Shown: positions 1 to 64,000 of the stretch, piece after piece
Position numbering within the stretch: position 1 is the first letter of the stretch
Layout of the letters: the number at the start of each line of letters is the position of its first letter
Made by a program: the position numbers and the translations under genes
The notes under the pieces: generated by a model
What the model was told of the DNA's origin: nothing
Seen by the model: only the letters and a program-made list of their open reading frames with translations
The model's database searches: none
Assembly (NCBI GenBank): GCA_946535985.1
Contig: CAMNDY010000003.1
Location: forward strand, 1-64,000
Length of the DNA stretch: 64,000 nucleotides
Reading direction: 5' to 3'
Source of the DNA: an uncultured Treponema sp.
Lineage (GTDB): Bacteria; Spirochaetota; Spirochaetia; Treponematales; Treponemataceae

Positions 1-255
1 GAATCTGTTCTTATGCAGCATCCTGCTGTTGTTGAATGTGCTGTTACTGCAGCTCCGGACCCTGTTCGTGGTCAGGTAGTAAAGGCAACAATTGTTCTTG
101 CAAAAGGCTACACACCAAGTGATGAGCTTGTAAAAGACATTCAAAACTTTGTAAAGAAAACAACAGCACCTTATAAATATCCTCGTATCGTAGACTTTAA
201 GGATAGTCTTCCAAAGACAATTTCCGGAAAGATTATGCGAAAGGACATTAAGTAG
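1..255 (+). CDS. Acyl-CoA/acetyl-CoA synthetase, C-terminal fragment (AMP-forming)
   Basis: This is the last 84 codons of a gene that starts before the window; the frame is open from base 1 and stops at TAG 253-255. The residues match the mobile C-terminal lid domain of adenylate-forming (ANL) enzymes: a VVECAV segment, [10 protein letters not shown], and the closing [14 protein letters not shown], whose GKIMR lysine is the one that catalyses acyl-adenylate formation in this family. Family knowledge says these enzymes activate a carboxylate with ATP and load it on CoA. The substrate cannot be told from this fragment; the MACS/acetyl-CoA synthetase-like branch fits best. A cluster of palindromic repeats follows the stop directly. 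Confidence 0.8.
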
Positions 256-376
256 AGATTGTCGGGTCAAGCCCGACAATGACAATGTTTCGTCATATTC
301 GGGTTCAAGCCCGACAATGACAGTGTTTCATCATCTTCGGTATTGTGTCATCCTCGGGCTTGACCCGGGGATCTCT
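256..376. repeat. Three copies of a GGGTCAAGCCC hairpin repeat
   Basis: Three related dyads lie in tandem. The first is ATTGTCGGG-TCAAG-CCCGACAAT (258-280). The second is TTCGGGTTCAAGCCCGACAATGAC (about 297-321). The third is in opposite orientation, CCTCGGGCTTGACCCGGGGATC (about 351-372). Each copy is followed or preceded by GTCAT/ATGAC. They sit between the convergent ends of the synthetase and esterase genes, so they could act as bidirectional terminators, but they lack clean T-tracts. The same hairpin occurs at 45202-45224 and 55604-55672. Confidence 0.8.
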
Positions 377-1978
377 TTATTTTAAATACTCATACATATA
401 CCCAAAAGGATCTTCTACCATACCACAGCTATCGCCAAGTTCCATTAAAAGGCCGCCGCTTTCGTAAGAATCTTTCCATTCAGGAAGTGGATTTCCTTTT
501 GTGTCATTTCCGTTAGGGTTACCGTATTTTACAAAATTGAGCCAGTAGCTGCTCATAATTTCTTCAAGTTCATAATCACGGTCATTGTAATTTTTGCTGC
601 GGGGTACATTTTTGTAGGCATAAATTACTTCGCCAAAATGATTTGTTCCAATTTCTCCATTTTCGCGCGAAAAATAATATTCATAAACTGGACGTCTCTG
701 CGAAACTAGTGTTTTGGTCCAGCAGTCGTGAGGATAGGTAAAACATACAGCAGAAAAAGCATCTACATAAAGTTTTTTAAGCTGCTTGTTTTTCTTACTG
801 CCATATTTTTGTAAAAAATCATCTGTGTGATTTTTGAAACTTGGCTCTAACAAAGCATGAATATTATTTTTATTAACCTTTGTAAAAAATGCAAATCCAA
901 AACCTTCACGCTTATTAAAGCCGTTTAATAGGGCCTGCTCATGATTAAGACCTTTTGCATATATTTCATATGGAGTTTCCGGCAAAGCATAGCCGTCTAC
1001 GGTCATTGAATTATTTGCATATTTTGTTTTTATAAGTTTAGAGGCGGGAAGGGATCTTAACTGTAAAATATCGGAACATTTAAATTCTTTTTTAATATTT
1101 TCTCCCATCTCCAAAGCTTCTTCCATAGTCCGGAATGTATGAGGAGGATTTTTTTGAATTACACTGGAGCTTTCGCCAATTGCCCTTACAAAATATCCTT
1201 TTGTAAGAGGAGAAGCACACAAAGCATTTACAGAAGAAGAACCTGCCGATTCTCCCGCGATTGTTACGTTTGAAGGGTCTCCATCAAAAGCAGCAATATT
1301 ATTGTGAACCCATTCAAGCGCCTTTATCTGGTCTAAAAGCCCGTAGTTGCCGGTACTTCCATGTTCAGACTCTAAAGCCAGTTCTTTATCTGCAAAATAT
1401 CCAAAAATCCCGGTTCTGTAGGCTATATTTACTACAATAATTCCGTTTTTAGAAAGATTTTCACCGTCATAGTTCTGATGCCAGCTTTGACCGCTCATCA
1501 AAGATCCGCCGTGTACATAAACCAGAACAGGCCATCCGCCTTGAGGGGCTTTTTTTGCAGGCTTCCATACATTCAAATAAAGACAATCTTCGCTCATTGG
1601 GCCTTTATAAGTTCTGTCATTTTTTGAATGTGTATAAAGATTCATAAGAAAATTAAAAAATCTGCCATTTTCTTTTTGCATTGCCATTGGAGCAAAGTGA
1701 TCTGCTTCTAAAACGCCATTCCAGGGAATAACAGCCTGGGGCTCTTTCCAGCGCAATTCGCCAAGAGGAGGGGCCGCAAAGGGGATTCCTGCATAAATTT
1801 CTACAGTGCCTTCTTTGTTATAAATACCTCTGACGTCACCGCCTGTAACAGTGATAATGTCTGTACGCAGCTGAGCTTTGAGACCTGTGGGGTTTGTTTT
1901 TTCTTCTGTTGTTGCGCAGGATGAAAATAATAATGCAAAAAATAAAACAGAAATATAAAGAGTTTTAAGCTTCTTCAC
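377..1978 (-). CDS. Type B carboxylesterase, lipoprotein
   Basis: A 533-residue alpha/beta-hydrolase of the cholinesterase/p-nitrobenzyl esterase type. A lipoprotein signal runs from residue 1 with lipobox LFSSC (lipidated Cys about 21), so the enzyme should be membrane-anchored on the periplasmic or outer side. Family motifs are in order: EDCLYLNVW (about 130), HGGS oxyanion region (about 155), nucleophile elbow GESAG (Ser about 243), and the catalytic His in TNHFGEVIY near the C-terminus. Such enzymes hydrolyse ester bonds; in a gut or rumen treponeme, deacylation of plant polysaccharide is a reasonable guess but not shown. The start lies 1 bp after the stop of the upstream chemotaxis receptor, so the two are probably co-transcribed. 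Confidence 0.85.
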   Translation of the reverse strand: MKKLKTLYISVLFFALLFSSCATTEEKTNPTGLKAQLRTDIITVTGGDVRGIYNKEGTVEIYAGIPFAAPPLGELRWKEPQAVIPWNGVLEADHFAPMAMQKENGRFFNFLMNLYTHSKNDRTYKGPMSEDCLYLNVWKPAKKAPQGGWPVLVYVHGGSLMSGQSWHQNYDGENLSKNGIIVVNIAYRTGIFGYFADKELALESEHGSTGNYGLLDQIKALEWVHNNIAAFDGDPSNVTIAGESAGSSSVNALCASPLTKGYFVRAIGESSSVIQKNPPHTFRTMEEALEMGENIKKEFKCSDILQLRSLPASKLIKTKYANNSMTVDGYALPETPYEIYAKGLNHEQALLNGFNKREGFGFAFFTKVNKNNIHALLEPSFKNHTDDFLQKYGSKKNKQLKKLYVDAFSAVCFTYPHDCWTKTLVSQRRPVYEYYFSRENGEIGTNHFGEVIYAYKNVPRSKNYNDRDYELEEIMSSYWLNFVKYGNPNGNDTKGNPLPEWKDSYESGGLLMELGDSCGMVEDPFGYMYEYLK

Positions 1979-1979
1979 T

Positions 1980-3860
1980 CTAAACCTTAAATAATCCTAC
2001 CTGTTCTTCGATTATATCTACCGAAGCTGTATTGTGAGTAGCAGAATCTTTTACTTCCTGAACAGATTCCTTTAGATGCATTGTTGCAATTACACCATCC
2101 TGTACAGCTTTTAAAGTAGATTCCGAAGCAGTTACTACAGTGCGCATGAATTCACGTACCTGAGTAGCATCTTCGGCCTGTGTCTGGGCAAGATCATTTA
2201 CCGCATGAACGGCATCTACTACAGTTACTGTTGCCTGTTGAGTTTCGGCAGCACCAATTTTCTGTTCTTCCATTGCAGCAGAAATTTCTTCTACAAAGTT
2301 TGCAGTTTCTTCAACCTTTTTAGAAATATTTGCAAACGCTTCTCCCGCAGAGTTGATTGTTTCTACACCGTTATCGATTGTAACAATCATATCCTGAATG
2401 TGTTCCTGAATATTTCTTGCACTCTTAGCCGATGATTCTGCAAGGTTACGAACTTCTTCGGCAACAACAGCAAATCCGGCACCAAAATCTCCGGCGTGGG
2501 CAGCTTCGATTGCGGCGTTCATAGAAAGCAGGTTAGTCTGACTTGCAAGATTTTTGATGATATTAACAAATTCCTGTACTTCGGAAGAAGACTTTTGAAT
2601 TTCCTGCATGGTTTTAATGGCATTTTCAATGGATTCACGTCCTTCCTGACTTTTAAGAGTAAGAATTTCGGCAGATCCTCTTGCTTTTTCTGCGGTATCG
2701 GCAACGGAACCAATATTTGCAGTCATTTCCGTTACAGAAGAAGAAATTGTAGCAACAGAATTTGACTGTTCTGCAAGATGTTCCCTTATATTGCGTATAC
2801 TTTTTGCAAGTCTTGAAATATTTTTATCGGCTTCCAATACAAGATTATTCTGTTCGCTTGAATTGTTATTGATTTTTTCAAGCATAGTGCTAAAGTCTTC
2901 AATTGCATTTGATGAATTAAATACAGAAGCATTAATGATTTTTGATGTATAAGAAACACTTTCTGTAGAATCAATAAGTCCTTTAATCATTATAGAAAGC
3001 TTATCAATCATCTGGTTAATAGAAGTTGTAAGAACACCAAAATCATCAAGAATTGTAATATCAATACGATGTTTAAGGTCTCCTTCTTTAGCAATTTCTT
3101 CCATAACTTCAGAAGCATGTCTCATTCGCTTTGTAAGTCCAAAAATGATTACAAGGAAAGGATATCCGGCCAGGATTATCGAAAGCACAAAACAAAGAAC
3201 ACCTTTTTTCATCCACATACTTTCATCAGGGAACTGGAAAGAACCATAAAGGGTACAAAGCATATTTACAGAAACAAATACAAGGGTAACAAAGAAGGTC
3301 ATTGTAAGGATGCTTGTAAGGGTCATGGAACGATATTTTTTAAGGTTTGCTACCGACTGGATTTTTAAAAGGGAACGTGGCTTTGCCAGAATGGAATCAA
3401 GACCATTTACTGTAGACATGCAGGAAATACCGCCAAAAGCAACTGCCTGGGCAACAATTAAAACTGCACGTACAAGGATATATTCTGCGCGTCCTGCGTG
3501 AATACCATCCCAAACCATATATACCTGGCCTACAAAAAAGCCTATAAAATTAGCACTGATTGTCAAAATATTGAGTTTTCTGTAGGTATCAAGACACTTT
3601 TTAGTTTCGTCTTCGGTTGGAGTATAATCTTCTGTTTTGATTTTTTTAAGAATCTGATCAAAAGGTCTGCAGAAAAACCAGGCAATAATAAGTACAACTA
3701 CAAGCAGAAAAACAGATACTGCCATGTTGATTGCAAATCCACCAATAAACATCTCTTCCGGAGTATTATAAATAAAATCCAGTGCAAAAAAACGAAGGAA
3801 GAGTACACTAATCTCCGTGGCTACACTTAATAAAATAGCATATGATAAAAATACTGTCAT
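1980..3860 (-). CDS. Methyl-accepting chemotaxis protein
   Basis: A 626-residue receptor. The N-terminal 250 residues carry about six hydrophobic segments (for example FAINMAVSVFLLVVVLIIAW and TLTSILTMTFFVTLVFVSVNML) with no large periplasmic loop, so it may sense a membrane-linked or intracellular cue. A HAMP-like stretch follows (RMRHASEVMEEIAKEGDLKHRI, about 245-300), then the long cytoplasmic coiled coil. The signalling hairpin tip is clear: NLASQTNLLSMNAAIEAAHAG and FAVVAEEVRNLAE (about 440-480), which binds CheA/CheW in this family. Gln/Glu-rich flanking helices are suitable for methylation. It ends directly before the esterase gene and its start faces metG across a 353-bp gap. Confidence 0.92.
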   Translation of the reverse strand: MTVFLSYAILLSVATEISVLFLRFFALDFIYNTPEEMFIGGFAINMAVSVFLLVVVLIIAWFFCRPFDQILKKIKTEDYTPTEDETKKCLDTYRKLNILTISANFIGFFVGQVYMVWDGIHAGRAEYILVRAVLIVAQAVAFGGISCMSTVNGLDSILAKPRSLLKIQSVANLKKYRSMTLTSILTMTFFVTLVFVSVNMLCTLYGSFQFPDESMWMKKGVLCFVLSIILAGYPFLVIIFGLTKRMRHASEVMEEIAKEGDLKHRIDITILDDFGVLTTSINQMIDKLSIMIKGLIDSTESVSYTSKIINASVFNSSNAIEDFSTMLEKINNNSSEQNNLVLEADKNISRLAKSIRNIREHLAEQSNSVATISSSVTEMTANIGSVADTAEKARGSAEILTLKSQEGRESIENAIKTMQEIQKSSSEVQEFVNIIKNLASQTNLLSMNAAIEAAHAGDFGAGFAVVAEEVRNLAESSAKSARNIQEHIQDMIVTIDNGVETINSAGEAFANISKKVEETANFVEEISAAMEEQKIGAAETQQATVTVVDAVHAVNDLAQTQAEDATQVREFMRTVVTASESTLKAVQDGVIATMHLKESVQEVKDSATHNTASVDIIEEQVGLFKV

Positions 3861-3932
3861 AATATTATAATTATATAATGAAAATATGATTCTGTCGAAT
3901 TAAAAAATAAATCTCTAAAAAATAAAAAGATT

Positions 3933-4094
3933 CTAAAAAATAATATGCGCGAGGGAGAGGACTGGTTTTCAAAAACCTTCTACAGTGCGGCCGCGAGAGC
4001 GGCCATGTATATAATTACAGGGGCACTGTAGCGGTAGGCGGCTAGCCGCCGGTTTTGAAAATCAGTACTCGACCGGGAGCATATTATTTTTTAG
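3933..4094. repeat. Large structured intergenic element, family I (copy A)
   Basis: A 162-bp nested palindrome fills most of the gap between two divergent genes. The outermost stem is 16 bp and perfect (CTAAAAAATAATATGC, 3933-3948, with its complement 4079-4094). Inside are ACTGGTTTTCAAAAACC (3961-3977) pairing with GGTTTTGAAAATCAGT (4051-4066), stem CTACAGTGC/GCACTGTAG (3980-3988 / 4023-4031), hairpin GGCCGC-GAGA-GCGGCC (3989-4004) and hairpin GGCGGCTAGCCGCC (4037-4050). In reverse complement it aligns along its length with 27355-27506, with paired changes in the stems. It carries no ORF. It could be a MITE-like element, a bidirectional terminator or a structured RNA. Confidence 0.8.
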
Positions 4095-4148
4095 CACCAG
4101 ATTTCATTTTTTTTATAAATCTATTCTTATATATTATTAAGCTGTTTA

Positions 4149-4177
4149 TTGTAAAAATCCCGATATTTTGATATATT
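4149..4177 (+). promoter_or_regulatory. Candidate sigma-70 promoter of metG
   Basis: TTGTAA (4149-4154), a 17-base spacer, then TATATT (4172-4177) preceded by TGA, giving an extended -10. It lies 37 bases before the metG start and outside the structured element. Confidence 0.5.
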
Positions 4178-4213
4178 ATTTAACACATTTTGACAGTTTT
4201 TTAGGGGAAACAA

Positions 4214-6523
4214 ATGAACAGAAGACTTATTACTGCTGCTTTGCCATATGTTAATAATATTCCACATTTAGGAAATATAATTCAGTCGCTTTCGGGGGAT
4301 GTTTTTGCACGCTTTTGTCGCAGCAGAGGCTACGATACTCTTTATGTCTGCGGTGTAGATGAATACGGAACTGCTACAGAAACTAAGGCTCTTGAAGAAA
4401 AAAAGGATCCTCGTTCTCTTTGTAATCATTATTATCAGGAACATACAAAGATTTATAAATGGTTCAATATCAACTTTGATAAATTCGGCCGTACTTCAAA
4501 CCCTCAGTGTACAGAAATTACACAGGGACTTTTTAACGACCTTGATAAAGCTGGTTTTATTAAAGAGCATGTAAACAAGCAGCTTTATTGTCCTCACTGT
4601 AATATGTTCTTAGCAGACCGTTATGTAGACGGAACCTGTCCAAAGTGTGGTTACGAAAAGGCAAGGGGAGACCAGTGCGACAAGTGCGGAAGCCTTCTTG
4701 ACCCTATTGAACTTAAAGAACCTAAATGTCATACCTGTGGTTCAACTCCGGAAGTTCGCGAAACAAAGCATCTTTACATTGACCTTCCTGCCATGAGCGG
4801 TAAACTCAACGAATGGATGGATAAGGCAAGTGTTGAAGGCCGCTGGTCAGACAATGCTATCAATATGTCAAAAGCCTGGATCCGCGATGGACTTCAGGAA
4901 CGCGCTATTACCCGTGACCTTAAATGGGGAATTCCGGTTCCAAAGGAAGGCTACGAAAATAAAGTATTCTACGTATGGTTCAACGCCCCAATAGGCTATA
5001 TTTCTATTACAAAACAGCTGGCAGACGAACTTGAAAAATCAGGCCGTGGAACTTTTGACTGGAAGAGCTGGTGGATTCCTTCTGAGTCCGAAGAAGCAAA
5101 GGGTAAGCCAAAGGTAGATCTTTTCCAGTTTATCGGTAAAGACAATATTCCTTTCCACACTGTAATTTTCCCTTGTACACTGCTGGGCTCTCCTCACGAA
5201 TGGACAAAGCTTCATCACATGTCTTCTACAGAATTCTTAAACTACGAAGACGGAAAATTCTCTAAGAGTCTTGGAATCGGAGTATTCGGTTCAGACGCAA
5301 TAGAAACAGGAATTCCTGCCGACGCCTGGCGTTTCTACATTTTCTATAACCGCCCGGAAAAACAGGACTACCAGTTTACCTGGAAAGACTTTATGGAAAA
5401 GCTCAACGGTGAACTTATCGGTAACCTTGGAAACCTTGTAAACCGCACACTCTTATTTGTAAATAAATACTACGAAGGAAAAATCCCTGATGCTCCTGTA
5501 GATGAAGAACTCTGGACAAAAGTCCGCGAACTTGAAAAGAAGGCTACAGATTATCTTGAATGGGCAGAGCTTAAGGATGCCTTCCACACAATGTTTGAAA
5601 TTTCTGATATCTGTAATAAAAAGTTCCAGGCAACAGAACCTTGGAAGGCACGTACAGAAAATCCTGCTCTTGCAGAAAGCCTTATTCATAACCTCTGCTA
5701 TGTAATCAAAGATCTTATGATTATGATGAATCCATACATGCCTGAATATACTCAGAAAATCATTAGCTACTTTGGTAAGTCGATCGAAGAAAAGAAGGTT
5801 GGTACAGAAACAAAGCCTGGTCTTAACTGGAATGATCTTGGAGTAACAGAAGGCCTTTCAACAGTAGGTCCAACAGAAGTATTCTTCAAACCTCTTGACC
5901 AGAAATCAATGCTTGCCTTCCGCGAAAAGTTCAGCGGTAAACAGCAGAAAGAAGAAGCTAAGGCTGCCAAAAAACAGGAAAAGAAAGCTCATGCAGAACT
6001 TAAAGCTCTTCCTCTGGACCAGCAGGCTGCTTTCTTCAATGCAAACATTGAACTTAAGGTTGCAAAAATTGTTGATGTAAAACCAAATCCGGAAGGCGAA
6101 AAGCTTTATATCGAAACTCTTGATGATGGTAGCGGCACTCCACGCACAATTCAGTCGGGCTTACGCATGTATCTTAAAGAAGAAGAGCTTTTGGGCAAAC
6201 ATGTAATAATAGCCGCAAACCTTGCTCCTCGTACAATGCGCGGAATCGAAAGCCGTGGTATGCTTCTTGCCGGAGACTACAAGGATGAAAACGGAAAAGA
6301 ATGTGTAGAAGTTCTTGACGCAGGATGGGCTGAGCCGGGAACTCCTGTAATTCTTGAATGTGCAGATCCTGCAGCTGCTAAAAAGCAGGAAATCAACATT
6401 AACGAATTCTTCAGTGTTCAGATTAAAGCTGTTGATGGAAAAGTTCAGATTGCAGGAAAGAATTTACTTGCAAATGGCAGAGAAGTCGTTACAATTAAAG
6501 CATTAAATAGTGATATAGGATAA
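4214..6523 (+). CDS. metG: Methionine-tRNA ligase
   Basis: A 769-residue class I synthetase that charges tRNA-Met with methionine. The HIGH-type motif is in PYVNNIPHLGN (about 11-21) and the KMSKS-type motif is KFSKSLG (about 348). A zinc-binding insertion has two Cys pairs each in CPHC...CPKC and CDKC...CHTC (about 130-180), the double-knuckle form. An anticodon-binding helical domain follows to about 560. From about 605 there is an appended EMAP/Trbp111-like tRNA-binding OB-fold (IELKVAKIVDVKPNPEGEKLY), usual for bacterial MetRS dimers. The start ATG 4214 has AGGGG seven bases upstream. Its stop overlaps the start of the HD-GYP gene (TAATG). Confidence 0.97.
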   Translation: MNRRLITAALPYVNNIPHLGNIIQSLSGDVFARFCRSRGYDTLYVCGVDEYGTATETKALEEKKDPRSLCNHYYQEHTKIYKWFNINFDKFGRTSNPQCTEITQGLFNDLDKAGFIKEHVNKQLYCPHCNMFLADRYVDGTCPKCGYEKARGDQCDKCGSLLDPIELKEPKCHTCGSTPEVRETKHLYIDLPAMSGKLNEWMDKASVEGRWSDNAINMSKAWIRDGLQERAITRDLKWGIPVPKEGYENKVFYVWFNAPIGYISITKQLADELEKSGRGTFDWKSWWIPSESEEAKGKPKVDLFQFIGKDNIPFHTVIFPCTLLGSPHEWTKLHHMSSTEFLNYEDGKFSKSLGIGVFGSDAIETGIPADAWRFYIFYNRPEKQDYQFTWKDFMEKLNGELIGNLGNLVNRTLLFVNKYYEGKIPDAPVDEELWTKVRELEKKATDYLEWAELKDAFHTMFEISDICNKKFQATEPWKARTENPALAESLIHNLCYVIKDLMIMMNPYMPEYTQKIISYFGKSIEEKKVGTETKPGLNWNDLGVTEGLSTVGPTEVFFKPLDQKSMLAFREKFSGKQQKEEAKAAKKQEKKAHAELKALPLDQQAAFFNANIELKVAKIVDVKPNPEGEKLYIETLDDGSGTPRTIQSGLRMYLKEEELLGKHVIIAANLAPRTMRGIESRGMLLAGDYKDENGKECVEVLDAGWAEPGTPVILECADPAAAKKQEININEFFSVQIKAVDGKVQIAGKNLLANGREVVTIKALNSDIG

Positions 6524-7890
6524 TGACAAGAGAAATATTAAACGCAGTAAATATTAGTCTCGATGGTTATAGTGTACTTATATCACTCATTATTGCTATT
6601 TCTATTTTATCTATAAAACAAATAGACACTTCTACAAGATGGTTCGCATTTACAAATGTTGCAGCAATTGTCTTTGGACTTTCGGACCTTGTAATGTGGG
6701 TTAGTGAAGGTACCGATGTTACATGGAAGCTTATTGTTTTACCTATATCATCCTGGGTATTTTACGTTTCGGGTATCTTTCTCTTTCTCTTTTATATCCG
6801 TTATGTCTATGATTATTATTGTAACTTTGAAAAGCTCAATAAAAAGTGGTGGTACTTCTGTGTAATAATGGTTTCTTTGTATCTGATTGGTGTATGTATC
6901 TCTCCATTTACAAGTTTCTTTTACACAATCGACGAATTTAATGTTTATCACCGCGGTAAGTTTTTCCCGATTTCTGTTGGTATTGAACTTTTACTTTATT
7001 TTGAAGTTTTATTCCTTGTACTTAAATTCCGTAAAAAGATTACAAATATGGAAAATATCGGTTTTGCATCCTTTATTTTCTGTCCATTTATTACTCAGAT
7101 AATTCAGATTGCTAATTACGGTATTGCCCTTAACAGTCTTGGTCTTACAATTTCCTTCTTCATTATTTATATAAATGTAAACAACCAGATTAAGACAAAG
7201 CTTCATAAAACAGAAAAAGAATTAAAGGTTATTGATAATAAGAAAACTGATTTGTTAAGCAATACAATATATAATCTTGCAAATCTGATTGAATTCAGCG
7301 AAATGGGAAGCCAGCATGTAAAGCGTGTTACTTTATACTCAAGAGCTCTTGCCAATGCATGCAAAAAAAATGGACTTTACGAGAATATCATTGATGAAAA
7401 TTTTATAAGAAACATAGAAAAAACTTCTTCGGTTCATGATATTGGAAATTCTGCAGTTCCTCGTTCTATTTTATCAAAGCCTTCTAAAGTTACACCGGAA
7501 GAATTCGAAATTATTAAAAATCACACTCTGGTTGGCAGCGATATTGTAAATCAGATTTTAGCAATAGGGCATGAACGTGATTTTATTAAAATGACAGCAG
7601 ATATTTGTAAATATCATCATGAACGCTGGGATGGAAAGGGCTATCCCGAAAAACTTAAAGGTAAGGAAATTCCTTTGTGTGCAAGAATTGTCAGTCTTGT
7701 CGATGCGTTTGATGCACTTACAACAACCCGCTGCTATAAAAAGGCTGTCTCTTTTGACGAAGCCTTTAGGGTAATTGATAATGAAAGTGGTAAGCAGTTT
7801 GATCCTGAACTTGTTATGGAATTCTTAAAATTAAAAAGGCAGATTAAAGCAATTTTAAATACATATTCCGACACTTCTTATGAGGAATAA
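6523..7890 (+). CDS. Membrane HD-GYP domain protein (probable c-di-GMP phosphodiesterase)
   Basis: 455 residues. The first 225 hold seven hydrophobic segments in the style of histidine-kinase 7TM sensors, followed by a short coiled linker. The C-terminal half is an HD-GYP domain: His in GSQHVKRVTLYSRAL, the HD pair in SVHDIGNSAVP (about 305), and HHERWDGKGYP (about 364) with the GYP signature intact. HD-GYP enzymes hydrolyse cyclic di-GMP. The start shares one base with the metG stop, so translation is probably coupled; the link to methionyl-tRNA synthesis is not obvious. With the EAL protein (35688-36959) and the PilZ protein (19804-21057) it suggests an active c-di-GMP network. Confidence 0.88.
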   Translation: MTREILNAVNISLDGYSVLISLIIAISILSIKQIDTSTRWFAFTNVAAIVFGLSDLVMWVSEGTDVTWKLIVLPISSWVFYVSGIFLFLFYIRYVYDYYCNFEKLNKKWWYFCVIMVSLYLIGVCISPFTSFFYTIDEFNVYHRGKFFPISVGIELLLYFEVLFLVLKFRKKITNMENIGFASFIFCPFITQIIQIANYGIALNSLGLTISFFIIYINVNNQIKTKLHKTEKELKVIDNKKTDLLSNTIYNLANLIEFSEMGSQHVKRVTLYSRALANACKKNGLYENIIDENFIRNIEKTSSVHDIGNSAVPRSILSKPSKVTPEEFEIIKNHTLVGSDIVNQILAIGHERDFIKMTADICKYHHERWDGKGYPEKLKGKEIPLCARIVSLVDAFDALTTTRCYKKAVSFDEAFRVIDNESGKQFDPELVMEFLKLKRQIKAILNTYSDTSYEE

Positions 7891-7893
7891 TTA

Positions 7894-9042
7894 ATGTTCA
7901 AAGTACAAGTAAAAAAAATAGACTCAAGCATACATACAAATGATGGAAGTTTTTTGCAAACTCCATTCTGGTGCGAATTTAAAGCACGTCATGGCTGGAC
8001 TTACAGACGTTTTGCCTTAAATATTGAATACGAAGATGCCCAAAAAGATTTTGAAGTTTCTGTTTTAAATCGTGATTTTGCAAAGGGTAAGTTTTCTATT
8101 GCCTATATTCCTTTATTTCCAAAGCTTCCTTTTGATACAAAGCAAGTTAATGCAAATGATCAGACAATTGAGTTTGCAGCTTTTTTGCATGATATAGCAA
8201 TTGCATTAAAAGAATTTTTGCCTTCAAATACAATTGCAATTCGCTTTGATCCGGATGTAAGCTTCGATGATTTAATGGAATGTTATGCCTATAATAAGGG
8301 CTTAAAAATTGTAAGCTTTGCCGACAAGCTTGGACTACGCAAAAACCGGGTAGATATTCAGCCTCCTGATACAACGCTTGTAGATTTGACCAGAAGCACA
8401 GATGAAATACTGGAAGGCATGCATTCCAAGTGGCGTTACAATATTCGTTTGAGCGCAAAAAAGGGCGTTGTAATTCACAAATATGATGGAAAAAGTCTTA
8501 ACTTGTTAGAAAAAATAGACAAATTCTACGAACTTACAAAAGAAACCAATGCCCGCGATGGAAATTCAAGCCACGCAAAAGAATATTATTTAGATTTAAT
8601 TCGTTCAAGTGCTCAAGAAATTGCAGAAGGAAAAGATGTTCCCCAGATTAATCTTTATATTGCAGAACACGAAGGCGATGAAATTGCGGCAATTATGACT
8701 TTATTCAGTCATGATGAGGCTGTTTATCTTTATGGAGCCAGCAGCAATCATAAACGTAATCTTATGCCGAATCATCTTTTGCAATGGACAGCCATGCAGG
8801 ATGCAAAAGCCTACGGTTCAAAATATTACGACATGTACGGAATGCCACCGGAAGGTCAGGACGAAAATCATCCCATGCACGGACTTTATATGTTCAAGGC
8901 AAACTTTGGTGGCCGCATAATTCACAGGCTTGGCAGCTGGGATATGCCTTTAAGACCATTTTATTACAAACTTTACAGCATGGCCGAAGGAGCCAGAGCC
9001 TTTTGGTTTAAAAAGATTGTGAAGAAGCTGCACGGTAGATAA
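7894..9042 (+). CDS. FemAB-like peptidoglycan aminoacyltransferase (GNAT fold)
   Basis: 382 residues resembling the FemX/FemAB family, which adds amino acids from aminoacyl-tRNA to the peptidoglycan stem peptide. Signs are the DTTLVDLTRSTDEIL / MHSKWRYNIRLSAKKGV block (about 165-195), the TNARDG segment and the C-terminal YDMYGMPP...HGLYMFKANFGG motif that closes the second GNAT-like domain. No long coiled-coil arm is evident. It starts 4 bp after the HD-GYP stop and is probably the third gene of the metG operon. Its last 35 bp overlap the 3' end of the convergent ATP-grasp gene. A general FemAB-like GNAT role other than cell-wall bridging remains possible. Confidence 0.75.
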   Translation: MFKVQVKKIDSSIHTNDGSFLQTPFWCEFKARHGWTYRRFALNIEYEDAQKDFEVSVLNRDFAKGKFSIAYIPLFPKLPFDTKQVNANDQTIEFAAFLHDIAIALKEFLPSNTIAIRFDPDVSFDDLMECYAYNKGLKIVSFADKLGLRKNRVDIQPPDTTLVDLTRSTDEILEGMHSKWRYNIRLSAKKGVVIHKYDGKSLNLLEKIDKFYELTKETNARDGNSSHAKEYYLDLIRSSAQEIAEGKDVPQINLYIAEHEGDEIAAIMTLFSHDEAVYLYGASSNHKRNLMPNHLLQWTAMQDAKAYGSKYYDMYGMPPEGQDENHPMHGLYMFKANFGGRIIHRLGSWDMPLRPFYYKLYSMAEGARAFWFKKIVKKLHGR

Positions 9043-10207
9043 TTTCGCAGTAACCTTTTTCCCGTTCCTGTTTTGCAGCTTTATTTTCTATTTGAGAAAG
9101 GAATAAAATGTTTTCGTCCTGAGAAAGTTTTTCAAGCTCTTCTTCCGTCTGCAGAGGGATTTTTTTATTTACAACATCCTTTAACTCTATTTTTTCAAGG
9201 CCAGTTGTAACTGCTTTAAAGATATATTCATAAAAGTTCATTCCTGCCGAAGCAGCATAGGTTGTTGTCATTCCGCTGAGCCGGGGATTTATTTCGATTA
9301 TATACCATTTTTCATTGCTAAAAATCAAATCTACCTGGGCATAGCCGTCGAGTTTCAGGCATTGAGCAAGTCGTAATAATTCTTTTTTTAATTCATCGAG
9401 TTTATATTCCGGTGCTCTTACAGGACCTGTTTTCTGGCATAATTTGGGGCTTGTAATTCCATATTGATTTACACTTAGAGTAAAGGGCGGCATTATCGTG
9501 TAATTTCCATTTGAACCGTATATTTCTGCACCAAACTGCTGACCCTGTAAGAATTTTTCTATGAGACGGTTAGAGTTATTTTTTTTGGAGTTGAGGTAGC
9601 CGTAGGCCTCGCTGTAAGAGTTTACAACTGTCATTCCATAAGAGCTTAGCCCGACTGGATTTTTTATAATCAGCGGATATTCCATTTCTTTAAGCTGACG
9701 GTAAACGCTTTCTTTATAAACATTATCGCAAACTTCTGCCTGATTTCCTGCGCAGAAGAACAAATCGTGGTCGACAAAAAGGCCCGGAGCGTGATTAAAG
9801 CCATTTGCTTGAAAAAAAGCCGCAGTTCTGTATTTATCAAAGCATAAAAGGGCAGTTTCTTTACTGTGGCAGATTGTTTTTACACCGGCCTGGCGTAATT
9901 CATCAGCAATAAAAGAATCTTTTAGAGGAAGCCAGTCGTAAGGGGTAATCCAGAAAGAGGCGGCAATTGCAAGATCAGGCTTTAATTCAAGGATTTTTTT
10001 TGCAAATTCTTTTGTATCGTAGGTGTCAACAAGGATACAATTTGACGGCATGAACATTGCAGGCTTTTGTGAAAGGGCAAAAAATGTGTGTTCCTTATAA
10101 GAACTACTAAAATCCTGCCATAATTTATCAAAAGAAGGAAAGGTTTTATTAATAAAACTTTGCTCTTCGTAATAATTTGAGTTTGAACTGTAAAAAACTA
10201 TGCGCAT
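9008..10207 (-). CDS. ATP-grasp domain protein, ligase-like
   Basis: 399 residues. The N-terminal third looks like a Rossmann-type preATP-grasp domain. The ATP-grasp core shows PLIIKNPVGLSSYGMTVV (nucleotide-binding lysine and glycine-rich loop, about 175-195), EKFLQGQQFGAEIYG, and the Mg-binding AQVDLIFSNEKWYIIEINPRLSGMT (about 300-325). Such enzymes join a carboxylate to an amine or thiol through an acyl phosphate; the substrate here is unknown. It is the last gene of the moxR operon (3-bp gap to the preceding gene) and is tail-to-tail with the FemAB-like gene. A role in making an amino-acid or peptide amide in the envelope would suit both neighbours but is inference. Confidence 0.75.
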   Translation of the reverse strand: MRIVFYSSNSNYYEEQSFINKTFPSFDKLWQDFSSSYKEHTFFALSQKPAMFMPSNCILVDTYDTKEFAKKILELKPDLAIAASFWITPYDWLPLKDSFIADELRQAGVKTICHSKETALLCFDKYRTAAFFQANGFNHAPGLFVDHDLFFCAGNQAEVCDNVYKESVYRQLKEMEYPLIIKNPVGLSSYGMTVVNSYSEAYGYLNSKKNNSNRLIEKFLQGQQFGAEIYGSNGNYTIMPPFTLSVNQYGITSPKLCQKTGPVRAPEYKLDELKKELLRLAQCLKLDGYAQVDLIFSNEKWYIIEINPRLSGMTTTYAASAGMNFYEYIFKAVTTGLEKIELKDVVNKKIPLQTEEELEKLSQDENILFLSQIENKAAKQEREKGYCEIIYRAASSQSF

Positions 10208-10210
10208 ACT

Positions 10211-11650
10211 TTATCCACAAACTGCCTGAACAGCTTTATTAAAATCATTTTCCTCTTCTTTTGTAAGAGCTTCTTTTGCATAAAGGGCCTGTTCAAAAAG
10301 AATGCCTGCAAGCTCTGCATCCGGATTTTTAAAAAGCGCAGTATATTCTGCAGGAGCAAGATTTTTTTCATATTCGATATCATGTTCCTGGCCCCAGTCA
10401 ATGAGTTTAACGAATACTTTTGTAAGCCTGTCTAATTCTGCCCGTTTTTCTTTTGATTTTTTTGATTTACTTAAAAGCTCTTCCATCTCGTCCATAAAAT
10501 ATCGTGAGTTTTCGCTCATAATAGGGCTATGCTTAAGATGAGGTCGGAATATATTTTTGAAGAAAGCCTTGAGGTTTACAAAAAATCTTTTAAACACACC
10601 TTTTAAGTCTGTATTACGCAAAAGGGACTGAAGACTTTTAGTAACGATTGGTTTTAAGAAAAACCATATTACAAATGCAGCCATAACAATTCCGCAGATA
10701 AGTGGGAAAAGGTCTGATCTTTGTTTAGAAGTATCGCTCATTGCCTCCTGAATTGCTCTTATTTCCTGCAGGCGTTTTTCATATTCAGAAGGCTCTGGTT
10801 CAGGTTCTACAGGAAGAGCCTCTGCAGTCTCCTTGCCTTTAAAGAGCCTTAAAAAATATAAAAGGTAATAAAGTTTTAATGGAGAATGATTTGAAGAAAG
10901 AAGGAGGCCCAGGCTAAAGCAGATTGCAAATATAATTACGCAGGTTCCAAATGTTTTGAATCTAAAATCAAAAACATTTGAAAATCCGTTGGAGGCAAAA
11001 GCTGCTTCGCGAACATAATAGGCATATAAAAAGAAATGAAGGCTTGCGCAAATAAAATATAGCAAAAACAAAAGGATTGTAAAAAGCGAAATTTTTGTTT
11101 CTGATGTAATACAAATACATGCAAACAAGGCAAGAATTCCGCCAAGAATTACAAATAAAGTTCTGTTTGACCGGTATCCTATTGCTGACTGCGAAAGGTG
11201 AATATTATAATCAAACAATTCTTTTTGAAGTGAAGAATCATTTTTTTCAATACATTGAACTTCAAAACAATCATGCTCAAAAAAGGGTATAAATACATTA
11301 TAATACAAAATTGTCTGAACCGCACTTGCCAGAAAAGTTAAAACAAAGCTTACCCATTGTCTTGTAAAAAAGAGGATAATTCCAATTAAAAGCATGTACA
11401 AAGAAAAGAATCTTATAAAGTTTGCAACTGAGGATTTTTGGTTAAAATAAACTGCAATAATTATAAACGATGAGATTTGTGTTATTAAAATTGCAATATA
11501 GGTATAAAAAACTAGAATTTCTTTATTGTTTGCAATAGTAAAATCGCGGATAAAGTTCAGGGCACAAAAAATAAAAGAACTGATTACTGCAAAAATTAAA
11601 AATCTTTCAAGGGCTTTGTGGAAGTATGTAAAAGTCATTTTTTCTTTCAT
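10211..11650 (-). CDS. Membrane protein with DUF4129-like C-terminus (MoxR operon)
   Basis: About 479 residues. Several transmembrane segments fill the first 250 residues, then a charged linker (EPEPEPSEYEKRLQEIRAIQ), one more membrane helix (LICGIVMAAFVIWFFL, about 310) and a helical cytoplasmic tail: ELDRLTKVFVKLIDWGQEHD...APAEYTALFKN. That tail resembles DUF4129, often found beside DUF58 and MoxR genes. The ORF track starts at 11656, but ATG 11650 has GGAGG seven bases upstream and overlaps the DUF58 stop as ATGA, so it is the better start. Function unknown; probably part of a membrane complex with the DUF58 protein. Confidence 0.7.
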   Translation of the reverse strand: MKEKMTFTYFHKALERFLIFAVISSFIFCALNFIRDFTIANNKEILVFYTYIAILITQISSFIIIAVYFNQKSSVANFIRFFSLYMLLIGIILFFTRQWVSFVLTFLASAVQTILYYNVFIPFFEHDCFEVQCIEKNDSSLQKELFDYNIHLSQSAIGYRSNRTLFVILGGILALFACICITSETKISLFTILLFLLYFICASLHFFLYAYYVREAAFASNGFSNVFDFRFKTFGTCVIIFAICFSLGLLLSSNHSPLKLYYLLYFLRLFKGKETAEALPVEPEPEPSEYEKRLQEIRAIQEAMSDTSKQRSDLFPLICGIVMAAFVIWFFLKPIVTKSLQSLLRNTDLKGVFKRFFVNLKAFFKNIFRPHLKHSPIMSENSRYFMDEMEELLSKSKKSKEKRAELDRLTKVFVKLIDWGQEHDIEYEKNLAPAEYTALFKNPDAELAGILFEQALYAKEALTKEEENDFNKAVQAVCG

Positions 11651-12729
11651 TTGCATACCTCCTTCATAATTCCAAGAGATTTTGTTGTAATGCCGTATTG
11701 TTTTGCTGCAATTTTATCGTTGTACAAATCTACTTCTTCCGGGCCAATTATAAAAAGCAGAGTTCCGCTTGATAATTCCTGTTTTAGTTTTGTCATAGGA
11801 TCATATTCAAGCTTACCGTCTTCCATTTGAATCAGAGCCAGAATATCTAAAATACATTCTGCCTGATTTTGTCCGGGTTTTATAAAAGGAAAGCCCGAAC
11901 CATAAGCCGCAAATCCGCAGCGTTGTTTAAGACGGGAGGCAATATTAATTATACTTGCTGCAATTTCAATTGCTTTTTCGCCTTTTTCGTGACGCAGATG
12001 CAGAGGATAATCATCTTTTGCAAGATTTAAGAAAACAAAAAAAGGCGCGTCAAAGGTGTTTTCGTATTCATTTGTAAAAAGTCCACCGAACTTTGCACTT
12101 GCCCGCCAGTTTATTCTTTTAAGTTCGTCTCCATCTTTGTATTCACGTATAGCGCGGCGCATTGTTATATCTTCGTATATAGGATTATTAATTTTTATAT
12201 TGCCTTGAGGAAGGCCCGGAATAGGGATTGTTTTTAACTGAATGCGGGCAGGACGTACAAGAATTCGCTGGGTACATTCAATTTCTTTAATAACTTCAAA
12301 AAGTCCCAGGGGATCTGTTGTTTTAATAAGAAGTGGACCTGCAGTATAAAGCCCCCTGTTCATGGCATTTACTTCATAAAAAAAGGATTTTTGCTCATGA
12401 GCGCCCAGCTTAAAAAGTCTTTCATTTTTCTTATCAAATACGTGCAGAAAGGGAACATTATCTAAAACATAGCAAAGCAAAGCCGGAAAACGTGATTTAT
12501 TTTTTATTGTAAAAGATATTGTAAGCTTTTCAAATGAAACTGTTTTTATTTCTTTTACAGCCCTTTCTGCACTAAGTTGCTTATCTAACTGACTTGCCCA
12601 CAAATAGCTTAAAGCAAAAATCAGGATTACACTTATTGCAATTGCCTGAATAAATTTGTAGGGCAAAAAGAGAATTGCGAAAAGTGCAATATTGAAAGTT
12701 GTCCTTATTTGCGATGCAGGCTTAATCAT
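11647..12729 (-). CDS. DUF58 domain protein
   Basis: 360 residues. Two membrane helices lie at the N-terminus (about 12-50), followed by a beta-rich region and the DUF58 core YEDITMRRAIREYKDGDELKRINWRASAKFGGLFTNEYE (about 190-230), with the vWA-like part behind it. DUF58 proteins are routinely encoded beside MoxR AAA+ ATPases and are thought to be their partners in assembling or activating envelope or metal-binding proteins. It lies 17 bp after moxR and overlaps the next gene by 4 bp. Confidence 0.88.
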   Translation of the reverse strand: MIKPASQIRTTFNIALFAILFLPYKFIQAIAISVILIFALSYLWASQLDKQLSAERAVKEIKTVSFEKLTISFTIKNKSRFPALLCYVLDNVPFLHVFDKKNERLFKLGAHEQKSFFYEVNAMNRGLYTAGPLLIKTTDPLGLFEVIKEIECTQRILVRPARIQLKTIPIPGLPQGNIKINNPIYEDITMRRAIREYKDGDELKRINWRASAKFGGLFTNEYENTFDAPFFVFLNLAKDDYPLHLRHEKGEKAIEIAASIINIASRLKQRCGFAAYGSGFPFIKPGQNQAECILDILALIQMEDGKLEYDPMTKLKQELSSGTLLFIIGPEEVDLYNDKIAAKQYGITTKSLGIMKEVCK

Positions 12730-12746
12730 ATTTACTCTAATTCGTT

Positions 12747-13700
12747 TTATACATGAGCTTTAAAGTCTGGAATTGGGATAGTTTCCAATAACTCATTGAT
12801 TATTGTCTGGGCAGTAAGTCCTTTTATAATTGCGTCACCTTTAAGAATAAGGCGTTTAAGGAAAACCGGTAAAGCAAGAAGTTTTACATCTTCCGGTGTT
12901 ACATAATTTCGTCCATTTACTGCTGCATAACTTTGGGCGGCCTTATAAAGAGCAATTGAACCACGAGGAGAAATACCTGCTGCAAGATTTTCATTTTTAC
13001 GGGTAGCATCAACAAGGTTCAAAAGATATTCCATAACAGCTTCGTCTACATGTACTGTTAATGCTTCTTCCATACATTTAAGGATTTCTTCTTTTGAAGT
13101 AACTGCTTCAAGTTCTTCAACAGGATGCACTAAAGTACGCTGGGCCGTAATAATCTGCATTTCATCGTTTTTATTAGGATAACCTATAGAAAGACACATC
13201 ATAAAACGGTCTTTTTGTGCTTCAGGCAGAGGGAAGGTACCTTCTGATTCAACAGGATTTTCGGTAGCAATTACAAAGAAGGGTTTATCAAGCTCGTGTT
13301 TTTTACCGTCGGCACTAACTTGACCTTCGGCCATTGCCTCTAAAAGTGCAGACTGAGTACGCGGTGTTGCACGGTTTAATTCATCTACAAGAACAATACT
13401 GGACATTATTGGTCCTGGACGGAATTCAAATTCAGAAGAGGCTGGGAGCCATACAGAACTTCCGGTAACATCAGAAGGCATAAGGTCTGGAGTACACTGA
13501 ATACGGCTAAAAGCCAGCCCGCTTGATTTTGCAATTGCTTTTGCTAAAACGGTTTTTCCTGTTCCGGGAACATCTTCCAGAAGAACATGTCCACCGGCAA
13601 AGATGCCAGAGAGGATCATATCAAGGATTTTTTCATCGCCTTTAAATACTTTTTTTACAGAATTTTTTATTTTATCACTAACTTCTTTTATAATACTCAT
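12747..13700 (-). CDS. MoxR-family AAA+ ATPase
   Basis: 317 residues, the usual MoxR length. The Walker A motif is LLEDVPGTGKTVLAKA (about 38-52), Walker B SIVLVDELNRA (about 105), sensor 1 FFVIATENP (about 145), and the arginine-containing EAQKDRF follows. C-terminal lid helices contain the family motif GISPRGSIALYKAAQSYA. MoxR proteins are chaperone-like ATPases that act on vWA/DUF58 partners. It is the first gene of the operon moxR-DUF58-DUF4129-like-ATP-grasp. A structured palindromic element (13758-13847) lies just upstream of the start. Confidence 0.93.
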   Translation of the reverse strand: MSIIKEVSDKIKNSVKKVFKGDEKILDMILSGIFAGGHVLLEDVPGTGKTVLAKAIAKSSGLAFSRIQCTPDLMPSDVTGSSVWLPASSEFEFRPGPIMSSIVLVDELNRATPRTQSALLEAMAEGQVSADGKKHELDKPFFVIATENPVESEGTFPLPEAQKDRFMMCLSIGYPNKNDEMQIITAQRTLVHPVEELEAVTSKEEILKCMEEALTVHVDEAVMEYLLNLVDATRKNENLAAGISPRGSIALYKAAQSYAAVNGRNYVTPEDVKLLALPVFLKRLILKGDAIIKGLTAQTIINELLETIPIPDFKAHV

Positions 13701-13757
13701 ATAATTAATTTATCATAATAAAGAATGTAAATCAATTTTAATAATACTTATATATAT

Positions 13758-13847
13758 AAAAAAAAGCTCACGCGAGATTTTGCCTTTTGCTCCGCTAGAG
13801 GAAGAGGACTCTCCACAAAAGGCAAAATCTCGCTCCGCATTTTTTAT
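13758..13847. repeat. Structured intergenic hairpin element, family II (copy B)
   Basis: An 18-bp perfect stem, GCGAGATTTTGCCTTTTG (13772-13789) with CAAAAGGCAAAATCTCGC (13816-13833), encloses a 26-base loop, with an A-tract on the left and a T-tract on the right. It sits between two divergent genes, so it is not placed as an ordinary terminator. Its reverse complement shares the ends TGCGGAGCGAGATT and the loop block GTCCTCTTC with 51262-51347, while four stem base pairs differ with both arms changed together. Confidence 0.8.
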
Positions 13848-13905
13848 ATCTTTATAATAATTCATCAAGATTGAATTATATTTATAAAATGAGTATTATA
13901 AATCC

Positions 13906-14130
13906 ATGACCAAAGACGATATCTATTTTTATACACAGGCTAAAAAAGAGCTGGAATTTAAATATCACGACACCACATACATTCTAAACTACGACAAAAC
14001 TCCCGACGGCAAAGATATCATAATTTTTGGCCCCATCTACGAAACAAAAAAATACACCTCCTACGGCGACCTCATGAACAACGCCCGCGTGGAGAACCAT
14101 TATTTTAAAGAGTTCATAGAATCCTTATAA
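13906..14130 (+). CDS. Small hypothetical protein (74 aa)
   Basis: I do not recognise this protein. It is 74 residues, soluble and charged (KDDIYFYTQAKKELEFKYHD ... NNARVENHYFKEFIESL), with beta-strand-like alternation and no signal peptide or membrane helix. No good Shine-Dalgarno precedes ATG 13906. Instead a six-codon ORF (ATG 13889 to TGA 13909) ends across the start codon, which could give translational re-initiation or could be chance. The gene stands alone between the family II hairpin element and the rnz leader. The codon pattern looks coding, but it could be wrong. Confidence 0.5.
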   Translation: MTKDDIYFYTQAKKELEFKYHDTTYILNYDKTPDGKDIIIFGPIYETKKYTSYGDLMNNARVENHYFKEFIESL

Positions 14131-14214
14131 GAAATAATAAATATAAAAATGATGAAATTACGGTTATTATTGATTGCATTAAAAAAATATATGCTGCGGA
14201 GTGGAAAATTGGGG

Positions 14215-14248
14215 GTGGCTGCATCTGAACTTTTTGGCGCTTAGCCAC
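14215..14248. repeat. Weak stem-loop, possible degraded structured element
   Basis: GTGGCT (14215-14220) can pair with AGCCAC (14243-14248) around a 22-base loop. A nearby TGCTGCGGAGTGG recalls the TGCGGAGCGAG end of the family II hairpins and GTGGCT recalls family I. The match is short and no flanking stem is seen. Confidence 0.25.
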
Positions 14249-14317
14249 AAAAGAAAGTTGAGGATCCTAGAATTCACTCATCTTTTATAATTTCCTGATT
14301 TCTGATATTATGATTCT

Positions 14318-15244
14318 ATGAACATGGAAGCATTTATATTAGGTTGTGGGGGTATGATGCCTCTGCCATATCGTCATCTTACTTCTGTACTTTTACGCCG
14401 CGAAGGAGACCTTTTTCTTTTTGACTGCGGTGAAGGTACCCAGGTAAGCCTTAGAAGACTAAACCTTAAGTGGAAAAAAATCGATGCCATTTTTATATCT
14501 CACACCCATGCAGACCATGTTACAGGCCTTCCGGGAATCCTTATGCTTAATGCCCAGGTAGACCGTACCGAACCTTTATATATCTACGGGCCTCCAAAAA
14601 TCAAAGAATATGTAGAAACAAGCCGCCGAGTGCTTGATATGTATATAAATTATCCGATTGTAGTAAAAGAAATTGAAGCACCTTGTGTCGTACATTCTGG
14701 AAAGGATTTTTATATAAGAGCATTCCCGCTTGACCATACAAAAATCTGTGTTGGTTATACTCTCGAAGAACTGGACCGTCCAGGGGAGTTTAATCCGGAA
14801 AAGGCACGTGAACTTGGAGTCCCTGTAGGGCCACTCTGGGCTCAGCTGCAGCAGGGCTTTGAGGTAAAAGCTGCAGACGGAAGTATTGTAAAACCGGAAC
14901 AGGTTCTTGGCCAGAAAAGAAGCGGACGTAAATTCAGTTTTGTAACAGATACTCTTTATAAAATTTCAATTGCAAACGAAGTTCGTGGTTCCGATTTACT
15001 CGTTTGTGAAGGAATGTTCGAAAATGAACTTATAGATCAGGCAAAAGAAAAAAAGCATATGACAGCTTCTCAAGCCGCAACAATTGCCCGTGATGCCGAG
15101 GTTCGCCGTATGTGCATGATTCATTATAGTCCGCGTTATACAGACCGGGAACTTGATAAACTTTTACAAGAGGCAAAAGAAGTCTGGCCAAAAGCAGAAC
15201 TTAGCCGCGACAGAATGAATATTGAAATTCCTTATGTTGATTAA
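14318..15244 (+). CDS. rnz: Ribonuclease Z
   Basis: 308 residues, a typical short-form tRNase Z of the metallo-beta-lactamase fold. It cuts the 3' trailer of tRNA precursors. Zinc ligands are visible in SHTHADHVTGLPG (about 62-74), in FPLDHTKICVGY (about 143), in FVTDTL (Asp about 212) and in CMIHYSPRY (about 267). The exosite/arm region (EEL...EFNPEKARELGVPVGPLWAQLQQG) is characteristic. The tRNAs in this window (27198-27281, 51431-51590) have no encoded CCA, so this enzyme and the CCA-adding enzyme at 54236 are both needed. Start ATG 14318 or 14324; no strong ribosome site separates them. Confidence 0.95.
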   Translation: MNMEAFILGCGGMMPLPYRHLTSVLLRREGDLFLFDCGEGTQVSLRRLNLKWKKIDAIFISHTHADHVTGLPGILMLNAQVDRTEPLYIYGPPKIKEYVETSRRVLDMYINYPIVVKEIEAPCVVHSGKDFYIRAFPLDHTKICVGYTLEELDRPGEFNPEKARELGVPVGPLWAQLQQGFEVKAADGSIVKPEQVLGQKRSGRKFSFVTDTLYKISIANEVRGSDLLVCEGMFENELIDQAKEKKHMTASQAATIARDAEVRRMCMIHYSPRYTDRELDKLLQEAKEVWPKAELSRDRMNIEIPYVD

Positions 15245-15257
15245 ACGGGATGATGAT

Positions 15258-15983
15258 TTGATAGAAGTTGAAAACTTTTGCAAAGAATATAAATCACACT
15301 CAAAGACTTTATTCAAGGTTCAAGATGTTTCTTTTACAATAGAAAAGGGCAGTATAACAGGATTAGTTGGACCTAACGGTTCTGGTAAATCAACAGTAAT
15401 AAAAGCAATCTGCGGTTTTCATTATCCAGGTTCTGGTCATATTTTTATATCAGACAATGAAAATAATCGTGCAGATATTTCCCTTCAAAATCACAAGGCA
15501 ATGGAACTTTGCGGATATGTCCCGGAAATTACAAAGCTTCCGCCGGACATTAAGGTTATTGATTTTTTAACTTACGCAGCAAAATGCCATAATCTTTCAA
15601 AAGAAAGTACAAAAGAAAGAATCAAAAAGCTTTGTAATGACTTTCAGTTGTCTGATTTAATAAACAACTTAATAAAAAATCTATCAAAAGGGCAGCAGCA
15701 GAGAGTATCATTTGCACAAGCCCTTATACATAATCCGCCAAACCTTGTTCTTGATGAACCCATAAACGGTCTTGATCCTTCTCAAATTATTACATTCCGC
15801 AGTTACATAAAAGAACTAGGCAAAACAAAAGCCATCCTAATTTCTACTCACATTTTAAGCGAAGTAAATAACCTTTGCGCTAAGGCTTTTATAATGCATC
15901 AGGGCCAACTCCACCAGGTTCAAAACCTTGCAAACATTGAAAAGGAATATTTACAACTTACAAGTGCGGAGGAAAGAAAATGA
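15258..15983 (+). CDS. ABC transporter ATP-binding protein (GldA-like)
   Basis: About 241 residues. Walker A is GLVGPNGSGKSTVIKA, the Q-loop region is in GYVPEITKLPPD, the signature motif is NLSKGQQQRVSFAQAL and Walker B is NLVLDEPINGLDP, followed by the switch His in STHIL. The ORF track begins at ATG 15222 inside rnz. TTG 15258 preceded by GGGA gives MIEVENFCKEY, which aligns better with ABC ATPases, so I place the start there. It is the first gene of a three-gene system with a fused GldF-GldG permease and a DUF4340 protein. In Bacteroidetes GldA-GldF-GldG supports gliding; in other phyla the role of such sets is unknown. Confidence 0.88.
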   Translation: MIEVENFCKEYKSHSKTLFKVQDVSFTIEKGSITGLVGPNGSGKSTVIKAICGFHYPGSGHIFISDNENNRADISLQNHKAMELCGYVPEITKLPPDIKVIDFLTYAAKCHNLSKESTKERIKKLCNDFQLSDLINNLIKNLSKGQQQRVSFAQALIHNPPNLVLDEPINGLDPSQIITFRSYIKELGKTKAILISTHILSEVNNLCAKAFIMHQGQLHQVQNLANIEKEYLQLTSAEERK

Positions 15984-18169
15984 CGCTTTTTTCCGCAATC
16001 CTTTTTTCTGTATTTACAAGCGCAATGTTTTTTATTAAAGGCCAGTTTTTTGCAGGCTCTGGAACAACAGATCTTTTAACTTATTTTCAAAGCGTTCCCT
16101 ACATCTGCATTATTATAATTCCATGTCTTTGTTATAAAACTTCAATTTCTGTTTACGATGATTTTATTCCCCAAAGCAGGCTTAAAAAAATATGGAAGGC
16201 CTTTATCAAAGCCTTTATTCCTTATGCAGTAATTATATTTATGATGCTGCCAGTCTGTCTTTTAATAATTCTTTTTGGCAGCACAGACCCAGGGCAGATT
16301 TTTACAAGCTTTATATGTCTTCTTTTTTACGGTGCCTGTCTTATAAGCCTTTGCCTTTTTATTAATGAACTCATTCCAAACAGCATTGCCGCTTTTACTG
16401 TAAGTGCAATCATTCTTGCTGTATTTAATTCAATCCATAATATCACGCTTTACGTAAACACACCGGCTTTTATAACAGCAATTTGTAAAGAACTAAGTTT
16501 TGCCTGGCATTTTGATGCGGCTTCAAAAGGTATTTTTGACACTCGTGATATCCTATGGCTTTTACTATGGTCAGCCTTCTTTCTTTTCGCAGCATATTTT
16601 ACAGCAGAATTCCGCAGAGGCTTTAAACCCAACAAAAAACAAAATATCTTTTTTTCATTAATCCTATATATTTTTATTTTATCCCTTGCAATTTCTGCCA
16701 ATCTTTTTACCCGACTGGATTTTTCAAAAAACAAATCCTATTCAGTAAGTGCCTATACTAAAAACATAGTGCAGGACCTTGATGATACTTTAAACATCAC
16801 ATACTACCGTTCCGGCTCACTTTCTAAACTTTATCCCCAGATCCGCGACGTTACAGATTTTCTAAATTCATTTTCTATTCTTAATAAAGAGATTCACTTT
16901 ACAATTAAAGATCCCGACAAAGATTCTACAACAAAAAGCATGCTTGAAAATTACGGAGTAACAAGTCAGCAGCTTCAAAATACCGGCCTGAATTCAACAG
17001 AATTCATCAACGTATATTCTGCTGTAGTTTTAGAATATATGGGAAATGTTCAGCTTATTCCTTTTATAATGTCTTCGCAGACTCTTGAATATGATTTAGA
17101 TATCCGTCTTAAAAATCTTATTTCAAAAAAGAATATTGCTGTAAACATTATTGTTGGAAACGGCATGACTTTATCTGAAGATTACAGCTTTATAATTCCA
17201 TGGCTCAACTCTCAGGGCATTCTTGTAAATCCTCTTTTTATTGAAGATCCTTCTTTTGCCAATAACCTTGCATATACCACCGGTCCGCTTTTTGTAATAG
17301 GCGATGACAAAATCAATATCGAAAATGCAATTACAATAGAAAACTATATTCTTAATCAAAATCAAAATGCCATTTTTGCAGTAAGTCCTTATAGCGCCGC
17401 AATAGAAGATAACTGGAGCCTTACAGCGAATAAATGGTCAAACATTGTAGAAATGCTTGAGAACTGGGGTCTGCGTTTTACAGATAAAATTGCAGCAGAT
17501 ATTTCATGCGCAAGAATTACAATGTATTCTGATGATGACCATAAAGAAATATTAAATTATCCCCTCTGGCCAAGTCTTATGCCTCAGCAAAACTCTCCTT
17601 TGGGAATGACACTTTTCTGGCCTGTATGCCTAGAGCTTTCTCAAAATGCAAGACCATATTTAGTAACCTCATCCCTAGGCTATAACTACCAGACAGATAA
17701 AGCCAGTCCTTCAAAACTTTTAGAAACAAATCCTTTCTTAGTAAAAGTTGATGATGCTGTAAATCATGAGCGGGGCAGTCAGATAATAGGAGCACAAATT
17801 ACAGGACCACTCACAGGCTTATTTAATTACGGGTCATGCCAGTCTTCGAACATCATAGTTATTCCGGACCAATACTTTTTAAACACAACAATGACAGGTT
17901 ATATTGGCGGAGACTTTGGCGATTACAGAAACTTTGAATTTCTTTCTAACTGCATTTTGAACCTGAATGGAGAAGGCGAGCTTGCAAAACTTCAGTCAAA
18001 AACAAAAAGAGATACAAGTCTTTATAAAATAAATGATTTTACACAGCTTTTGCATCTGATGTATCTTGTATATGCTTTCTGCTTTGTAATAATTCCGATT
18101 ATTTACGTAGTTGCTTTTATTACTACCAGAATAATCCGCAATAAAAGGAGGATAAATATAAATGATTAA
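15980..18169 (+). CDS. Fused ABC-2 permease and GldG-like auxiliary protein
   Basis: 729 residues with two parts. Residues 1-220 form an ABC-2 permease with six hydrophobic segments, a GldF-like half. A membrane helix near 230-245 leads to a large extracytoplasmic part beginning FTRLDFSKNKSYSVSAYTKNIVQDLDDTLNITYY, the hallmark of GldG/ABC_transp_aux proteins. A final membrane helix is at about 695-717, followed by a basic tail. Elsewhere GldF and GldG are usually separate genes, so this is a fusion. The start overlaps the ATPase stop by 4 bp and the end overlaps the DUF4340 gene by 8 bp, so the three are translationally coupled. Confidence 0.85.
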   Translation: MTLFSAILFSVFTSAMFFIKGQFFAGSGTTDLLTYFQSVPYICIIIIPCLCYKTSISVYDDFIPQSRLKKIWKAFIKAFIPYAVIIFMMLPVCLLIILFGSTDPGQIFTSFICLLFYGACLISLCLFINELIPNSIAAFTVSAIILAVFNSIHNITLYVNTPAFITAICKELSFAWHFDAASKGIFDTRDILWLLLWSAFFLFAAYFTAEFRRGFKPNKKQNIFFSLILYIFILSLAISANLFTRLDFSKNKSYSVSAYTKNIVQDLDDTLNITYYRSGSLSKLYPQIRDVTDFLNSFSILNKEIHFTIKDPDKDSTTKSMLENYGVTSQQLQNTGLNSTEFINVYSAVVLEYMGNVQLIPFIMSSQTLEYDLDIRLKNLISKKNIAVNIIVGNGMTLSEDYSFIIPWLNSQGILVNPLFIEDPSFANNLAYTTGPLFVIGDDKINIENAITIENYILNQNQNAIFAVSPYSAAIEDNWSLTANKWSNIVEMLENWGLRFTDKIAADISCARITMYSDDDHKEILNYPLWPSLMPQQNSPLGMTLFWPVCLELSQNARPYLVTSSLGYNYQTDKASPSKLLETNPFLVKVDDAVNHERGSQIIGAQITGPLTGLFNYGSCQSSNIIVIPDQYFLNTTMTGYIGGDFGDYRNFEFLSNCILNLNGEGELAKLQSKTKRDTSLYKINDFTQLLHLMYLVYAFCFVIIPIIYVVAFITTRIIRNKRRININD

Positions 18170-19130
18170 TCCTTCTAAAAAAACAATGAAGATAACTTAT
18201 GGTCTGGCAGGCCTGCTTACTTTAATATTCATTCTTACAATCACAGTTTTTTCTCCGGCAAGCACAGTAAATAAAAAAAGATATAGCATTCAACTGCAGT
18301 TTATTCACGAAGCAGATATTTCGAACATAGATATCATAACTATTCAACATGGCGATTCTGCAATTATCTTAAGCAGAAGCGATAACATGTGGCTTTTAGC
18401 AAATCAAAATGATGTAAATGACAAAATCCCGGCTGATGTTCAAAAGTTAAAATCCTTTTTTATTTTACTTGCCTCAAAACACGCAATGGCAAAAGCCGGA
18501 AATACAGCAGACAAAGACAATTCCTACGGACTGGACACAGAGGAAAGCACCACAATAACTCTTTATAAAAACGGCCTGGCTTATCAGAGCTTAAACTTTG
18601 GTGCCCTTAATTTTTCACAGACACAAAGATATTTTACAAGTACAGAATTAAAATCTGTATTTCTGGCAGGGCAAGAGTTTGACGCCTTTCTTAAAACTTC
18701 GGTTACCGCCTGGGCCGATCCTTATATAATTTCAACACAATTACTGAATGATGTTTTTTCCATGGGGCTTGCACAAACCGCTGATTTTTATGATTATAAA
18801 AAAAATCAGAATACAACTTTAACATCATCCGACAAGGAAGAAAATAAATCAATTCAAAAACTCTTTGATTTGCGTCACGGAGGATTTGCTTTGGACTTAC
18901 AAAATCAGAGCGCGAACGACCAGCAGAATAAAGTCTTAGCTGTCAAAATCCAGATGGGCGACAAATCTCAAATAAATCTGGACATTTCTGAACATCCGAC
19001 AATTGAAAACGAATATATAGTTTTTACAACTTTTAATTCCCAGCGGCTTGAAAAAAGCTTTTCATACAAAACACAAATAAGCGCCTGGACCTACAGTAAA
19101 ATCAGTGAAATGATGTTGAATACAAAATGA
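18162..19130 (+). CDS. DUF4340-type protein of the GldA/FG-like system
   Basis: 322 residues. A membrane anchor lies at 10-33 (ITYGLAGLLTLIFILTITVF) and the rest is extracytoplasmic with repeated beta units: NIDIITIQHGDSAIILSRSDNMWLLANQNDV, then ADKDNSYGLDTEESTTITLYKNG. This pattern (a small barrel repeating 'I...W.l' and 'yGLd') fits DUF4340, which often follows gldG-like genes. Function unknown; probably a partner of the ABC permease at the outer face of the membrane. Its last 40 bp overlap the convergent CPBP protease gene. Confidence 0.7.
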   Translation: MINPSKKTMKITYGLAGLLTLIFILTITVFSPASTVNKKRYSIQLQFIHEADISNIDIITIQHGDSAIILSRSDNMWLLANQNDVNDKIPADVQKLKSFFILLASKHAMAKAGNTADKDNSYGLDTEESTTITLYKNGLAYQSLNFGALNFSQTQRYFTSTELKSVFLAGQEFDAFLKTSVTAWADPYIISTQLLNDVFSMGLAQTADFYDYKKNQNTTLTSSDKEENKSIQKLFDLRHGGFALDLQNQSANDQQNKVLAVKIQMGDKSQINLDISEHPTIENEYIVFTTFNSQRLEKSFSYKTQISAWTYSKISEMMLNTK

Positions 19131-19741
19131 ATGAGCACGCTGTTCCAGATAAGCCCTGTCTTTTTATATAAAATCCTTAAAACTACATGAGCAAGGGCCG
19201 CATTTATAAGGCTAAGCGGTCCCATATATAAATGCGCAAAAGCAAATACTAAAAGTCCAAGGCCTTCTGTTATAAAAAAGGTCCCACGTCCATCAGGCAG
19301 CTTTGTATAACTTAAAAGCCTTTTTAATGCATCTGTAAAATAGTATCTGTAAATAATTTCTTCATAAACGGCTCCAAATAAAAAGGTTAAAAAGCAAAAG
19401 ATGCCTTGCAGGGCAGTTTGGGGTAAAAGGCTTTTTGAAGGAAGGGCAGTGGTTCCACCTGTTCTGCTGCTTATAAATTTAATTATCAATGCCGTACAAA
19501 TTAAAATTGCAAGACAAAGCATAGAAGGATAAAAAAATCTTTTAGGTCTGCAAAAAGTTTTTCTAGTAAAAAAATATAAAACTATACAAAATATGAATAA
19601 ACCTGCTTGTGCCCATGGAAAAGTCCAGGTAAAAAGCTCAGAAATATCAGTAATTCTTGGGGTAAAAAAGGGAGGAATAATTATAAAAGCACAGATTAGA
19701 GTAAATATAAGGATTTCAAAAAATATATAAAGTCGCTTCAT
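19091..19741 (-). CDS. CPBP family intramembrane metalloprotease
   Basis: 216 residues with about six membrane segments. CPBP/Abi motifs are in order: EEIIYRYYF (motif 1, EExxxR, about 120), FAFAHLYMG (motif 2, FxxxH, about 165) and HFVFNIISL (motif 3, HxxxN, about 205). Rce1-type CAAX proteases use these Glu and His residues for catalysis within the membrane. Substrate unknown. It is encoded alone, facing the DUF4340 gene and divergent from the PilZ gene; the gap to the latter is short and contains that gene's promoter. Confidence 0.85.
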   Translation of the reverse strand: MKRLYIFFEILIFTLICAFIIIPPFFTPRITDISELFTWTFPWAQAGLFIFCIVLYFFTRKTFCRPKRFFYPSMLCLAILICTALIIKFISSRTGGTTALPSKSLLPQTALQGIFCFLTFLFGAVYEEIIYRYYFTDALKRLLSYTKLPDGRGTFFITEGLGLLVFAFAHLYMGPLSLINAALAHVVLRILYKKTGLIWNSVLIHFVFNIISLILL

Positions 19742-19767
19742 TTTTGATTTTTTTTTTATGATTTATG

Positions 19768-19776
19768 TGTTATAAT
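19768..19776 (+). promoter_or_regulatory. Extended -10 promoter element of the PilZ gene
   Basis: TGTTATAAT (19768-19776) is a consensus extended -10. It lies 28 bases before the GTG start chosen for the downstream gene and inside the longer ORF-track reading, which argues against the ATG at 19765. A weak TTGATT is 21 bases upstream. Confidence 0.55.
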
Positions 19777-19803
19777 AGTAGTATATATTTAAAAGAGGAT
19801 TTT

Positions 19804-21057
19804 GTGTACACTCTTATTGGTATTATAATAGCATTATCAATTCTTCTCGCGCTTGCAGGATTGTATTCTGTTTTCAAGCAGCGCATAGAGTTTTATATAA
19901 CAGGCTTAGATCAAAAGTTTTCTTTTTCAGATTTGAATCTTTTATGGAAGGTGTCCCAGCTTTGCGATCTTGATTATCCTAAGGCTCTTTTCTGGTCAAT
20001 GCCTTCGCTTACAAAATGCATGTCGCATATAACATCGCAGGCTGCCTCAAACGGAACAGAAAATGATCCTGCAACCCAGGCGCTCATTACAAAATTATTT
20101 GCTTACCGTACAAAGCTGCAAAATCAGACTGATGACAAAAAGGGTATTGATTCAACAATGTACCTTGACCGCAACCAGAAACTCAGAATTATTTTACCTG
20201 GCAAGGGAGTTTTTTCTTCAAAAATCCTTAATAACGGTAAAGAGCTTATAATTGCAGTTCCACGCCAGAAAGAGATGATTCCATTTACAGCCGAAGAATG
20301 GGTAGGAAAATTTATAAGCGTATATCTATGGCGCAAAGGTGATGCACGCTATGTTTTTGATTCTACAGTAACCGGCAGTGGACTTTTTGTTGGAGAATCA
20401 TCTATTTCTATACGTCATTCAAACAATCTTATTCGTACTCAAAAACGTAAGGCTGTACGCGCAAAATGTGAAATTAAGGCAAACCTCTATATCATAACTT
20501 CCGAAAAAATCGACTACAACGCCGTAGAAACTCAAAACGGTTACAAATGTCTTATTGAAGATATTTCGGAAGCAGGAGCTCTTATCCGCATTGGTGGTAA
20601 AGGCGCTTCTAACGTTCAGATTAAACTTCAATTTAATATTCAGAATATGCTCATTGTTATGTTTGGAGTTGTTCGTACTGTTGAATACAATGAAACTACT
20701 AATCAGTCCCTGCTTCATTTTGAATGTATTCATCTTGATCAGACAATGAAAAATGAAGTTTTGGGTTATGTTTACAATATGCTTCCGGAACGCGAAAAAG
20801 AAGTATATGATGCTCTTAAGCTTACAGATACCGATGAAGTAGAAGCAGGTGACGAAAATCTTGAAAATGCAGAGGCTGGACAAAATGCCGATTCAATTGT
20901 TACCAATGACGTTCAAAATGCTTTAAATAATGCAACAGATACAGGCACAAAGGAAGAACTTAAGGAGGAGACTAAAGTTAATCTTCCTGATATGCCCAAT
21001 AATATATCAGAGCCGGTAAAAGAACAGATCAGTCCTGATATAAATATAAGTGAATAA
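19804..21057 (+). CDS. PilZ domain protein
   Basis: About 417 residues. A single membrane helix sits at the N-terminus (YTLIGIIIALSILLALAGLYSVF), then a poorly conserved region, then a PilZ domain starting RTQKRKAVRAKCEIKANLYI (RxxxR-type c-di-GMP-binding arginines) with EDISEAGALIRIGG, which matches the D/NxSxxG motif. The last 70 residues are acidic and probably disordered. PilZ domains bind cyclic di-GMP, so this is a candidate effector for the HD-GYP and EAL proteins encoded in the window. Start: GTG 19804 with GAGGA upstream, not ATG 19765, which overlaps the promoter. The next gene begins 9 bp after the stop. Confidence 0.82.
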   Translation: MYTLIGIIIALSILLALAGLYSVFKQRIEFYITGLDQKFSFSDLNLLWKVSQLCDLDYPKALFWSMPSLTKCMSHITSQAASNGTENDPATQALITKLFAYRTKLQNQTDDKKGIDSTMYLDRNQKLRIILPGKGVFSSKILNNGKELIIAVPRQKEMIPFTAEEWVGKFISVYLWRKGDARYVFDSTVTGSGLFVGESSISIRHSNNLIRTQKRKAVRAKCEIKANLYIITSEKIDYNAVETQNGYKCLIEDISEAGALIRIGGKGASNVQIKLQFNIQNMLIVMFGVVRTVEYNETTNQSLLHFECIHLDQTMKNEVLGYVYNMLPEREKEVYDALKLTDTDEVEAGDENLENAEAGQNADSIVTNDVQNALNNATDTGTKEELKEETKVNLPDMPNNISEPVKEQISPDINISE

Positions 21058-21066
21058 AGGATTTTT

Positions 21067-22200
21067 ATGAAAAAAATAATATCATTCTTTTTGCTAAGTT
21101 CAATTTTACTCGCTAATGTTTCTGGTCAGGAATATAAAAAGAAATTTATTAAGGGAAATATCACTGACAAAACTGTAGCTGTAAGAGAAGCTTCCGGCCA
21201 GGAAGGCATTTGGCTTTCGCAAAAGGCAATTGATTTTGTTTTGGAAAATAATGACATAATCGGAACCGACAGAGATATGGACGGTCTTGCAGTAGCAGCA
21301 GTTCTTTCTTTGCCAAATGATTATGTTTATGGACTTTCAGAAACAGAAAAAACAAAGGTTTTAGAAAAGTTTATTAATCTTTTTGAAAAGTTTTCAAGAA
21401 GTAATACTGTTCAAATTGCAGTTCAATCAAAGGTGCTTTCACTTAAAGACAACATCAACACAAGCCCTTTTACCGAAGTTTTAAACAAGTTTTTGCAAAG
21501 TTCAACAGTTCTTTCATCTGATTCAAGTCTTTTGAAATCAGTCATCAACTCCTTAGGTTTTATAGGCAACAACATCTCTTTTTCAATTTTATATAACAAT
21601 CTTAATGATAAAAGGTATTCGGCATATTATCCTGAAATTGAAGAGACTATTAAAAAGCTCATTCCGGTTTCTATGAACGAAGTTCTTCAGATTATTCATA
21701 GTCACGATGCCGCAAATACCCAACGTATTTTTAATTTAGTAAAAGATGCAGAAATATCTACAACAAATCTGTGTGAAATTTCAGAGAATATCTTAAATGA
21801 TTCTCCGATTATTTCTTTAAAATTCGATGCCCTTGTTATTTTGAATTCTCATAAATGGACAAGAGCATCAAACAGTGTACTTACATTCTTTGCTTCTGCC
21901 CAAAATGATTTCCAGAATGAGCTCATTACAGAAGAACAGTTTGTAAGTCTCATTGAATCTCTTGTAAATATTTCTCCTTTGGATGCTGTTAACCCGCTTA
22001 TAAAATACTTAGGCGAATTGAACCAGCAGCTTGAGTACAACAATAGTGTTGCTCAGAATGTTGTGCTTGCTGTTATCAATTCTTTAGGTGCTATTGGCGA
22101 TAAACAGGCATTTGATTCACTTCTTTCGGTAACGTATCTTAATTACCCAGAACCGGTTTTGTCTGCAGCCCGCCAGGCCCTTGCAGGCTTAAGATGGTAA
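21067..22200 (+). CDS. Exported HEAT-repeat-like protein
   Basis: 377 residues with a cleavable signal peptide (MKKIISFFLLSSILLANVSGQ). The mature part is helical with HEAT-like elements: DRDMDGLAVAAVLSLPND, SLLKSVINSLGFIGNNISFSILY and, at the end, VVLAVINSLGAIGDKQAFDSLLSVTYLNYPEPVLSAARQALAGL, the clearest repeat. Such repeats usually bind other proteins. Probably periplasmic. It lies in the PilZ operon and overlaps the ComEC-like gene by 7 bp. No specific function can be assigned. Confidence 0.7.
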   Translation: MKKIISFFLLSSILLANVSGQEYKKKFIKGNITDKTVAVREASGQEGIWLSQKAIDFVLENNDIIGTDRDMDGLAVAAVLSLPNDYVYGLSETEKTKVLEKFINLFEKFSRSNTVQIAVQSKVLSLKDNINTSPFTEVLNKFLQSSTVLSSDSSLLKSVINSLGFIGNNISFSILYNNLNDKRYSAYYPEIEETIKKLIPVSMNEVLQIIHSHDAANTQRIFNLVKDAEISTTNLCEISENILNDSPIISLKFDALVILNSHKWTRASNSVLTFFASAQNDFQNELITEEQFVSLIESLVNISPLDAVNPLIKYLGELNQQLEYNNSVAQNVVLAVINSLGAIGDKQAFDSLLSVTYLNYPEPVLSAARQALAGLRW

Positions 22201-23426
22201 AGAGGTATTCGAATAATTCAGTTTTTTTAGCAGCTTTAATCTGTATTTTATTTTTTTATTCTGGTCTCATAAAATTGCAAGACAGGAATAAATATTTTTC
22301 ATTAATTCCCAGTGGTCAGGTGAACTATTTACACGGACAGATGATTTCTTCACCGGCTAAAACTTCGAATGGTAAGTATTATTCTGCAAAGCTTAAGGTC
22401 TGGAACTGTGGAAATGATAAGATAAAGTCCTCTGCAAGCGGAAATGTAAAAGTTTATATTCCATGTGAGATTGCGGAGGTTTATTTTCCGGGTAAACTAT
22501 ATTCTGCAGCTAGGGGAGCTTTTTTTGAGGCAGGGGGCTTATATTCATTAAAAGGTCATTTTTCTGGGGATGGACAAAGCTTTTATGTAGAGTCCAGTTT
22601 AAGTTCAAGCTTTCCCAAAACTTTTTACGGACGGCTTGATTACTTTCGGGCCTTATGCCGCCTGCAATTTAAAAGGCTCATGTATTCCTGGGGTAATGCC
22701 GGAGGACTCTTGTTAGCCTTGCTTTGTGGTGCAAAAGAGTATACATCTTCAGATATTTCCTCAGGTTTTAAGAAGGCAGGATTGTCTCATATTCTTGCAC
22801 TTTCAGGTATGCATCTTTCTATGTTCTCTGGTATTGCACTTTTTGCAGGTAAGAAAATCGGAAGAAAGAGGCTTTCTTTTATTATAAGGATTTTCGCATT
22901 GATTTTGTTTGTATGGTTTGCAGGATTTTCTCCATCCTTGCTTCGTGCCTTTATATGCAGTCTTCTTACAATTATTGCGGCTCTTGCAAATGTAAAAAAG
23001 CCTGATATGCTTTTGATTTTAGCATTCAGTTTTTTGTGTCAGACAATCATTTCGCCCGCTGATATTTATAATGTTGGATTTATACTTTCCTATACAGCAT
23101 TGGCAGGGATTTTGCTTACAAACAAATTTTTCCGCAGTATTTATAATCGCTTTTTACCAGGATATTTTTCGGCTTCACTTGGATCTTCTACCGGAGCACA
23201 AATTTTTACAGCGCCGATATCTTTAAAAATGTTTGGAAGCTTCGCACCCATAGGAATTATTGCAACCTCTGTAGTTTCTCCAATTGTAACAATTTTTATT
23301 TATTCAGGACTTTTATTTATTATTATAAGTCTAATTATTCCGCCGCTTGCAATACCTAGTGGAATTTTTATAAATTTAGAGTATACTATAATCAAGTTTT
23401 TAATTTCATTTTTTTCAAGCTTTTGA
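22194..23426 (+). CDS. ComEC/Rec2-family membrane protein, channel module only
   Basis: 410 residues. An N-terminal membrane helix and a small extracytoplasmic OB-like part (DUF4131-type, about 35-140) precede the competence domain: HILALSGMHLSMFSGIALF (about 198-216), followed by about eight membrane helices. ComEC forms the inner-membrane channel for single-stranded DNA in natural transformation. The usual C-terminal metallo-beta-lactamase domain is absent; the ORF stops soon after the last membrane helix, and rsmA follows 25 bp on. Either a short form or a family relative with another role. No other competence genes are in view. Confidence 0.82.
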   Translation: MVKRYSNNSVFLAALICILFFYSGLIKLQDRNKYFSLIPSGQVNYLHGQMISSPAKTSNGKYYSAKLKVWNCGNDKIKSSASGNVKVYIPCEIAEVYFPGKLYSAARGAFFEAGGLYSLKGHFSGDGQSFYVESSLSSSFPKTFYGRLDYFRALCRLQFKRLMYSWGNAGGLLLALLCGAKEYTSSDISSGFKKAGLSHILALSGMHLSMFSGIALFAGKKIGRKRLSFIIRIFALILFVWFAGFSPSLLRAFICSLLTIIAALANVKKPDMLLILAFSFLCQTIISPADIYNVGFILSYTALAGILLTNKFFRSIYNRFLPGYFSASLGSSTGAQIFTAPISLKMFGSFAPIGIIATSVVSPIVTIFIYSGLLFIIISLIIPPLAIPSGIFINLEYTIIKFLISFFSSF

Positions 23427-23451
23427 TTATAAAAATGCTCAGGAGAAATAA

Positions 23452-24321
23452 TTGACACATCCCGATTACAATTCAGCTGCAGAATTAAAAGGAGTTCTCG
23501 AAGCAAACGGATTTTCAATGCAAAAAAAGTTTGGTCAGAATTTTTTAATAAATCAGCAGGCCAGAAATAAACTGATTGATGCGTTAGACGTTAGTGAAGG
23601 CACAAAGGTTTGGGAAGTAGGGCCGGGCCTTGGAGCAATGACAAGCGGACTTCTGGAAAAAGGTGCCGATCTTACTGTATTTGAAATTGACCGGGGTTTT
23701 ATTTCTCTTATTTCGCAATACTTTGAATCATACAGCCAGAAAGGTTCTTTTAGAATTGTAGAAGGTGATGTTCTTAAAAACTGGTATGGCCAGACTAAAG
23801 ACGGAAGCCAGCTTCCTCAGCGTTTTTTTGGAAATCTTCCTTACAATATTGCAGCTTCTATTGTTGCAGATACAATTGAAGCCGGAATCCGCTTTGAAAA
23901 ATGTGTTTTTACAGTACAAAAAGAAGTTGCTGTACGTATGGCCGCAAAAGCAGGGGATGCTGATTATTCATCGCTTTCTGTTTTATGTAACTGGGCTTAT
24001 GATGTAAAAAATCTTATTGATTTATCAGGTTCAAACTTCTGGCCAAAACCAAATGTAGATTCAAGAGCGGTTATTTTTACAAAAAAAGAAGATTTTCCCC
24101 GCTGCCAGAATCCTAAGTTATTTATAAAAATGCAGAGGGCACTCTTCAGTTCAAGACGAAAAACTGTCAGAAACAATCTTCAGGGATTTTTAAATAATAA
24201 CGAAAAAACTATGCTATGCCTTGAAAAAGCAGGAATTGACCCGATGCGCAGGGCAGAGGTTTTGACAATTGAAGAGATGCTTAAACTTTCTGATGTAATA
24301 AATGCAGAGGCAAACAAATGA
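23452..24321 (+). CDS. rsmA: 16S rRNA dimethyladenosine transferase
   Basis: 289 residues. It dimethylates two adjacent adenines in the 3' hairpin of 16S rRNA using S-adenosylmethionine. Seen motifs are KKFGQNFLINQ (N-terminal RNA/SAM site), EVGPGLGAMT (SAM motif I), FEID (acidic loop) and the catalytic FGNLPYNIAASIV (NLPY). The C-terminal helical domain includes FSSRRKTVRNNL. The start is TTG 23452 behind AGGAGA. The end overlaps the YggS-type gene by 4 bp (ATGA). Confidence 0.96.
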   Translation: MTHPDYNSAAELKGVLEANGFSMQKKFGQNFLINQQARNKLIDALDVSEGTKVWEVGPGLGAMTSGLLEKGADLTVFEIDRGFISLISQYFESYSQKGSFRIVEGDVLKNWYGQTKDGSQLPQRFFGNLPYNIAASIVADTIEAGIRFEKCVFTVQKEVAVRMAAKAGDADYSSLSVLCNWAYDVKNLIDLSGSNFWPKPNVDSRAVIFTKKEDFPRCQNPKLFIKMQRALFSSRRKTVRNNLQGFLNNNEKTMLCLEKAGIDPMRRAEVLTIEEMLKLSDVINAEANK

Positions 24322-25022
24322 GTAATATTAAAGAAAACCTGGATATAATAAATCAAAAAATTCTTGACGCAGAAAAAAAATCAGGCCGAAAGCAGGGGTC
24401 TGTAAAACTAATGGCTGTAAGTAAGTTTCATCCCCTCGAGGCAGTAATAGAAGCTATAAATGCAGGGCAGACTTTATTTGGAGAAAACCGTGTTCAGGAA
24501 GCATATTCAAAGTTTAAGCCAGTTTTTGAAGAGTATTCCCAAATAGAACTACACATGATTGGCCAGCTTCAAACAAATAAAGTAAAGCATGCGGTTGAAA
24601 TTTCTTCTTGTATTGAATCTGTAGACAGAATTGACCTTATAAAAGAGATAGAAAAACAATGTTCCAAGCTCAATAAATCAATAAAAATCCTTTTTGAGTA
24701 TCATACAGGAGAAGAATCTAAATCAGGCTTTACAAATGATGATGAATTATATAAGGCTCTTGATATGTTTAAGAATAAGAATTTTCCTCATGTAATTCCT
24801 TATGGCTTTATGACAATGGCTCCCTTTACCAATGACAAAGAACTTGTAAGAAAATCCTTTATAACCTTAAGGCTTCTTGCAGAAAAAATCAAAAATCAAT
24901 ATCCTATGTTTGAAATGCCGGAACTTTCTATGGGAATGTCCGGAGATTTTGAAATTGCAATTGAAGAAGGTTCTACACTTGTTCGTGTTGGAACTGCAAT
25001 TTTTGGAGAACGCGTTTACTGA
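24318..25022 (+). CDS. YggS/PROSC-family pyridoxal-phosphate homeostasis protein
   Basis: 234 residues, the family length. PLP binds to the Lys in LMAVSKFHPLEAV (about 36). Other family motifs are LFGENRVQEAYSK, LHMIGQLQTNK, GFMTMAP, and the closing LSMGMSGDFEIAIEEGSTLVRVGTAIFGER. These single-domain fold-type III proteins buffer free PLP and influence amino-acid metabolism; no catalysed reaction is known. It is coupled to rsmA by a 4-bp overlap, and the next gene starts 2 bp after the stop. Confidence 0.95.
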   Translation: MSNIKENLDIINQKILDAEKKSGRKQGSVKLMAVSKFHPLEAVIEAINAGQTLFGENRVQEAYSKFKPVFEEYSQIELHMIGQLQTNKVKHAVEISSCIESVDRIDLIKEIEKQCSKLNKSIKILFEYHTGEESKSGFTNDDELYKALDMFKNKNFPHVIPYGFMTMAPFTNDKELVRKSFITLRLLAEKIKNQYPMFEMPELSMGMSGDFEIAIEEGSTLVRVGTAIFGERVY

Positions 25023-25024
25023 TA

Positions 25025-25510
25025 ATGAAAAATAAAAGGATTTTTGCAGCATTTATCATTTTTCTCTTTTTTGCAGTAGAAAATTGCTTTTGCCAGACTA
25101 ATACAAGTCCAGAACCTTATTCCGATGATGAGTTCCCTCAATTTATGCTGGATCTCAGACGTTTTGAAATAATAACCCTGGGGTCCATGCCTTTTATTAC
25201 ACTTAATTCTTCTATTGTTTATAACGGCTATAAGTTTGCTACCGGAAAAAGCGACACATTTAATCCTTTGGCAACTGCAGATTATTCTCAGGATGAAATG
25301 GAGAATATCATAATCACTTCTCTTTGTATTAGTGCAGGTATTGGACTTACCGATTATATTGTAAACCTTGTAAAAAGAAGCAGAATAAATCGAAGACTCA
25401 GGCAGCAGGATTCAAATATCAGTATTGAAGAAAATCCAGATGCAGTAAGAATTCCTCTTCCTTCAAAAGATAGTTCCGATATTACTGAAAGTCAAAGTGA
25501 GGCAGAATAA
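25025..25510 (+). CDS. Exported or membrane hypothetical protein
   Basis: 161 residues, not recognised. A signal-like hydrophobic segment opens it (IFAAFIIFLFFAVENCFCQ). A second hydrophobic stretch (MENIIITSLCISAGIGLTDYIVNLV, about 97-121) is followed by a basic patch (KRSRINRRLRQQ) and an acidic, Ser-rich tail, so the C-terminus is probably cytoplasmic. The middle contains ITLGSMPFITLNSSIVYNGYKF. It sits in a tight run between yggS-like and rluD-like genes, overlapping the latter by one base. Possibly treponeme-specific. Confidence 0.65.
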   Translation: MKNKRIFAAFIIFLFFAVENCFCQTNTSPEPYSDDEFPQFMLDLRRFEIITLGSMPFITLNSSIVYNGYKFATGKSDTFNPLATADYSQDEMENIIITSLCISAGIGLTDYIVNLVKRSRINRRLRQQDSNISIEENPDAVRIPLPSKDSSDITESQSEAE

Positions 25511-26475
25511 TGCCTTATTTTTCTACAAAAGTCCCGGATGATTATAATAAAGCAGAACGTCTCGATAAATTTATTGCCTCCCTGCCAAACGGAATGAACC
25601 GTTCTAAATTAAAAAGTGGTGTTACCGAGATTCTTATTAACGGCAAAAAATCAAAGCTTTCTTCAAAAGTAAATGCAAATGACCTTATAGATATTGAATG
25701 GGAAGATAATATCCCCGAAAATATTGAACCCGAGAATATTCCTCTTGATATTATTTATGAGGACGAAAATGTTACTGTTATAAATAAAGAACAGGGCATG
25801 GTAACTCATCCAGCCTGCGGTAACTGGAACGGTACTCTTGTAAATGCTTTGCTTTATCATTGGGGGCGGGAAGCTGTAAAACAAATAAAAGAGGGAAGCC
25901 AGCAAAAAATTTTAGAGTTCCGCCGTCCCGGGATTGTTCACCGTCTTGATAAAGAAACTTCTGGTATTATTATTACTGCAAAAAATAGAGAAACAGAGGA
26001 GTTTCTTTCTGAACAGTTTAGAAAAAAGACTCTTCGCAAAGAATATATTTTAATTGTAAAAGGTCGTCCACCACAGGTTGCAGGAGATATCCGCACTTAC
26101 ATTATAAGAGATCCTAAAGACCGTAAGCGTTTTAAGGCTGTAGATGATACGAGTCAGGGTAAATATGCAAGGACAATTTATCACTGTATTGCAAGTTATG
26201 GAAATTATACTCTTGTGCGGGTTCGCCTTAAGACAGGACGTACACATCAGATTCGTGTTCATATGAAATATCTGGGATGTCCTATTGTAGGAGATCCTGT
26301 ATATAATAAGGTAGATCCAATTTTTCCGAATGCCACACTTATGCTACATTCAAAGCTTTTGGAAATTATGATCCCCGGAGAAGATAAAGCCCGTACCTTT
26401 ATTGCAAAAACTCCCCAGCGCTTTATTGATTTACAAAAAAAACTCAGATCCATGTATAATAAAAAAGAGTTTTAA
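25510..26475 (+). CDS. RluA-family pseudouridine synthase with S4 domain (RluD-like)
   Basis: 321 residues. An S4 RNA-binding domain spans about 15-75 (ERLDKFIASLPNGMNRSKLKSGVTEILINGK). The synthase core follows with NKEQGMVTHPACGNWNGTLVNALLYH and the catalytic Asp in GIVHRLDKETSGIIITAKN (about 145). RLKTGRTHQIRVHMKYLGCPIVGDP closes the active site. The domain order matches RluC/RluD, which modify 23S rRNA helix 69 or nearby sites. The target here is not certain. The start shares the TAATG junction with the preceding gene; a second RluA-family gene begins 2 bp after the stop. Confidence 0.92.
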   Translation: MPYFSTKVPDDYNKAERLDKFIASLPNGMNRSKLKSGVTEILINGKKSKLSSKVNANDLIDIEWEDNIPENIEPENIPLDIIYEDENVTVINKEQGMVTHPACGNWNGTLVNALLYHWGREAVKQIKEGSQQKILEFRRPGIVHRLDKETSGIIITAKNRETEEFLSEQFRKKTLRKEYILIVKGRPPQVAGDIRTYIIRDPKDRKRFKAVDDTSQGKYARTIYHCIASYGNYTLVRVRLKTGRTHQIRVHMKYLGCPIVGDPVYNKVDPIFPNATLMLHSKLLEIMIPGEDKARTFIAKTPQRFIDLQKKLRSMYNKKEF

Positions 26476-26477
26476 AT

Positions 26478-27248
26478 ATGGCAGAAGAGATTACAGTTAT
26501 ACATGAAGCAAGTCCTCAAAAACCATATTTGATTATTGATAAAGCTGCAGGCCTTCCTTCGGCTCCATTAAATGAAAACGATACAAATAATGCCTTTTAC
26601 CAGGCCGCAAAACTTTATCCCCTGCTTCTGAAGGTTCAGGGAAAAAAGGCGGTTGAACACGGTTTATTACATCGCCTTGATACTGCCACCAGTGGACTTA
26701 TGATAATTGCTGCCACACAAGAATGCTATGATTTTTTGCAGGAAGAACAAAAGCAGAGGAGAATTATAAAAACCTATACAGCAGAGTGTAATTTGCAAGC
26801 TGCATTCCCAGATCAAAATATCGCGGTCCCAGAGCAAAAGATCGCGGTCCCTGAGCTCGTCGAAGGGGACTCTTTTATCATCCAATCCTATTTCCGTGCA
26901 TACGGCCCTGGAAGAAAAGAAGTTCGCCCTGTAACATCTTCTTCAAATAAAGCCGCACTTCAAAAAGTTGAAAAACAGGTTTTATATACAACAGAAGTTT
27001 TAATTAAAGAAATTAATCATGAAAGAAATACAGCTTTAGTTGAATGTACAATTACAAAGGGCTACAGACATCAAATCCGCTGTCATCTGGCCTGGTACGG
27101 GCTGCCTATAATAAATGATATTGTTTACAATCCACTGGCTAAAAATAAAAAAGACACAGAAGAAATGCATTTCTGTGCTACTAAAATTCAATTTGAATAC
27201 CCGGAAGGAGACTTGAACTCCTATGTCCGTAAGAACACTTGGACCTGA
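26478..27248 (+). CDS. RluA-family pseudouridine synthase without S4 domain
   Basis: 256 residues. The catalytic Asp is in LLHRLDTATSGLMIIA (about 70); ITKGYRHQIRCHLAWYGLPIIND is the C-terminal RNA-contact motif. No S4 domain. Two oddities. An in-frame insertion at about residues 113-134 reads QNIAVPEQKIAVPELVEGDS, made of a 21-bp tandem duplication plus a palindromic repeat of the PELVEG type. The last 17 codons run across the 3' part of tRNA-Leu on the other strand (from 27198), so the protein ends ...EYPEGDLNSYVRKNTWT from tRNA antisense sequence. The catalytic core looks intact. Substrate unknown (23S rRNA or tRNA). Confidence 0.85.
   Translation: MAEEITVIHEASPQKPYLIIDKAAGLPSAPLNENDTNNAFYQAAKLYPLLLKVQGKKAVEHGLLHRLDTATSGLMIIAATQECYDFLQEEQKQRRIIKTYTAECNLQAAFPDQNIAVPEQKIAVPELVEGDSFIIQSYFRAYGPGRKEVRPVTSSSNKAALQKVEKQVLYTTEVLIKEINHERNTALVECTITKGYRHQIRCHLAWYGLPIINDIVYNPLAKNKKDTEEMHFCATKIQFEYPEGDLNSYVRKNTWT
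26818..26872. repeat. Palindromic PELVEG repeat and 21-bp tandem duplication inside a CDS
   Basis: CAAAATATCGCGGTCCCAGAG and CAAAAGATCGCGGTCCCTGAG are two adjacent 21-bp copies with two differences, followed by CTCGTCGAAGGGGACT. The end matches the widespread CCTGAGCTTGTCGAAGG repeat, which reads PELVEG in this frame. Confidence 0.75.
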
Positions 27249-27281
27249 ACCAAGCGCGTCTACCAATTCCGCCACCCGGGC
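27198..27281 (-). tRNA. tRNA-Leu (CAG)
   Basis: 84 nucleotides on the minus strand. The acceptor arm GCCCGGG pairs with TCCGGGT (two G-T pairs at the ends), the anticodon arm is CTTGG-TTCAGGT-CCAAG with anticodon CAG, there is a long variable arm as expected for tRNA-Leu, and the T arm is AGGAG-TTCAAGT-CTCCT. The discriminator is A and CCA is not encoded. The 3' 51 bases are antisense to the end of the pseudouridine synthase gene. Confidence 0.95.
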
Positions 27282-27354
27282 AATTAAGTTAAATAAGTAT
27301 ATCAAAAATATGAGTTTAAGTCAAACAGAGTGTATTTTATAGGCTTTCCTATAG

Positions 27355-27506
27355 AAACAATAGCTTCCAGCCGAATTCCGTCTTGAAAAACCGGTGGCTA
27401 GCCACCTAAACGCTGAATTGCCTTGGAACTATATACGTTGCCGCCTGGGCGGCAGCAATTCAGAGTTTTTTTTCAATCCGTAATTCGGCTTCCCGCTATT
27501 TTTTTG
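27355..27506. repeat. Large structured intergenic element, family I (copy D)
   Basis: Nested palindrome of about 150 bp. Outer stem AATAGC/GCTATT (27359-27364 / 27495-27500) is flanked by A- and T-rich ends. Within are GCCGAATT pairing with AATTCGGC, hairpin GGTGGCTAGCCACC (27393-27406), stem CTGAATTGC/GCAATTCAG (27413-27421 / 27455-27463) and hairpin GCCGCC-TG-GGCGGC (27440-27453). It aligns with the reverse complement of 3933-4094: shared CCGGYGGCTAGCCRCCT, TATATAC and GCCGC blocks, with paired stem substitutions. It lies between the Zn-ribbon gene and tRNA-Leu, both on the minus strand, so it could also end the Zn-ribbon transcript. Confidence 0.78.
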
Positions 27507-27554
27507 ATTGGATTTCTAAGTAAATTGACTTATATGATATTTTTGATTTATTTA

Positions 27555-27908
27555 TTATAAACAGCTGTAAAGCCCGATAACAAGTGCGATGAGGATGGCT
27601 ATTACTAGGATGTAGAGCCAGATGGGGAGGCTGCCGTCGTAGGATTTGGTAGATGAGGAGGATCTTAGGCCTAGAAGGTTTCTGGTGCCGAAAGAGCTTT
27701 TTTTTCTGTTGGAAGGGGTAACGGCGTAACCGCAGGCGGGACAACCGTGGGTGAATTCTTCGGTTCGGCCGACTTTTCCGCATTTTGGACAGCGTACAGA
27801 GGCAAAAAATTTACCGCAGTACTGGCATACTTTATCATTCTGGTGAACTTCTTTACCGCAGAATTCGCAAAAAAATTTGGCTCTTTTTGACCTGTTAATT
27901 CTCTTCAT
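27555..27908 (-). CDS. Zinc-ribbon membrane protein
   Basis: 117 residues. Six CxxC pairs at the N-terminus (CEFCGKEV, CQYCGKFF, CPKCGKVG, CPACGYAV; about 14-64) form two or more zinc ribbons of the zinc-ribbon/double-zinc-ribbon type. A Ser-rich linker leads to a C-terminal membrane helix (LPIWLYILVIAILIALVIGLYSCL) with almost nothing beyond it, so the ribbons face the cytoplasm if it is tail-anchored. Its start overlaps the 3' end of the pseudo-receiver gene by 14 bp, implying co-expression. Function unknown. Confidence 0.75.
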   Translation of the reverse strand: MKRINRSKRAKFFCEFCGKEVHQNDKVCQYCGKFFASVRCPKCGKVGRTEEFTHGCPACGYAVTPSNRKKSSFGTRNLLGLRSSSSTKSYDGSLPIWLYILVIAILIALVIGLYSCL

Positions 27909-28659
27909 AAATATCTTTTATTTCCACAATAACAAAGGTATTAGAGGGAGCAAGGCTCATTATATTTTTTATAATTACCCGGGCTGTTCTTACTTTTATG
28001 CTGTCAAAAAATGAAAAGCTTTCAATAAGCATTTCTTCTTTTACACTTGATAAGTCTGCTTCATCAAAGAAAGAACAGGAAAGCGTCTTGCCGTTATAAT
28101 CAAAATATTTACCGCTGATGAACTTTTGTGTTGAAGGGTGTGTGAACATAAAGTGACCGGTATTTGTCACGGCTGTTTCTTGTGATGAAGTTTGGGTATT
28201 TTCGACAAGAGGAACTTCTTCTTTCGGCCCTTCGACAGGCTGTCGTTCGCTTCGCGAACTTACCAAGTTTTCTTCGAAAACTTGCGGACCAATCTCATCT
28301 TGTGGTTCCTGAGCTTGTGGAAGGACCATCTTACCAAACTCATCAAACTCAGAAAAACAACCTGTCACGCCTAAAACTCTTGCTTTTTCTTGGTCTTCGT
28401 CAGAAACAGGGGTAGGCTCATAAAGATATATCTCTACATCATCACCACCAATTCCGCTTTTTACAAACTGAACAAGAGTTTTCCAATGACGTGGATATTC
28501 AGAAGAACTAACGACAATTAAATCGGGTCTTATTTCTTCAATATTGTCTAAAGCTTTTAAAAGCCACTTATAAATAATGGTATCATAATTTGCATTTTTG
28601 AGAATTTCATCCAGAGTAGTGTAAACTTTTTCATCTTCAGAAATAATCAGAGCTTTCAT
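27895..28659 (-). CDS. Pseudo-receiver protein with unknown C-terminal domain
   Basis: 254 residues. The first 110 resemble a CheY-like receiver (MKALIISEDEKVYTTLDEIL ... RPDLIVVSSSEYPRHW), but the phospho-acceptor Asp position at the end of strand 3 reads VVSSSEYP, so phosphorylation is unlikely. A low-complexity linker (about 115-170, Glu/Gln/Pro/Val-rich) carries palindromic repeat sequence. The C-terminal 80 residues (KFISGKYFDYNGKTLSCSFFDEADLSSV...) form a beta-rich domain I cannot name; a divergent PilZ-like fold is possible. It overlaps the Zn-ribbon gene and lies 21 bp after the upstream exported-protein gene. Confidence 0.65.
   Translation of the reverse strand: MKALIISEDEKVYTTLDEILKNANYDTIIYKWLLKALDNIEEIRPDLIVVSSSEYPRHWKTLVQFVKSGIGGDDVEIYLYEPTPVSDEDQEKARVLGVTGCFSEFDEFGKMVLPQAQEPQDEIGPQVFEENLVSSRSERQPVEGPKEEVPLVENTQTSSQETAVTNTGHFMFTHPSTQKFISGKYFDYNGKTLSCSFFDEADLSSVKEEMLIESFSFFDSIKVRTARVIIKNIMSLAPSNTFVIVEIKDIYEEN
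28228..28330. repeat. Palindromic PELVEG-type repeats inside a CDS
   Basis: CCCTTCGACAGGCTGTCG (28229-28246) and GGTTCCTGAGCTTGTGGAAGGACC (about 28305-28328) are two copies or half-copies of the CCTGAGC-TTGTCGAAGG family, separated by CGTTCGCTTCGCGAACTTACC and TTTTCTTCGAAAAC inverted repeats. Together they encode the linker of the pseudo-receiver protein on the minus strand. Confidence 0.65.
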
Positions 28660-28680
28660 ACAATAACCTTATTTTATAAA

Positions 28681-29658
28681 TTACTCAGTTCCAAGATTTA
28701 CAACATTGTAATCATAAATTGTCCAGATTCCTTCGCGCTGACGAACCTTGTAGGTATAACGTTTCTTTTCGCTGAAGTTAGGATATTTGAACCATTCAAT
28801 TACAACAACAGAACCTTCAGTAGGAGAGTAGGTTGTTTTTTCAATCTGGAAGCGTTCCGGAACTGCAATAATATCATTTTCAATTCTAGACTGCATCAAG
28901 TCTGCTTTATAAGATTCAATCATTCTTGCTCTTTCTTGAGCAGAAACAGAAATGTATTTTTTGCTTAAAGCAGAGTTTCGTTTTAAAAGAGATTCAACAT
29001 CCATGTAAAGGAAGTACTGATCCCAAAGGGATTTTTGTCTTGCAATGATAGTCTGTTCAACAACTTTATCAGGACCAATTTCCTGAGGCTTTAAGATTTC
29101 ATTTGAATTATCTTTTACAGGAACATAAGTTGAAGAAGCAGCAGAAGCAGAAGGTCTGATTTCCAAAGTCAGGCGGTTAGAAATAAGCTTGATATATTTT
29201 GATTTATAAAGTTCCGGATAAAAACTCATTTCAAGATAATAAACAGAAGGCTCATCAACTTTAATATAATCCTTTACGTTTTCAATGAATGAATACTCTT
29301 CGCCACCTTCAAGTGCAATTTCGCGGAAGTATACAGTTCTGTTTGTAGTACGTTTTTCAATAACAGAATCTGTTGGTTCAAGGGCACTGTTCTTTACAGT
29401 ATAAGCATAAAAGTCCAGGCTAAAGGCTCTGTCATCTGCAAGCTTAAAACGTAGGGTTTCTGTGCCATTATTTTTAATTGTAATATGAACATCTATAGGG
29501 TTTTCATCGTTCATTCCAGGATAATAAATTGATCTGTTATAATACTTGATTGAAACAGATGCCTGTGAATAATCAGGCTGTTTAGCTTCCTGGCCAAATA
29601 AAGACTGTCCAAAAAGACAAAGAATTGATATAATAACTGAAAGTTTACGGATTTTCAA
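28681..29658 (-). CDS. Exported protein of unknown function
   Basis: About 325 residues from TTG 29658, which has AGGAG upstream (minus-strand CAGGAGAATACT) and opens with a signal peptide (KIRKLSVIISILCLFGQSLFGQ). The track start at 29730 would overlap mfd and lacks a ribosome site. The mature part begins with an Ig-like beta region typical of intracellular proteinase inhibitor (BsuPI-like) domains: YPGMNDENPIDVHITIKNNGTETLRFKLADDRAFSLDFY. The C-terminal third (FQIEKTTYSPTEGSVVVIEWFKYPNF...VRQREGIWTIYDYNVVN) looks like a small alpha+beta (NTF2-like) fold. Function unknown; probably periplasmic. Confidence 0.68.
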   Translation of the reverse strand: MKIRKLSVIISILCLFGQSLFGQEAKQPDYSQASVSIKYYNRSIYYPGMNDENPIDVHITIKNNGTETLRFKLADDRAFSLDFYAYTVKNSALEPTDSVIEKRTTNRTVYFREIALEGGEEYSFIENVKDYIKVDEPSVYYLEMSFYPELYKSKYIKLISNRLTLEIRPSASAASSTYVPVKDNSNEILKPQEIGPDKVVEQTIIARQKSLWDQYFLYMDVESLLKRNSALSKKYISVSAQERARMIESYKADLMQSRIENDIIAVPERFQIEKTTYSPTEGSVVVIEWFKYPNFSEKKRYTYKVRQREGIWTIYDYNVVNLGTE

Positions 29659-29714
29659 AGTATTCTCCTGTAAAAAGTTTTTATCTATTATATAATTATT
29701 TTCGGTATTTTTAA

Positions 29715-32700
29715 ATGAAATCATTATCATCTTCTGTTAATAATTTTCTCCATAACTGGAAGGATTTTTCTGCTGCTGCAGACAAAATAACATCCTCTGA
29801 TGTACAATTTCCTCTTCAAATTTCCGGAACTCACGGAAGTCTTTTTACATATTTTTTAAGTGAACTTAGCACTACTGCAAAATTCAAAACCCTGCAAGCA
29901 ATTCAATACAGTAATTCAAGTAAAAAATCTGGTGAATATAAAAGTTTTTCTCAGGATTACCTTATTGTAGTTCCGGGCGAATTTGAAATGAATAACCTTA
30001 CTCAGGATATAAAAACAATCTTTCCCGAAGCAGAAGTTTTTCTTTTTCCAAGTTGGGGAACAATTCCATATAGGCCTGCAGCTCCTGGTTCTTTAGTTTT
30101 TGGTCAGCGAGCAGGATTCCTTTCGAAGCTTTTAGAAAAGCAGACCTTTACTACAAACATAAGTCCCCGCATTTTTATAATCACACAGCGATCTTTTATG
30201 AGCGCCTTACCGCCACCAGAATACACAAGAGGGTTTTCCTTTTCGCTTAAAAAAGGTGATTTAATTGATACTGTTAAGATTGCTCAAAAACTTACAGAAA
30301 TCGGTTATATAAGAGTTTCAAGAGTAAATGTAAGAGGTGAGTTCAGTCTGCGTGGAGAAGTTCTTGATATCTTTCTTCCGCTTGAAGAAAATCCGGTACG
30401 AATTGTTTTTGATTTTGATACAATTGAATCTCTCAAAGAGTTTGAAACCGATTCCCAGATAACACTTAAAAGTAGGGAAAAAATCACAATTTGTCCTACA
30501 AAAGAAGTTTTATGGACAGAAGAGCTTGTAGAAAAATTAAGAGCTAAACTAAAAGAATATCAGGAAACTGCAATTTCTCCAGATTCCAACAGCCAGCATA
30601 TACATCTGCCTTTTACAGAACATGCCCTGCAGTATCAGGAAATGATGCTGGATGAACTTGCTGTAAAAAAAGAAACAGAAGGCGAGGAGTTTTATTACAG
30701 TCTTTTATGGGACAGGCCTTATTCAATTCTTGATTATATTGCTGATAATACTTTTGTCCTTTTTTATGATTATGACAGAATTTTAAATGCAGAACTTGCA
30801 ATAAACCGTGAATTTTCAGGCATGTACCGCAAGACAAAAGAGGATTTACCGGTTTTACCGCCTGACATGATGCTTTATGAGCTCAAATTTTTACTAGAAA
30901 AAGTCTCAAATAGTCTATATTTTAAGACAGTTATAGACGAAAATGAGAATCCGGACTCTTTAATTACATTAAAAACAGAACCTTCTCGCAGTTTCTTTGG
31001 AAATTTAAACTACATGAAGGAAGAACTTACAAATCTTCAGAACGATGGCTGGAATATCACAATTTTTACCGACAACGATAATCAGCAGCTTCGTATTCAT
31101 GAAATATTCAAGGACTGGACAGATATCGAGCCGGACGGGATTCGTAAACCAGTTCAACTTATTCCAAAAGCAATTTCAGCCGGCTTTAATATCCCTGAAA
31201 TTAAACTTCTTATTATTCAGGAAAACGAGATCTTTGGACGCCGTAAGTATGTTGCAAAATCAGTAAATAAAGCTAAATCTCAGGTTATCGATACCTTTGT
31301 TGAGCTTAATCCGGGAGATTACATAGTTCACGTAAACTGGGGAATCGGGCTTTTTCATGGAATTGAGCGTGTAAAATCTCTTGGAAACGAAAGGGATTAT
31401 ATAAAGCTTGAATACGCAGATCAGGAGTTTGCCTTTGTTCCAATTGAGCAGGTAAACCTTGTTCAACGTTATATCGGCAATGAAGGAGAAAAACCTCGTC
31501 TAGACCGCATAGGAAGCAAATCCTGGGAAAACAGAAAGAGCAAAGTCCAGAAAGCTGTAGAGGATCTTGCACAAAAGCTCATAGATTTATATTCAAGAAG
31601 AAAGGCAAGTGTAGGGTACGCTTTTCCAAAAGAAAAGGAGTGGCAGTCTGCTTTTGAAGCAGCTTTTCCTTATGAAGATACTCCAGACCAGATAACAGTT
31701 ACCGAAGAAGTTAAAGCCGATATGGAAAAGCCTGTTCCAATGGACCGTCTTGTTTGCGGAGACGTTGGTTATGGTAAAACAGAAATTGCCATGCGTGCCG
31801 CATTTAAAGCAGTTATGGGTGGTAAACAGGTTGCATTCCTGGCACCAACAACAATTCTTGCAGAACAGCATTATGAAACTTTAATTGAACGCTTTAAGAA
31901 TTTCCCTGTAAAAATTGCCCGTTTAAGCCGCTTTGTGCCTGCTGCCGAACAAAAGAAAACTCTTTTTAAGCTTTCTATGGGCGAACTTGATATACTTGTA
32001 GGAACCCACAGAATAATCCAGAAAGACGTTCATTTTAAAAATCTTGGCCTGATGATCATTGATGAAGAGCAGCGTTTTGGCGTAAAGGACAAGGAACGCC
32101 TTAAGGAAATGAAAAACAATGTAGACTGTCTTACAATGTCTGCAACACCAATTCCACGAACCCTTCACATGAGTCTTTTAAAAATCCGAGACATGAGTCT
32201 TTTAACAACTCCGCCACAAAACCGCCAGCCAATTGAAACTGTTATAGACGAATTTAGTGATGACAGAGTTGCAGCAGCCATAAGACAGGAAATGGACCGC
32301 GGTGGACAGGTTTTCTTTTTGCATAACCGTGTTGAATCTTTGCTGGAGATCCGCCAGAGAATTGAACGAATTGTTCCTGAATGCCTTGTTGATATTGCCC
32401 ATGGCCAGATGACCAGCCAGGAACTTGATGATATTTTCCATCGCTTTAAGATGGGTGGTTTTCATGTTCTTATTGCAACTACGATCATCGAAAACGGAAT
32501 TGATATTCCAAACGTAAATACAATCATTATTGACCGTGCAGATATGTATGGAGTTTCACAGTTATATCAGCTTCGTGGCCGTGTTGGACGCAGTGACCGA
32601 AAAGCCTACGCATATTTATTATATCCAAAAGATAAAGCTCTTAGCGAAGTTGCAATGAAACGACTCCAGGTTATCAGTGATTTTACAGAACTTGGAAGTG

Positions 32701-33302
32701 GCTTTAAAATTGCCATGAAAGATATGGAAATAAGAGGCGCGGGTAACCTGCTTGGAAAAGACCAGTCGGGGGATGTATACGCAGTCGGCTTTGATTTATA
32801 TATGCGCTTACTCAATGAAGCCGTTAATCGTCTTACAGCTCAAAAAGATTATAAACCCGAAAGCGAAGTTCTTATGGAACTTGAATATACAGGATATATT
32901 CCAGACACTTATGTAACTGTACCTCAAATTAAAATGGAGATATACAAGAAGATTGCATCAATTACAACAGATGCAGAATTTGAAGCAATTGTAAATGAAT
33001 TATCTGATCGTTTTGGACCAATTCCTGATGAAGTTTCAAGTCTGCTGGCTTTAGCAGAAATAAGAATTATCTGCGGCAAGCTTTCAATAAAATCTATAAG
33101 AGAAAAACAAGGAGAGGTAAAGGTTGAATTTGGCAATACCTCAAATTTCTCAATTGATAAATTGATGAAGCTTATTAAAGATAATCCTGGAACTATACAT
33201 TTAAACCCAACAATGCCAAATGTGATGTTTATAAAACTTGGTAAAATCGGCTTAAAAGAAAAATCTGAATTTATACGAGAAAAACTAAGCCAGTTGGCCT
33301 AA
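29715..33302 (+). CDS. mfd: Transcription-repair coupling factor
   Basis: 1195 residues. Mfd removes RNA polymerase stalled at DNA damage and recruits UvrA. Domains in order: UvrB-homology region with LFPSWGTIPYRPAAPG (about 115) and VNVRGEFSLRGEVLDIF (about 205); RNA-polymerase-interacting CarD-like domain from FVELNPGDYIVHVNWGIGLFHGIE (about 535-600); helicase domain 1 with Walker A CGDVGYGKTEIAMRAAFKA (about 682) and DEEQRFG (about 785); helicase domain 2 with the TRG-type motif FTELGSGFKIAMKDMEIRGAGNLLG; and a C-terminal domain (about 1040-1180) that controls UvrA contact. Divergent from the exported-protein gene. Confidence 0.97.
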   Translation: MKSLSSSVNNFLHNWKDFSAAADKITSSDVQFPLQISGTHGSLFTYFLSELSTTAKFKTLQAIQYSNSSKKSGEYKSFSQDYLIVVPGEFEMNNLTQDIKTIFPEAEVFLFPSWGTIPYRPAAPGSLVFGQRAGFLSKLLEKQTFTTNISPRIFIITQRSFMSALPPPEYTRGFSFSLKKGDLIDTVKIAQKLTEIGYIRVSRVNVRGEFSLRGEVLDIFLPLEENPVRIVFDFDTIESLKEFETDSQITLKSREKITICPTKEVLWTEELVEKLRAKLKEYQETAISPDSNSQHIHLPFTEHALQYQEMMLDELAVKKETEGEEFYYSLLWDRPYSILDYIADNTFVLFYDYDRILNAELAINREFSGMYRKTKEDLPVLPPDMMLYELKFLLEKVSNSLYFKTVIDENENPDSLITLKTEPSRSFFGNLNYMKEELTNLQNDGWNITIFTDNDNQQLRIHEIFKDWTDIEPDGIRKPVQLIPKAISAGFNIPEIKLLIIQENEIFGRRKYVAKSVNKAKSQVIDTFVELNPGDYIVHVNWGIGLFHGIERVKSLGNERDYIKLEYADQEFAFVPIEQVNLVQRYIGNEGEKPRLDRIGSKSWENRKSKVQKAVEDLAQKLIDLYSRRKASVGYAFPKEKEWQSAFEAAFPYEDTPDQITVTEEVKADMEKPVPMDRLVCGDVGYGKTEIAMRAAFKAVMGGKQVAFLAPTTILAEQHYETLIERFKNFPVKIARLSRFVPAAEQKKTLFKLSMGELDILVGTHRIIQKDVHFKNLGLMIIDEEQRFGVKDKERLKEMKNNVDCLTMSATPIPRTLHMSLLKIRDMSLLTTPPQNRQPIETVIDEFSDDRVAAAIRQEMDRGGQVFFLHNRVESLLEIRQRIERIVPECLVDIAHGQMTSQELDDIFHRFKMGGFHVLIATTIIENGIDIPNVNTIIIDRADMYGVSQLYQLRGRVGRSDRKAYAYLLYPKDKALSEVAMKRLQVISDFTELGSGFKIAMKDMEIRGAGNLLGKDQSGDVYAVGFDLYMRLLNEAVNRLTAQKDYKPESEVLMELEYTGYIPDTYVTVPQIKMEIYKKIASITTDAEFEAIVNELSDRFGPIPDEVSSLLALAEIRIICGKLSIKSIREKQGEVKVEFGNTSNFSIDKLMKLIKDNPGTIHLNPTMPNVMFIKLGKIGLKEKSEFIREKLSQLA

Positions 33303-33417
33303 AAAAGCAGCTCAAGTCGCCTAAATGCCCATTTTTCTATATTATATTACTACTCATAACGCATATTCTGTCTACCTGAACAAGCATATTATGCCCTTTT
33401 ACTAGAATCGGAGAGCG

Positions 33418-35676
33418 CTAAAATATCTTATACACCTTATTCTTCCCACCAAGATAGTTATTCGAAACACCATCATCTTCATACAATTCAAATGGTTCAC
33501 AAGTGCCGTTATTATCAGGGAATCTAAGGGCTTTTATGGAGTTATTTTCATTTACAGGAATTACACAGCCTTCTTTTACAAATAAAGGAATCTTATCAAT
33601 TGGAGCATCACAGTCTAGCCATTTACCGCCATTGTATTTCTGACCAGTCCACCAGTCGTACCAGGCGCAATCTACAGGTAAGTAAACTCTACGGATTTTT
33701 GGGGTATTTATGGCTGAACCCTGTTTATCATAATACATAGGTTTTATTACAGGGCAAACCATAATAGAAGGCCCGAACATAAACTGATCACTTATTTCTA
33801 CCGTTTTAGAATCATTAAATTGGGTAAAAAGAGGTCTTATAAACTGTTCATCATCCTTCCACACTTTACCTGCAACAGAATAAATATATGGCATGAGCGT
33901 ATAACGAAGCTTAATAAAATCGGTTATTGCATTATAAAATACATGAGATTCATCATCAAAAGCCCATGGCTCTCTACGGCAGTCGGTACCATGTGCACGG
34001 AACATTGGTAAAAAAGCACCTAACTGCAGCCATCGTGTATATAACTCACGGTAAGAAGGATTTTCTACAGTATTATCATAATCTCCGTTCCAATACCAGT
34101 TTATGCCCTTTTTAACAAAAAATCCGCCGATGTCAAAAGTCCAGTATGGAATACCTGAAAGACTAAAATGAAGTGCTGCTAATAGCTGATTTTGTAAAGT
34201 TTCCCATGACGCACTTGTATCTCCGCTCCACAAGGTTACTCCATATTTTTGACTTCCTAAAACTCCGCTTCTTGTAAGTATAAGCATTCTTCGTTCCGGA
34301 AAATCACTCTTCTGGCCTTCATACATGCCTTTTGCGTGATAGTATCCATAAGCATTTGACTTTTCTAACGGCATTATATCCTGAGCATTTTGTAAGTATT
34401 CTGCAAATTGGAGCTCTTCTGGTGGAATTTCGTAGTGGTTCCATTCAGGAGTACTAGGTTCACTTGAGTCACACCACCAGCTTTCAACACCAAAATTGGA
34501 TAACCCTTCCCTAGCCTGTTTCCAGTACAGTTCCCTCGCCTTTTTATCAAACGAATTACAGATATTTACACCTGGTAATAAACAGTTATTTTCAAGCATT
34601 TCCTTGTAATTCTGACATTTTTCGTCCATGCTTGGCCAGATTGATATCATAAAATGAACGTTATTCTTTGCTAGCGTTTGGATCATTATATCTGGAGTTG
34701 GAAAACGAGATTTATCAAAAGATTTCTGCCCCCACATACCGTCTTCCCAGCTTAGCCAGTCAAGAACTATACAGCTTAAAGATATATCTCTTTTTTTGAA
34801 TTCAGCAGCTACATTTAATATCTCTTCTTGAGTTTCATAACGCTCCTGAGACTGTACATATCCAAAAGCCCATTTAGGAGGAATGAGCGCTTTACCAGTA
34901 ATTTGACGAGTACATTTTACAATATCAGATTTTTGCAAAGGCGCAATAAAATAATAATCAAGATAATAATCTGCTGTAGTATAAAAATACGTAGAATCAG
35001 TATCACAAAAAATTGAAGGACTTTGAGTAGAAAATAAAACAGAATATCCTTTACTTGAAACAAATGATGGAATAGCAATTTTTTTATTTGCCTGATTCAA
35101 ATATTGTTTTGTATGACGCAAGTCCCATTTTCCATGTTCACACTGCCCTAATCCAAAAATCTTTTCATCAGCATCAAGCAGAAAATCTAACCTTGTTCTA
35201 TAAAGTGTTTTATCAAAAGTTTTATCTGCTGAAAGAATCTGTTTTTTTACACCGTCGGCAGTTTTGATTTCCTGGGTTTCAATTTTTCCTGCACTTATAA
35301 AAGAATCAAACTTTTCCACATGATGACTATTGTGTGGTTTTTCTGAAAAAAGAAGTGTCTGGACTCCACTGTCTTCCTTTTGAAAAAAACTTACAGAGCT
35401 TGTTTCCGGATCAATTTTGCAAATTAAGTGTTTTGTGCATACAGAATAAAAGTTGTCTGATTTTATAAATGTATATTCTGGTTTTGTTGCAGGGGTTAAA
35501 AATTCTTCAGTCTGATGAATATCAAAGCTTTTTTCTGCAGTAAATGAAACGCGGATAATATCATTATTGAATACTAATACCCTTAAAATCCCAAGTTCAG
35601 AAGTAAAATAAATACAGTTTTGTTCCTGTGTACAACTGATAATCTTTGAGTCTTTTGGTTTTATTGGGGTAATCAT
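33418..35676 (-). CDS. Glycoside hydrolase family 31 enzyme
   Basis: 752 residues. GH31 enzymes are retaining alpha-glycosidases (alpha-glucosidase, alpha-xylosidase and relatives). Motifs are KIFGLGQCEHGKWDLR (N-terminal beta domain), CIVLDWLSWEDGMWG, the nucleophile in SWWCDSSEPSTPEW (Asp about 400), the acid/base Asp in TLWSGDTSASW (about 484), and RAHGTDCRREPW. The C-terminal beta domains follow. The nucleophile motif WCDSSEP and the DW in the preceding loop are closer to the alpha-xylosidase side, which would suit xyloglucan breakdown, but this is a guess. No signal peptide, so it is cytoplasmic. It follows the EAL gene on the same strand by 11 bp. Confidence 0.9.
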   Translation of the reverse strand: MITPIKPKDSKIISCTQEQNCIYFTSELGILRVLVFNNDIIRVSFTAEKSFDIHQTEEFLTPATKPEYTFIKSDNFYSVCTKHLICKIDPETSSVSFFQKEDSGVQTLLFSEKPHNSHHVEKFDSFISAGKIETQEIKTADGVKKQILSADKTFDKTLYRTRLDFLLDADEKIFGLGQCEHGKWDLRHTKQYLNQANKKIAIPSFVSSKGYSVLFSTQSPSIFCDTDSTYFYTTADYYLDYYFIAPLQKSDIVKCTRQITGKALIPPKWAFGYVQSQERYETQEEILNVAAEFKKRDISLSCIVLDWLSWEDGMWGQKSFDKSRFPTPDIMIQTLAKNNVHFMISIWPSMDEKCQNYKEMLENNCLLPGVNICNSFDKKARELYWKQAREGLSNFGVESWWCDSSEPSTPEWNHYEIPPEELQFAEYLQNAQDIMPLEKSNAYGYYHAKGMYEGQKSDFPERRMLILTRSGVLGSQKYGVTLWSGDTSASWETLQNQLLAALHFSLSGIPYWTFDIGGFFVKKGINWYWNGDYDNTVENPSYRELYTRWLQLGAFLPMFRAHGTDCRREPWAFDDESHVFYNAITDFIKLRYTLMPYIYSVAGKVWKDDEQFIRPLFTQFNDSKTVEISDQFMFGPSIMVCPVIKPMYYDKQGSAINTPKIRRVYLPVDCAWYDWWTGQKYNGGKWLDCDAPIDKIPLFVKEGCVIPVNENNSIKALRFPDNNGTCEPFELYEDDGVSNNYLGGKNKVYKIF

Positions 35677-35687
35677 ATTATCCTCTT

Positions 35688-36959
35688 TTACAGCATTCCA
35701 GAGATTTGCTCACCGGTAACAGGTCTTGAAAAATAGAATCCCTGCTGAATATCACAGCCTACAGATTTTAAGAATTCACTTTGTTGGGAAGTTTCAACAC
35801 CTTCACAAAGCGTAGTAATATCAAGCTGGTGAGTCATATTGATAATGTTAGAAATAATAACTCTTTCTTTTTTATGAAGTTCTTCTGACTGTAAAAAGCA
35901 TTTATCCATTTTGATAATATCAATAGGAAGCTCGCTCAAAAGATATAAAGAAGAATAGCCGGAACCAAAATCATCCATTGAAACTTTAAAACCTAGTTCA
36001 TGGAAAGTGCGGATAAAGTTCATGGCTTTTGCAGTATCGGCCATGCACACTGTTTCTGTAATTTCAAACTCAATATACTTGGGTGGAATTTTAAATTCAT
36101 TCAAAAGGCTTTTTACATAATTTATTATATCAAGCTTTTTAAAATGCTGACGCGATACATTTATAGAAATTGGTACAACCTTTAAGCCCTGCTGCAATCT
36201 TTGCGAAATGAATTTAAATACTTCCCTGTACATAAAATAATCTACAGCAATTATCTGCCCGCTTCGTTCAATAATTGGGATAAACTGGTCTGGTTGAATT
36301 ATCGTTCCATCCGGCTTTTTCCAGCGAACAAGAGCCTCTGCCCCACTCACCTTACCTGTTGTTGAATCTATCTTTGGCTGATAGTATGCAACAAGTTCTC
36401 CATTTGAAATTGCAGAATCTATTGTCGAAAGAATTTCTATTTCGTGATTAATCTGCGAAGACATTTCTTCTCTAAAAATTACAACAGAATCTTCGGTGTT
36501 ATTTTCGCGGGCAATTTTACGGGCCAGGTTACAGTTTGAAATTACAGTTTCGGCATCGATATTGGAATTGTCTTTTGTAATAAAATAAACTCCGGTACAG
36601 ATTCTAAGACGATTGCATTTATATTTACTTCGAAGCTCATTTTCTATAAGCATGTTTCTGGTAATAATCTGATTATGCAAAATATCTTCATCGTGAATAT
36701 CATATAAGCCGACAGTTACCATATTGTCAGAAACAACACGAGACCCATATAAAAAATTATTTTTATTGCTGCTGAGTAATTTAGCATAATCTGCAAGAAG
36801 ATCGTTTCCTGTTTTATAACTGTATGTATCATTAAAATATTTGAAATGTTTTATATCACTATAATCAATTAAAATTATTTTATCATCAAGATTGTCAATA
36901 AGAGACTGGAGTTTTGGGACAAATTCCTCATAGCTGTCTAGGCCGGTAAGCGTATCCAT
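35688..36959 (-). CDS. c-di-GMP phosphodiesterase (EAL) with degenerate GGDEF domain
   Basis: 423 residues, soluble. The first 150 form a GGDEF fold (MDTLTGLDSYEEFVPKL ... HFKYFNDTYSYKTGNDLLADYAKLL), but the active site reads VVSDNMVT in place of GG(D/E)EF, so it should not make c-di-GMP. The EAL domain appears active: AYYQPKIDSTTGKVSGAEALVRW, FEITETVCM, DDFGSGYSSLYLLSELPIDIIKMD, ITTLCEGVET, and QGFYFSRPV at the end. EAL enzymes cut c-di-GMP to pGpG. The degenerate domain may bind GTP as regulator. It is upstream of the GH31 gene in the same direction and probably co-transcribed. Confidence 0.88.
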   Translation of the reverse strand: MDTLTGLDSYEEFVPKLQSLIDNLDDKIILIDYSDIKHFKYFNDTYSYKTGNDLLADYAKLLSSNKNNFLYGSRVVSDNMVTVGLYDIHDEDILHNQIITRNMLIENELRSKYKCNRLRICTGVYFITKDNSNIDAETVISNCNLARKIARENNTEDSVVIFREEMSSQINHEIEILSTIDSAISNGELVAYYQPKIDSTTGKVSGAEALVRWKKPDGTIIQPDQFIPIIERSGQIIAVDYFMYREVFKFISQRLQQGLKVVPISINVSRQHFKKLDIINYVKSLLNEFKIPPKYIEFEITETVCMADTAKAMNFIRTFHELGFKVSMDDFGSGYSSLYLLSELPIDIIKMDKCFLQSEELHKKERVIISNIINMTHQLDITTLCEGVETSQQSEFLKSVGCDIQQGFYFSRPVTGEQISGML

Positions 36960-37033
36960 TAAATACCTCTAACTTTTTTATTTATAAGATAATTATATAT
37001 TAGAAAAGTAAATTTTACAAACAAAAAAGTTTA

Positions 37034-38347
37034 CTAATACAAATCCTTTTTTCGGTAATTAATGCTCATTAAAAGGCCCATGCAGGTCATTACAGTAAGT
37101 AAGGAAGAACCACCATAAGATAAGAATAGCAAAGGAATTCCGGTAATAGGCATTATGCCCATAACCATGCCTGTGTTGATGAAAAAGTGGAAGGTTATCA
37201 TTCCAAATACTCCTGAAGCAATATAAGTTCCGTAGCGGTTTGGACAATGTCTTATAATCATCAGGATGCGGATAAAGATTGCAAAATATAAAAGGAAAAC
37301 AATACAACCGCCAAAAAATCCAAACTCTTCTGAAAGAATACTAAAAATAAAGTCTGTACTCTGCTGAGGTAAGAATCGGTAATGGCTTTGAGTTCCATTT
37401 AAAAATCCCTGTCCAAAAGGTCCACCAGCACCAATTGCAATTTTTGATTGAATGATATTCCAGCCGGAACCAAGAGGATCTTTATAAGGATTCATAAATA
37501 CAATAAGACGTTTAATCTGGTAATATTTTAAAACCTTAGAAAATGCAAGTGAACCAATAAGCGAAAATGCAAGAATAGAAAAACAATAAGAAATCCAGAT
37601 CATATAACGTGGAAAATGGAAATACTTTCGTAAGATGAGACTAACAGATGCAATAAAGGAAGCTGTAAAAATGAGTATGATTCGGAATTTTGGAGTTGTT
37701 AAAATTGAAATTACCGAATATGGATGAAGGGCAATTTCACTGTTCCAAACCGGAAGAATTGCAAAAACAATTGTAAGCATACCAAAGGATAAAACATAAA
37801 TAATGTATCGCAATGGAACATCTGCAACAAAACACATGAATAGGAAAATTGGAATATAAACACTTGCAGTTCCCATATCAGGCTGAATTAAAATCAGGCC
37901 CATAGGCAGCATCATAATTCCTGTTGCAATTAAAAATCGTTTTATAGGATTTTCGTTTCTACTGTTATCAAGATATCGGGCAAGGTACAAAATAAAAAAG
38001 ACTTTTCCAAACTCCGAAGGCTGAATACCAAACTCGCCTATTCCAATCCAGCTTCTGGCTCCATTTACAAGTCGTCCAAATAATCGTGTATAAATTAAAA
38101 CAAGAATAAGTGTCAGATAAAACCAGGGAGAAATGCTTTCGAGTCGGCGATAATCATAGATTGTCATTATAATTAAAAATACAAATCCTATGGCAGCCCA
38201 GATAATCTGTTTTTTATATTCATTGGTAACAGAAATACCTTCGGAGTTTATGCTGGAAGAATAAATGAACATTATGCCCATTGTAACAAGGATTGCAATT
38301 ACTAAAATTAAAAAATAATCAAACATCGACAAGACTTTATTTTTCAT
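37034..38347 (-). CDS. rodA: Rod-shape determining SEDS peptidoglycan polymerase
   Basis: About 437 residues with ten or more membrane helices, the SEDS family. RodA polymerises glycan strands with PBP2 during elongation. Family motifs include IGIGEFGIQPSEFGKVFFILYLARYL, the catalytic-loop LIQPDMGTASVYIPIFLFM, LGSGWNIIQSKIAIGAGGPFGQGFLNGTQ and the C-terminal MPITGIPLLFLSYGGSSLL. ATG 38347 lies 7 bases after GGAGGG; the track's TTG 38353 is only 2 bases away from it and is rejected. Last gene of the mreBCD-mrdA-rodA run. Confidence 0.96.
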   Translation of the reverse strand: MKNKVLSMFDYFLILVIAILVTMGIMFIYSSSINSEGISVTNEYKKQIIWAAIGFVFLIIMTIYDYRRLESISPWFYLTLILVLIYTRLFGRLVNGARSWIGIGEFGIQPSEFGKVFFILYLARYLDNSRNENPIKRFLIATGIMMLPMGLILIQPDMGTASVYIPIFLFMCFVADVPLRYIIYVLSFGMLTIVFAILPVWNSEIALHPYSVISILTTPKFRIILIFTASFIASVSLILRKYFHFPRYMIWISYCFSILAFSLIGSLAFSKVLKYYQIKRLIVFMNPYKDPLGSGWNIIQSKIAIGAGGPFGQGFLNGTQSHYRFLPQQSTDFIFSILSEEFGFFGGCIVFLLYFAIFIRILMIIRHCPNRYGTYIASGVFGMITFHFFINTGMVMGIMPITGIPLLFLSYGGSSLLTVMTCMGLLMSINYRKKDLY

Positions 38348-38358
38348 TTGCAACCCTC

Positions 38359-40260
38359 CTACTCCATTCTTGTATGATTTGTATTTTGTTGATTTATTAA
38401 ATATTCAAAGCCAAGTTCATGAATAGATTCTTCAAAGCTTTGATTAGCAAAATATCCCTGGATAATTATGTTGGTACAATAAGGTGCCCACCATTCCCAT
38501 TTGTTGCAGGCCTCTACAATTGTAGCAACACAAATGCGGTCTTCAGGCGGTGCATCATAAGGAGCATAAGCAACAAGCCAGGAGTGCCAGCTCTGATCAT
38601 TTTTTCTGTTAGGATTACTGTAGGGTTCAACTTCGGCAGTACCGGTTTTACAGGCAATCTTTACAATTTTATTATTCATAGGATATTGAGGAGTACCGTC
38701 TGTTACTGTATAACGAAGAGCCTCCTGAATCTCTTTCCAGACAGATTTATCGATTGTAGATTCTGTAAGAACAGAAGGTTTAACTTCCCGAATGACTTCA
38801 TCAGAAACAGGGTCGCGCACTTCTTTTAATAAGTGTGGTTTGTAAATAACACCTTCGTTACTAACCATGGCAATCATATTTGCAAGCTGCAGCGGAGTTG
38901 CTTCCATGTAGCCCTGACCAATAGAACAAGACATTGTGTCTCCACCAACCCATTTCTCATGGTACTTTTTCTGTTTCCATTCTGCAGTTGGAACAAGACC
39001 CGATACCTGACTAGGCAAATCTATCTGGGTACTCTGACCAAAACCAAATTCTTTTGCATAAGAAGCAATTTTTTCAATACCAAGATAGTCTCGTCCAATT
39101 GTCCAGTAATAAACGTCGCAGGATTGTGCCATGGCATTCTTAAGATCCAGCCAACCGTGACCAGAATGCAGGTGACAATGGAAGGTTCGTCCACCATAAA
39201 GCATCTTACCTTTACATTCAATTGTTTTTGAAGACGGAAATGCCTTTTCCTGAAGCATTGCCGCACTCATGACAATCTTAAAAGTAGAAGCCGGCGGATA
39301 AGATATCTGAACAGCACGATTAATAAGAGGTTTTGAAGAATCATTTAAAAGCTTTGCATAAAGATTAGATGCGTCATCAGAAGTAAAAAGGTTTGAGTCA
39401 AAGTTTGGATATGAAACCATTGCAAGGATTTCACCCGTAGCAGGTTTTAGAACTACGCTTGCCCCTACTCTTTTTCCAAGAGAATCTTCTACAAGCTTTT
39501 GAACTCTTGAATCAATTGTAAGTACAAGCTTCTTGCCCATTTCAGGAGGCTCTACAATCGGTGTATCAGAAATAATTCTTCCGTGTACATCTACAGTTGC
39601 AAGTTCACGACCAGACTTACCTTGCAAAAGTTCATCATATTGTTTTTCAATTCCGGTTTTTCCTACAACACTAGTGTTTGTATAACCTTTGTTGTAAAGA
39701 ACAGTCATTTCGTCTTTATCAATATCACCTACGTAACCAATGATATGAGAAAGAGAAAGTGTTGTATAAGTATAATTTCTTACTGGTTTAGAAACCCATG
39801 AAACTCCGGGTAAATCATTTTTATTTTCTGCAATGTTTGAAATAATGCTGAAAGGTACATTTGTCCTTACCTGAATTGTTGAATAAGAACGACGCACATT
39901 TTTTGGGATTCTTGCATCTATCTGCGATTTTGAAATTCCAAGATAACCTGCAAGCTTTACCATTACAGTGTCATATTTTGAAGCAGGGATTTCTCCGGGA
40001 ATAACTTCAACAGCAAAAGAGTCGTTGTTTGTTACTAAAGCCATATCGGCATTACGGTCATAAATTTCTCCGCGGGAAGCCGGCAGTGTACTTATCTGAC
40101 TTGAAATTGTTTTTGACTGAATTTTGTATTCTTCACCGTTTGTAATCTGCATTGAAAAAAGACGAAAAACATAAATTATTAAAGCAAAACAGGTAATAAA
40201 AAAGAGGATTATAACTTTTCCATTTTTTGAAATGTTTTGCTGGCTGTTAATCATTATCAA
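38359..40260 (-). CDS. mrdA: Penicillin-binding protein 2 (elongation transpeptidase)
   Basis: 633 residues. A single N-terminal membrane anchor (VIILFFITCFALIIYVFRLF) is followed by the PBP dimerisation domain (DRNADMALVTNN..., about 60-240) and the transpeptidase. The nucleophile is in YPPASTFKIVMSAA (SxxK, about 327), the second motif is AQSCDVYYW (SxN variant SCD, about 385), and the third is CKTGTAEVE (KTG, about 535). It cross-links peptides of new wall along the cell cylinder with RodA. The start is TTG 40260 or ATG 40254, both just inside the end of mreD. The rodA start is 11 bp after the stop. Confidence 0.95.
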   Translation of the reverse strand: MIMINSQQNISKNGKVIILFFITCFALIIYVFRLFSMQITNGEEYKIQSKTISSQISTLPASRGEIYDRNADMALVTNNDSFAVEVIPGEIPASKYDTVMVKLAGYLGISKSQIDARIPKNVRRSYSTIQVRTNVPFSIISNIAENKNDLPGVSWVSKPVRNYTYTTLSLSHIIGYVGDIDKDEMTVLYNKGYTNTSVVGKTGIEKQYDELLQGKSGRELATVDVHGRIISDTPIVEPPEMGKKLVLTIDSRVQKLVEDSLGKRVGASVVLKPATGEILAMVSYPNFDSNLFTSDDASNLYAKLLNDSSKPLINRAVQISYPPASTFKIVMSAAMLQEKAFPSSKTIECKGKMLYGGRTFHCHLHSGHGWLDLKNAMAQSCDVYYWTIGRDYLGIEKIASYAKEFGFGQSTQIDLPSQVSGLVPTAEWKQKKYHEKWVGGDTMSCSIGQGYMEATPLQLANMIAMVSNEGVIYKPHLLKEVRDPVSDEVIREVKPSVLTESTIDKSVWKEIQEALRYTVTDGTPQYPMNNKIVKIACKTGTAEVEPYSNPNRKNDQSWHSWLVAYAPYDAPPEDRICVATIVEACNKWEWWAPYCTNIIIQGYFANQSFEESIHELGFEYLINQQNTNHTRME

Positions 40261-40771
40261 TCATATCCTTAGTATCATGAATAGAAAGCTGAGGTTTAAA
40301 GAACGAGAGGAACTTAAATACCACAGGAGCCAGAATTATGTTTGCACAAAATTCAAATAAGAACTCGTAAGATATGATGCTGTAAACATTTAATGAAAGT
40401 TTTGGGAAAAATAAGGAAATTAAAAAGATTAAAAGTTTTTTTGTAAGGGTTGCAATTCCAACAGAAGCTATTGGAATTACTAAACCGGAAATGATGATTG
40501 TATTTGAGAACAAGCCAGTAATATAACCAATCAGTGTTCTAAAGACACAGTTGAAACCAAATGGAACGCCTGTTATAAAATCAAGGAAAAGTCCCGAAAT
40601 AAAACCTGAAACTTCTCCGTATAACTTGCCGTTTAAAAGTGAAAAATAAATACAGCATATAAGAACTAAATCAGGAACGACAAGTAAGAATGAAATATTT
40701 GACAGAATTGAAGATTCTATAATTGTTGCGGCAAATAAAAACAAAGTACTTATTAAAAGTGATCTTACCAT
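40247..40771 (-). CDS. mreD: Rod-shape determining protein MreD
   Basis: 174 residues, five or six hydrophobic segments, no soluble domain. MreD is poorly conserved; the assignment rests on size, topology, the LNGKLYGEVSGFISGLFLDFITGVPFGFN segment (a typical MreD helix with an acidic residue and glycine pattern), and position between mreC and mrdA. It overlaps mreC by one base and mrdA by up to 14 bp. Confidence 0.9.
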   Translation of the reverse strand: MVRSLLISTLFLFAATIIESSILSNISFLLVVPDLVLICCIYFSLLNGKLYGEVSGFISGLFLDFITGVPFGFNCVFRTLIGYITGLFSNTIIISGLVIPIASVGIATLTKKLLIFLISLFFPKLSLNVYSIISYEFLFEFCANIILAPVVFKFLSFFKPQLSIHDTKDMIDND

Positions 40772-41640
40772 TATTCTACCACCTTTCTGTCATTCAGCTG
40801 CTTCTGGTTTACAACAATTACATTTTCGAGTCTTGAAAAATCGATGATTGGAATAAGCTCAATATTAAGTGAAGAGTTGTAATCAAGACTTATGATTTTT
40901 GAAATTGTACCAATAGGGATATCTTTAAGGTAATTGTCGTTTTCTCCGGAGGTAACAATTATGTCTCCGTAAGAAAGCTCGCTTGCAACATTTTTTCTGA
41001 TATATTGAAGTAAAAGCGGTTTATCCTGGCTGCCGGTTCCATTTACAAGTCCAAGGTCACGCTGGTTCTGGATTCTTGCAGAAACAATGTAGTTCAAGTT
41101 ATATACAGGCATTACCTGGCTAGTAAAAGTTCCAACCTGAACAACTTTTCCAACAAGCCCTCTGTTTCCATTCTGGAATGCAATTACCGGCATATTCTTT
41201 TTAATTCCGTTTACACTTCCTTTATCAATTGTAAGGTAGGTATAAACGTTATCAAAATCACGGGAGATAATTTGTGCCGGATAATTCTGTTCATCAAGCG
41301 AAACAGCAAAGTCCAGTTGTTCACGCAGGCGTTCATTTTCCTTACGGATATCGGCATTTGAACGCTGCATCTGTTCATAGTTTTCGAGCTTTATAACAAG
41401 ATCATTATAATCTTTTTTAAGTTGCCTTAATTCTTTTACTGCATTAAAGGTGTCGCCAATTCCATGAGTAACAAAATGAATGCCCTTTTCGACAGTTGAA
41501 ATGGCGGAAAATCCTATTTTTTTTAGATTAAGAACAAATCCACCACCGCTAAAATTCAAAACGATATTTGAGATTAGTAATAATCCAATCAGGAGGAATT
41601 CAGGAAATCTAAACTTAAAACCGTTCTGTTTTTTAGACAT
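40771..41640 (-). CDS. mreC: Rod-shape determining protein MreC
   Basis: 289 residues. A membrane anchor lies at about 12-32 (FPEFLLIGLLLISNIVLNFSG), a coiled coil at about 65-112 (KELRQLKKDYNDLVIKLENYEQ...), then the beta-barrel periplasmic domain: YPAQIISRDFDNVYTYLTIDKGSVNGIKKNMPVIA, GLVGKVVQVG, GDIIVTSGENDNYLKDIPIGTISKI. MreC links the MreB filament to PBP2 and RodA in the periplasm. It lies 42 bp after mreB. Confidence 0.95.
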   Translation of the reverse strand: MSKKQNGFKFRFPEFLLIGLLLISNIVLNFSGGGFVLNLKKIGFSAISTVEKGIHFVTHGIGDTFNAVKELRQLKKDYNDLVIKLENYEQMQRSNADIRKENERLREQLDFAVSLDEQNYPAQIISRDFDNVYTYLTIDKGSVNGIKKNMPVIAFQNGNRGLVGKVVQVGTFTSQVMPVYNLNYIVSARIQNQRDLGLVNGTGSQDKPLLLQYIRKNVASELSYGDIIVTSGENDNYLKDIPIGTISKIISLDYNSSLNIELIPIIDFSRLENVIVVNQKQLNDRKVVE

Positions 41641-41682
41641 CTTAAGACCTTTTATTAAGTTGTATAGCTGCTGGAAACTATA

Positions 41683-42720
41683 CTATTCGTTAAGGCTGTC
41701 GTAAATAGAACGTTCAGAAGACATATTCTTAAAGAGACTGAATGCTTCACCGGCTCCAAGAGCAACACATTCAAGAGGCTTTTCAACAAGAATTACAGGT
41801 ACACCAGTTTCCTTAGAAATAAGACGAGGAAGCTCACGTAACATTGAACCACCACCAGTCATTACAATACCTCTTTCAATAATATCAGAAGCAAGCTCAG
41901 GAGGAGTTTCGCTAAGAACAATCTTTATTTCATCAACAATCTTATTTACAGGATCTTTAAGTGCTTCACGAACTTCTACACTATCAATTTCAAGGCGGCG
42001 TGGAAGACCGGTAATAGCGTCTGTTCCTTTGAGCTCCATTTTTTCAATAGTCTTTTCAGGAGCGGCATTACCAATCTGAATCTTAAGGCGTTCTGCAGCA
42101 GGCTGACCAATTATAAGGTTATGTACGCTACGGACATGCTTTACAATAGCTTCATCAAACTTATCTCCACCAATGCGGATAGAATGTGTAACAACCATGC
42201 CTCCAAGAGAAATAACGGAAACTTCTGTTGTACCACCACCAATATCGCAAACCATGTGTCCAGCCGGTTCATAAATAGGGATTTTTGCACCAATAGCTGC
42301 GGCTAAAGATTCAGGAATAACTTCTACTTCCTTGGCACCGGATTTAAGAGCTGCTTCAATAAGAGCACGGCGTTCAACATCAGTTACGCAAGATGGGATA
42401 CCAATTTTCATTCTGATAGATTTGAACATCTGATGGCGCGGGATAATTTTTTGAATGAAGTATTTTATCATTTTTTCTGTACTGTCAATGTCTGCAATAA
42501 CACCGTCAGCCAGAGGTCTGATTGCTATAATATTTCCAGGTGTACGGTCAAGCATGCGTTTAGCTTCTGAACCAACTGCTACAGTCTTCTTTGTACCGCG
42601 TTCTACGGCAATTACAGAAGGCTCATCAACAACCATACCTTTATCTTTTACATATATGAGGGTATTACAAGTACCAAGATCGATACCAATATCGGTAGAA
42701 AATTTGTCAAAAAATCCCAT
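41683..42720 (-). CDS. mreB: Actin-like cell-shape protein MreB
   Basis: About 345 residues. Actin-family nucleotide motifs: [29 protein letters not shown] (phosphate 1), [21 protein letters not shown] (phosphate 2, about 155-175), and [18 protein letters not shown] (adenosine motif). MreB filaments guide lateral wall synthesis. ATG 42720 has GGAGG six bases upstream; the track's TTG 42723 is too close. Head of mreBCD-mrdA-rodA with its own probable promoter. Confidence 0.97.
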
Positions 42721-42768
42721 CAAAATCCTCCCATGATTTTTTGCGATTTAGTTTTTAATAATTAATCT

Positions 42769-42774
42769 ATTATA
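42769..42774 (-). promoter_or_regulatory. Candidate -10 box of mreB
   Basis: TATAAT on the minus strand, 49 bases before the mreB start, in the 99-bp gap after the TPR gene. No consensus -35 at the right spacing, so support is moderate. Confidence 0.4.
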
Positions 42775-42819
42775 CAACTATTTCAATAAATAATAAAGAA
42801 TATTCTTATATTATTCGCT

Positions 42820-43776
42820 TTATTCAGATAATTTTTTTAATGCACCGGAGTGATTTGGCTGAATTTTACGCGCTTTCCTCCATTCTGCACGTGCTGCAAC
42901 AAGATTTTCCTGCTTTTCATAAATCAAACCAATACCATAATGTGCATCTGCAGAATTTTCATCTTTTGCCAAAACCGCATTAAACTGTTCCAGTGCATTT
43001 TGTAAATCATCTGTGTCTATATAAATATTTCCTAAAAGAAGCCTGCTTTTAAGAATTATTTCATCATTTGAGCTGTTGTTTATTATTCTAAAAAGATATT
43101 GGGATGCAGCACCTGTTTCGCCGGCTTTATAATACTGCTCTGCAATGCTAAGCAAAAGAAAATCAGATTCGCGGACAAGCAAGGCTTCTGTAAAAGCAGA
43201 AATACTTTCATAAGTCATACCAAGTGAGGCATAGCTTAATCCCAGGTATTCTGCAATATCATCGGCGTAGTAACCGTTTTCTCGTGCGAGGTTGAGATAT
43301 TTAATTGCCAGATCTGCATAATAATATGTTGTGATTGTATTTTTATAAAAGTAAGCTTTTCCCAGCATATATTGGAGTTGAGGTAACAAGGATTTACTTG
43401 CATCATACATTGCCAGACGCAGATTATTTATACTTTCATCAAGATATTCCTGAACCTTGTAGGTATCAATCTGGGAAACTGCAAGATAGAAACAAGCGTA
43501 GCCGTAATAAGTTAAAGCAGTATTATTGTAAGGCTTATCCTGCAGGAAAACTTTTCCCTGTTCATAAACACCTTCATAATCGCTTTTTTCCCAGCTTTGT
43601 TTTATGGTTTTTATGGTGATTTTATTTTTGTTATAAGATTGAAATAAAAAGATTCCAAGACTTGCAATTGCTGCTATAAAAAGAAGAATACCCGAAACGA
43701 TGATTGTGTTTCGAAGAATGTGATTTTTTCTTTTTGCAAAGGTTTTTATCTGTTCGTTCTTGGCTTTATTTTTCAT
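42820..43776 (-). CDS. TPR-repeat membrane-anchored protein
   Basis: About 318 residues. A basic N-terminus, a membrane helix (NTIIVSGILLFIAAIASLGIFLF) and then at least five tetratricopeptide-like repeats: ALTYYGYACFYLAVSQIDTY, DIAEYLGLSYASLGMTYESISAFTEAL, SLLLGNIYIDTDDLQNALEQFNAVLAKDENSADAHYGIGLIYEKQENLVAARAEWRKARKIQPNH. TPRs bind proteins; a scaffold in wall synthesis is plausible from the position before mreB but unproved. The ORF-track start (43830) would begin inside the 3' end of the RNase P RNA; ATG 43776 lies 23 bases after it and starts MKNKAKNEQ. No clear ribosome site is seen. Confidence 0.85.
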   Translation of the reverse strand: MKNKAKNEQIKTFAKRKNHILRNTIIVSGILLFIAAIASLGIFLFQSYNKNKITIKTIKQSWEKSDYEGVYEQGKVFLQDKPYNNTALTYYGYACFYLAVSQIDTYKVQEYLDESINNLRLAMYDASKSLLPQLQYMLGKAYFYKNTITTYYYADLAIKYLNLARENGYYADDIAEYLGLSYASLGMTYESISAFTEALLVRESDFLLLSIAEQYYKAGETGAASQYLFRIINNSSNDEIILKSRLLLGNIYIDTDDLQNALEQFNAVLAKDENSADAHYGIGLIYEKQENLVAARAEWRKARKIQPNHSGALKKLSE

Positions 43777-43798
43777 TTTAATAAAATAAACAAACGGG

Positions 43799-44157
43799 AC
43801 AATAAGCCGGGTTCTGTCTAAACAAATCACGAGGATTTATTTAATGACCATCTATCCGAACTTTGTATTACTACAAAGCTTTAGCAGCCTACCCGCAGTA
43901 TAAGCTCGGAATAACAAACTGCTGCTCGGCCTTGCTCCAAATGAGGTTTACCCGCATTATCTGTTACCAGATAACCGGTGGTTTCTTACACCACCTTTTC
44001 ACCCTTACCTTTTTCAAGGCGGTTTACTTTCTGTTGCACTTTCTGTCGTCTTACTGGGCTATGCAAGAAATTATGCAGCTGCCAGCAGACGCCCGGTTCT
44101 TATCCGGCATTTATTCCGAAGGAGCCCGGACTTTCACTCATAATTATATCTTATCAT
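43799..44157 (-). ncRNA. rnpB: RNase P RNA
   Basis: Catalytic RNA that trims 5' leaders of tRNAs. On the minus strand the 5' conserved region reads GAGTGAAAGTCCGGGCTCC (P4 5' side), the middle has GTAAGGGTGAAAAGGTG and AAACCCCA-like GTAAACCTCATTTGGAGCAAGGCCG, and the 3' region reads AGACAGAACCCGGCTTAT (P4 3' side). Ends were set from a possible P1 pairing, ATGATAAG with CTTATTGT, so are good to a few bases. It lies between the Zn-ribbon coiled-coil gene and the TPR gene, all on the minus strand. Long ORFs in the track on both strands here are spurious. Confidence 0.93.
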
Positions 44158-44220
44158 CAGGATATAACAACGCGGTCATATCCCGTTTGTTTACAGTATT
44201 TACAGTAAAAGAAAAAAGTT

Positions 44221-45156
44221 TTACTCTTCCTCTTCTTCCTGGCGTTCGTCATCATCTTCATCAGCGTCAGATGCATCTTCGTCAAGATCTTCGTCTTCAT
44301 TTTCAAGATCTTCATCGCCATCGTCGTAGAGTTTTTCTTCTCTTTCTTCTTCGTCGTAGCCCTCTTCATCATCAAAATCATCATCAAGGTCTGCAAGGCT
44401 ACCTGCATCATCCATACTGATAATTGGATCAAAGTCTTTTTCGTTTCCAGTATCTTCATAGAAAAGAATGCGGCTGCAGTATGGACAGAAGTTGATATTA
44501 TCTCCTTCGCGAACAATGTTTGCAAACTGAGCAGGAAGAATCATATTACAACCTGTACAAACACGATTGCGAACAGCTACGATACCTTCTGAATTGCGCT
44601 GAATGATTCTCTGGAACTTGAAGAGGATTTCCTGATCAAGGTCCGGAGTAATTTTATCTTCATCTTTTTTAAGAGAAGTGAGTTCTGAATCGTATTTCTG
44701 TAATTCTTTATTAAGGTTTTCTTTAGAAGCAGCAAGATCACTTTCCTGAGAATTAATCATTTCTTCATTAATCTTCAAAGTGTCTTTAATTTCTTCAAGA
44801 AGTTTTTCTTCTTTCTGGAGTTCTTTGCGAACTTCTGTTTCTTTTTCTGTAGCTTCTAAAATCTGTTTTTCCAAAGCTTCGTATTCACGGTGAGTCTGGA
44901 TATCATCCATTCCCTTTTCACCCTTTTCGCGTGACTTTACAGCTTCGTCTAAATCGAATTTCAACTGAGCCACTTTTGATTTTACTTCTTCATACTCGTT
45001 GTTCTTTTCGATGTATTCTTTCTTCATTCGGGCAAGAAGCTCTTCCTGTGAACCAAGCTGTTTTGGAGCTTCTTCCTTTTTCTTTTCCAATTCGTATTTC
45101 TTTACAAGGATTTTCTGTAATTTCTTTAATTTTTCAAATATGTCCTGTGTAGCCAT
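44221..45156 (-). CDS. Coiled-coil C4 zinc-ribbon protein with acidic tail (COG1579-like)
   Basis: 311 residues. Residues 1-170 are a long coiled coil (QEELLARMKKEYIEKNNEYEEVKSKVAQL ...). The C4 zinc ribbon has CTGCNMILP and FCPYC about 20 residues apart (about 200-228), as in COG1579 'Zn-ribbon, possibly nucleic acid-binding' proteins. The final 80 residues are almost entirely Asp/Glu and should be disordered. A similar gene follows rpoD in T. pallidum by memory. Its role is unknown; the hairpin-and-tip shape suggests an RNA-polymerase or ribosome factor by analogy only. rnpB starts 63 bases after the stop. Confidence 0.82.
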   Translation of the reverse strand: MATQDIFEKLKKLQKILVKKYELEKKKEEAPKQLGSQEELLARMKKEYIEKNNEYEEVKSKVAQLKFDLDEAVKSREKGEKGMDDIQTHREYEALEKQILEATEKETEVRKELQKEEKLLEEIKDTLKINEEMINSQESDLAASKENLNKELQKYDSELTSLKKDEDKITPDLDQEILFKFQRIIQRNSEGIVAVRNRVCTGCNMILPAQFANIVREGDNINFCPYCSRILFYEDTGNEKDFDPIISMDDAGSLADLDDDFDDEEGYDEEEREEKLYDDGDEDLENEDEDLDEDASDADEDDDERQEEEEE

Positions 45157-45201
45157 TCGGTTTTCCCCTAATAAAATATCATAAAATTATATAAAAGATA
45201 G

Positions 45202-45282
45202 ATTATCGGGTCAAGCCCGATAATGACACTCTCTTTTGTCCTATAATGACACTCTCTTTTGTCCTATAATGACACTCTCTTT
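45202..45282. repeat. GGGTCAAGCCC hairpin plus 23-bp tandem repeat
   Basis: The hairpin ATTATCGGG-TCAAG-CCCGATAAT (45202-45224) is a variant of the repeat at 258-280 with a G-C to A-T pair change. Its right end continues into a 23-bp unit, ATAATGACACTCTCTTTTGTCCT, repeated 2.7 times up to the rpoD stop codon. It separates rpoD from the Zn-ribbon gene. Confidence 0.8.
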
Positions 45283-47139
45283 TTACTCCATGTAATCCCT
45301 GAGCCCGTTTGCACGTCTTGGGTGGCGGAGTCGGCGCAAAGCTTTTGCTTCAATCTGACGGATACGTTCACGGGTTACATCAAAGTAAAGACCAACCTCT
45401 TCGAGTGTAAGAGAATATCCGTCTTCAAGACCAAAGCGCATCTTAAGAACTTCCTGTTCACGTGGTGGTAAAGTTCCCAAAACTGTTCGCAGCTGCTCCT
45501 GAAGCAAGGTAAAGGCAGTTTGTGTTGCAGGATTTTCAACTTCCTTATCTTCAATGAAGTCTCCGAGCAATGAATCTTCTTCCTCACCAATTGGAGTTTC
45601 AAGAGAAATTGGTTCGCGTGCAACATTCTTAACCTGTTTAACACGGCTTAATGGCCAGCCAAGCTGCTGGGCAATTTCATCATCAGTTGGTTCACGGCCA
45701 AGCTTCTGCATAAGCTGGCGGCTTTCGCGAACAACCTTATTAATCTGTTCAATCATGTGAACCGGTACACGGATTGTTCTTGCCTGGTCAGAAATAGAAC
45801 GTGTAATTGCCTGACGAATCCACCAGGTTGCGTATGTAGAAAACTTAAAGCCCTTACGGTATTCAAATTTTTCTACGGCTTTGATAAGACCAATATTTCC
45901 TTCCTGAACAAGGTCAAAGAAATGAAGACCTCTGTTTGTATATTTCTTTGCAATGGAAACAACAAGACGAAGGTTTGCGTTGATAAGCTTATTCTTCGCC
46001 TTTTCCATCATTACACGGCCACTTTCGATTTCCTGGGCCATTTTAATGATATCTTCTACATTGTTTTCGTAATCGTATTCGAGCTTGTGAAGCTTTCTGT
46101 CAATTTTTTGAATCTGAGTGTAAATCTCGCGGATTTCATCGGCACTCATATTCAATTCTTCTTCGAGTTTTACAGCCTGTGAACGGATTGAGATTTTTTT
46201 ACCAAGACGACGAAGTTCAGAAGGATTAGAAATGCGCAATTCCTTCATCTTCTTTTCCTGTTTCTGATGGTATTCTTCAATTTTTATAGTAGCTTCGCGA
46301 TATTTTTGAGTAAACTTGTCGAGTTCTTCTGTCTGAATGTCAATTTTTTGAAGTTCAGGAATAATCTTTTTGCGAAGGGCCACAAGCTGATCATTATCAA
46401 AAATAGCGCTGGACTGCTCTGCTTCGAAAAGCTGCTTTTTAAGGGCAATATACTGCTTCATTTCCTGAAGAACAGGTTTTATGTGTTCACCATAAGCACT
46501 CTTAAGGCGGCGTTTATCGGCCATTTCTTCATTGAGTTCCTTGCGGGTCTTTCCAGGTTCGTGAATATCAATTCGAGTAAAGGCTTTAAGTGCAATGTTG
46601 TAGAATTCCGGAATCATAATTCCAGAGCCTTTGATTACATCTTTAATGATATTGTTTCCGTCTTCCATCTGTTTAGAAAGCTCAACTTCCTGGTCTGCAG
46701 TAAGAAGATTTTCTTTACCAATTTCTCTTAAATAAAGACGGATTGGATCATCTACGCTTGAATCCTTGTCGCTGTTTACAAGACGAGATTTCTGGCTGTC
46801 TAATTTTTCAAGGTTTTCAATTTCCTTAATTTCATCATTTGCGCCTTCTTCATCATCATCTTCCTGTTCAAGAATGATATCATCGTCATCATCTTCGGTT
46901 ACATCAATATCATCCTGTGCAGGCATATCAGGTTCATCAGAAATTAAATCGGGTTCTACAAGTTGTATATTTTTTTCATTAAGAAACTTAAGAACAGTTT
47001 CCATTTGTGGAGAGTTTACAAAATCCTGACCAAGAATATCTGTAGCCTCGTCCCAAGTTACAAAAGGTTTATCTTTTGCAAAATCCAGAAGTTTTTGTAC
47101 AGCAGGGTTAATGCTTGTTTCTTCCATTTGATTTTTCAC
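45283..47139 (-). CDS. rpoD: RNA polymerase primary sigma factor
   Basis: 618 residues. Region 1.1-like N-terminus (about 1-60), then a very acidic stretch ([21 protein letters not shown]), region 1.2 ([31 protein letters not shown]), a long non-conserved insertion, region 2 ([61 protein letters not shown], which recognises the -10), region 3, and region 4 ([15 protein letters not shown] ... [21 protein letters not shown], -35 binding). GTG 47139 or ATG 47127 could be the start; the upstream AGGTG suits ATG slightly better. It follows dnaG without a gap, the classic macromolecular-synthesis order. Confidence 0.97.
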
Positions 47140-48945
47140 CTACTTTGATAATAATTGAGCCTGTTTATCAAGCTCCATTTTTTGAGTAAGAAGATTGTTC
47201 ATTTGAATTCTGTCATCGTCTGTAACAATAACAAAGTCTCGGATTCTTTTTACCAAAGCTTCGCGCTGTTCATCAATCTTATTTCTTTTTATGAACTTTA
47301 TAGTATCCTGTATATAGGCTCCGCAGTTCGACTTTTGATAAACATTGTCTGACAAAGCATTCGTGATATATTGGGTTAAACCCGTTCCGTTACAACTTTC
47401 GATAATGTCAGGTATAGATAACGCTCCCTTTTGAAGACAATCTTCATAAATTCTGAATAACTTTCTGGCGTCGGGATTCTTAAAATCATCTTCATTAAGA
47501 CTGGAACGTAAGGTTTGGAATTGATCTAAATCGGCTGTTATGGCAATTAACCCACGCAATTCTGCATCAAGGTTTATCTGCTGCTTATTTTCCTGATTAT
47601 TATTTTGCCGGATTGTTATACGTTCTCGGGCTTGATTTCGATTTAAAAAGTCCCTTTTTACAGCCTCCGGTTTCAGATTAAACACCTGAGCTAATTGCTC
47701 AAGGCATGACTCCCTCTGAATATCTGACTGTAAACAGTCAATGTAGAGAAAAAATTCCAGTGCAGCCTTAGTTTTTCCCTCAGGCGTGTCAACAGGGTAT
47801 TTTTTCCCTACTTTATTCAAAAGATAGTCACTATCTAATATAGCGTTATTTACTTGTACCGTCAAGTTCTCTGCGCCATATTTAAGCATAATTTCGGCAG
47901 GATCCTTTCCACCTTTTAACTGAATTACTTTTACTGTTAAATCGTGTTCGCGGCAAAGTTTTATGGCTTTCCAGGTTGCTTCCTGCCCCGCTCCGTCCGA
48001 ATCAAAAGAAAGATAAACAGTTCCTCCGGCAACAAAGCCCGAAATCATTTTTATATGTTCTTCGGTTAAGGCTGTTCCTAAAGTAGCAACTGCATAATCC
48101 AGCCCGCACTGATGATATGCAATTACATCCATGTTTCCTTCGCAAAAGATAATTGATTTTTTCTGGCGGATTGTATTTTTGGCAAAATTAAAACCAAATA
48201 AGGTTTCGCGTTTTTTGAACTGAGGCAAGTCTCCCGAGTTCAAATATTTTCTTTGAGATTCATCTGCGGGAGGAATTACACGGCCGCCAAAAGCAACAAC
48301 CTGACCTTTGCGGTTAAAAATCGGGAACATTAAACGGTCTGAAAAAAAGGAATAATCAGGATAATTCTGACTGAAAAGACCCGATTTATTCAAAAAATCC
48401 TGGCTGAAATTTTTACCAAGCAGAAATTTCTTTAACCATTTGCGGTCTGCAGGGGCATATCCAAGTTTAAACTTTTGAATTGTTTCGGTTGTAAGACCGC
48501 GTTTTGTAATATATTCAAGGGCTTTTTTCCCCTGTTCAGTTTCCATTAAAAAGTAATGAAACATGCTTGCAGTTCTTTCATAAAGCTCTATGTTTTTTTC
48601 TACAGTATCATCACGTTTGTAATCGGAAGGAACTCCACCGTCTTTATAACGGATTGGAATACCTGCTTTTTTTGCCAGATTTTCTATAGCCTCAACATAA
48701 GAAAGCTTTTCCATTTCCATTACAAACTTGATTACATCACCCGAAGCATGGCAGCCAAAGCAGTGATAAAACTTCTTATCGGAATCTACATGAAAAGAAG
48801 GTGTTTTTTCTCCGTGGAAAGGACAGCAGCCCCAAAAATCATTCGGACCGCGAGACTTGAGCACAGTATAATCGCCCACTACCGAAACTATGTCGGTTGT
48901 ATTGCGAACTGCATCAATTGTTTCCTGTGCTATAAATCCTGCCAT
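47140..48945 (-). CDS. dnaG: DNA primase
   Basis: 601 residues. It makes RNA primers for replication. The zinc-binding CHC2 domain is at about 38-65 (CPFHGEKTPSFHVDSDKKFYHCFGCHASGD). The catalytic core has the toprim motifs IFCEGNMDVIAYHQCG (about 268) and YLSFDSDGAGQEA (about 312). The C-terminal 150 residues are the helicase-binding part (weakly conserved). ATG 48945 has AGGCGG nine bases upstream. It lies 18 bp after mltG and ends against rpoD. Confidence 0.97.
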   Translation of the reverse strand: MAGFIAQETIDAVRNTTDIVSVVGDYTVLKSRGPNDFWGCCPFHGEKTPSFHVDSDKKFYHCFGCHASGDVIKFVMEMEKLSYVEAIENLAKKAGIPIRYKDGGVPSDYKRDDTVEKNIELYERTASMFHYFLMETEQGKKALEYITKRGLTTETIQKFKLGYAPADRKWLKKFLLGKNFSQDFLNKSGLFSQNYPDYSFFSDRLMFPIFNRKGQVVAFGGRVIPPADESQRKYLNSGDLPQFKKRETLFGFNFAKNTIRQKKSIIFCEGNMDVIAYHQCGLDYAVATLGTALTEEHIKMISGFVAGGTVYLSFDSDGAGQEATWKAIKLCREHDLTVKVIQLKGGKDPAEIMLKYGAENLTVQVNNAILDSDYLLNKVGKKYPVDTPEGKTKAALEFFLYIDCLQSDIQRESCLEQLAQVFNLKPEAVKRDFLNRNQARERITIRQNNNQENKQQINLDAELRGLIAITADLDQFQTLRSSLNEDDFKNPDARKLFRIYEDCLQKGALSIPDIIESCNGTGLTQYITNALSDNVYQKSNCGAYIQDTIKFIKRNKIDEQREALVKRIRDFVIVTDDDRIQMNNLLTQKMELDKQAQLLSK

Positions 48946-48963
48946 CCTCTTTTACCGCCTGAT

Positions 48964-50028
48964 TTACTTTTTGGTGCTTAAGTTATGACTTGCTTTATGC
49001 TCATCAAAAGTAGAAGTAAATACATGTCTTCCTGCCTGAGAATCTACAACCTGGAAAAAATAATAATTTGTCTTTGGAGGATTTGCAGCCGCACTCAAAG
49101 CAACAAGTCCCGGATTAGAGATTGGACCGGGTGTAAGGCCTGCCCATTTATATGTGTTATAGGGATTATCTATTTTTGTATCTTCAAGAAGAACTCTGTC
49201 AGGATGAGGTCGACCTTGAATTTCTGTTATGATGTATACAATTGTAGCACATGAGTACAAGCCTATGTTCTGTTTAAGGCGGTTTGTAAATACACTTGCT
49301 ATAAGAGGAGCTTCATCTGCAACACGATATTCACGCTCAACAATCGAAGCAAGAATTACAATATTATAAAGTTCCTGTGGAGTTTTTTCGGACAAGCCAT
49401 CGATTGCTTTGATTTTTTCGAAAAAAGTTTCAATCATAATTTCGGCAGCATCGCGGGCAGTCATTCCAAGTGTAAAAAAATATGTTTCGGGAAATAAAAA
49501 TCCTTCTGCACTTTCGCCTGCAATATTGTATTTATTCAAAAGCTCAGGAGAATAACATACAGCCTTAAAATCTTCCTGCTTACAGATATTATTATCTTCA
49601 AGGATTTTTCCAATCTGAGAAATTGTTTTTCCTTCCGGAATTGCAAGCTTTATATATTCCTGTTCTCCGGAGCATAAGGCATTTACAAGCTGGGCATAAT
49701 TCATCTGGTAATTCAAGTGATAAATTCCGCTTTTAAGAACAAAATCTTGTGGTACCGGCTGATCTTTAAAAACAATATTCAGGAGTTTTGGATATCTTAC
49801 AAAGTAATAAAAGAATTTTGCATTTTTAATGAGGCCTTTGTTCTGCAGTTCCTCTGCAATTGTAAAGGTAGAAGTGCCCATTGGAACTTCAAAACGAACG
49901 CTTTGATTTTGTAAATCGTCAGATACTTTTAACGGGGAAATTTGAGAATACAGATAATATCCCCCTGCTGCTATTACGAGAAGAATAAAAAACAGAAGGA
50001 TTAGAAAAACTTTGCCTTTTGTTTTCAT
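48964..50028 (-). CDS. mltG: Endolytic murein transglycosylase MltG (YceG)
   Basis: 354 residues. A membrane anchor (VFLILLFFILLVIAAGGYYLYSQI) precedes a LysM-like domain and the catalytic YceG domain: the Glu in VILASIVEREYRVADEAPLIASVFTNRL (about 230), GRPHPDRVLLEDTKIDNPYNTYKWAGLTPGPISNPG and YYFFQVVDSQAGRHVFTSTFDEH. MltG cuts nascent glycan strands and may set their length. Co-location with dnaG/rpoD and mre genes ties wall growth with replication and transcription genes. Its start overlaps the stop of the small 66-aa gene by 4 bp. Confidence 0.95.
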   Translation of the reverse strand: MKTKGKVFLILLFFILLVIAAGGYYLYSQISPLKVSDDLQNQSVRFEVPMGTSTFTIAEELQNKGLIKNAKFFYYFVRYPKLLNIVFKDQPVPQDFVLKSGIYHLNYQMNYAQLVNALCSGEQEYIKLAIPEGKTISQIGKILEDNNICKQEDFKAVCYSPELLNKYNIAGESAEGFLFPETYFFTLGMTARDAAEIMIETFFEKIKAIDGLSEKTPQELYNIVILASIVEREYRVADEAPLIASVFTNRLKQNIGLYSCATIVYIITEIQGRPHPDRVLLEDTKIDNPYNTYKWAGLTPGPISNPGLVALSAAANPPKTNYYFFQVVDSQAGRHVFTSTFDEHKASHNLSTKK

Positions 50029-50225
50029 GAATAGAATTTTTTTACCTCATCTAAAGATAACGATTGATAAACAGCAGCTTCCAGGGCCTGATAAAAATAT
50101 TCAAGACCTTCGGGTAAAGACTCCTGATTATCTCTTAAGAATTTAGCAAGACCTGCCACTTCTTTTGAAGTAAAATTATATGATAAAGTGAATTTTTTTT
50201 CATCTGGTTGGCGCATTGGAATCAT
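50025..50225 (-). CDS. Small conserved-looking hypothetical protein (66 aa)
   Basis: 66 residues, soluble, helical (FTSKEVAGLAKFLRDNQESLPEGLEYFYQALEAAVYQSLSLDEVKKFYS). Not recognised. It is probably real because it overlaps both neighbours with ATGA-type 4-bp junctions: the MBL gene's stop upstream and the mltG start downstream. That arrangement implies coupled translation of the three. ATG 50225 and ATG 50216 are both possible starts. Confidence 0.68.
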   Translation of the reverse strand: MIPMRQPDEKKFTLSYNFTSKEVAGLAKFLRDNQESLPEGLEYFYQALEAAVYQSLSLDEVKKFYS

Positions 50226-51157
50226 AATTCAATTTCCATGTCCTCTTTTGCAAGGTCAATATAAATGTCTTTGTGTGCAATATATTGAGCATACCATCTT
50301 GCAGCCTGAAGAATTGAATCAAGCTTTTTGTCATCATAAGTAGGCTCATGATGGAAAAGATAGAGATTTTTAATATTCCAGTGAACGGCAAAATCAACTG
50401 CATAACAGAAGGCAGAATGACCCCAGTTCTGCTTGCGGTAAGCTTCTTCGGTTGTATACTGAGAATCTATTACAAGACAGTCGGCATTGCGGAAAACCTG
50501 CTCGTGCATTGGAGAAATATCAAAGTCATTTGAATTAAGTTCTACGTCTGTAGCAAAAACAAACTTTTTATTTCCTTCGGTAACTGCATAGCTGTAAGAA
50601 GTTCCCGGATGCGACATTGGACAGCATACAATCTGGGTATTTCCGATATTTATAGGGCTGCCCGGAATCAAATTCATAAAGTTCATCTTTTTAGTAAGGG
50701 CACCAAAAGGAACAGGATAATATGGTTGATTCATCTGATCTACAAGATATTGTTTTGCTTTTTCATCGGTTGAATATACATTAAACTCGCTGTTTGGATT
50801 ATAAGCAGCATCAAAAAAAGGAAGACCCTGAATATGATCCCAATGAAAATGTGTAAAGAAAAGATTATAGATATTGTCTTTTGGAAGATTGCCCGATTTA
50901 CCAAGAACGCGGATACCGGTTCCTGCATCAAAGATAAGTTCATTGCCAAGGGATTTTACTTCTACACAGGTAGTATTTCCGCCTGTTGTACCAAAAATCC
51001 AGGAAGGAAGGGATGAAACAAATTTAGCACGCGCTTCTTCATTCTTTAAATCATCCACCGTGATTCTTTGAACAGCTGCCATTATTTTTGACTGGATTTG
51101 CTGAGGCGTAAGCGGCGTAGGTAATGACCCTCTAACTCCCCAAAAATGAATAAGCAC
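50222..51157 (-). CDS. MBL-fold metallo-hydrolase (PhnP/class II PDE-like)
   Basis: 311 residues. It opens LIHFWGVRGSLPTPLTP, typical of a subgroup of metallo-beta-lactamase-fold hydrolases often annotated as cyclic-nucleotide or phosphonate-ester phosphodiesterases. Metal ligands are visible in FFTHFHWDHIQGLPFF (HxHxDH, about 115-130), CCPMSHPGTSYSYAV, FATDVELN and LFHHEP. The substrate is unknown. The start is GTG 51157 behind AGAGGGG. First gene of the run toward mltG-dnaG-rpoD; the family II hairpin element lies upstream. Confidence 0.82.
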   Translation of the reverse strand: MLIHFWGVRGSLPTPLTPQQIQSKIMAAVQRITVDDLKNEEARAKFVSSLPSWIFGTTGGNTTCVEVKSLGNELIFDAGTGIRVLGKSGNLPKDNIYNLFFTHFHWDHIQGLPFFDAAYNPNSEFNVYSTDEKAKQYLVDQMNQPYYPVPFGALTKKMNFMNLIPGSPINIGNTQIVCCPMSHPGTSYSYAVTEGNKKFVFATDVELNSNDFDISPMHEQVFRNADCLVIDSQYTTEEAYRKQNWGHSAFCYAVDFAVHWNIKNLYLFHHEPTYDDKKLDSILQAARWYAQYIAHKDIYIDLAKEDMEIEL

Positions 51158-51261
51158 TTTATCCCCTCTTTCGTTTAGTTAATTATTATTATTGTAAATT
51201 AAAGGGGTGAATTTGTCAAATTGTAAAATATAAAAGTAATAAAAAAACAGATTCAGTATTA

Positions 51262-51347
51262 AAAATTGCGGAGCGAGATTTCTGATTTTGCGGAACGTCC
51301 TCTTCGTTTAGTGGAGCAAAATCAGAAATCTTGCGGAAGCGATTTTT
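51262..51347. repeat. Structured intergenic hairpin element, family II (copy C)
   Basis: GCGAGATTTCTGATTTTGC (51273-51291) pairs with GCAAAATCAGAAATCTTGC (51316-51334; one G-T pair) around a 24-base loop containing GTCCTCTTC; A- and T-tracts flank it. It lies between the divergent MBL gene and tRNA-Thr. It matches the reverse complement of 13758-13847 outside the stem centre, where both arms differ together. Nothing else was seen in the rest of the 51158-51430 gap. Confidence 0.8.
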
Positions 51348-51430
51348 ATATTAAAATGCATTTTTTTTAATATTTTTAGAATTGCATACTTGACTAAGTT
51401 TCTGATTTTCAATAATATATAATAACTCTT

Positions 51431-51503
51431 GCTGCTTTAGCTCAGTTGGTAGAGCACGTGATTTGTAATCTCGGGGTCGTGGGTCCAAGTCCTACAAGCA
51501 GCT
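51431..51503 (+). tRNA. tRNA-Thr (TGT)
   Basis: 73 nucleotides: acceptor GCTGCTT/AAGCAGC, D arm GCTC-AGTTGGTAGA-GAGC type, anticodon loop TTTGTAA (anticodon TGT), T arm GTGGG-TCCAAGT-CCTAC. The anticodon stem CGTGA/TCTCG has a central T-T mismatch. CCA not encoded. tRNA-Tyr follows 5 bases later. Confidence 0.93.
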
Positions 51504-51508
51504 TTTAA

Positions 51509-51590
51509 GGGGAGTTCGCATAGCGGCAATTGCAAGGGACTGTAAATCCCTCGGCTCACGCCTCCAGAGGTTCGAGTCCTCTACTCCCCA
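51509..51590 (+). tRNA. tRNA-Tyr (GTA)
   Basis: 82 nucleotides: acceptor GGGGAGT/ACTCCCC, anticodon arm AGGGA-CTGTAAA-TCCCT (anticodon GTA), long variable arm, T arm AGAGG-TTCGAGT-CCTCT. CCA not encoded. Same transcript as tRNA-Thr, followed by a terminator. Confidence 0.95.
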
Positions 51591-51597
51591 GTAAAAT

Positions 51598-51623
51598 GAC
51601 TGCCTTGTGCAGTCTTTTTTTTT
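51598..51623 (+). terminator. Rho-independent terminator of the tRNA-Thr/tRNA-Tyr transcript
   Basis: Stem GACTGC-CTTGT-GCAGTC followed by nine T residues, 7 bases after tRNA-Tyr. It may also serve the convergent glgA gene, whose stop lies directly beyond. Confidence 0.85.
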
Positions 51624-51625
51624 GC

Positions 51626-53185
51626 CTATTTCAAGATACTTTCAAAAAAGGGTAGATACTCATTAAGAATGACATTTTTCCAAAGATAATTTTTATGAAC
51701 ATAAAGTGCAGCCGCTTTTATCATTTCGTCGATTTTCTGCGGATTGTATAATTTAAGAGCAATTACTTCGCTAAGCTTTGCAATCAGATTTTCATGTGTA
51801 TTATTCTGGTATAAAAATCCAGTTTTGTAATTTACAATTTTATTCAAACCGCCGGTTGCATTTGCCACAGGTAAAGTTCCATATATCTGCGAAATAAAAT
51901 CTTCAAGCCCGCAGGGTTCAAAAAAGCTTGGAAGAACAATAAAGTCGCCGATTGCATTTACAAGACGGGCAGCTTTCTGGTTATAGCCATTTAAGAAAAT
52001 TACTTTTCCTTCAAAGCGTGAACAAAGATTTATAAGTTCCTTTTCTAAAGAAATTTCACCTTGCCCTGCAATCACAAATTTTACGCTTTCGTAGTTATTC
52101 AAAATTGCGGGAATTGCTTTAATTAAAACAGAAATCCCCTTCTGGTTTGTAATGCGTCCGTGGTAAGAAATAAAAATCTGCCTGTCTTTTTCCTGGGGGC
52201 GGATATTAATTTTTCCGTAGGATTTCACACCTTCAATCTGCGAATACTGAATCTGTTCTACACAATAATCACGACACTTAAACTTTCCCTCTAAGTCGCC
52301 TGTCTCGGGATTAAACTCAAAAGGCAGATGGGATTCTTTCATGTCAGAAGGATTATAGCGTTCATAATCAATTCCGTTGGTAATACCTTTTATGTTTGTA
52401 TAGCGGTTAAAGAAAATCGGGCTAAGACCTTCTGTTTCGTCAATGTTAAAAGGATCTATAAGTTCTTTTGCGTAATGTTCAGAAACAGTTGTAATATGAG
52501 CTCCTGCATTTGCTGCAAGAAGGAATGGTTCAACTTTAAAATCATTTAGGGCGCCTGCTAACTCTGCTTCCGGTAATCCTGTATACCAGGCTGCTTCTCC
52601 AATACTTGAAAAATTATGATGATATGCAGGACCTGCATTATGAATTGTTACAACAAAGGCTGTCTTCTCAAAAACTGCTTCTTTTTTTGCAAAGCAAGGA
52701 ACAAGCGAACAGGAAGCATCCTGGCAGTGAATAATATCGGGAAGCCCGGCAGAATTCACTTTGTTGCCATAGGCACTCACAGCCTTGCAAAAAAGCGTAT
52801 CCATAAAAGGTGTGTCTTTATGTCCAAAGCCTTTTACAAAATCGGGGTTCTTTTCCTGTTCGGCTGCGGTATAGGTATAAATGGCTTCTTTTTCTTCAAA
52901 GCAGGCGTGATGAACAAATATCACATCAAAATTTCCCTGGTTACAGACAGCTTTTTTATAAGTTACACTCTCCTCTTTTGCACACATTGGAATATTAAGA
53001 GCAGCAACTTCTGTAGTTTTGTGATTTTTAATAAGCTCAAGCGAAGTACATTTGAAATATGGAATGAATAAAGTTACAGAATGTCCGGCTAAAGCAAGTT
53101 CTTTACAAAGAGAAAAAGAAACGTTTTTTACTCCACCGGCTTCGGCAATACCGGCACATTCCATACTTACAATCCAGAATTTCAT
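51626..53185 (-). CDS. glgA: Glycogen/starch synthase (GT5)
   Basis: 519 residues. GT5 enzymes extend alpha-1,4-glucan from ADP- or UDP-glucose. The N-terminal motif is MECAGIAEAGGVKNVSFSLCKELA (the family KxGGL-type loop, here AGGVKNV), DIIHCQD is present, and the C-terminal nucleotide-sugar site reads ISYHGRITNQKGISVLIKAI and VLPSFFEPCGLEDFISQIYGTLPVANATGGLNKIV. The length is near the family norm. The start overlaps the end of the Band7-like gene by 4 bp. No other glycogen genes are in view. Confidence 0.9.
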   Translation of the reverse strand: MKFWIVSMECAGIAEAGGVKNVSFSLCKELALAGHSVTLFIPYFKCTSLELIKNHKTTEVAALNIPMCAKEESVTYKKAVCNQGNFDVIFVHHACFEEKEAIYTYTAAEQEKNPDFVKGFGHKDTPFMDTLFCKAVSAYGNKVNSAGLPDIIHCQDASCSLVPCFAKKEAVFEKTAFVVTIHNAGPAYHHNFSSIGEAAWYTGLPEAELAGALNDFKVEPFLLAANAGAHITTVSEHYAKELIDPFNIDETEGLSPIFFNRYTNIKGITNGIDYERYNPSDMKESHLPFEFNPETGDLEGKFKCRDYCVEQIQYSQIEGVKSYGKINIRPQEKDRQIFISYHGRITNQKGISVLIKAIPAILNNYESVKFVIAGQGEISLEKELINLCSRFEGKVIFLNGYNQKAARLVNAIGDFIVLPSFFEPCGLEDFISQIYGTLPVANATGGLNKIVNYKTGFLYQNNTHENLIAKLSEVIALKLYNPQKIDEMIKAAALYVHKNYLWKNVILNEYLPFFESILK

Positions 53186-53757
53186 AATGAATTTGCCTCA
53201 CTTGAATTGTATGAATAGTCTGTAATGGCAAGAACGTTTATGTCAAAATCGGGATACTCTTTGTAAAAAGCAAGGGCACTAACAAGCTCAGAGATGGTCA
53301 GGCTTTGAGGAGAAAAAAATGGATCCTGATTAAATTTTATAAGGATATAATCTGCAGCACGTTGTGCCAGGTAGGAAGCAACTCCATCAAGATAGCTTTC
53401 AAAATCATCCTGATTAGAAATTTTATTGTCATTTAAAAGATCGGCAATGAGCTCTGCTTCGTATGAAAGTGATATTTGAAAAGTAAAAGTATAATCGCCT
53501 GTATAACGCTTTCCTGTTATAGTTTTAGAACCGTTATATGGCTTATATTCAAACTTTTGAATCTGGGCATTTGTAGGAATTAAAAATTCCTTGTGCCAGG
53601 AGAATTTTCCCGGAATTACAAGATTTTTACTTACTCCACCTGTTTTTGATTGCACAATACCAATGCTTCCGGGTTTAACTTTTATTTGAGTCCATCCTAA
53701 AAAAAATACAAATCCACCAAAAACTAAGAGTATTAAAAAACATATAAAGTTCTTCAT
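53182..53757 (-). CDS. Membrane-anchored SPFH/Band7-like protein
   Basis: 191 residues. An N-terminal membrane helix (FICFLILLVFGGFVFFLGWTQI) is followed by KVKPGSIGIVQSKTGGVSKNLVIPGKFSWHKEFLIPTNAQIQKFEY, which has the look of the first strands of an SPFH/Band7 domain (VxPGxxGVV...GG......PGxH). The rest (FTFQISLSYEAELIADLLND) is weaker. No oligomerising coiled coil. Probably periplasmic. Coupled to glgA by a 4-bp overlap; no functional link is evident. Confidence 0.55.
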   Translation of the reverse strand: MKNFICFLILLVFGGFVFFLGWTQIKVKPGSIGIVQSKTGGVSKNLVIPGKFSWHKEFLIPTNAQIQKFEYKPYNGSKTITGKRYTGDYTFTFQISLSYEAELIADLLNDNKISNQDDFESYLDGVASYLAQRAADYILIKFNQDPFFSPQSLTISELVSALAFYKEYPDFDINVLAITDYSYNSSEANSL

Positions 53758-53830
53758 CAGAAAATCCCGAAAATTAAATCTCTTTGCAATAAAAATTAAA
53801 TTACAGTAATATTATAACAACAGGAACTTT

Positions 53831-54229
53831 ATGACACAAGAGAAAGAATCTCAAGGCTCTCAAGAAAATCAGAAAATCTCAAAAAAGAAGCGAATTTTTC
53901 CTTATGCAATTTTGGGAAAGCTTACAAGAAATTCGATAATTCTTGATTTTTTAATCTGCCTGCTTTTATTTTCTCTTTATCTCATCGGAAACTTTCAGTA
54001 TTTTACAGACAGGACTCAGCTTAGGATTCTTTTAGTTTTAAGTATTACAGCTGCAGCCTTATGCATCCTTTCTTTTTTGGGAATTGTCGTTGAAGTTGTT
54101 TTTGTTTTTATGAAAGGCCGTAAGAGCTCTGCCTTTTTTTCGATTTTGCTATATATTTTTACGCTGATTATCGGAGGCGGATTAATAGGATTTTCTACAG
54201 TTATAAGACGAATTGCAGTTGGTATTTAG
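53831..54229 (+). CDS. Small integral membrane protein
   Basis: 132 residues, not recognised. A charged, Gln/Ser-rich N-terminus with a basic patch (KISKKKRIF) leads to three hydrophobic segments: ILDFLICLLLFSLYLIGNF, RILLVLSITAAALCILSFLGIVVEVVFVF, and FFSILLYIFTLIIGGGLIGF. It lies 6 bp before the CCA/polyA polymerase gene on the same strand and divergent from the Band7-like gene. Confidence 0.65.
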   Translation: MTQEKESQGSQENQKISKKKRIFPYAILGKLTRNSIILDFLICLLLFSLYLIGNFQYFTDRTQLRILLVLSITAAALCILSFLGIVVEVVFVFMKGRKSSAFFSILLYIFTLIIGGGLIGFSTVIRRIAVGI

Positions 54230-54235
54230 TAAGTT

Positions 54236-55597
54236 ATGAAGATAAGAATTGATAAAGTTTTGAAAGATTTTAATTCTCATTTTGAAGACGCAGGCTTTAA
54301 GGCATATCTTGTCGGCGGTGCTGTTCGCGATATTTTTCTTCATAAAAAACCACATGATTATGATGTTGCAACAAATTCTACTCCCCAGGATGTCATGAAG
54401 CTTTTTAAGGTTGTTATTCCAACCGGCTTTGAACATGGCACAGTTACAGTTCATTTTAGGGGGCTCGAAATTGAAGTTACAACCTTCAGAACCGAAAGCG
54501 GATATTCAGACGGAAGACATCCGGACTCAGTAAATTACGCAGCAACAATTGAAGAAGACCTTGCCCGCCGTGATTTTACAATAAATGCAATTGCTGCCGA
54601 TTTGAAAAACGGAAAGATAGTTGATCCTTTTGGCGGCAGAAGAGATATTAAAAAAAAGATAATCCGCACAGTTGGAAAAGCTCATGACCGCTTTATGGAA
54701 GACGGATTACGGCCTGTAAGATGTGTGCGTTTTGCATGTAAGTTGGGATTTAGTATAGAAAAGTGCACATATTCAGAATTATTCGATAGTGATGTACAGA
54801 ATAAAATCAGGTTCATTTCTATTGAGCGCTTCCGCGATGAGTTTGATAAAATCCTTGCCTGCCCAAAACCTTCGCTAGGATTAAAGCTTTTAGAAGAAAG
54901 CGGAATGCTTGCAATATTTATTCCGGAGTTTCTTGCGGGGCGTGGATGCATTCAGTCTGACCAGCGAGGCTTTCACGATTTTGATGTATTGGATCATCTT
55001 TTTTATGCCTGCGACGGTGCACCTCTTGAAAAAGCAAATGTTCGCCTTGCAGCCCTCTTTCATGATATTGGAAAGCCAGCTGCTAAAAAGATTATAGACG
55101 AAAACATCACATTTTATAATCACGAAAAAATTGGTGCCCAGCTTACAAAGCAGATTCTTACAAGGCTAAAATATCCTAATGCAGTAATTGATGATGTCTG
55201 CCATTTAATAGAGGAACATATGTTTAATTACGAATCAAACTGGACAGTTCCTGCAGTAAGACGTTTTATAATCCGCGTTGGACAAGAGCATCTTGAAGAT
55301 CTTTTTGATTTGCGTCTGGCCGATATGTACGGAATGCATAACCTGCCTGTTGAATATAAATACAGCGCCGCTATAAATCTTTTGGTTGAATTAAAAGACC
55401 GCATAGCTTTAGAGCTTGAAAAAAATAATGCCATGAGTCTTAAGGATCTTGCAATAAACGGCCGTGATTTAATTGATGCAGGCTTTGAACCTGGTAAAAA
55501 ACTTGGTATTATCCTCAATCATCTTTTAGATTGCGTAATTGAAGATCCGGGGATGAATACGAAGGAAAAGCTTTTGGAAGTGGCAAAGAACTATTAA
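54236..55597 (+). CDS. tRNA nucleotidyltransferase / poly(A) polymerase family protein with HD domain
   Basis: 453 residues. Class II nucleotidyltransferase core: YLVGGAVRDIFLHKKPHDYDVATNSTPQDV (about 27-56, with DxD metal ligands), TFRTESGYSDGRHP, DLARRDFTINAIAAD and DPFGGRRDI. The neck and body follow (RFMEDGLRPVRCVRFACKLGF). A C-terminal HD domain has ALFHDIGKPAAKK (about 275) and HLIEEH. Because the tRNAs in this window lack encoded CCA, CCA addition is the most likely role, although a poly(A) polymerase or A-only enzyme of a split pair cannot be excluded. It ends in the palindromic repeats before trpS. Confidence 0.9.
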   Translation: MKIRIDKVLKDFNSHFEDAGFKAYLVGGAVRDIFLHKKPHDYDVATNSTPQDVMKLFKVVIPTGFEHGTVTVHFRGLEIEVTTFRTESGYSDGRHPDSVNYAATIEEDLARRDFTINAIAADLKNGKIVDPFGGRRDIKKKIIRTVGKAHDRFMEDGLRPVRCVRFACKLGFSIEKCTYSELFDSDVQNKIRFISIERFRDEFDKILACPKPSLGLKLLEESGMLAIFIPEFLAGRGCIQSDQRGFHDFDVLDHLFYACDGAPLEKANVRLAALFHDIGKPAAKKIIDENITFYNHEKIGAQLTKQILTRLKYPNAVIDDVCHLIEEHMFNYESNWTVPAVRRFIIRVGQEHLEDLFDLRLADMYGMHNLPVEYKYSAAINLLVELKDRIALELEKNNAMSLKDLAINGRDLIDAGFEPGKKLGIILNHLLDCVIEDPGMNTKEKLLEVAKNY

Positions 55598-55603
55598 CCT
55601 TCT

Positions 55604-55672
55604 GTCATTGTCGGGCTTGACCCGACAATCTCATTAAAAAAAAAGATTCCCGGGTCAAGCCCGGGAATGACA
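55604..55672. repeat. Two GGGTCAAGCCC hairpin repeats
   Basis: ATTGTCGGG-CTTGA-CCCGACAAT (55607-55629) and ATTCCCGGG-TCAAG-CCCGGGAAT (55646-55668) are in opposite orientation around an A9-type tract. They fill the 82-bp gap between the convergent CCA-enzyme and trpS genes and could serve as terminators for both. Stem pairs differ between copies with both arms changed. Confidence 0.8.
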
Positions 55673-55679
55673 TAATCAT

Positions 55680-56780
55680 CTATATGAGCATATTCATAAC
55701 AGTACGCACTTCATTAAGTGTCTGAATACCAATCTCTCTGGCACGGTTAGCTCCGTCTAACAAAACCTTGCGGATATATTCAGGATCTTTTTCAAGACGG
55801 GCACGTTCTTCGCGTAAAGGTCTTAGTTTTTCGTTTAAGGCTACTGTAAGCTCATTCTTAAGGGCACCACCACCACCGTCTCCAATGCGGGCTGCAATTG
55901 CAGTTGGTTCTTCACCGGTACAAAGAGAAATGAGCATAAGAAGATTTGAAACTTCAGGACGATTTACAGGATCATAGGTAATATTGCGGTCCTGGTCGGT
56001 CTTAGCCTTTTTAATGAGCTTTGCAGTTTCGTCTTCTGTAGCGCTTAGCATAATTGCATTTCCGCGGCTCTTAGACATCTTCTGACTTCCATCCAATCCA
56101 AGAATCATTGGAGTTTTAGAAAGCAATGCCTGAGGCTCAGGGAATACAGGTTCTTTACCCATATCGGTACAGAACTTTTTGTTAAAGCGGCTGGCGATTG
56201 TACGGGTCATTTCAAGGTGTGGAAGCTGGTCTTTTCCTACAGGAACAATATTACCTTTGCAGAAAAGAATATCGCAGGCCTGATGTACAGGGTATGTATA
56301 CATTCCGGCATTTACGTTTTTAAGACCGGCAGATTCAATTTCTTCTTTTACAGTCGGATTGCGCGAAAGTTCGGCATTAGAAACAAGAGTGAGGAAAGGA
56401 ATCATAAGCTGGTTACATTCAGGAACATAGCTGTGAGGGTAAATGATTACATCCTGTTTGCTTGGGTCAATTCCTGCAGCAAGATAATCAATTACAAGTT
56501 GCTTTGTGTTCTGACTTATTTTATCAAAGGCATCGTGATCGGTAAGAACCTGGTAATCTGCAATAAGAATCATAGTAGGAACACCCATATTTGCCAGGCG
56601 CACACGATTCTGCAAAGAACCAAAATAGTGTCCGATATGCAAAAGTCCTGTTGGACGGTCTCCTGTAAGAACACGATATTTCTGCGGATTTTTAATAAGA
56701 TCCTCTTCGATTTTTTTACTGCGTTCCAGCGCAGCCTCAAAGCTTTTGTTTATGTCTGTATATTGAATTTCGTCTGCCAT
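55680..56780 (-). CDS. trpS: Tryptophan-tRNA ligase
   Basis: 366 residues. Class I synthetase that charges tRNA-Trp. HIGH motif in GDRPTGLLHIGHYFGSLQNRV (about 40-60), KMSKS in GLDGSQKMSKSRGNAIM (about 220). A 35-residue N-terminal helical extension (YTDINKSFEAALERSKKIEEDLIK) is longer than in E. coli. A consensus sigma-70 promoter lies upstream. Encoded alone, convergent with the CCA-enzyme gene. Confidence 0.96.
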   Translation of the reverse strand: MADEIQYTDINKSFEAALERSKKIEEDLIKNPQKYRVLTGDRPTGLLHIGHYFGSLQNRVRLANMGVPTMILIADYQVLTDHDAFDKISQNTKQLVIDYLAAGIDPSKQDVIIYPHSYVPECNQLMIPFLTLVSNAELSRNPTVKEEIESAGLKNVNAGMYTYPVHQACDILFCKGNIVPVGKDQLPHLEMTRTIASRFNKKFCTDMGKEPVFPEPQALLSKTPMILGLDGSQKMSKSRGNAIMLSATEDETAKLIKKAKTDQDRNITYDPVNRPEVSNLLMLISLCTGEEPTAIAARIGDGGGGALKNELTVALNEKLRPLREERARLEKDPEYIRKVLLDGANRAREIGIQTLNEVRTVMNMLI

Positions 56781-56808
56781 AATTTCCTCTGTTTTTTAAA
56801 GTTGGTTT

Positions 56809-56837
56809 ATTATAATAATTATAGGGTACGGTGTCAA
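56809..56837 (-). promoter_or_regulatory. Consensus sigma-70 promoter of trpS
   Basis: On the minus strand TTGACA (56837-56832), exactly 17 bases, then TATAAT (56814-56809), 28 bases before the ATG. Both hexamers match consensus fully. No T-box-like leader fits in the short 5' region. Confidence 0.8.
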
Positions 56838-56907
56838 AAGGGGGAATTGAAATATAAAATCCTGATTATTTTGTATATATATTGAATCAAAATCATACTT
56901 ATAATAA

Positions 56908-57292
56908 AATATTTTTAATGTTACAAATAAAAATAGTATCGTTTTTATAGATGAAGGAAATCCTTTTGTAAATTCAAAAGATTTCGCAAAAGCAGCAAAA
57001 GAAAGTTCAAATTATTATATAAGCGGCAACAAATATCAGCAGACAAAACGACTTTACAGCAGCTTTTATAAGCTTTATGAAAAAAAATACTACAAGAATT
57101 ATAAAACCAGATTTTGTTATTGTTGAAGATTCAAAAGCTGGATATCAATTCTTTAATCATATATGTAATCAATTTAGTATTCCTTGTACTTCTGCATCCA
57201 GTAAATCAAAAATCTATAGCGAAATATTAAAAACTTCATTTGATGCATATTCAAGAAAAGACAATGTAATAATCCAAATTTACTATAGTTGA
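56908..57292 (+). pseudogene. Frameshifted remnant of an ATPase-like or helper gene
   Basis: Two overlapping reading frames share one protein-like sequence. Frame one (56908-57126) reads SIVFIDEGNPFVNSKDFAKAAKESSNYYI then SGNKYQQTKRLYSSFYKLYEKK. Frame two (57077-57292) continues FVIVEDSKAGYQFFNHICNQFSIPCTSASSKSKI. I recall hypothetical Firmicute/treponeme proteins in which such segments are continuous, with a piece like 'ITRENLPNLPYS' between NYY and SGK; here that piece is missing and a frameshift follows. No start or full domain remains. It sits at the edge of the AT-rich surface-polymer operon and marks a likely recombination point. Confidence 0.55.
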
Positions 57293-57317
57293 GTATTAAT
57301 CTATAATTGATTAAAAT
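57289..57317 (+). promoter_or_regulatory. Candidate promoter of the surface-polymer operon
   Basis: TTGAGT (57289-57294), 17-base spacer, TAAAAT (57312-57317), 41 bases before the YidC-fusion start. AT-rich background makes chance matches easy. Confidence 0.35.
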
Positions 57318-57357
57318 ATAGATGAATTATTTTTTTGAAACTTAGGAAATTTAAAAG

Positions 57358-60099
57358 ATGTTGTATACAATAATAATTGCTCCTATTGAAATGATTGTAG
57401 AATGGGTATTTCTTTTTATTTATAATCGTTTTACTTCATTAAATGTTATCTTTTCTGTTCTAGGTGTAAGTTTAATTATAAATTTTTTAGCATTACCCCT
57501 ATACAATATTGCTGACAAACTACAGGAAAAGGAAAGAAATATCTCAAGATTACTTGAACCTAGAGTTAAACGTATAAAAAAAGCATTTAAGGGAGATGAA
57601 CAATTCATGATGATAAATGAGTATTATCGTCAAAACAATTATCATCCACTTTATGTTTTAAGAAGTTCACTTTCAATATTAATTGAAATACCATTCTTTA
57701 TTGCTGCATATCACTTTTTAAGTCATTGTGAATATTTAACAGGAAACAGCTGGTTGTTTTTCAAAGACTTAGGTAATCCGGATGAACTTATAAAATTTTC
57801 ATTAGGAAATAAGGTGATTATAATCAGCATTCTTCCAATAATTATGACTTTAATCAATTTTGTTTCAGGAGCTATTTATTGTAAAGATGCTCCTTTGAGA
57901 GAAAAACTTCAACTTTATGGGGTTGCAATTCTTTTTCTTATTTTACTTTATAAATCACCAAGTGGCCTTGTAATCTATTGGATTCTTAACAATATTTTTT
58001 CTCTTTTTAAAAATATTGTAATGAAAGCTAAACATCCAAAGAAAATACTTCATTATATCCTTACAGCTTGTTTTTTTGTTTTTTCGATAATGTTTTGCAT
58101 CTTTAAATCAAATACAAGTTTTAATAAAAAACTATTTTTGTTCATCTTCTCATTTGTTTTTGCAATTCTTCCATATATATGTAATTTACTCAAAAAATCA
58201 AAATTTTATAATGAAAATATTTCGAAGATAAAAGAAACTGATAATAAACAAAATTTTATTCTTTTTATAACTTCAGCCCTAAGTTTATGGATGTTATGTG
58301 GATTTCTATTACCGGCAAGTGTAATTTCTTCATCTCCTATTGAATTCTCATATATTGGATTAACTTCATCTCCTGTTTCATATATTCATTCTTCAACAGC
58401 ATTGTTTTTTGGACTTTTTGTTTTCTGGCCATTTATTATTTACAAAATGTTTGGAAATAATGTAAAAAATTATTTACCGATAATTCTTTTTACTTTATGT
58501 ATCTGCGCTCTTTTTAATGCCTATATTTTTAAAGCAAGTTATGTTTCTCTTGATACTTTCTTCCAGATTGAGTCTCCTGCTGCAAATCTTAAACTTCCAT
58601 TATATAAATCACTTTTATCTTTATTAATTTTTGTTTTCATCTTTATAATTCTTATTTTATTAAAGATGAAAAATAAACTTTCAATTGCATCTACAATTAT
58701 ATTTGCTGTTTTTATTGTTGAGTTTGGATTTGGAATATATAAATCTTCTTTAATTAGGAAGGAATTCAATTACTATACAACAATGCATGTTTCAGATTCT
58801 GAAAATACAGAAATTCAACCTGTATATCATCTTTCAAAAACAAAAAAAAATGTAGTTATTCTCTTTTTGGATAGAGCTATTGGTTCTTTTCCAAAATATA
58901 TTTTTGAACAATTTCCTGATATAAAACAAGAATTAACCGGCTTTGTTTATTATCCTAATACTCTTTCATCTGGAGGAAATACTATTAATGGAATACCACC
59001 TCTGATGGGAGGTTATGAATATACATCATATGAAAATTATATAAATGACGATAAGCTTCTTGTAGATAAACATAATCAGGCACTTCTTGTTATGCCAAGA
59101 ATATTTTCAGATGCAGGATATGAAGTTACATTTACAGACCCATCTATGGCAAATTACGTTTGGGAAGGAGACTATACCCCATTCGAAGAATATCCAAAGA
59201 TTAATGTTTCTAAACAAATTGGTAAATATAGCAAAAATTACTTTAATGAAAAGAAGAACACAATTATAAAAGATCCTGATCAATATACAAAGAAACATAT
59301 CAATGATTTTTCTATTCTTCAGATACTTTTACCATTAGCAAGACTTCCTTTTTATAATACAACATTAAATAAAGCTGAAAATAATACAGATTTTTATAAT
59401 AATTTTTCTTCTCTTTATTATTTACCAGAGCTTGTTGATTTTGATTCAGATTCAAATACTCTTTCTATTATTGAAAATGAATTACCACATAGACCTGTTT
59501 TATTAAAAGCACCAGAATATGAAATAACTTTAAATAAAAATGAAGAATATAATGTTAATGATGTTTATAAAGCAACAAATATTCTTGATTTAAAAGATTA
59601 TAACGTTAATATTGCATCCTTTATGCAAGTTAAAAAGTTCATAAGATATTTAAAAGACAATAATGTATACGATAATACAAGAATTATTTTAGTTTCGGAT
59701 CACGGATATTTTCACAGTTATAAAGATTTTGCAAATTTTGATGATCCTATTGTTCCCTCACAATTTAATTGTCTTTTAATGTATAAGGATTTTAATTCTA
59801 ATGAACCGTTAAAAACTGATAATACCTTTATGACAAATGCAGATACTTTATTTCTTGCTAAACAGGATCTTGATATTTCATCAGTCAATCCTTTTACTAA
59901 TAAAGAATTTAAACAGGAAAAAGATTATGTAATCTGCTGTCCGGTTCAAAGCTATGAAAATAATACATTATCAGGTAATCAATATAACCCTAATTATATG
60001 AGAAATAAGACAAAGTTTGACTATTCAAAGCTTAAATGCTGGAAAGTCCATGATGATATTTTTAATCCTGATAATTGGGAACCATACCATTTTGAATAG
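57358..60099 (+). CDS. YidC/Oxa1-domain and alkaline-phosphatase-superfamily (LtaS/sulfatase-like) fusion
   Basis: 913 residues. Residues 1-225 match the YidC/Oxa1 insertase core: LYTIIIAPIEMIVEWVFLFIY, VSLIINFLALPLYNIADKLQ, RVKRIKKAFKGDEQFMMINEYYRQNNYHPLYVLRSSLSILIEIPFFIAAYHFL, and SPSGLVIYWILNNIFSLFKNI. Residues 230-465 add about seven more membrane helices. From about 495 an extracytoplasmic alkaline-phosphatase-fold domain follows: VVILFLDRAIGSFP (metal Asp), LSSGGNTINGIPPLMGGYEYT (probable Thr nucleophile about 541), and ILVSDHGYFHS (DH metal ligands about 780). This fold includes sulfatases, LtaS and OpgB, which move phosphoglycerol groups. No standalone YidC features such as a signal-like P1 domain. 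It is followed by a CDP-glycerol transferase-like gene. I infer a membrane enzyme that decorates a surface polymer. Confidence 0.82.
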   Translation: MLYTIIIAPIEMIVEWVFLFIYNRFTSLNVIFSVLGVSLIINFLALPLYNIADKLQEKERNISRLLEPRVKRIKKAFKGDEQFMMINEYYRQNNYHPLYVLRSSLSILIEIPFFIAAYHFLSHCEYLTGNSWLFFKDLGNPDELIKFSLGNKVIIISILPIIMTLINFVSGAIYCKDAPLREKLQLYGVAILFLILLYKSPSGLVIYWILNNIFSLFKNIVMKAKHPKKILHYILTACFFVFSIMFCIFKSNTSFNKKLFLFIFSFVFAILPYICNLLKKSKFYNENISKIKETDNKQNFILFITSALSLWMLCGFLLPASVISSSPIEFSYIGLTSSPVSYIHSSTALFFGLFVFWPFIIYKMFGNNVKNYLPIILFTLCICALFNAYIFKASYVSLDTFFQIESPAANLKLPLYKSLLSLLIFVFIFIILILLKMKNKLSIASTIIFAVFIVEFGFGIYKSSLIRKEFNYYTTMHVSDSENTEIQPVYHLSKTKKNVVILFLDRAIGSFPKYIFEQFPDIKQELTGFVYYPNTLSSGGNTINGIPPLMGGYEYTSYENYINDDKLLVDKHNQALLVMPRIFSDAGYEVTFTDPSMANYVWEGDYTPFEEYPKINVSKQIGKYSKNYFNEKKNTIIKDPDQYTKKHINDFSILQILLPLARLPFYNTTLNKAENNTDFYNNFSSLYYLPELVDFDSDSNTLSIIENELPHRPVLLKAPEYEITLNKNEEYNVNDVYKATNILDLKDYNVNIASFMQVKKFIRYLKDNNVYDNTRIILVSDHGYFHSYKDFANFDDPIVPSQFNCLLMYKDFNSNEPLKTDNTFMTNADTLFLAKQDLDISSVNPFTNKEFKQEKDYVICCPVQSYENNTLSGNQYNPNYMRNKTKFDYSKLKCWKVHDDIFNPDNWEPYHFE

Positions 60100-60108
60100 G
60101 AGCTGTTG

Positions 60109-61320
60109 ATGAATACTTTTTTATATATTGATCCAGGTACAGGCAGTATGCTTTTTTCTCTTTTTATTGGAATTGCAACTGCTGCTGTTTTTGGAATTAA
60201 AAAGCTTTTTATTAAACTAAAATTTTCACTATCAAGCGGCAAAAGAGACACTGCAGCAGATAAAGAAGTTTTACCTTATGTAATTTTTTCTGATCATAAA
60301 AGATACTGGAATGTTTTTTCTTCAATTTGCGATGAATTTGAAAAATTAAAAATCCCTTTAACTTATTATACCTGCAGCAGTGATGATCCTGTTCTTTCGC
60401 AAAACTATGAATATGTAAAAGGTGAATTCATTGGCGAAGGAAACAAACCTTTTGTAAAACTTAATTTTCTTAAAGCTGATAAAGTCATTTCTACAACACC
60501 TGGTCTTGATGTATATCAATGGAAACGTTCTAAGAATGTTAACAAATATATACATATTCCTCATAGTATAGATGATTTATCTAATTATAAGATGTTTGGT
60601 CTTGATCATTATGATGTAGTACTTGCAAGTGGTCAAAATCAGATTGACTTTATAAACAAAATTGAAGCTTTGAGAAATATAAATAAAAAAGAAATGCATA
60701 TTGTTGGTTCTACTTATATGGACGGACTTCTTGCAAAGAAAAATGGTTTGAGTGATACCAAAAAAACAAATAAACTTACAGTTTTGGTAGCACCAAGTTG
60801 GGGTAAAAATTCTATTCTTTGCAAATTTGGTGAAAAATTTCTTACTGCATTAACCAAAACAGATTTTGAAATTATAGTGCGTCCACATCCTCAATCGAAA
60901 ACTGCAGATAAAGAAGTTCTTGATTCTTTAATGAAAAAGTTTCCTGACATTGACTGGAATTTTGATAATGACAACTTTTCTATAATGAATAAATCTGATG
61001 TTCTTATTTCGGATTTTAGCAGCATTATATTTGATTATTCTTTTATCTTTGAGCGCCCTGTAATTTATGCAGATACTGATTTTGATACTTCAACTTTTGA
61101 TGCAGATTGGGTAGATGAAACTTTATGGGCACAAAAAGTATTACCAAAAATTGGTTTACAACTTAAAGAAAAGGATTTTGATACTATTTCGGATATTATA
61201 AAGGATTTAATCCAGAACAAAACCTTATCTGAAGATAGAAACAACATAATTAATGAATGCTGGTGTTATAAAGGAGAGGCAACAAAAAGAATTATGGATT
61301 ATTTATTAAATAAACAATAA
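60109..61320 (+). CDS. CDP-glycerol glycerophosphotransferase-like protein (TagB/TagF family)
   Basis: About 403 residues. A short N-terminal membrane segment with the recurring start YIDPGTGSMLFSLFIGIATAA (about 5-25) is followed by a GT-B-like glycerophosphotransferase domain: KVISTTPGLDVYQWKRSKNVNKYIHIPHSIDDLSNYKMFGLDHYDVVLASG, VLVAPSWGKNSIL, FEIIVRPHPQS, and the active-site-like SDVLISDFSSIIFDYSFIFERPVIYAD. TagB/TagF enzymes transfer phosphoglycerol or phosphoribitol from CDP-alcohols in teichoic acid synthesis. ATG 60109 is 6 bases after AGGAG; TTG 60106 in the track is too close. It probably uses the product of the cytidylyltransferase at 62490. Confidence 0.85.
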   Translation: MNTFLYIDPGTGSMLFSLFIGIATAAVFGIKKLFIKLKFSLSSGKRDTAADKEVLPYVIFSDHKRYWNVFSSICDEFEKLKIPLTYYTCSSDDPVLSQNYEYVKGEFIGEGNKPFVKLNFLKADKVISTTPGLDVYQWKRSKNVNKYIHIPHSIDDLSNYKMFGLDHYDVVLASGQNQIDFINKIEALRNINKKEMHIVGSTYMDGLLAKKNGLSDTKKTNKLTVLVAPSWGKNSILCKFGEKFLTALTKTDFEIIVRPHPQSKTADKEVLDSLMKKFPDIDWNFDNDNFSIMNKSDVLISDFSSIIFDYSFIFERPVIYADTDFDTSTFDADWVDETLWAQKVLPKIGLQLKEKDFDTISDIIKDLIQNKTLSEDRNNIINECWCYKGEATKRIMDYLLNKQ

Positions 61321-61390
61321 TTGAATTTTGTATCTGTTTGCAAACTTCTTTGTTTAAATGTAAAATAGTATATAAAAGAGGAATAGGATA

Positions 61391-62476
61391 ATGATAAATT
61401 TTACTGTTGGTCCAGTTCAAATGGATGAAGAAACTAGAAAGATGGGAATGGATCAGATTCCATATTTCAGAACACCAGAATTTTCCCAAACCATGAAAGA
61501 AAACGAAAAACTGCTCTGCAAGTTTTTTGATGCACCACAAGATTCACGTGTAATTTTCATGACCGGCTCTGGAACTTCAAGTATGGAAGGTGGAATCATG
61601 AACTTCTTTACCACTTCAGACAAATTACTTGTTGTTAATGGTGGAAGTTTTGGCCACAGATTTGTTGAACTTTGTGAAATTCATGAAATTCCTTTTTCAG
61701 AAATTAAACTTGATTACGGAAAACCTTTAACAAAAGAAATACTTTCAAAATATGAAAAGGCCGGATATACCGGAATGGTATTACAGCTTTGCGAAACTTC
61801 AACAGGTGTTCTTTATGATATGAATCTTGTTGGTGATTTTTGTCAACGCAACAATTGTTTTCTTTTTGTAGATGCAGTCAGCGGTTTCTTAGCAGACAAA
61901 ATATCAATGAAAGAAATGCATATAAATGCTGCAATTACAGGAAGCCAAAAAGCGCTTGCACTTCCCCCTTCCATGAGTTTCACTGTTATGGACACAGAAG
62001 CTCAAAAACGTTGTTATGCTAATAAAGTAAAAAGCATGTATTTTAATTATGCAGATTACCTTAAAAATGGCGAACGTGGACAAACACCGTTTACTCCGGC
62101 AGTAGGAACACTTTTAATGCTTAATGAAAAATTAAAACGCATTGAAGCAAAGGGTGGCATTGAAGAAATGAATAAAGCTGCTGCTGAACGAGCTGAATAT
62201 TTTAGAAATAGAATTAAACACCTTCCTTTTAAACTGTTTACAGAAGAAGGAAGTACATCAAATTGTGTTACAGCACTTATGCCAACTACAGCTGGTGTAA
62301 ATGCTCATAAAATCTTTGAGATTATAAAAGATGAATATGGAATCTGGATTTGTCCAAACGGCGGAGACATGGCAGACAAAGTTTTCCGTGTAGGACATAT
62401 TGGTTCAATTTCAAAAGACGAAATAGATAAACTTGTTCAGGTTTTTGATGATCTGGCAAAACGCAAATTAATATAA
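61391..62476 (+). CDS. Class V aminotransferase, PhnW/alanine-glyoxylate type
   Basis: 361 residues of the PLP-dependent class V fold. It opens INFTVGPVQMDEETRKMGM, has FMTGSGTSSMEGGIMNFF and NGGSFGHRFVELC, the LQLCETSTGVLYD segment, DAVSGFLADKI, and the PLP lysine in AITGSQKALALPPSMSF (about 193). The best relatives are 2-aminoethylphosphonate:pyruvate, alanine:glyoxylate and serine:pyruvate aminotransferases; 'GPVQ' and 'SQKAL(A)LPP' suit this group but do not fix the substrate. In this operon it may make an amino group on the small alcohol or phosphonate that the next enzyme activates with CTP. RBS AGAGGA is 9-13 bases before ATG. Confidence 0.8.
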   Translation: MINFTVGPVQMDEETRKMGMDQIPYFRTPEFSQTMKENEKLLCKFFDAPQDSRVIFMTGSGTSSMEGGIMNFFTTSDKLLVVNGGSFGHRFVELCEIHEIPFSEIKLDYGKPLTKEILSKYEKAGYTGMVLQLCETSTGVLYDMNLVGDFCQRNNCFLFVDAVSGFLADKISMKEMHINAAITGSQKALALPPSMSFTVMDTEAQKRCYANKVKSMYFNYADYLKNGERGQTPFTPAVGTLLMLNEKLKRIEAKGGIEEMNKAAAERAEYFRNRIKHLPFKLFTEEGSTSNCVTALMPTTAGVNAHKIFEIIKDEYGIWICPNGGDMADKVFRVGHIGSISKDEIDKLVQVFDDLAKRKLI

Positions 62477-62489
62477 TCGAGGTAATATT

Positions 62490-62954
62490 ATGATAGCAGG
62501 AAAAACAGTTGTATATACAAGCGGAACATTTGATATGCTTCATGCAAACCATATTAAAATGATTGAATATGCACGCTCTCTTGGAGATATTCTTATTGTT
62601 GGTGTAAATACAGATGAACTTGTAGAAAGCTATAAGTCTACTCCAATAATTCCTTTTGATGAACGTATTGCTCTGGTTAAAGCTCTAAAATATCCTGATA
62701 TAGTAATACCACAACATTCTCTGGATCATGCAGATAAAGTAAAAAAATTAAACTTTGATGTTTTTGTTGTTGGAGATGACTGGGCCGGTAAATATGACTA
62801 CCTTAAAGAACTTGGAGTTGATGTTGTATACTTCCCTTATGGAGCCGGTGTGAGTTCAACAAACCTTAAACAACGCATATACGAAAATTATGAACAAATG
62901 AAAAAGAAAGCTGATAATCATTTTTCTAATGATACAGATGTTAGAAAGAAATAA
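62490..62954 (+). CDS. Cytidylyltransferase-like protein (TagD/glycerol-3-phosphate type)
   Basis: 154 residues. Nucleotidyltransferase of the HxGH superfamily: VVYTSGTFDMLHANHIKMIEYARSLGDILIVGVNTDEL (His-x-x-His as HANH, about 15-18), PFDERIALVKALKYPDIVIP, VFVVGDDWAGKYDYL, and the RTEG/ISTT-type nucleotide loop YGAGVSSTNLKQRI. TagD activates glycerol-3-phosphate as CDP-glycerol; related enzymes use ribitol, ethanolamine or other phosphates. It lacks long extra domains. The gene starts 13 bp after the aminotransferase, so it probably charges the aminated product or glycerol phosphate for the transferase at 60109. Confidence 0.85.
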   Translation: MIAGKTVVYTSGTFDMLHANHIKMIEYARSLGDILIVGVNTDELVESYKSTPIIPFDERIALVKALKYPDIVIPQHSLDHADKVKKLNFDVFVVGDDWAGKYDYLKELGVDVVYFPYGAGVSSTNLKQRIYENYEQMKKKADNHFSNDTDVRKK

Positions 62955-62964
62955 ATAATACTTT

Positions 62965-64000
62965 ATGAAAAAATATTATTTTATATTTATTGTTTTTATA
63001 TTATGTATTTTTAAATCCTCAGCACAAGAATTACTCAAAAGTGTTGAAGAAGATTATTATGATTTTTTAAGTCTTCAGGGACTTTCTGAACGCCCTACAT
63101 TAACATATAGAACTCTTAGTGATTCAGTATGGAATATTTCTGAAAACTCAATTCATTTATGGAATCAAAATAATCTTGGCAGAACTAAAGTTTTATGGCA
63201 AAAAGACACACCTGTTTCAAATATATTCACAAATGGAATTATACAAGGGGTTAAATATAAAATAATATCTCCAAACTGGTATAACAGTTATAATACAGCA
63301 GCACCATATGGTCAGAATGATGGAGCAATATGGCAAGGCCGTGGATACAATACATATTTAACAGGAGGTATCTTTGCTGAATTTTATGGATTATCAATTA
63401 CATTAAAACCTCAAATAATTTTTATACAAAACTTGTCTTTTGATTATACAAAACCAAATTATTCTGGAGATTTATACAAAGATAAAGCAAATCTATATGG
63501 AGATTATAGTTTAGGTTGTATTGATGCACCACAACGTTTTGGGAACAAACCGCTTTTTAATTTTGATTTAAGTGATACTGAAATAAGATACTCATGGCAT
63601 ACTATTACTTTAGGATTTGGAAATCAAAATATATGGATTGGTCCTGCACAAGATAATCCAATTATTCATTCAAATACAGCAGCTGGCTATCCTCACCTTG
63701 ATTTTGGTATTCGTAGACAAAAAATTCAAATTAATAATGTTGATTTAGGAGATATAGAATTTCGTTATTGGGCAGGAAAAACATCTGAATCAAACTTCTT
63801 TGATAATGATGACTCAAATAATGATACTTTAATAACAGGACTCGCTGTTGCATATGAAATACCTTTTATTAAAGGACTAAGTATTGGTCTTAATAGAACA
63901 ATGTTAACTAAATGGAATAATAAATCTGCATATTCTTTTTTTACACTTCTAATTCCGTTTATGAAGAAAAAAGCTGGTTATGATGAGAGTGATCAAAGAG
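62965..64000 (+). CDS. Wzi-like capsule assembly / outer-membrane protein, 5' part
   Basis: The ORF starts at ATG 62965 and runs past the window end (345 codons seen). A signal peptide (MKKYYFIFIVFILCIFKSSAQ) opens it, so it is exported. The body resembles Wzi-family beta-barrels: APYGQNDGAIWQGRGYNTYLTGGIFAEFYGLSITLKPQIIF (about 110-155), YSWHTITLGFGNQNIWIGPAQDNPIIHSNTAAGYPHLDFGIRRQ, and a repeating aromatic strand pattern. Wzi holds capsule polysaccharide at the outer membrane. It lies 10 bp after the cytidylyltransferase, so the operon's product probably ends at the cell surface. The track omitted it because the stop lies outside. Confidence 0.8.
   Translation, partial: MKKYYFIFIVFILCIFKSSAQELLKSVEEDYYDFLSLQGLSERPTLTYRTLSDSVWNISENSIHLWNQNNLGRTKVLWQKDTPVSNIFTNGIIQGVKYKIISPNWYNSYNTAAPYGQNDGAIWQGRGYNTYLTGGIFAEFYGLSITLKPQIIFIQNLSFDYTKPNYSGDLYKDKANLYGDYSLGCIDAPQRFGNKPLFNFDLSDTEIRYSWHTITLGFGNQNIWIGPAQDNPIIHSNTAAGYPHLDFGIRRQKIQINNVDLGDIEFRYWAGKTSESNFFDNDDSNNDTLITGLAVAYEIPFIKGLSIGLNRTMLTKWNNKSAYSFFTLLIPFMKKKAGYDESDQR

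Follow-up and report, generated by a model that had tools for sequence, protein, structure and literature searches.

CGTC-3-like REPs in a Treponema genome: inverted pairs with unlike arms, and sites filled in one species and empty in another

The short hairpins at three loci of the window (the whole 64,000-nt stretch of DNA analysed here) are, by their sequence, CGTC-tagged REPs resembling the published CGTC-3 family. We consider it likely (probability about 0.72) that these REPs are dispersed, non-autonomous mobile palindromes, which would have been duplicated by an enzyme other than a resident Y1/RAYT transposase and left by selection where they do least harm. What is new here relative to the published class is the record of filled and empty sites between species, together with the count of identical arms in inverted pairs and the range of copy number, 0 to about 280, inside a single genus.

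Unit structure and copy number

The host genome (G000) is a draft MAG of 2.78 Mb that is 86% complete. Its contigs matched Treponema-labelled MAG contigs with 73-86% identity over kilobases, and on this identity the host is assigned to Treponema. Read from the tag, the unit has the form TGTC-ATTnnCGGG-CTTGA-CCCGnnAAT-CT, that is, an unpaired tag, a covarying 9-bp stem, a 5-nt loop (CTTGA plus variants) and a short unpaired tail, mostly CT in the Treponema copies. Units occurred singly or as inverted pairs. The genome-wide count that the initial annotation had proposed gave 161 exact matches to the core GGGTCAAGCCC in the draft genome and 0 in the reversed control. A position-weight scan of 20-kb stretches totalling 0.83 Mb, the sample behind the host copy statistics below, detected 79 copies and 0 in reversed sequence, and the genome total was estimated at about 165-260 copies. 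The TGTC tag was nearly invariant at positions 0-3 (57 exact-core copies), and pair A4-T26 was found in 77/79 copies and T5-A25 in 78/79. At stem position 7/23 the 79 copies included 36 G-C, 32 C-G, 5 A-T and 1 T-A pairs, which bears out the earlier remark that stem bases are interchangeable with pairing retained. The core GGG-TCAAG-CCC had also been described as constant, and this did not hold: inner stems GTG/CAC, GCA/TGC and others, as well as other loops, exist in the host genome or the genus. A strand bias of G-T wobbles was tried as evidence for a role in RNA and dropped (18 vs 9, not significant by our reckoning).

The matches listed for an exact pattern of 23 fixed bases included MAGs of Treponema and other Spirochaetales, many from Rhizobiales and Rhodospirillales, and some scattered over other phyla; the alphaproteobacterial copies had a CCA-like tail (TGGATT on the other strand). 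With a broader pattern, copies per genome within the genus ranged from 0 to 281, many congeners having 0-1, and other families of the same order were at background level. Copies were most numerous in seven genomes of this genus, namely G000, G005, G019, G021, G001, G003 and G026.

Units in the window

The core 11-mer had 6 window matches at no more than one mismatch (0.25 expected), and all four stems reported in the initial annotation were located exactly as given, at 258-280, 45202-45224, 55607-55629 and 55646-55668. Its inventory was short by two units, both in locus 1 (Table 1). The GTCAT/ATGAC that it had seen beside the copies was indeed present, not as a flank but as the conserved unpaired tag of the element itself. 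Two of the three loci (1 and 3) lie between convergent genes, as claimed. The further claim that every locus directly follows a stop codon fails at locus 2, whose unit is 54 bp downstream of the rpoD-like stop, with the next gene 41 bp away.

Table 1 Features at the three loci of the window (for REP units, strand is that of the tag-to-tail reading)
Feature	Position	Strand	Remarks
CGTC-REP unit, stem type ATTGTC	254..284	-	Locus 1; tail abuts stop codon of AMP-binding enzyme gene
Degenerate CGTC-REP unit (GGTTCAAGCCC)	292..322	-	Locus 1; overlooked in the initial annotation
CGTC-REP unit, stem type ATCCTC, one T-G wobble	346..376	+	Opposite-strand GTCATCCTCGGG; last unit of locus 1 cluster
Carboxylesterase gene, convergent	377-1978		Adjoins locus 1 cluster
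Lone CGTC-REP unit, stem type ATTATC	45198..45228	-	Locus 2
Tandem repeat, 2.8 perfect copies of 23-bp unit ATAATGACACTCTCTTTTGTCCT	45220..45283	.	Includes REP end, next to rpoD
rpoD-like gene	45283-47139	-	Stop 54 bp from locus 2 REP
tRNA nucleotidyltransferase/polyA polymerase-like gene	54236..55597	+	Stop 5 bp before dimer
Dimer left half (tags outward), stem type ATTGTC	55603..55633	+	Locus 3
A-rich spacer of dimer	55634..55641	.	Locus 3
Dimer right half, stem type ATTCCC	55642..55672	-	Locus 3; minus-strand hairpin followed by CTTTTTTTTT, intrinsic-terminator-like
Class I tRNA synthetase (W/Y) gene	55680..56780	-	Converges on dimer; stop 7 bp beyond dimer

Folded as RNA, the plus strand of the locus 3 dimer was most stable as a single extended hairpin interrupted by small internal loops (-42.6 kcal/mol), compared with about -30 kcal/mol for the two hairpins folded separately. 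An Rfam scan of the window returned RNase P and tRNAs only and no REP-type family.

Comparison with known REP families

Searching the literature for the motif's sequence turned up unrelated matches only. The REP-type family suggested by the initial annotation has a published counterpart, the CGTC-tagged REP super-family of Di Nocera, De Gregorio and Rocco (2013; PMC3733652), who include Spirochaetes in their list of phyla and do not name Treponema in the text. These REPs have an unpaired CGTC, TGTC or CCTC tag, an 8-9 bp stem with complementary A and T at its first and second positions, a 4-5 nt loop and a tail that is mostly CCA; their inverted dimers mainly have the tags outward ('HH', head-head), and they have no associated transposase (PMC3733652). 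Since tag, stem, loop, dimers, placement, intragenic copies and lack of a transposase all match, the Treponema hairpins belong, as far as sequence can place them, to this already known class.

The closest likeness is to the CGTC-3 family, which shares the TGTC tag variant, a 9-bp stem starting A-T/T-A, a 5-nt loop, a short tail, tags-outward dimers, frequent heterodimers, location behind genes, some intragenic copies and the lack of a transposase, but the Treponema tail is mostly CT instead of CCA, and G000 has equal numbers of tags-inward and tags-outward pairs. RPE-4 and RPE-6 of Rickettsia (CGTC-4 and CGTC-1) are likewise CGTC-tagged palindromes able to sit in frame in protein genes, although host and family are different and the Treponema copies are mostly intergenic. 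Neisseria dRS3 (CGTC-1) has the same tag and an ATTCCC...GGGAAT palindrome core, but an 8-bp stem, a 4-nt loop and large clusters, as described in PMC3733652. The GTAG REPs/REPINs with RAYT are also short tagged palindromes in inverted pairs; here, however, the tag is TGTC and the copy-rich genomes have no RAYT.

Placement relative to genes

The sampled host clusters comprised 28 at tandem, 10 at convergent and 3 at divergent junctions, and 5 intragenic ones, some of which may be edge effects of the simple longest-ORF rule for calling genes, by which starts are approximate; two in-frame intragenic cases were confirmed by comparison with relatives. The position behind genes proposed earlier was confirmed, 31/41 intergenic clusters being at most 10 bp from a stop codon, and only 3/41 were at divergent junctions against about 16 expected under a per-bp null. 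For the near-stop class the per-bp null predicts 3.7 clusters, whereas a per-gap null already gives 21.4 (sd 3.2) of 41 because host gene junctions are short. The preference for stop codons is therefore real in G000, a moderate excess over the per-gap null, but smaller than it first appears. The near-stop count in G019 was 11 vs 8.9 (sd 2.0) under the per-gap null, which is not significant. A minority of copies were in 5' UTRs or in frame within genes.

TTTT followed the tail within 12 nt in 21/79 copies, and AAAA preceded the tag in 15/79. A general intrinsic-terminator function was rejected, the T-tract being wanting in most copies; for the minus strand of 55646-55668, a terminator is plausible from its hairpin and following bases.

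Filled and empty sites between species

The locus 3 dimer is missing from the same gene junction in G026, in which the two genes almost touch, and other, unrelated hairpins are found at that junction in G008 and G025. The dimer with its spacer had a 97% match at G019:C123; a near-identical 70-bp dimer stands at different places in two species. The grpE-dnaK junction is empty in G026 and G003, has different dimers in G000 and G019, and holds an unrelated palindrome in G008 and G015. At C13:33292, ahead of a start codon, G000 has a lone unit, G026 has a degraded one, and G019 and G008 have none; some copies stand between the start codon and a promoter-like box. Within genes, the DUF763 protein gene has an in-frame REP pair in G000 and G019 and none in G008. 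The HrpB-type helicase gene has a REP unit beside a second repeat family in G000, the second repeat only in G008, and, judged from match coordinates, neither repeat in G015. Presence and absence at orthologous sites, by which a non-autonomous mobile element would be recognised, were thus found for this family, with gain and loss sometimes indistinguishable because the species are only about 70-93% identical at these genes. No consistent target-site duplication was seen, the same divergence being too great to fix the junctions.

Other repeats use some of the same places. The DUF763 linker (L240-L269) carries unrelated, varying in-frame inserts across species of the genus and appears to be a repeat-tolerant hotspot. 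The second dispersed palindrome family (TTCGACAGGCTCAGGGACC-type) was seen in L270 (the HrpB-type helicase), L271, L322, L330 and L239, also in frame within genes and at gene junctions shared with REPs.

Search for a mobilising enzyme

The initial annotation had pointed to a RAYT as the partner to look for. No PF01797 (Y1 transposase) match was found in the host or in any other of the seven copy-richest genomes, all draft MAGs, in which an enzyme could be missed for that reason (the host being 86% complete). RAYT-like genes do occur in copy-poor species of the genus, and none of the Y1/RAYT loci of relatives was flanked by the CGTC-REP palindrome; they had other palindromes or none. In the sample, REPs stood on either side of three genes; one of these encodes a DnaK, and by sequence none of the three is a transposase. 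A RAYT was rejected as the mobiliser, being absent from the copy-rich genomes and unlinked in the relatives. Separately, a 2.3-Mb relative in the same order (G056) had 28 PF01797 matches, an apparent expansion of Y1 transposases.

Inverted pairs

Stem positions 6-8 were identical between the two arms in 0/77 inverted dimers from five species, where about 25 were expected by shuffling (5.4, 1.8, 10.9, 0.4 and 6.8 per species), although the 77 dimers are not independent events, some of them, above all in G001, being related copies. It has been suggested that unlike arms escape SbcCD-type removal, and the absence of identical arms fits this suggestion. Tags-out and tags-in pairs numbered 23/3 in G001, 16/0 in G005, 5/0 in G021, 7/3 in G019 and 10/10 in G000. 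The lengths of tags-out dimers were quantised within species (69/64, 76/67, 83/69), and the dimer spacers in G000 varied in sequence among copies. Single units numbered 22-25 per sample. A partner rule for the arms (A vs G at position 22, in 70/77 dimers) was rejected, as it is not significant once the arms must differ. The strict avoidance of identical arms gives a simple regularity, open to test, with a bearing on how stable inverted repeats are.

Explanations for the spread of the REPs

We infer that the REPs are non-autonomous mobile palindromes whose duplication would depend on an enzyme provided in trans or lost in the meantime, and not on a resident Y1/RAYT transposase. Selection would leave them where they are least harmful, at 3' ends and in linkers, identical-arm pairs would be lost through the instability of long perfect palindromes, and individual copies could secondarily serve as 3'-end hairpins, a few of them as terminators. 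The alternative is that they are not mobile DNA but have a function at 3' ends, as terminators or by stabilising mRNA, for which selection maintains them there. This would agree with the excess of copies at convergent and tandem 3' ends and their scarcity between divergent genes, with the covarying stems, with the terminator-like minus strand of 55646-55668 and with the unrelated hairpins at the locus 3 junction in G008 and G025. We regard this as unlikely, as only 21/79 copies have TTTT after the tail, against 15/79 with AAAA ahead of the tag, occupancy of the sites is patchy among close species, many genomes of the genus hold 0-1 copies, and some copies are in frame inside genes or separate a start codon from a promoter-like box. 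Mobilisation by a RAYT, as for GTAG REPs (REPtron type), is far less probable still and largely refuted: the general anatomy of tagged palindromes in inverted pairs is the same and other members of the genus do have RAYT-like genes, but the tag is TGTC and not GTAG, PF01797 was missing from all seven copy-richest genomes, the RAYT loci of relatives have other palindromes or none, and Di Nocera et al. also report no association (PMC3733652).

Compatible with spread as mobile palindromes is the idea that the inverted pair with unlike arms is the actual transposing unit, its two arms serving as distinct ends and the single units being decay products. The quantised tags-out lengths, the absence of identical-arm pairs and the near-identical dimer at different places in two species point this way, whereas the differing spacers in G000, the loss of significance of the partner rule once non-identity is imposed and the number of single units point away from it, and a stability filter accounts equally well for the non-identity; we hold it possible, with the odds somewhat against it. 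Rather doubtful is the stronger proposal that REP pairs are still duplicating in these Treponema through a non-Y1/RAYT enzyme, which would be RAYT-independent spread with the unlike-arm pair as the moving unit. Published work on CGTC-tagged REPs leaves the question of how they are mobilised, given that no transposase is associated; one genus with 0 to about 280 copies, differences between close species and no Y1 in the copy-rich genomes therefore offers a usable comparison set. Even if Treponema only adds a host to an established class, the finding corrects the assumption that a genome with REPs must have a RAYT.

Composite repeats in G001

The G001 samples L342-L359 (e.g. L345:10613-10756) contained composite repeats, about 100-380 bp long, whose 17-bp inverted ends read GGGG(A/C)TG(T/A)CCAATAAGT. 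No consistent target duplication was seen among 24 units. CGTC-REPs, from 1 to 4 of them, were enclosed in 22/24 composites, which were often flanked by A-runs and T-runs.
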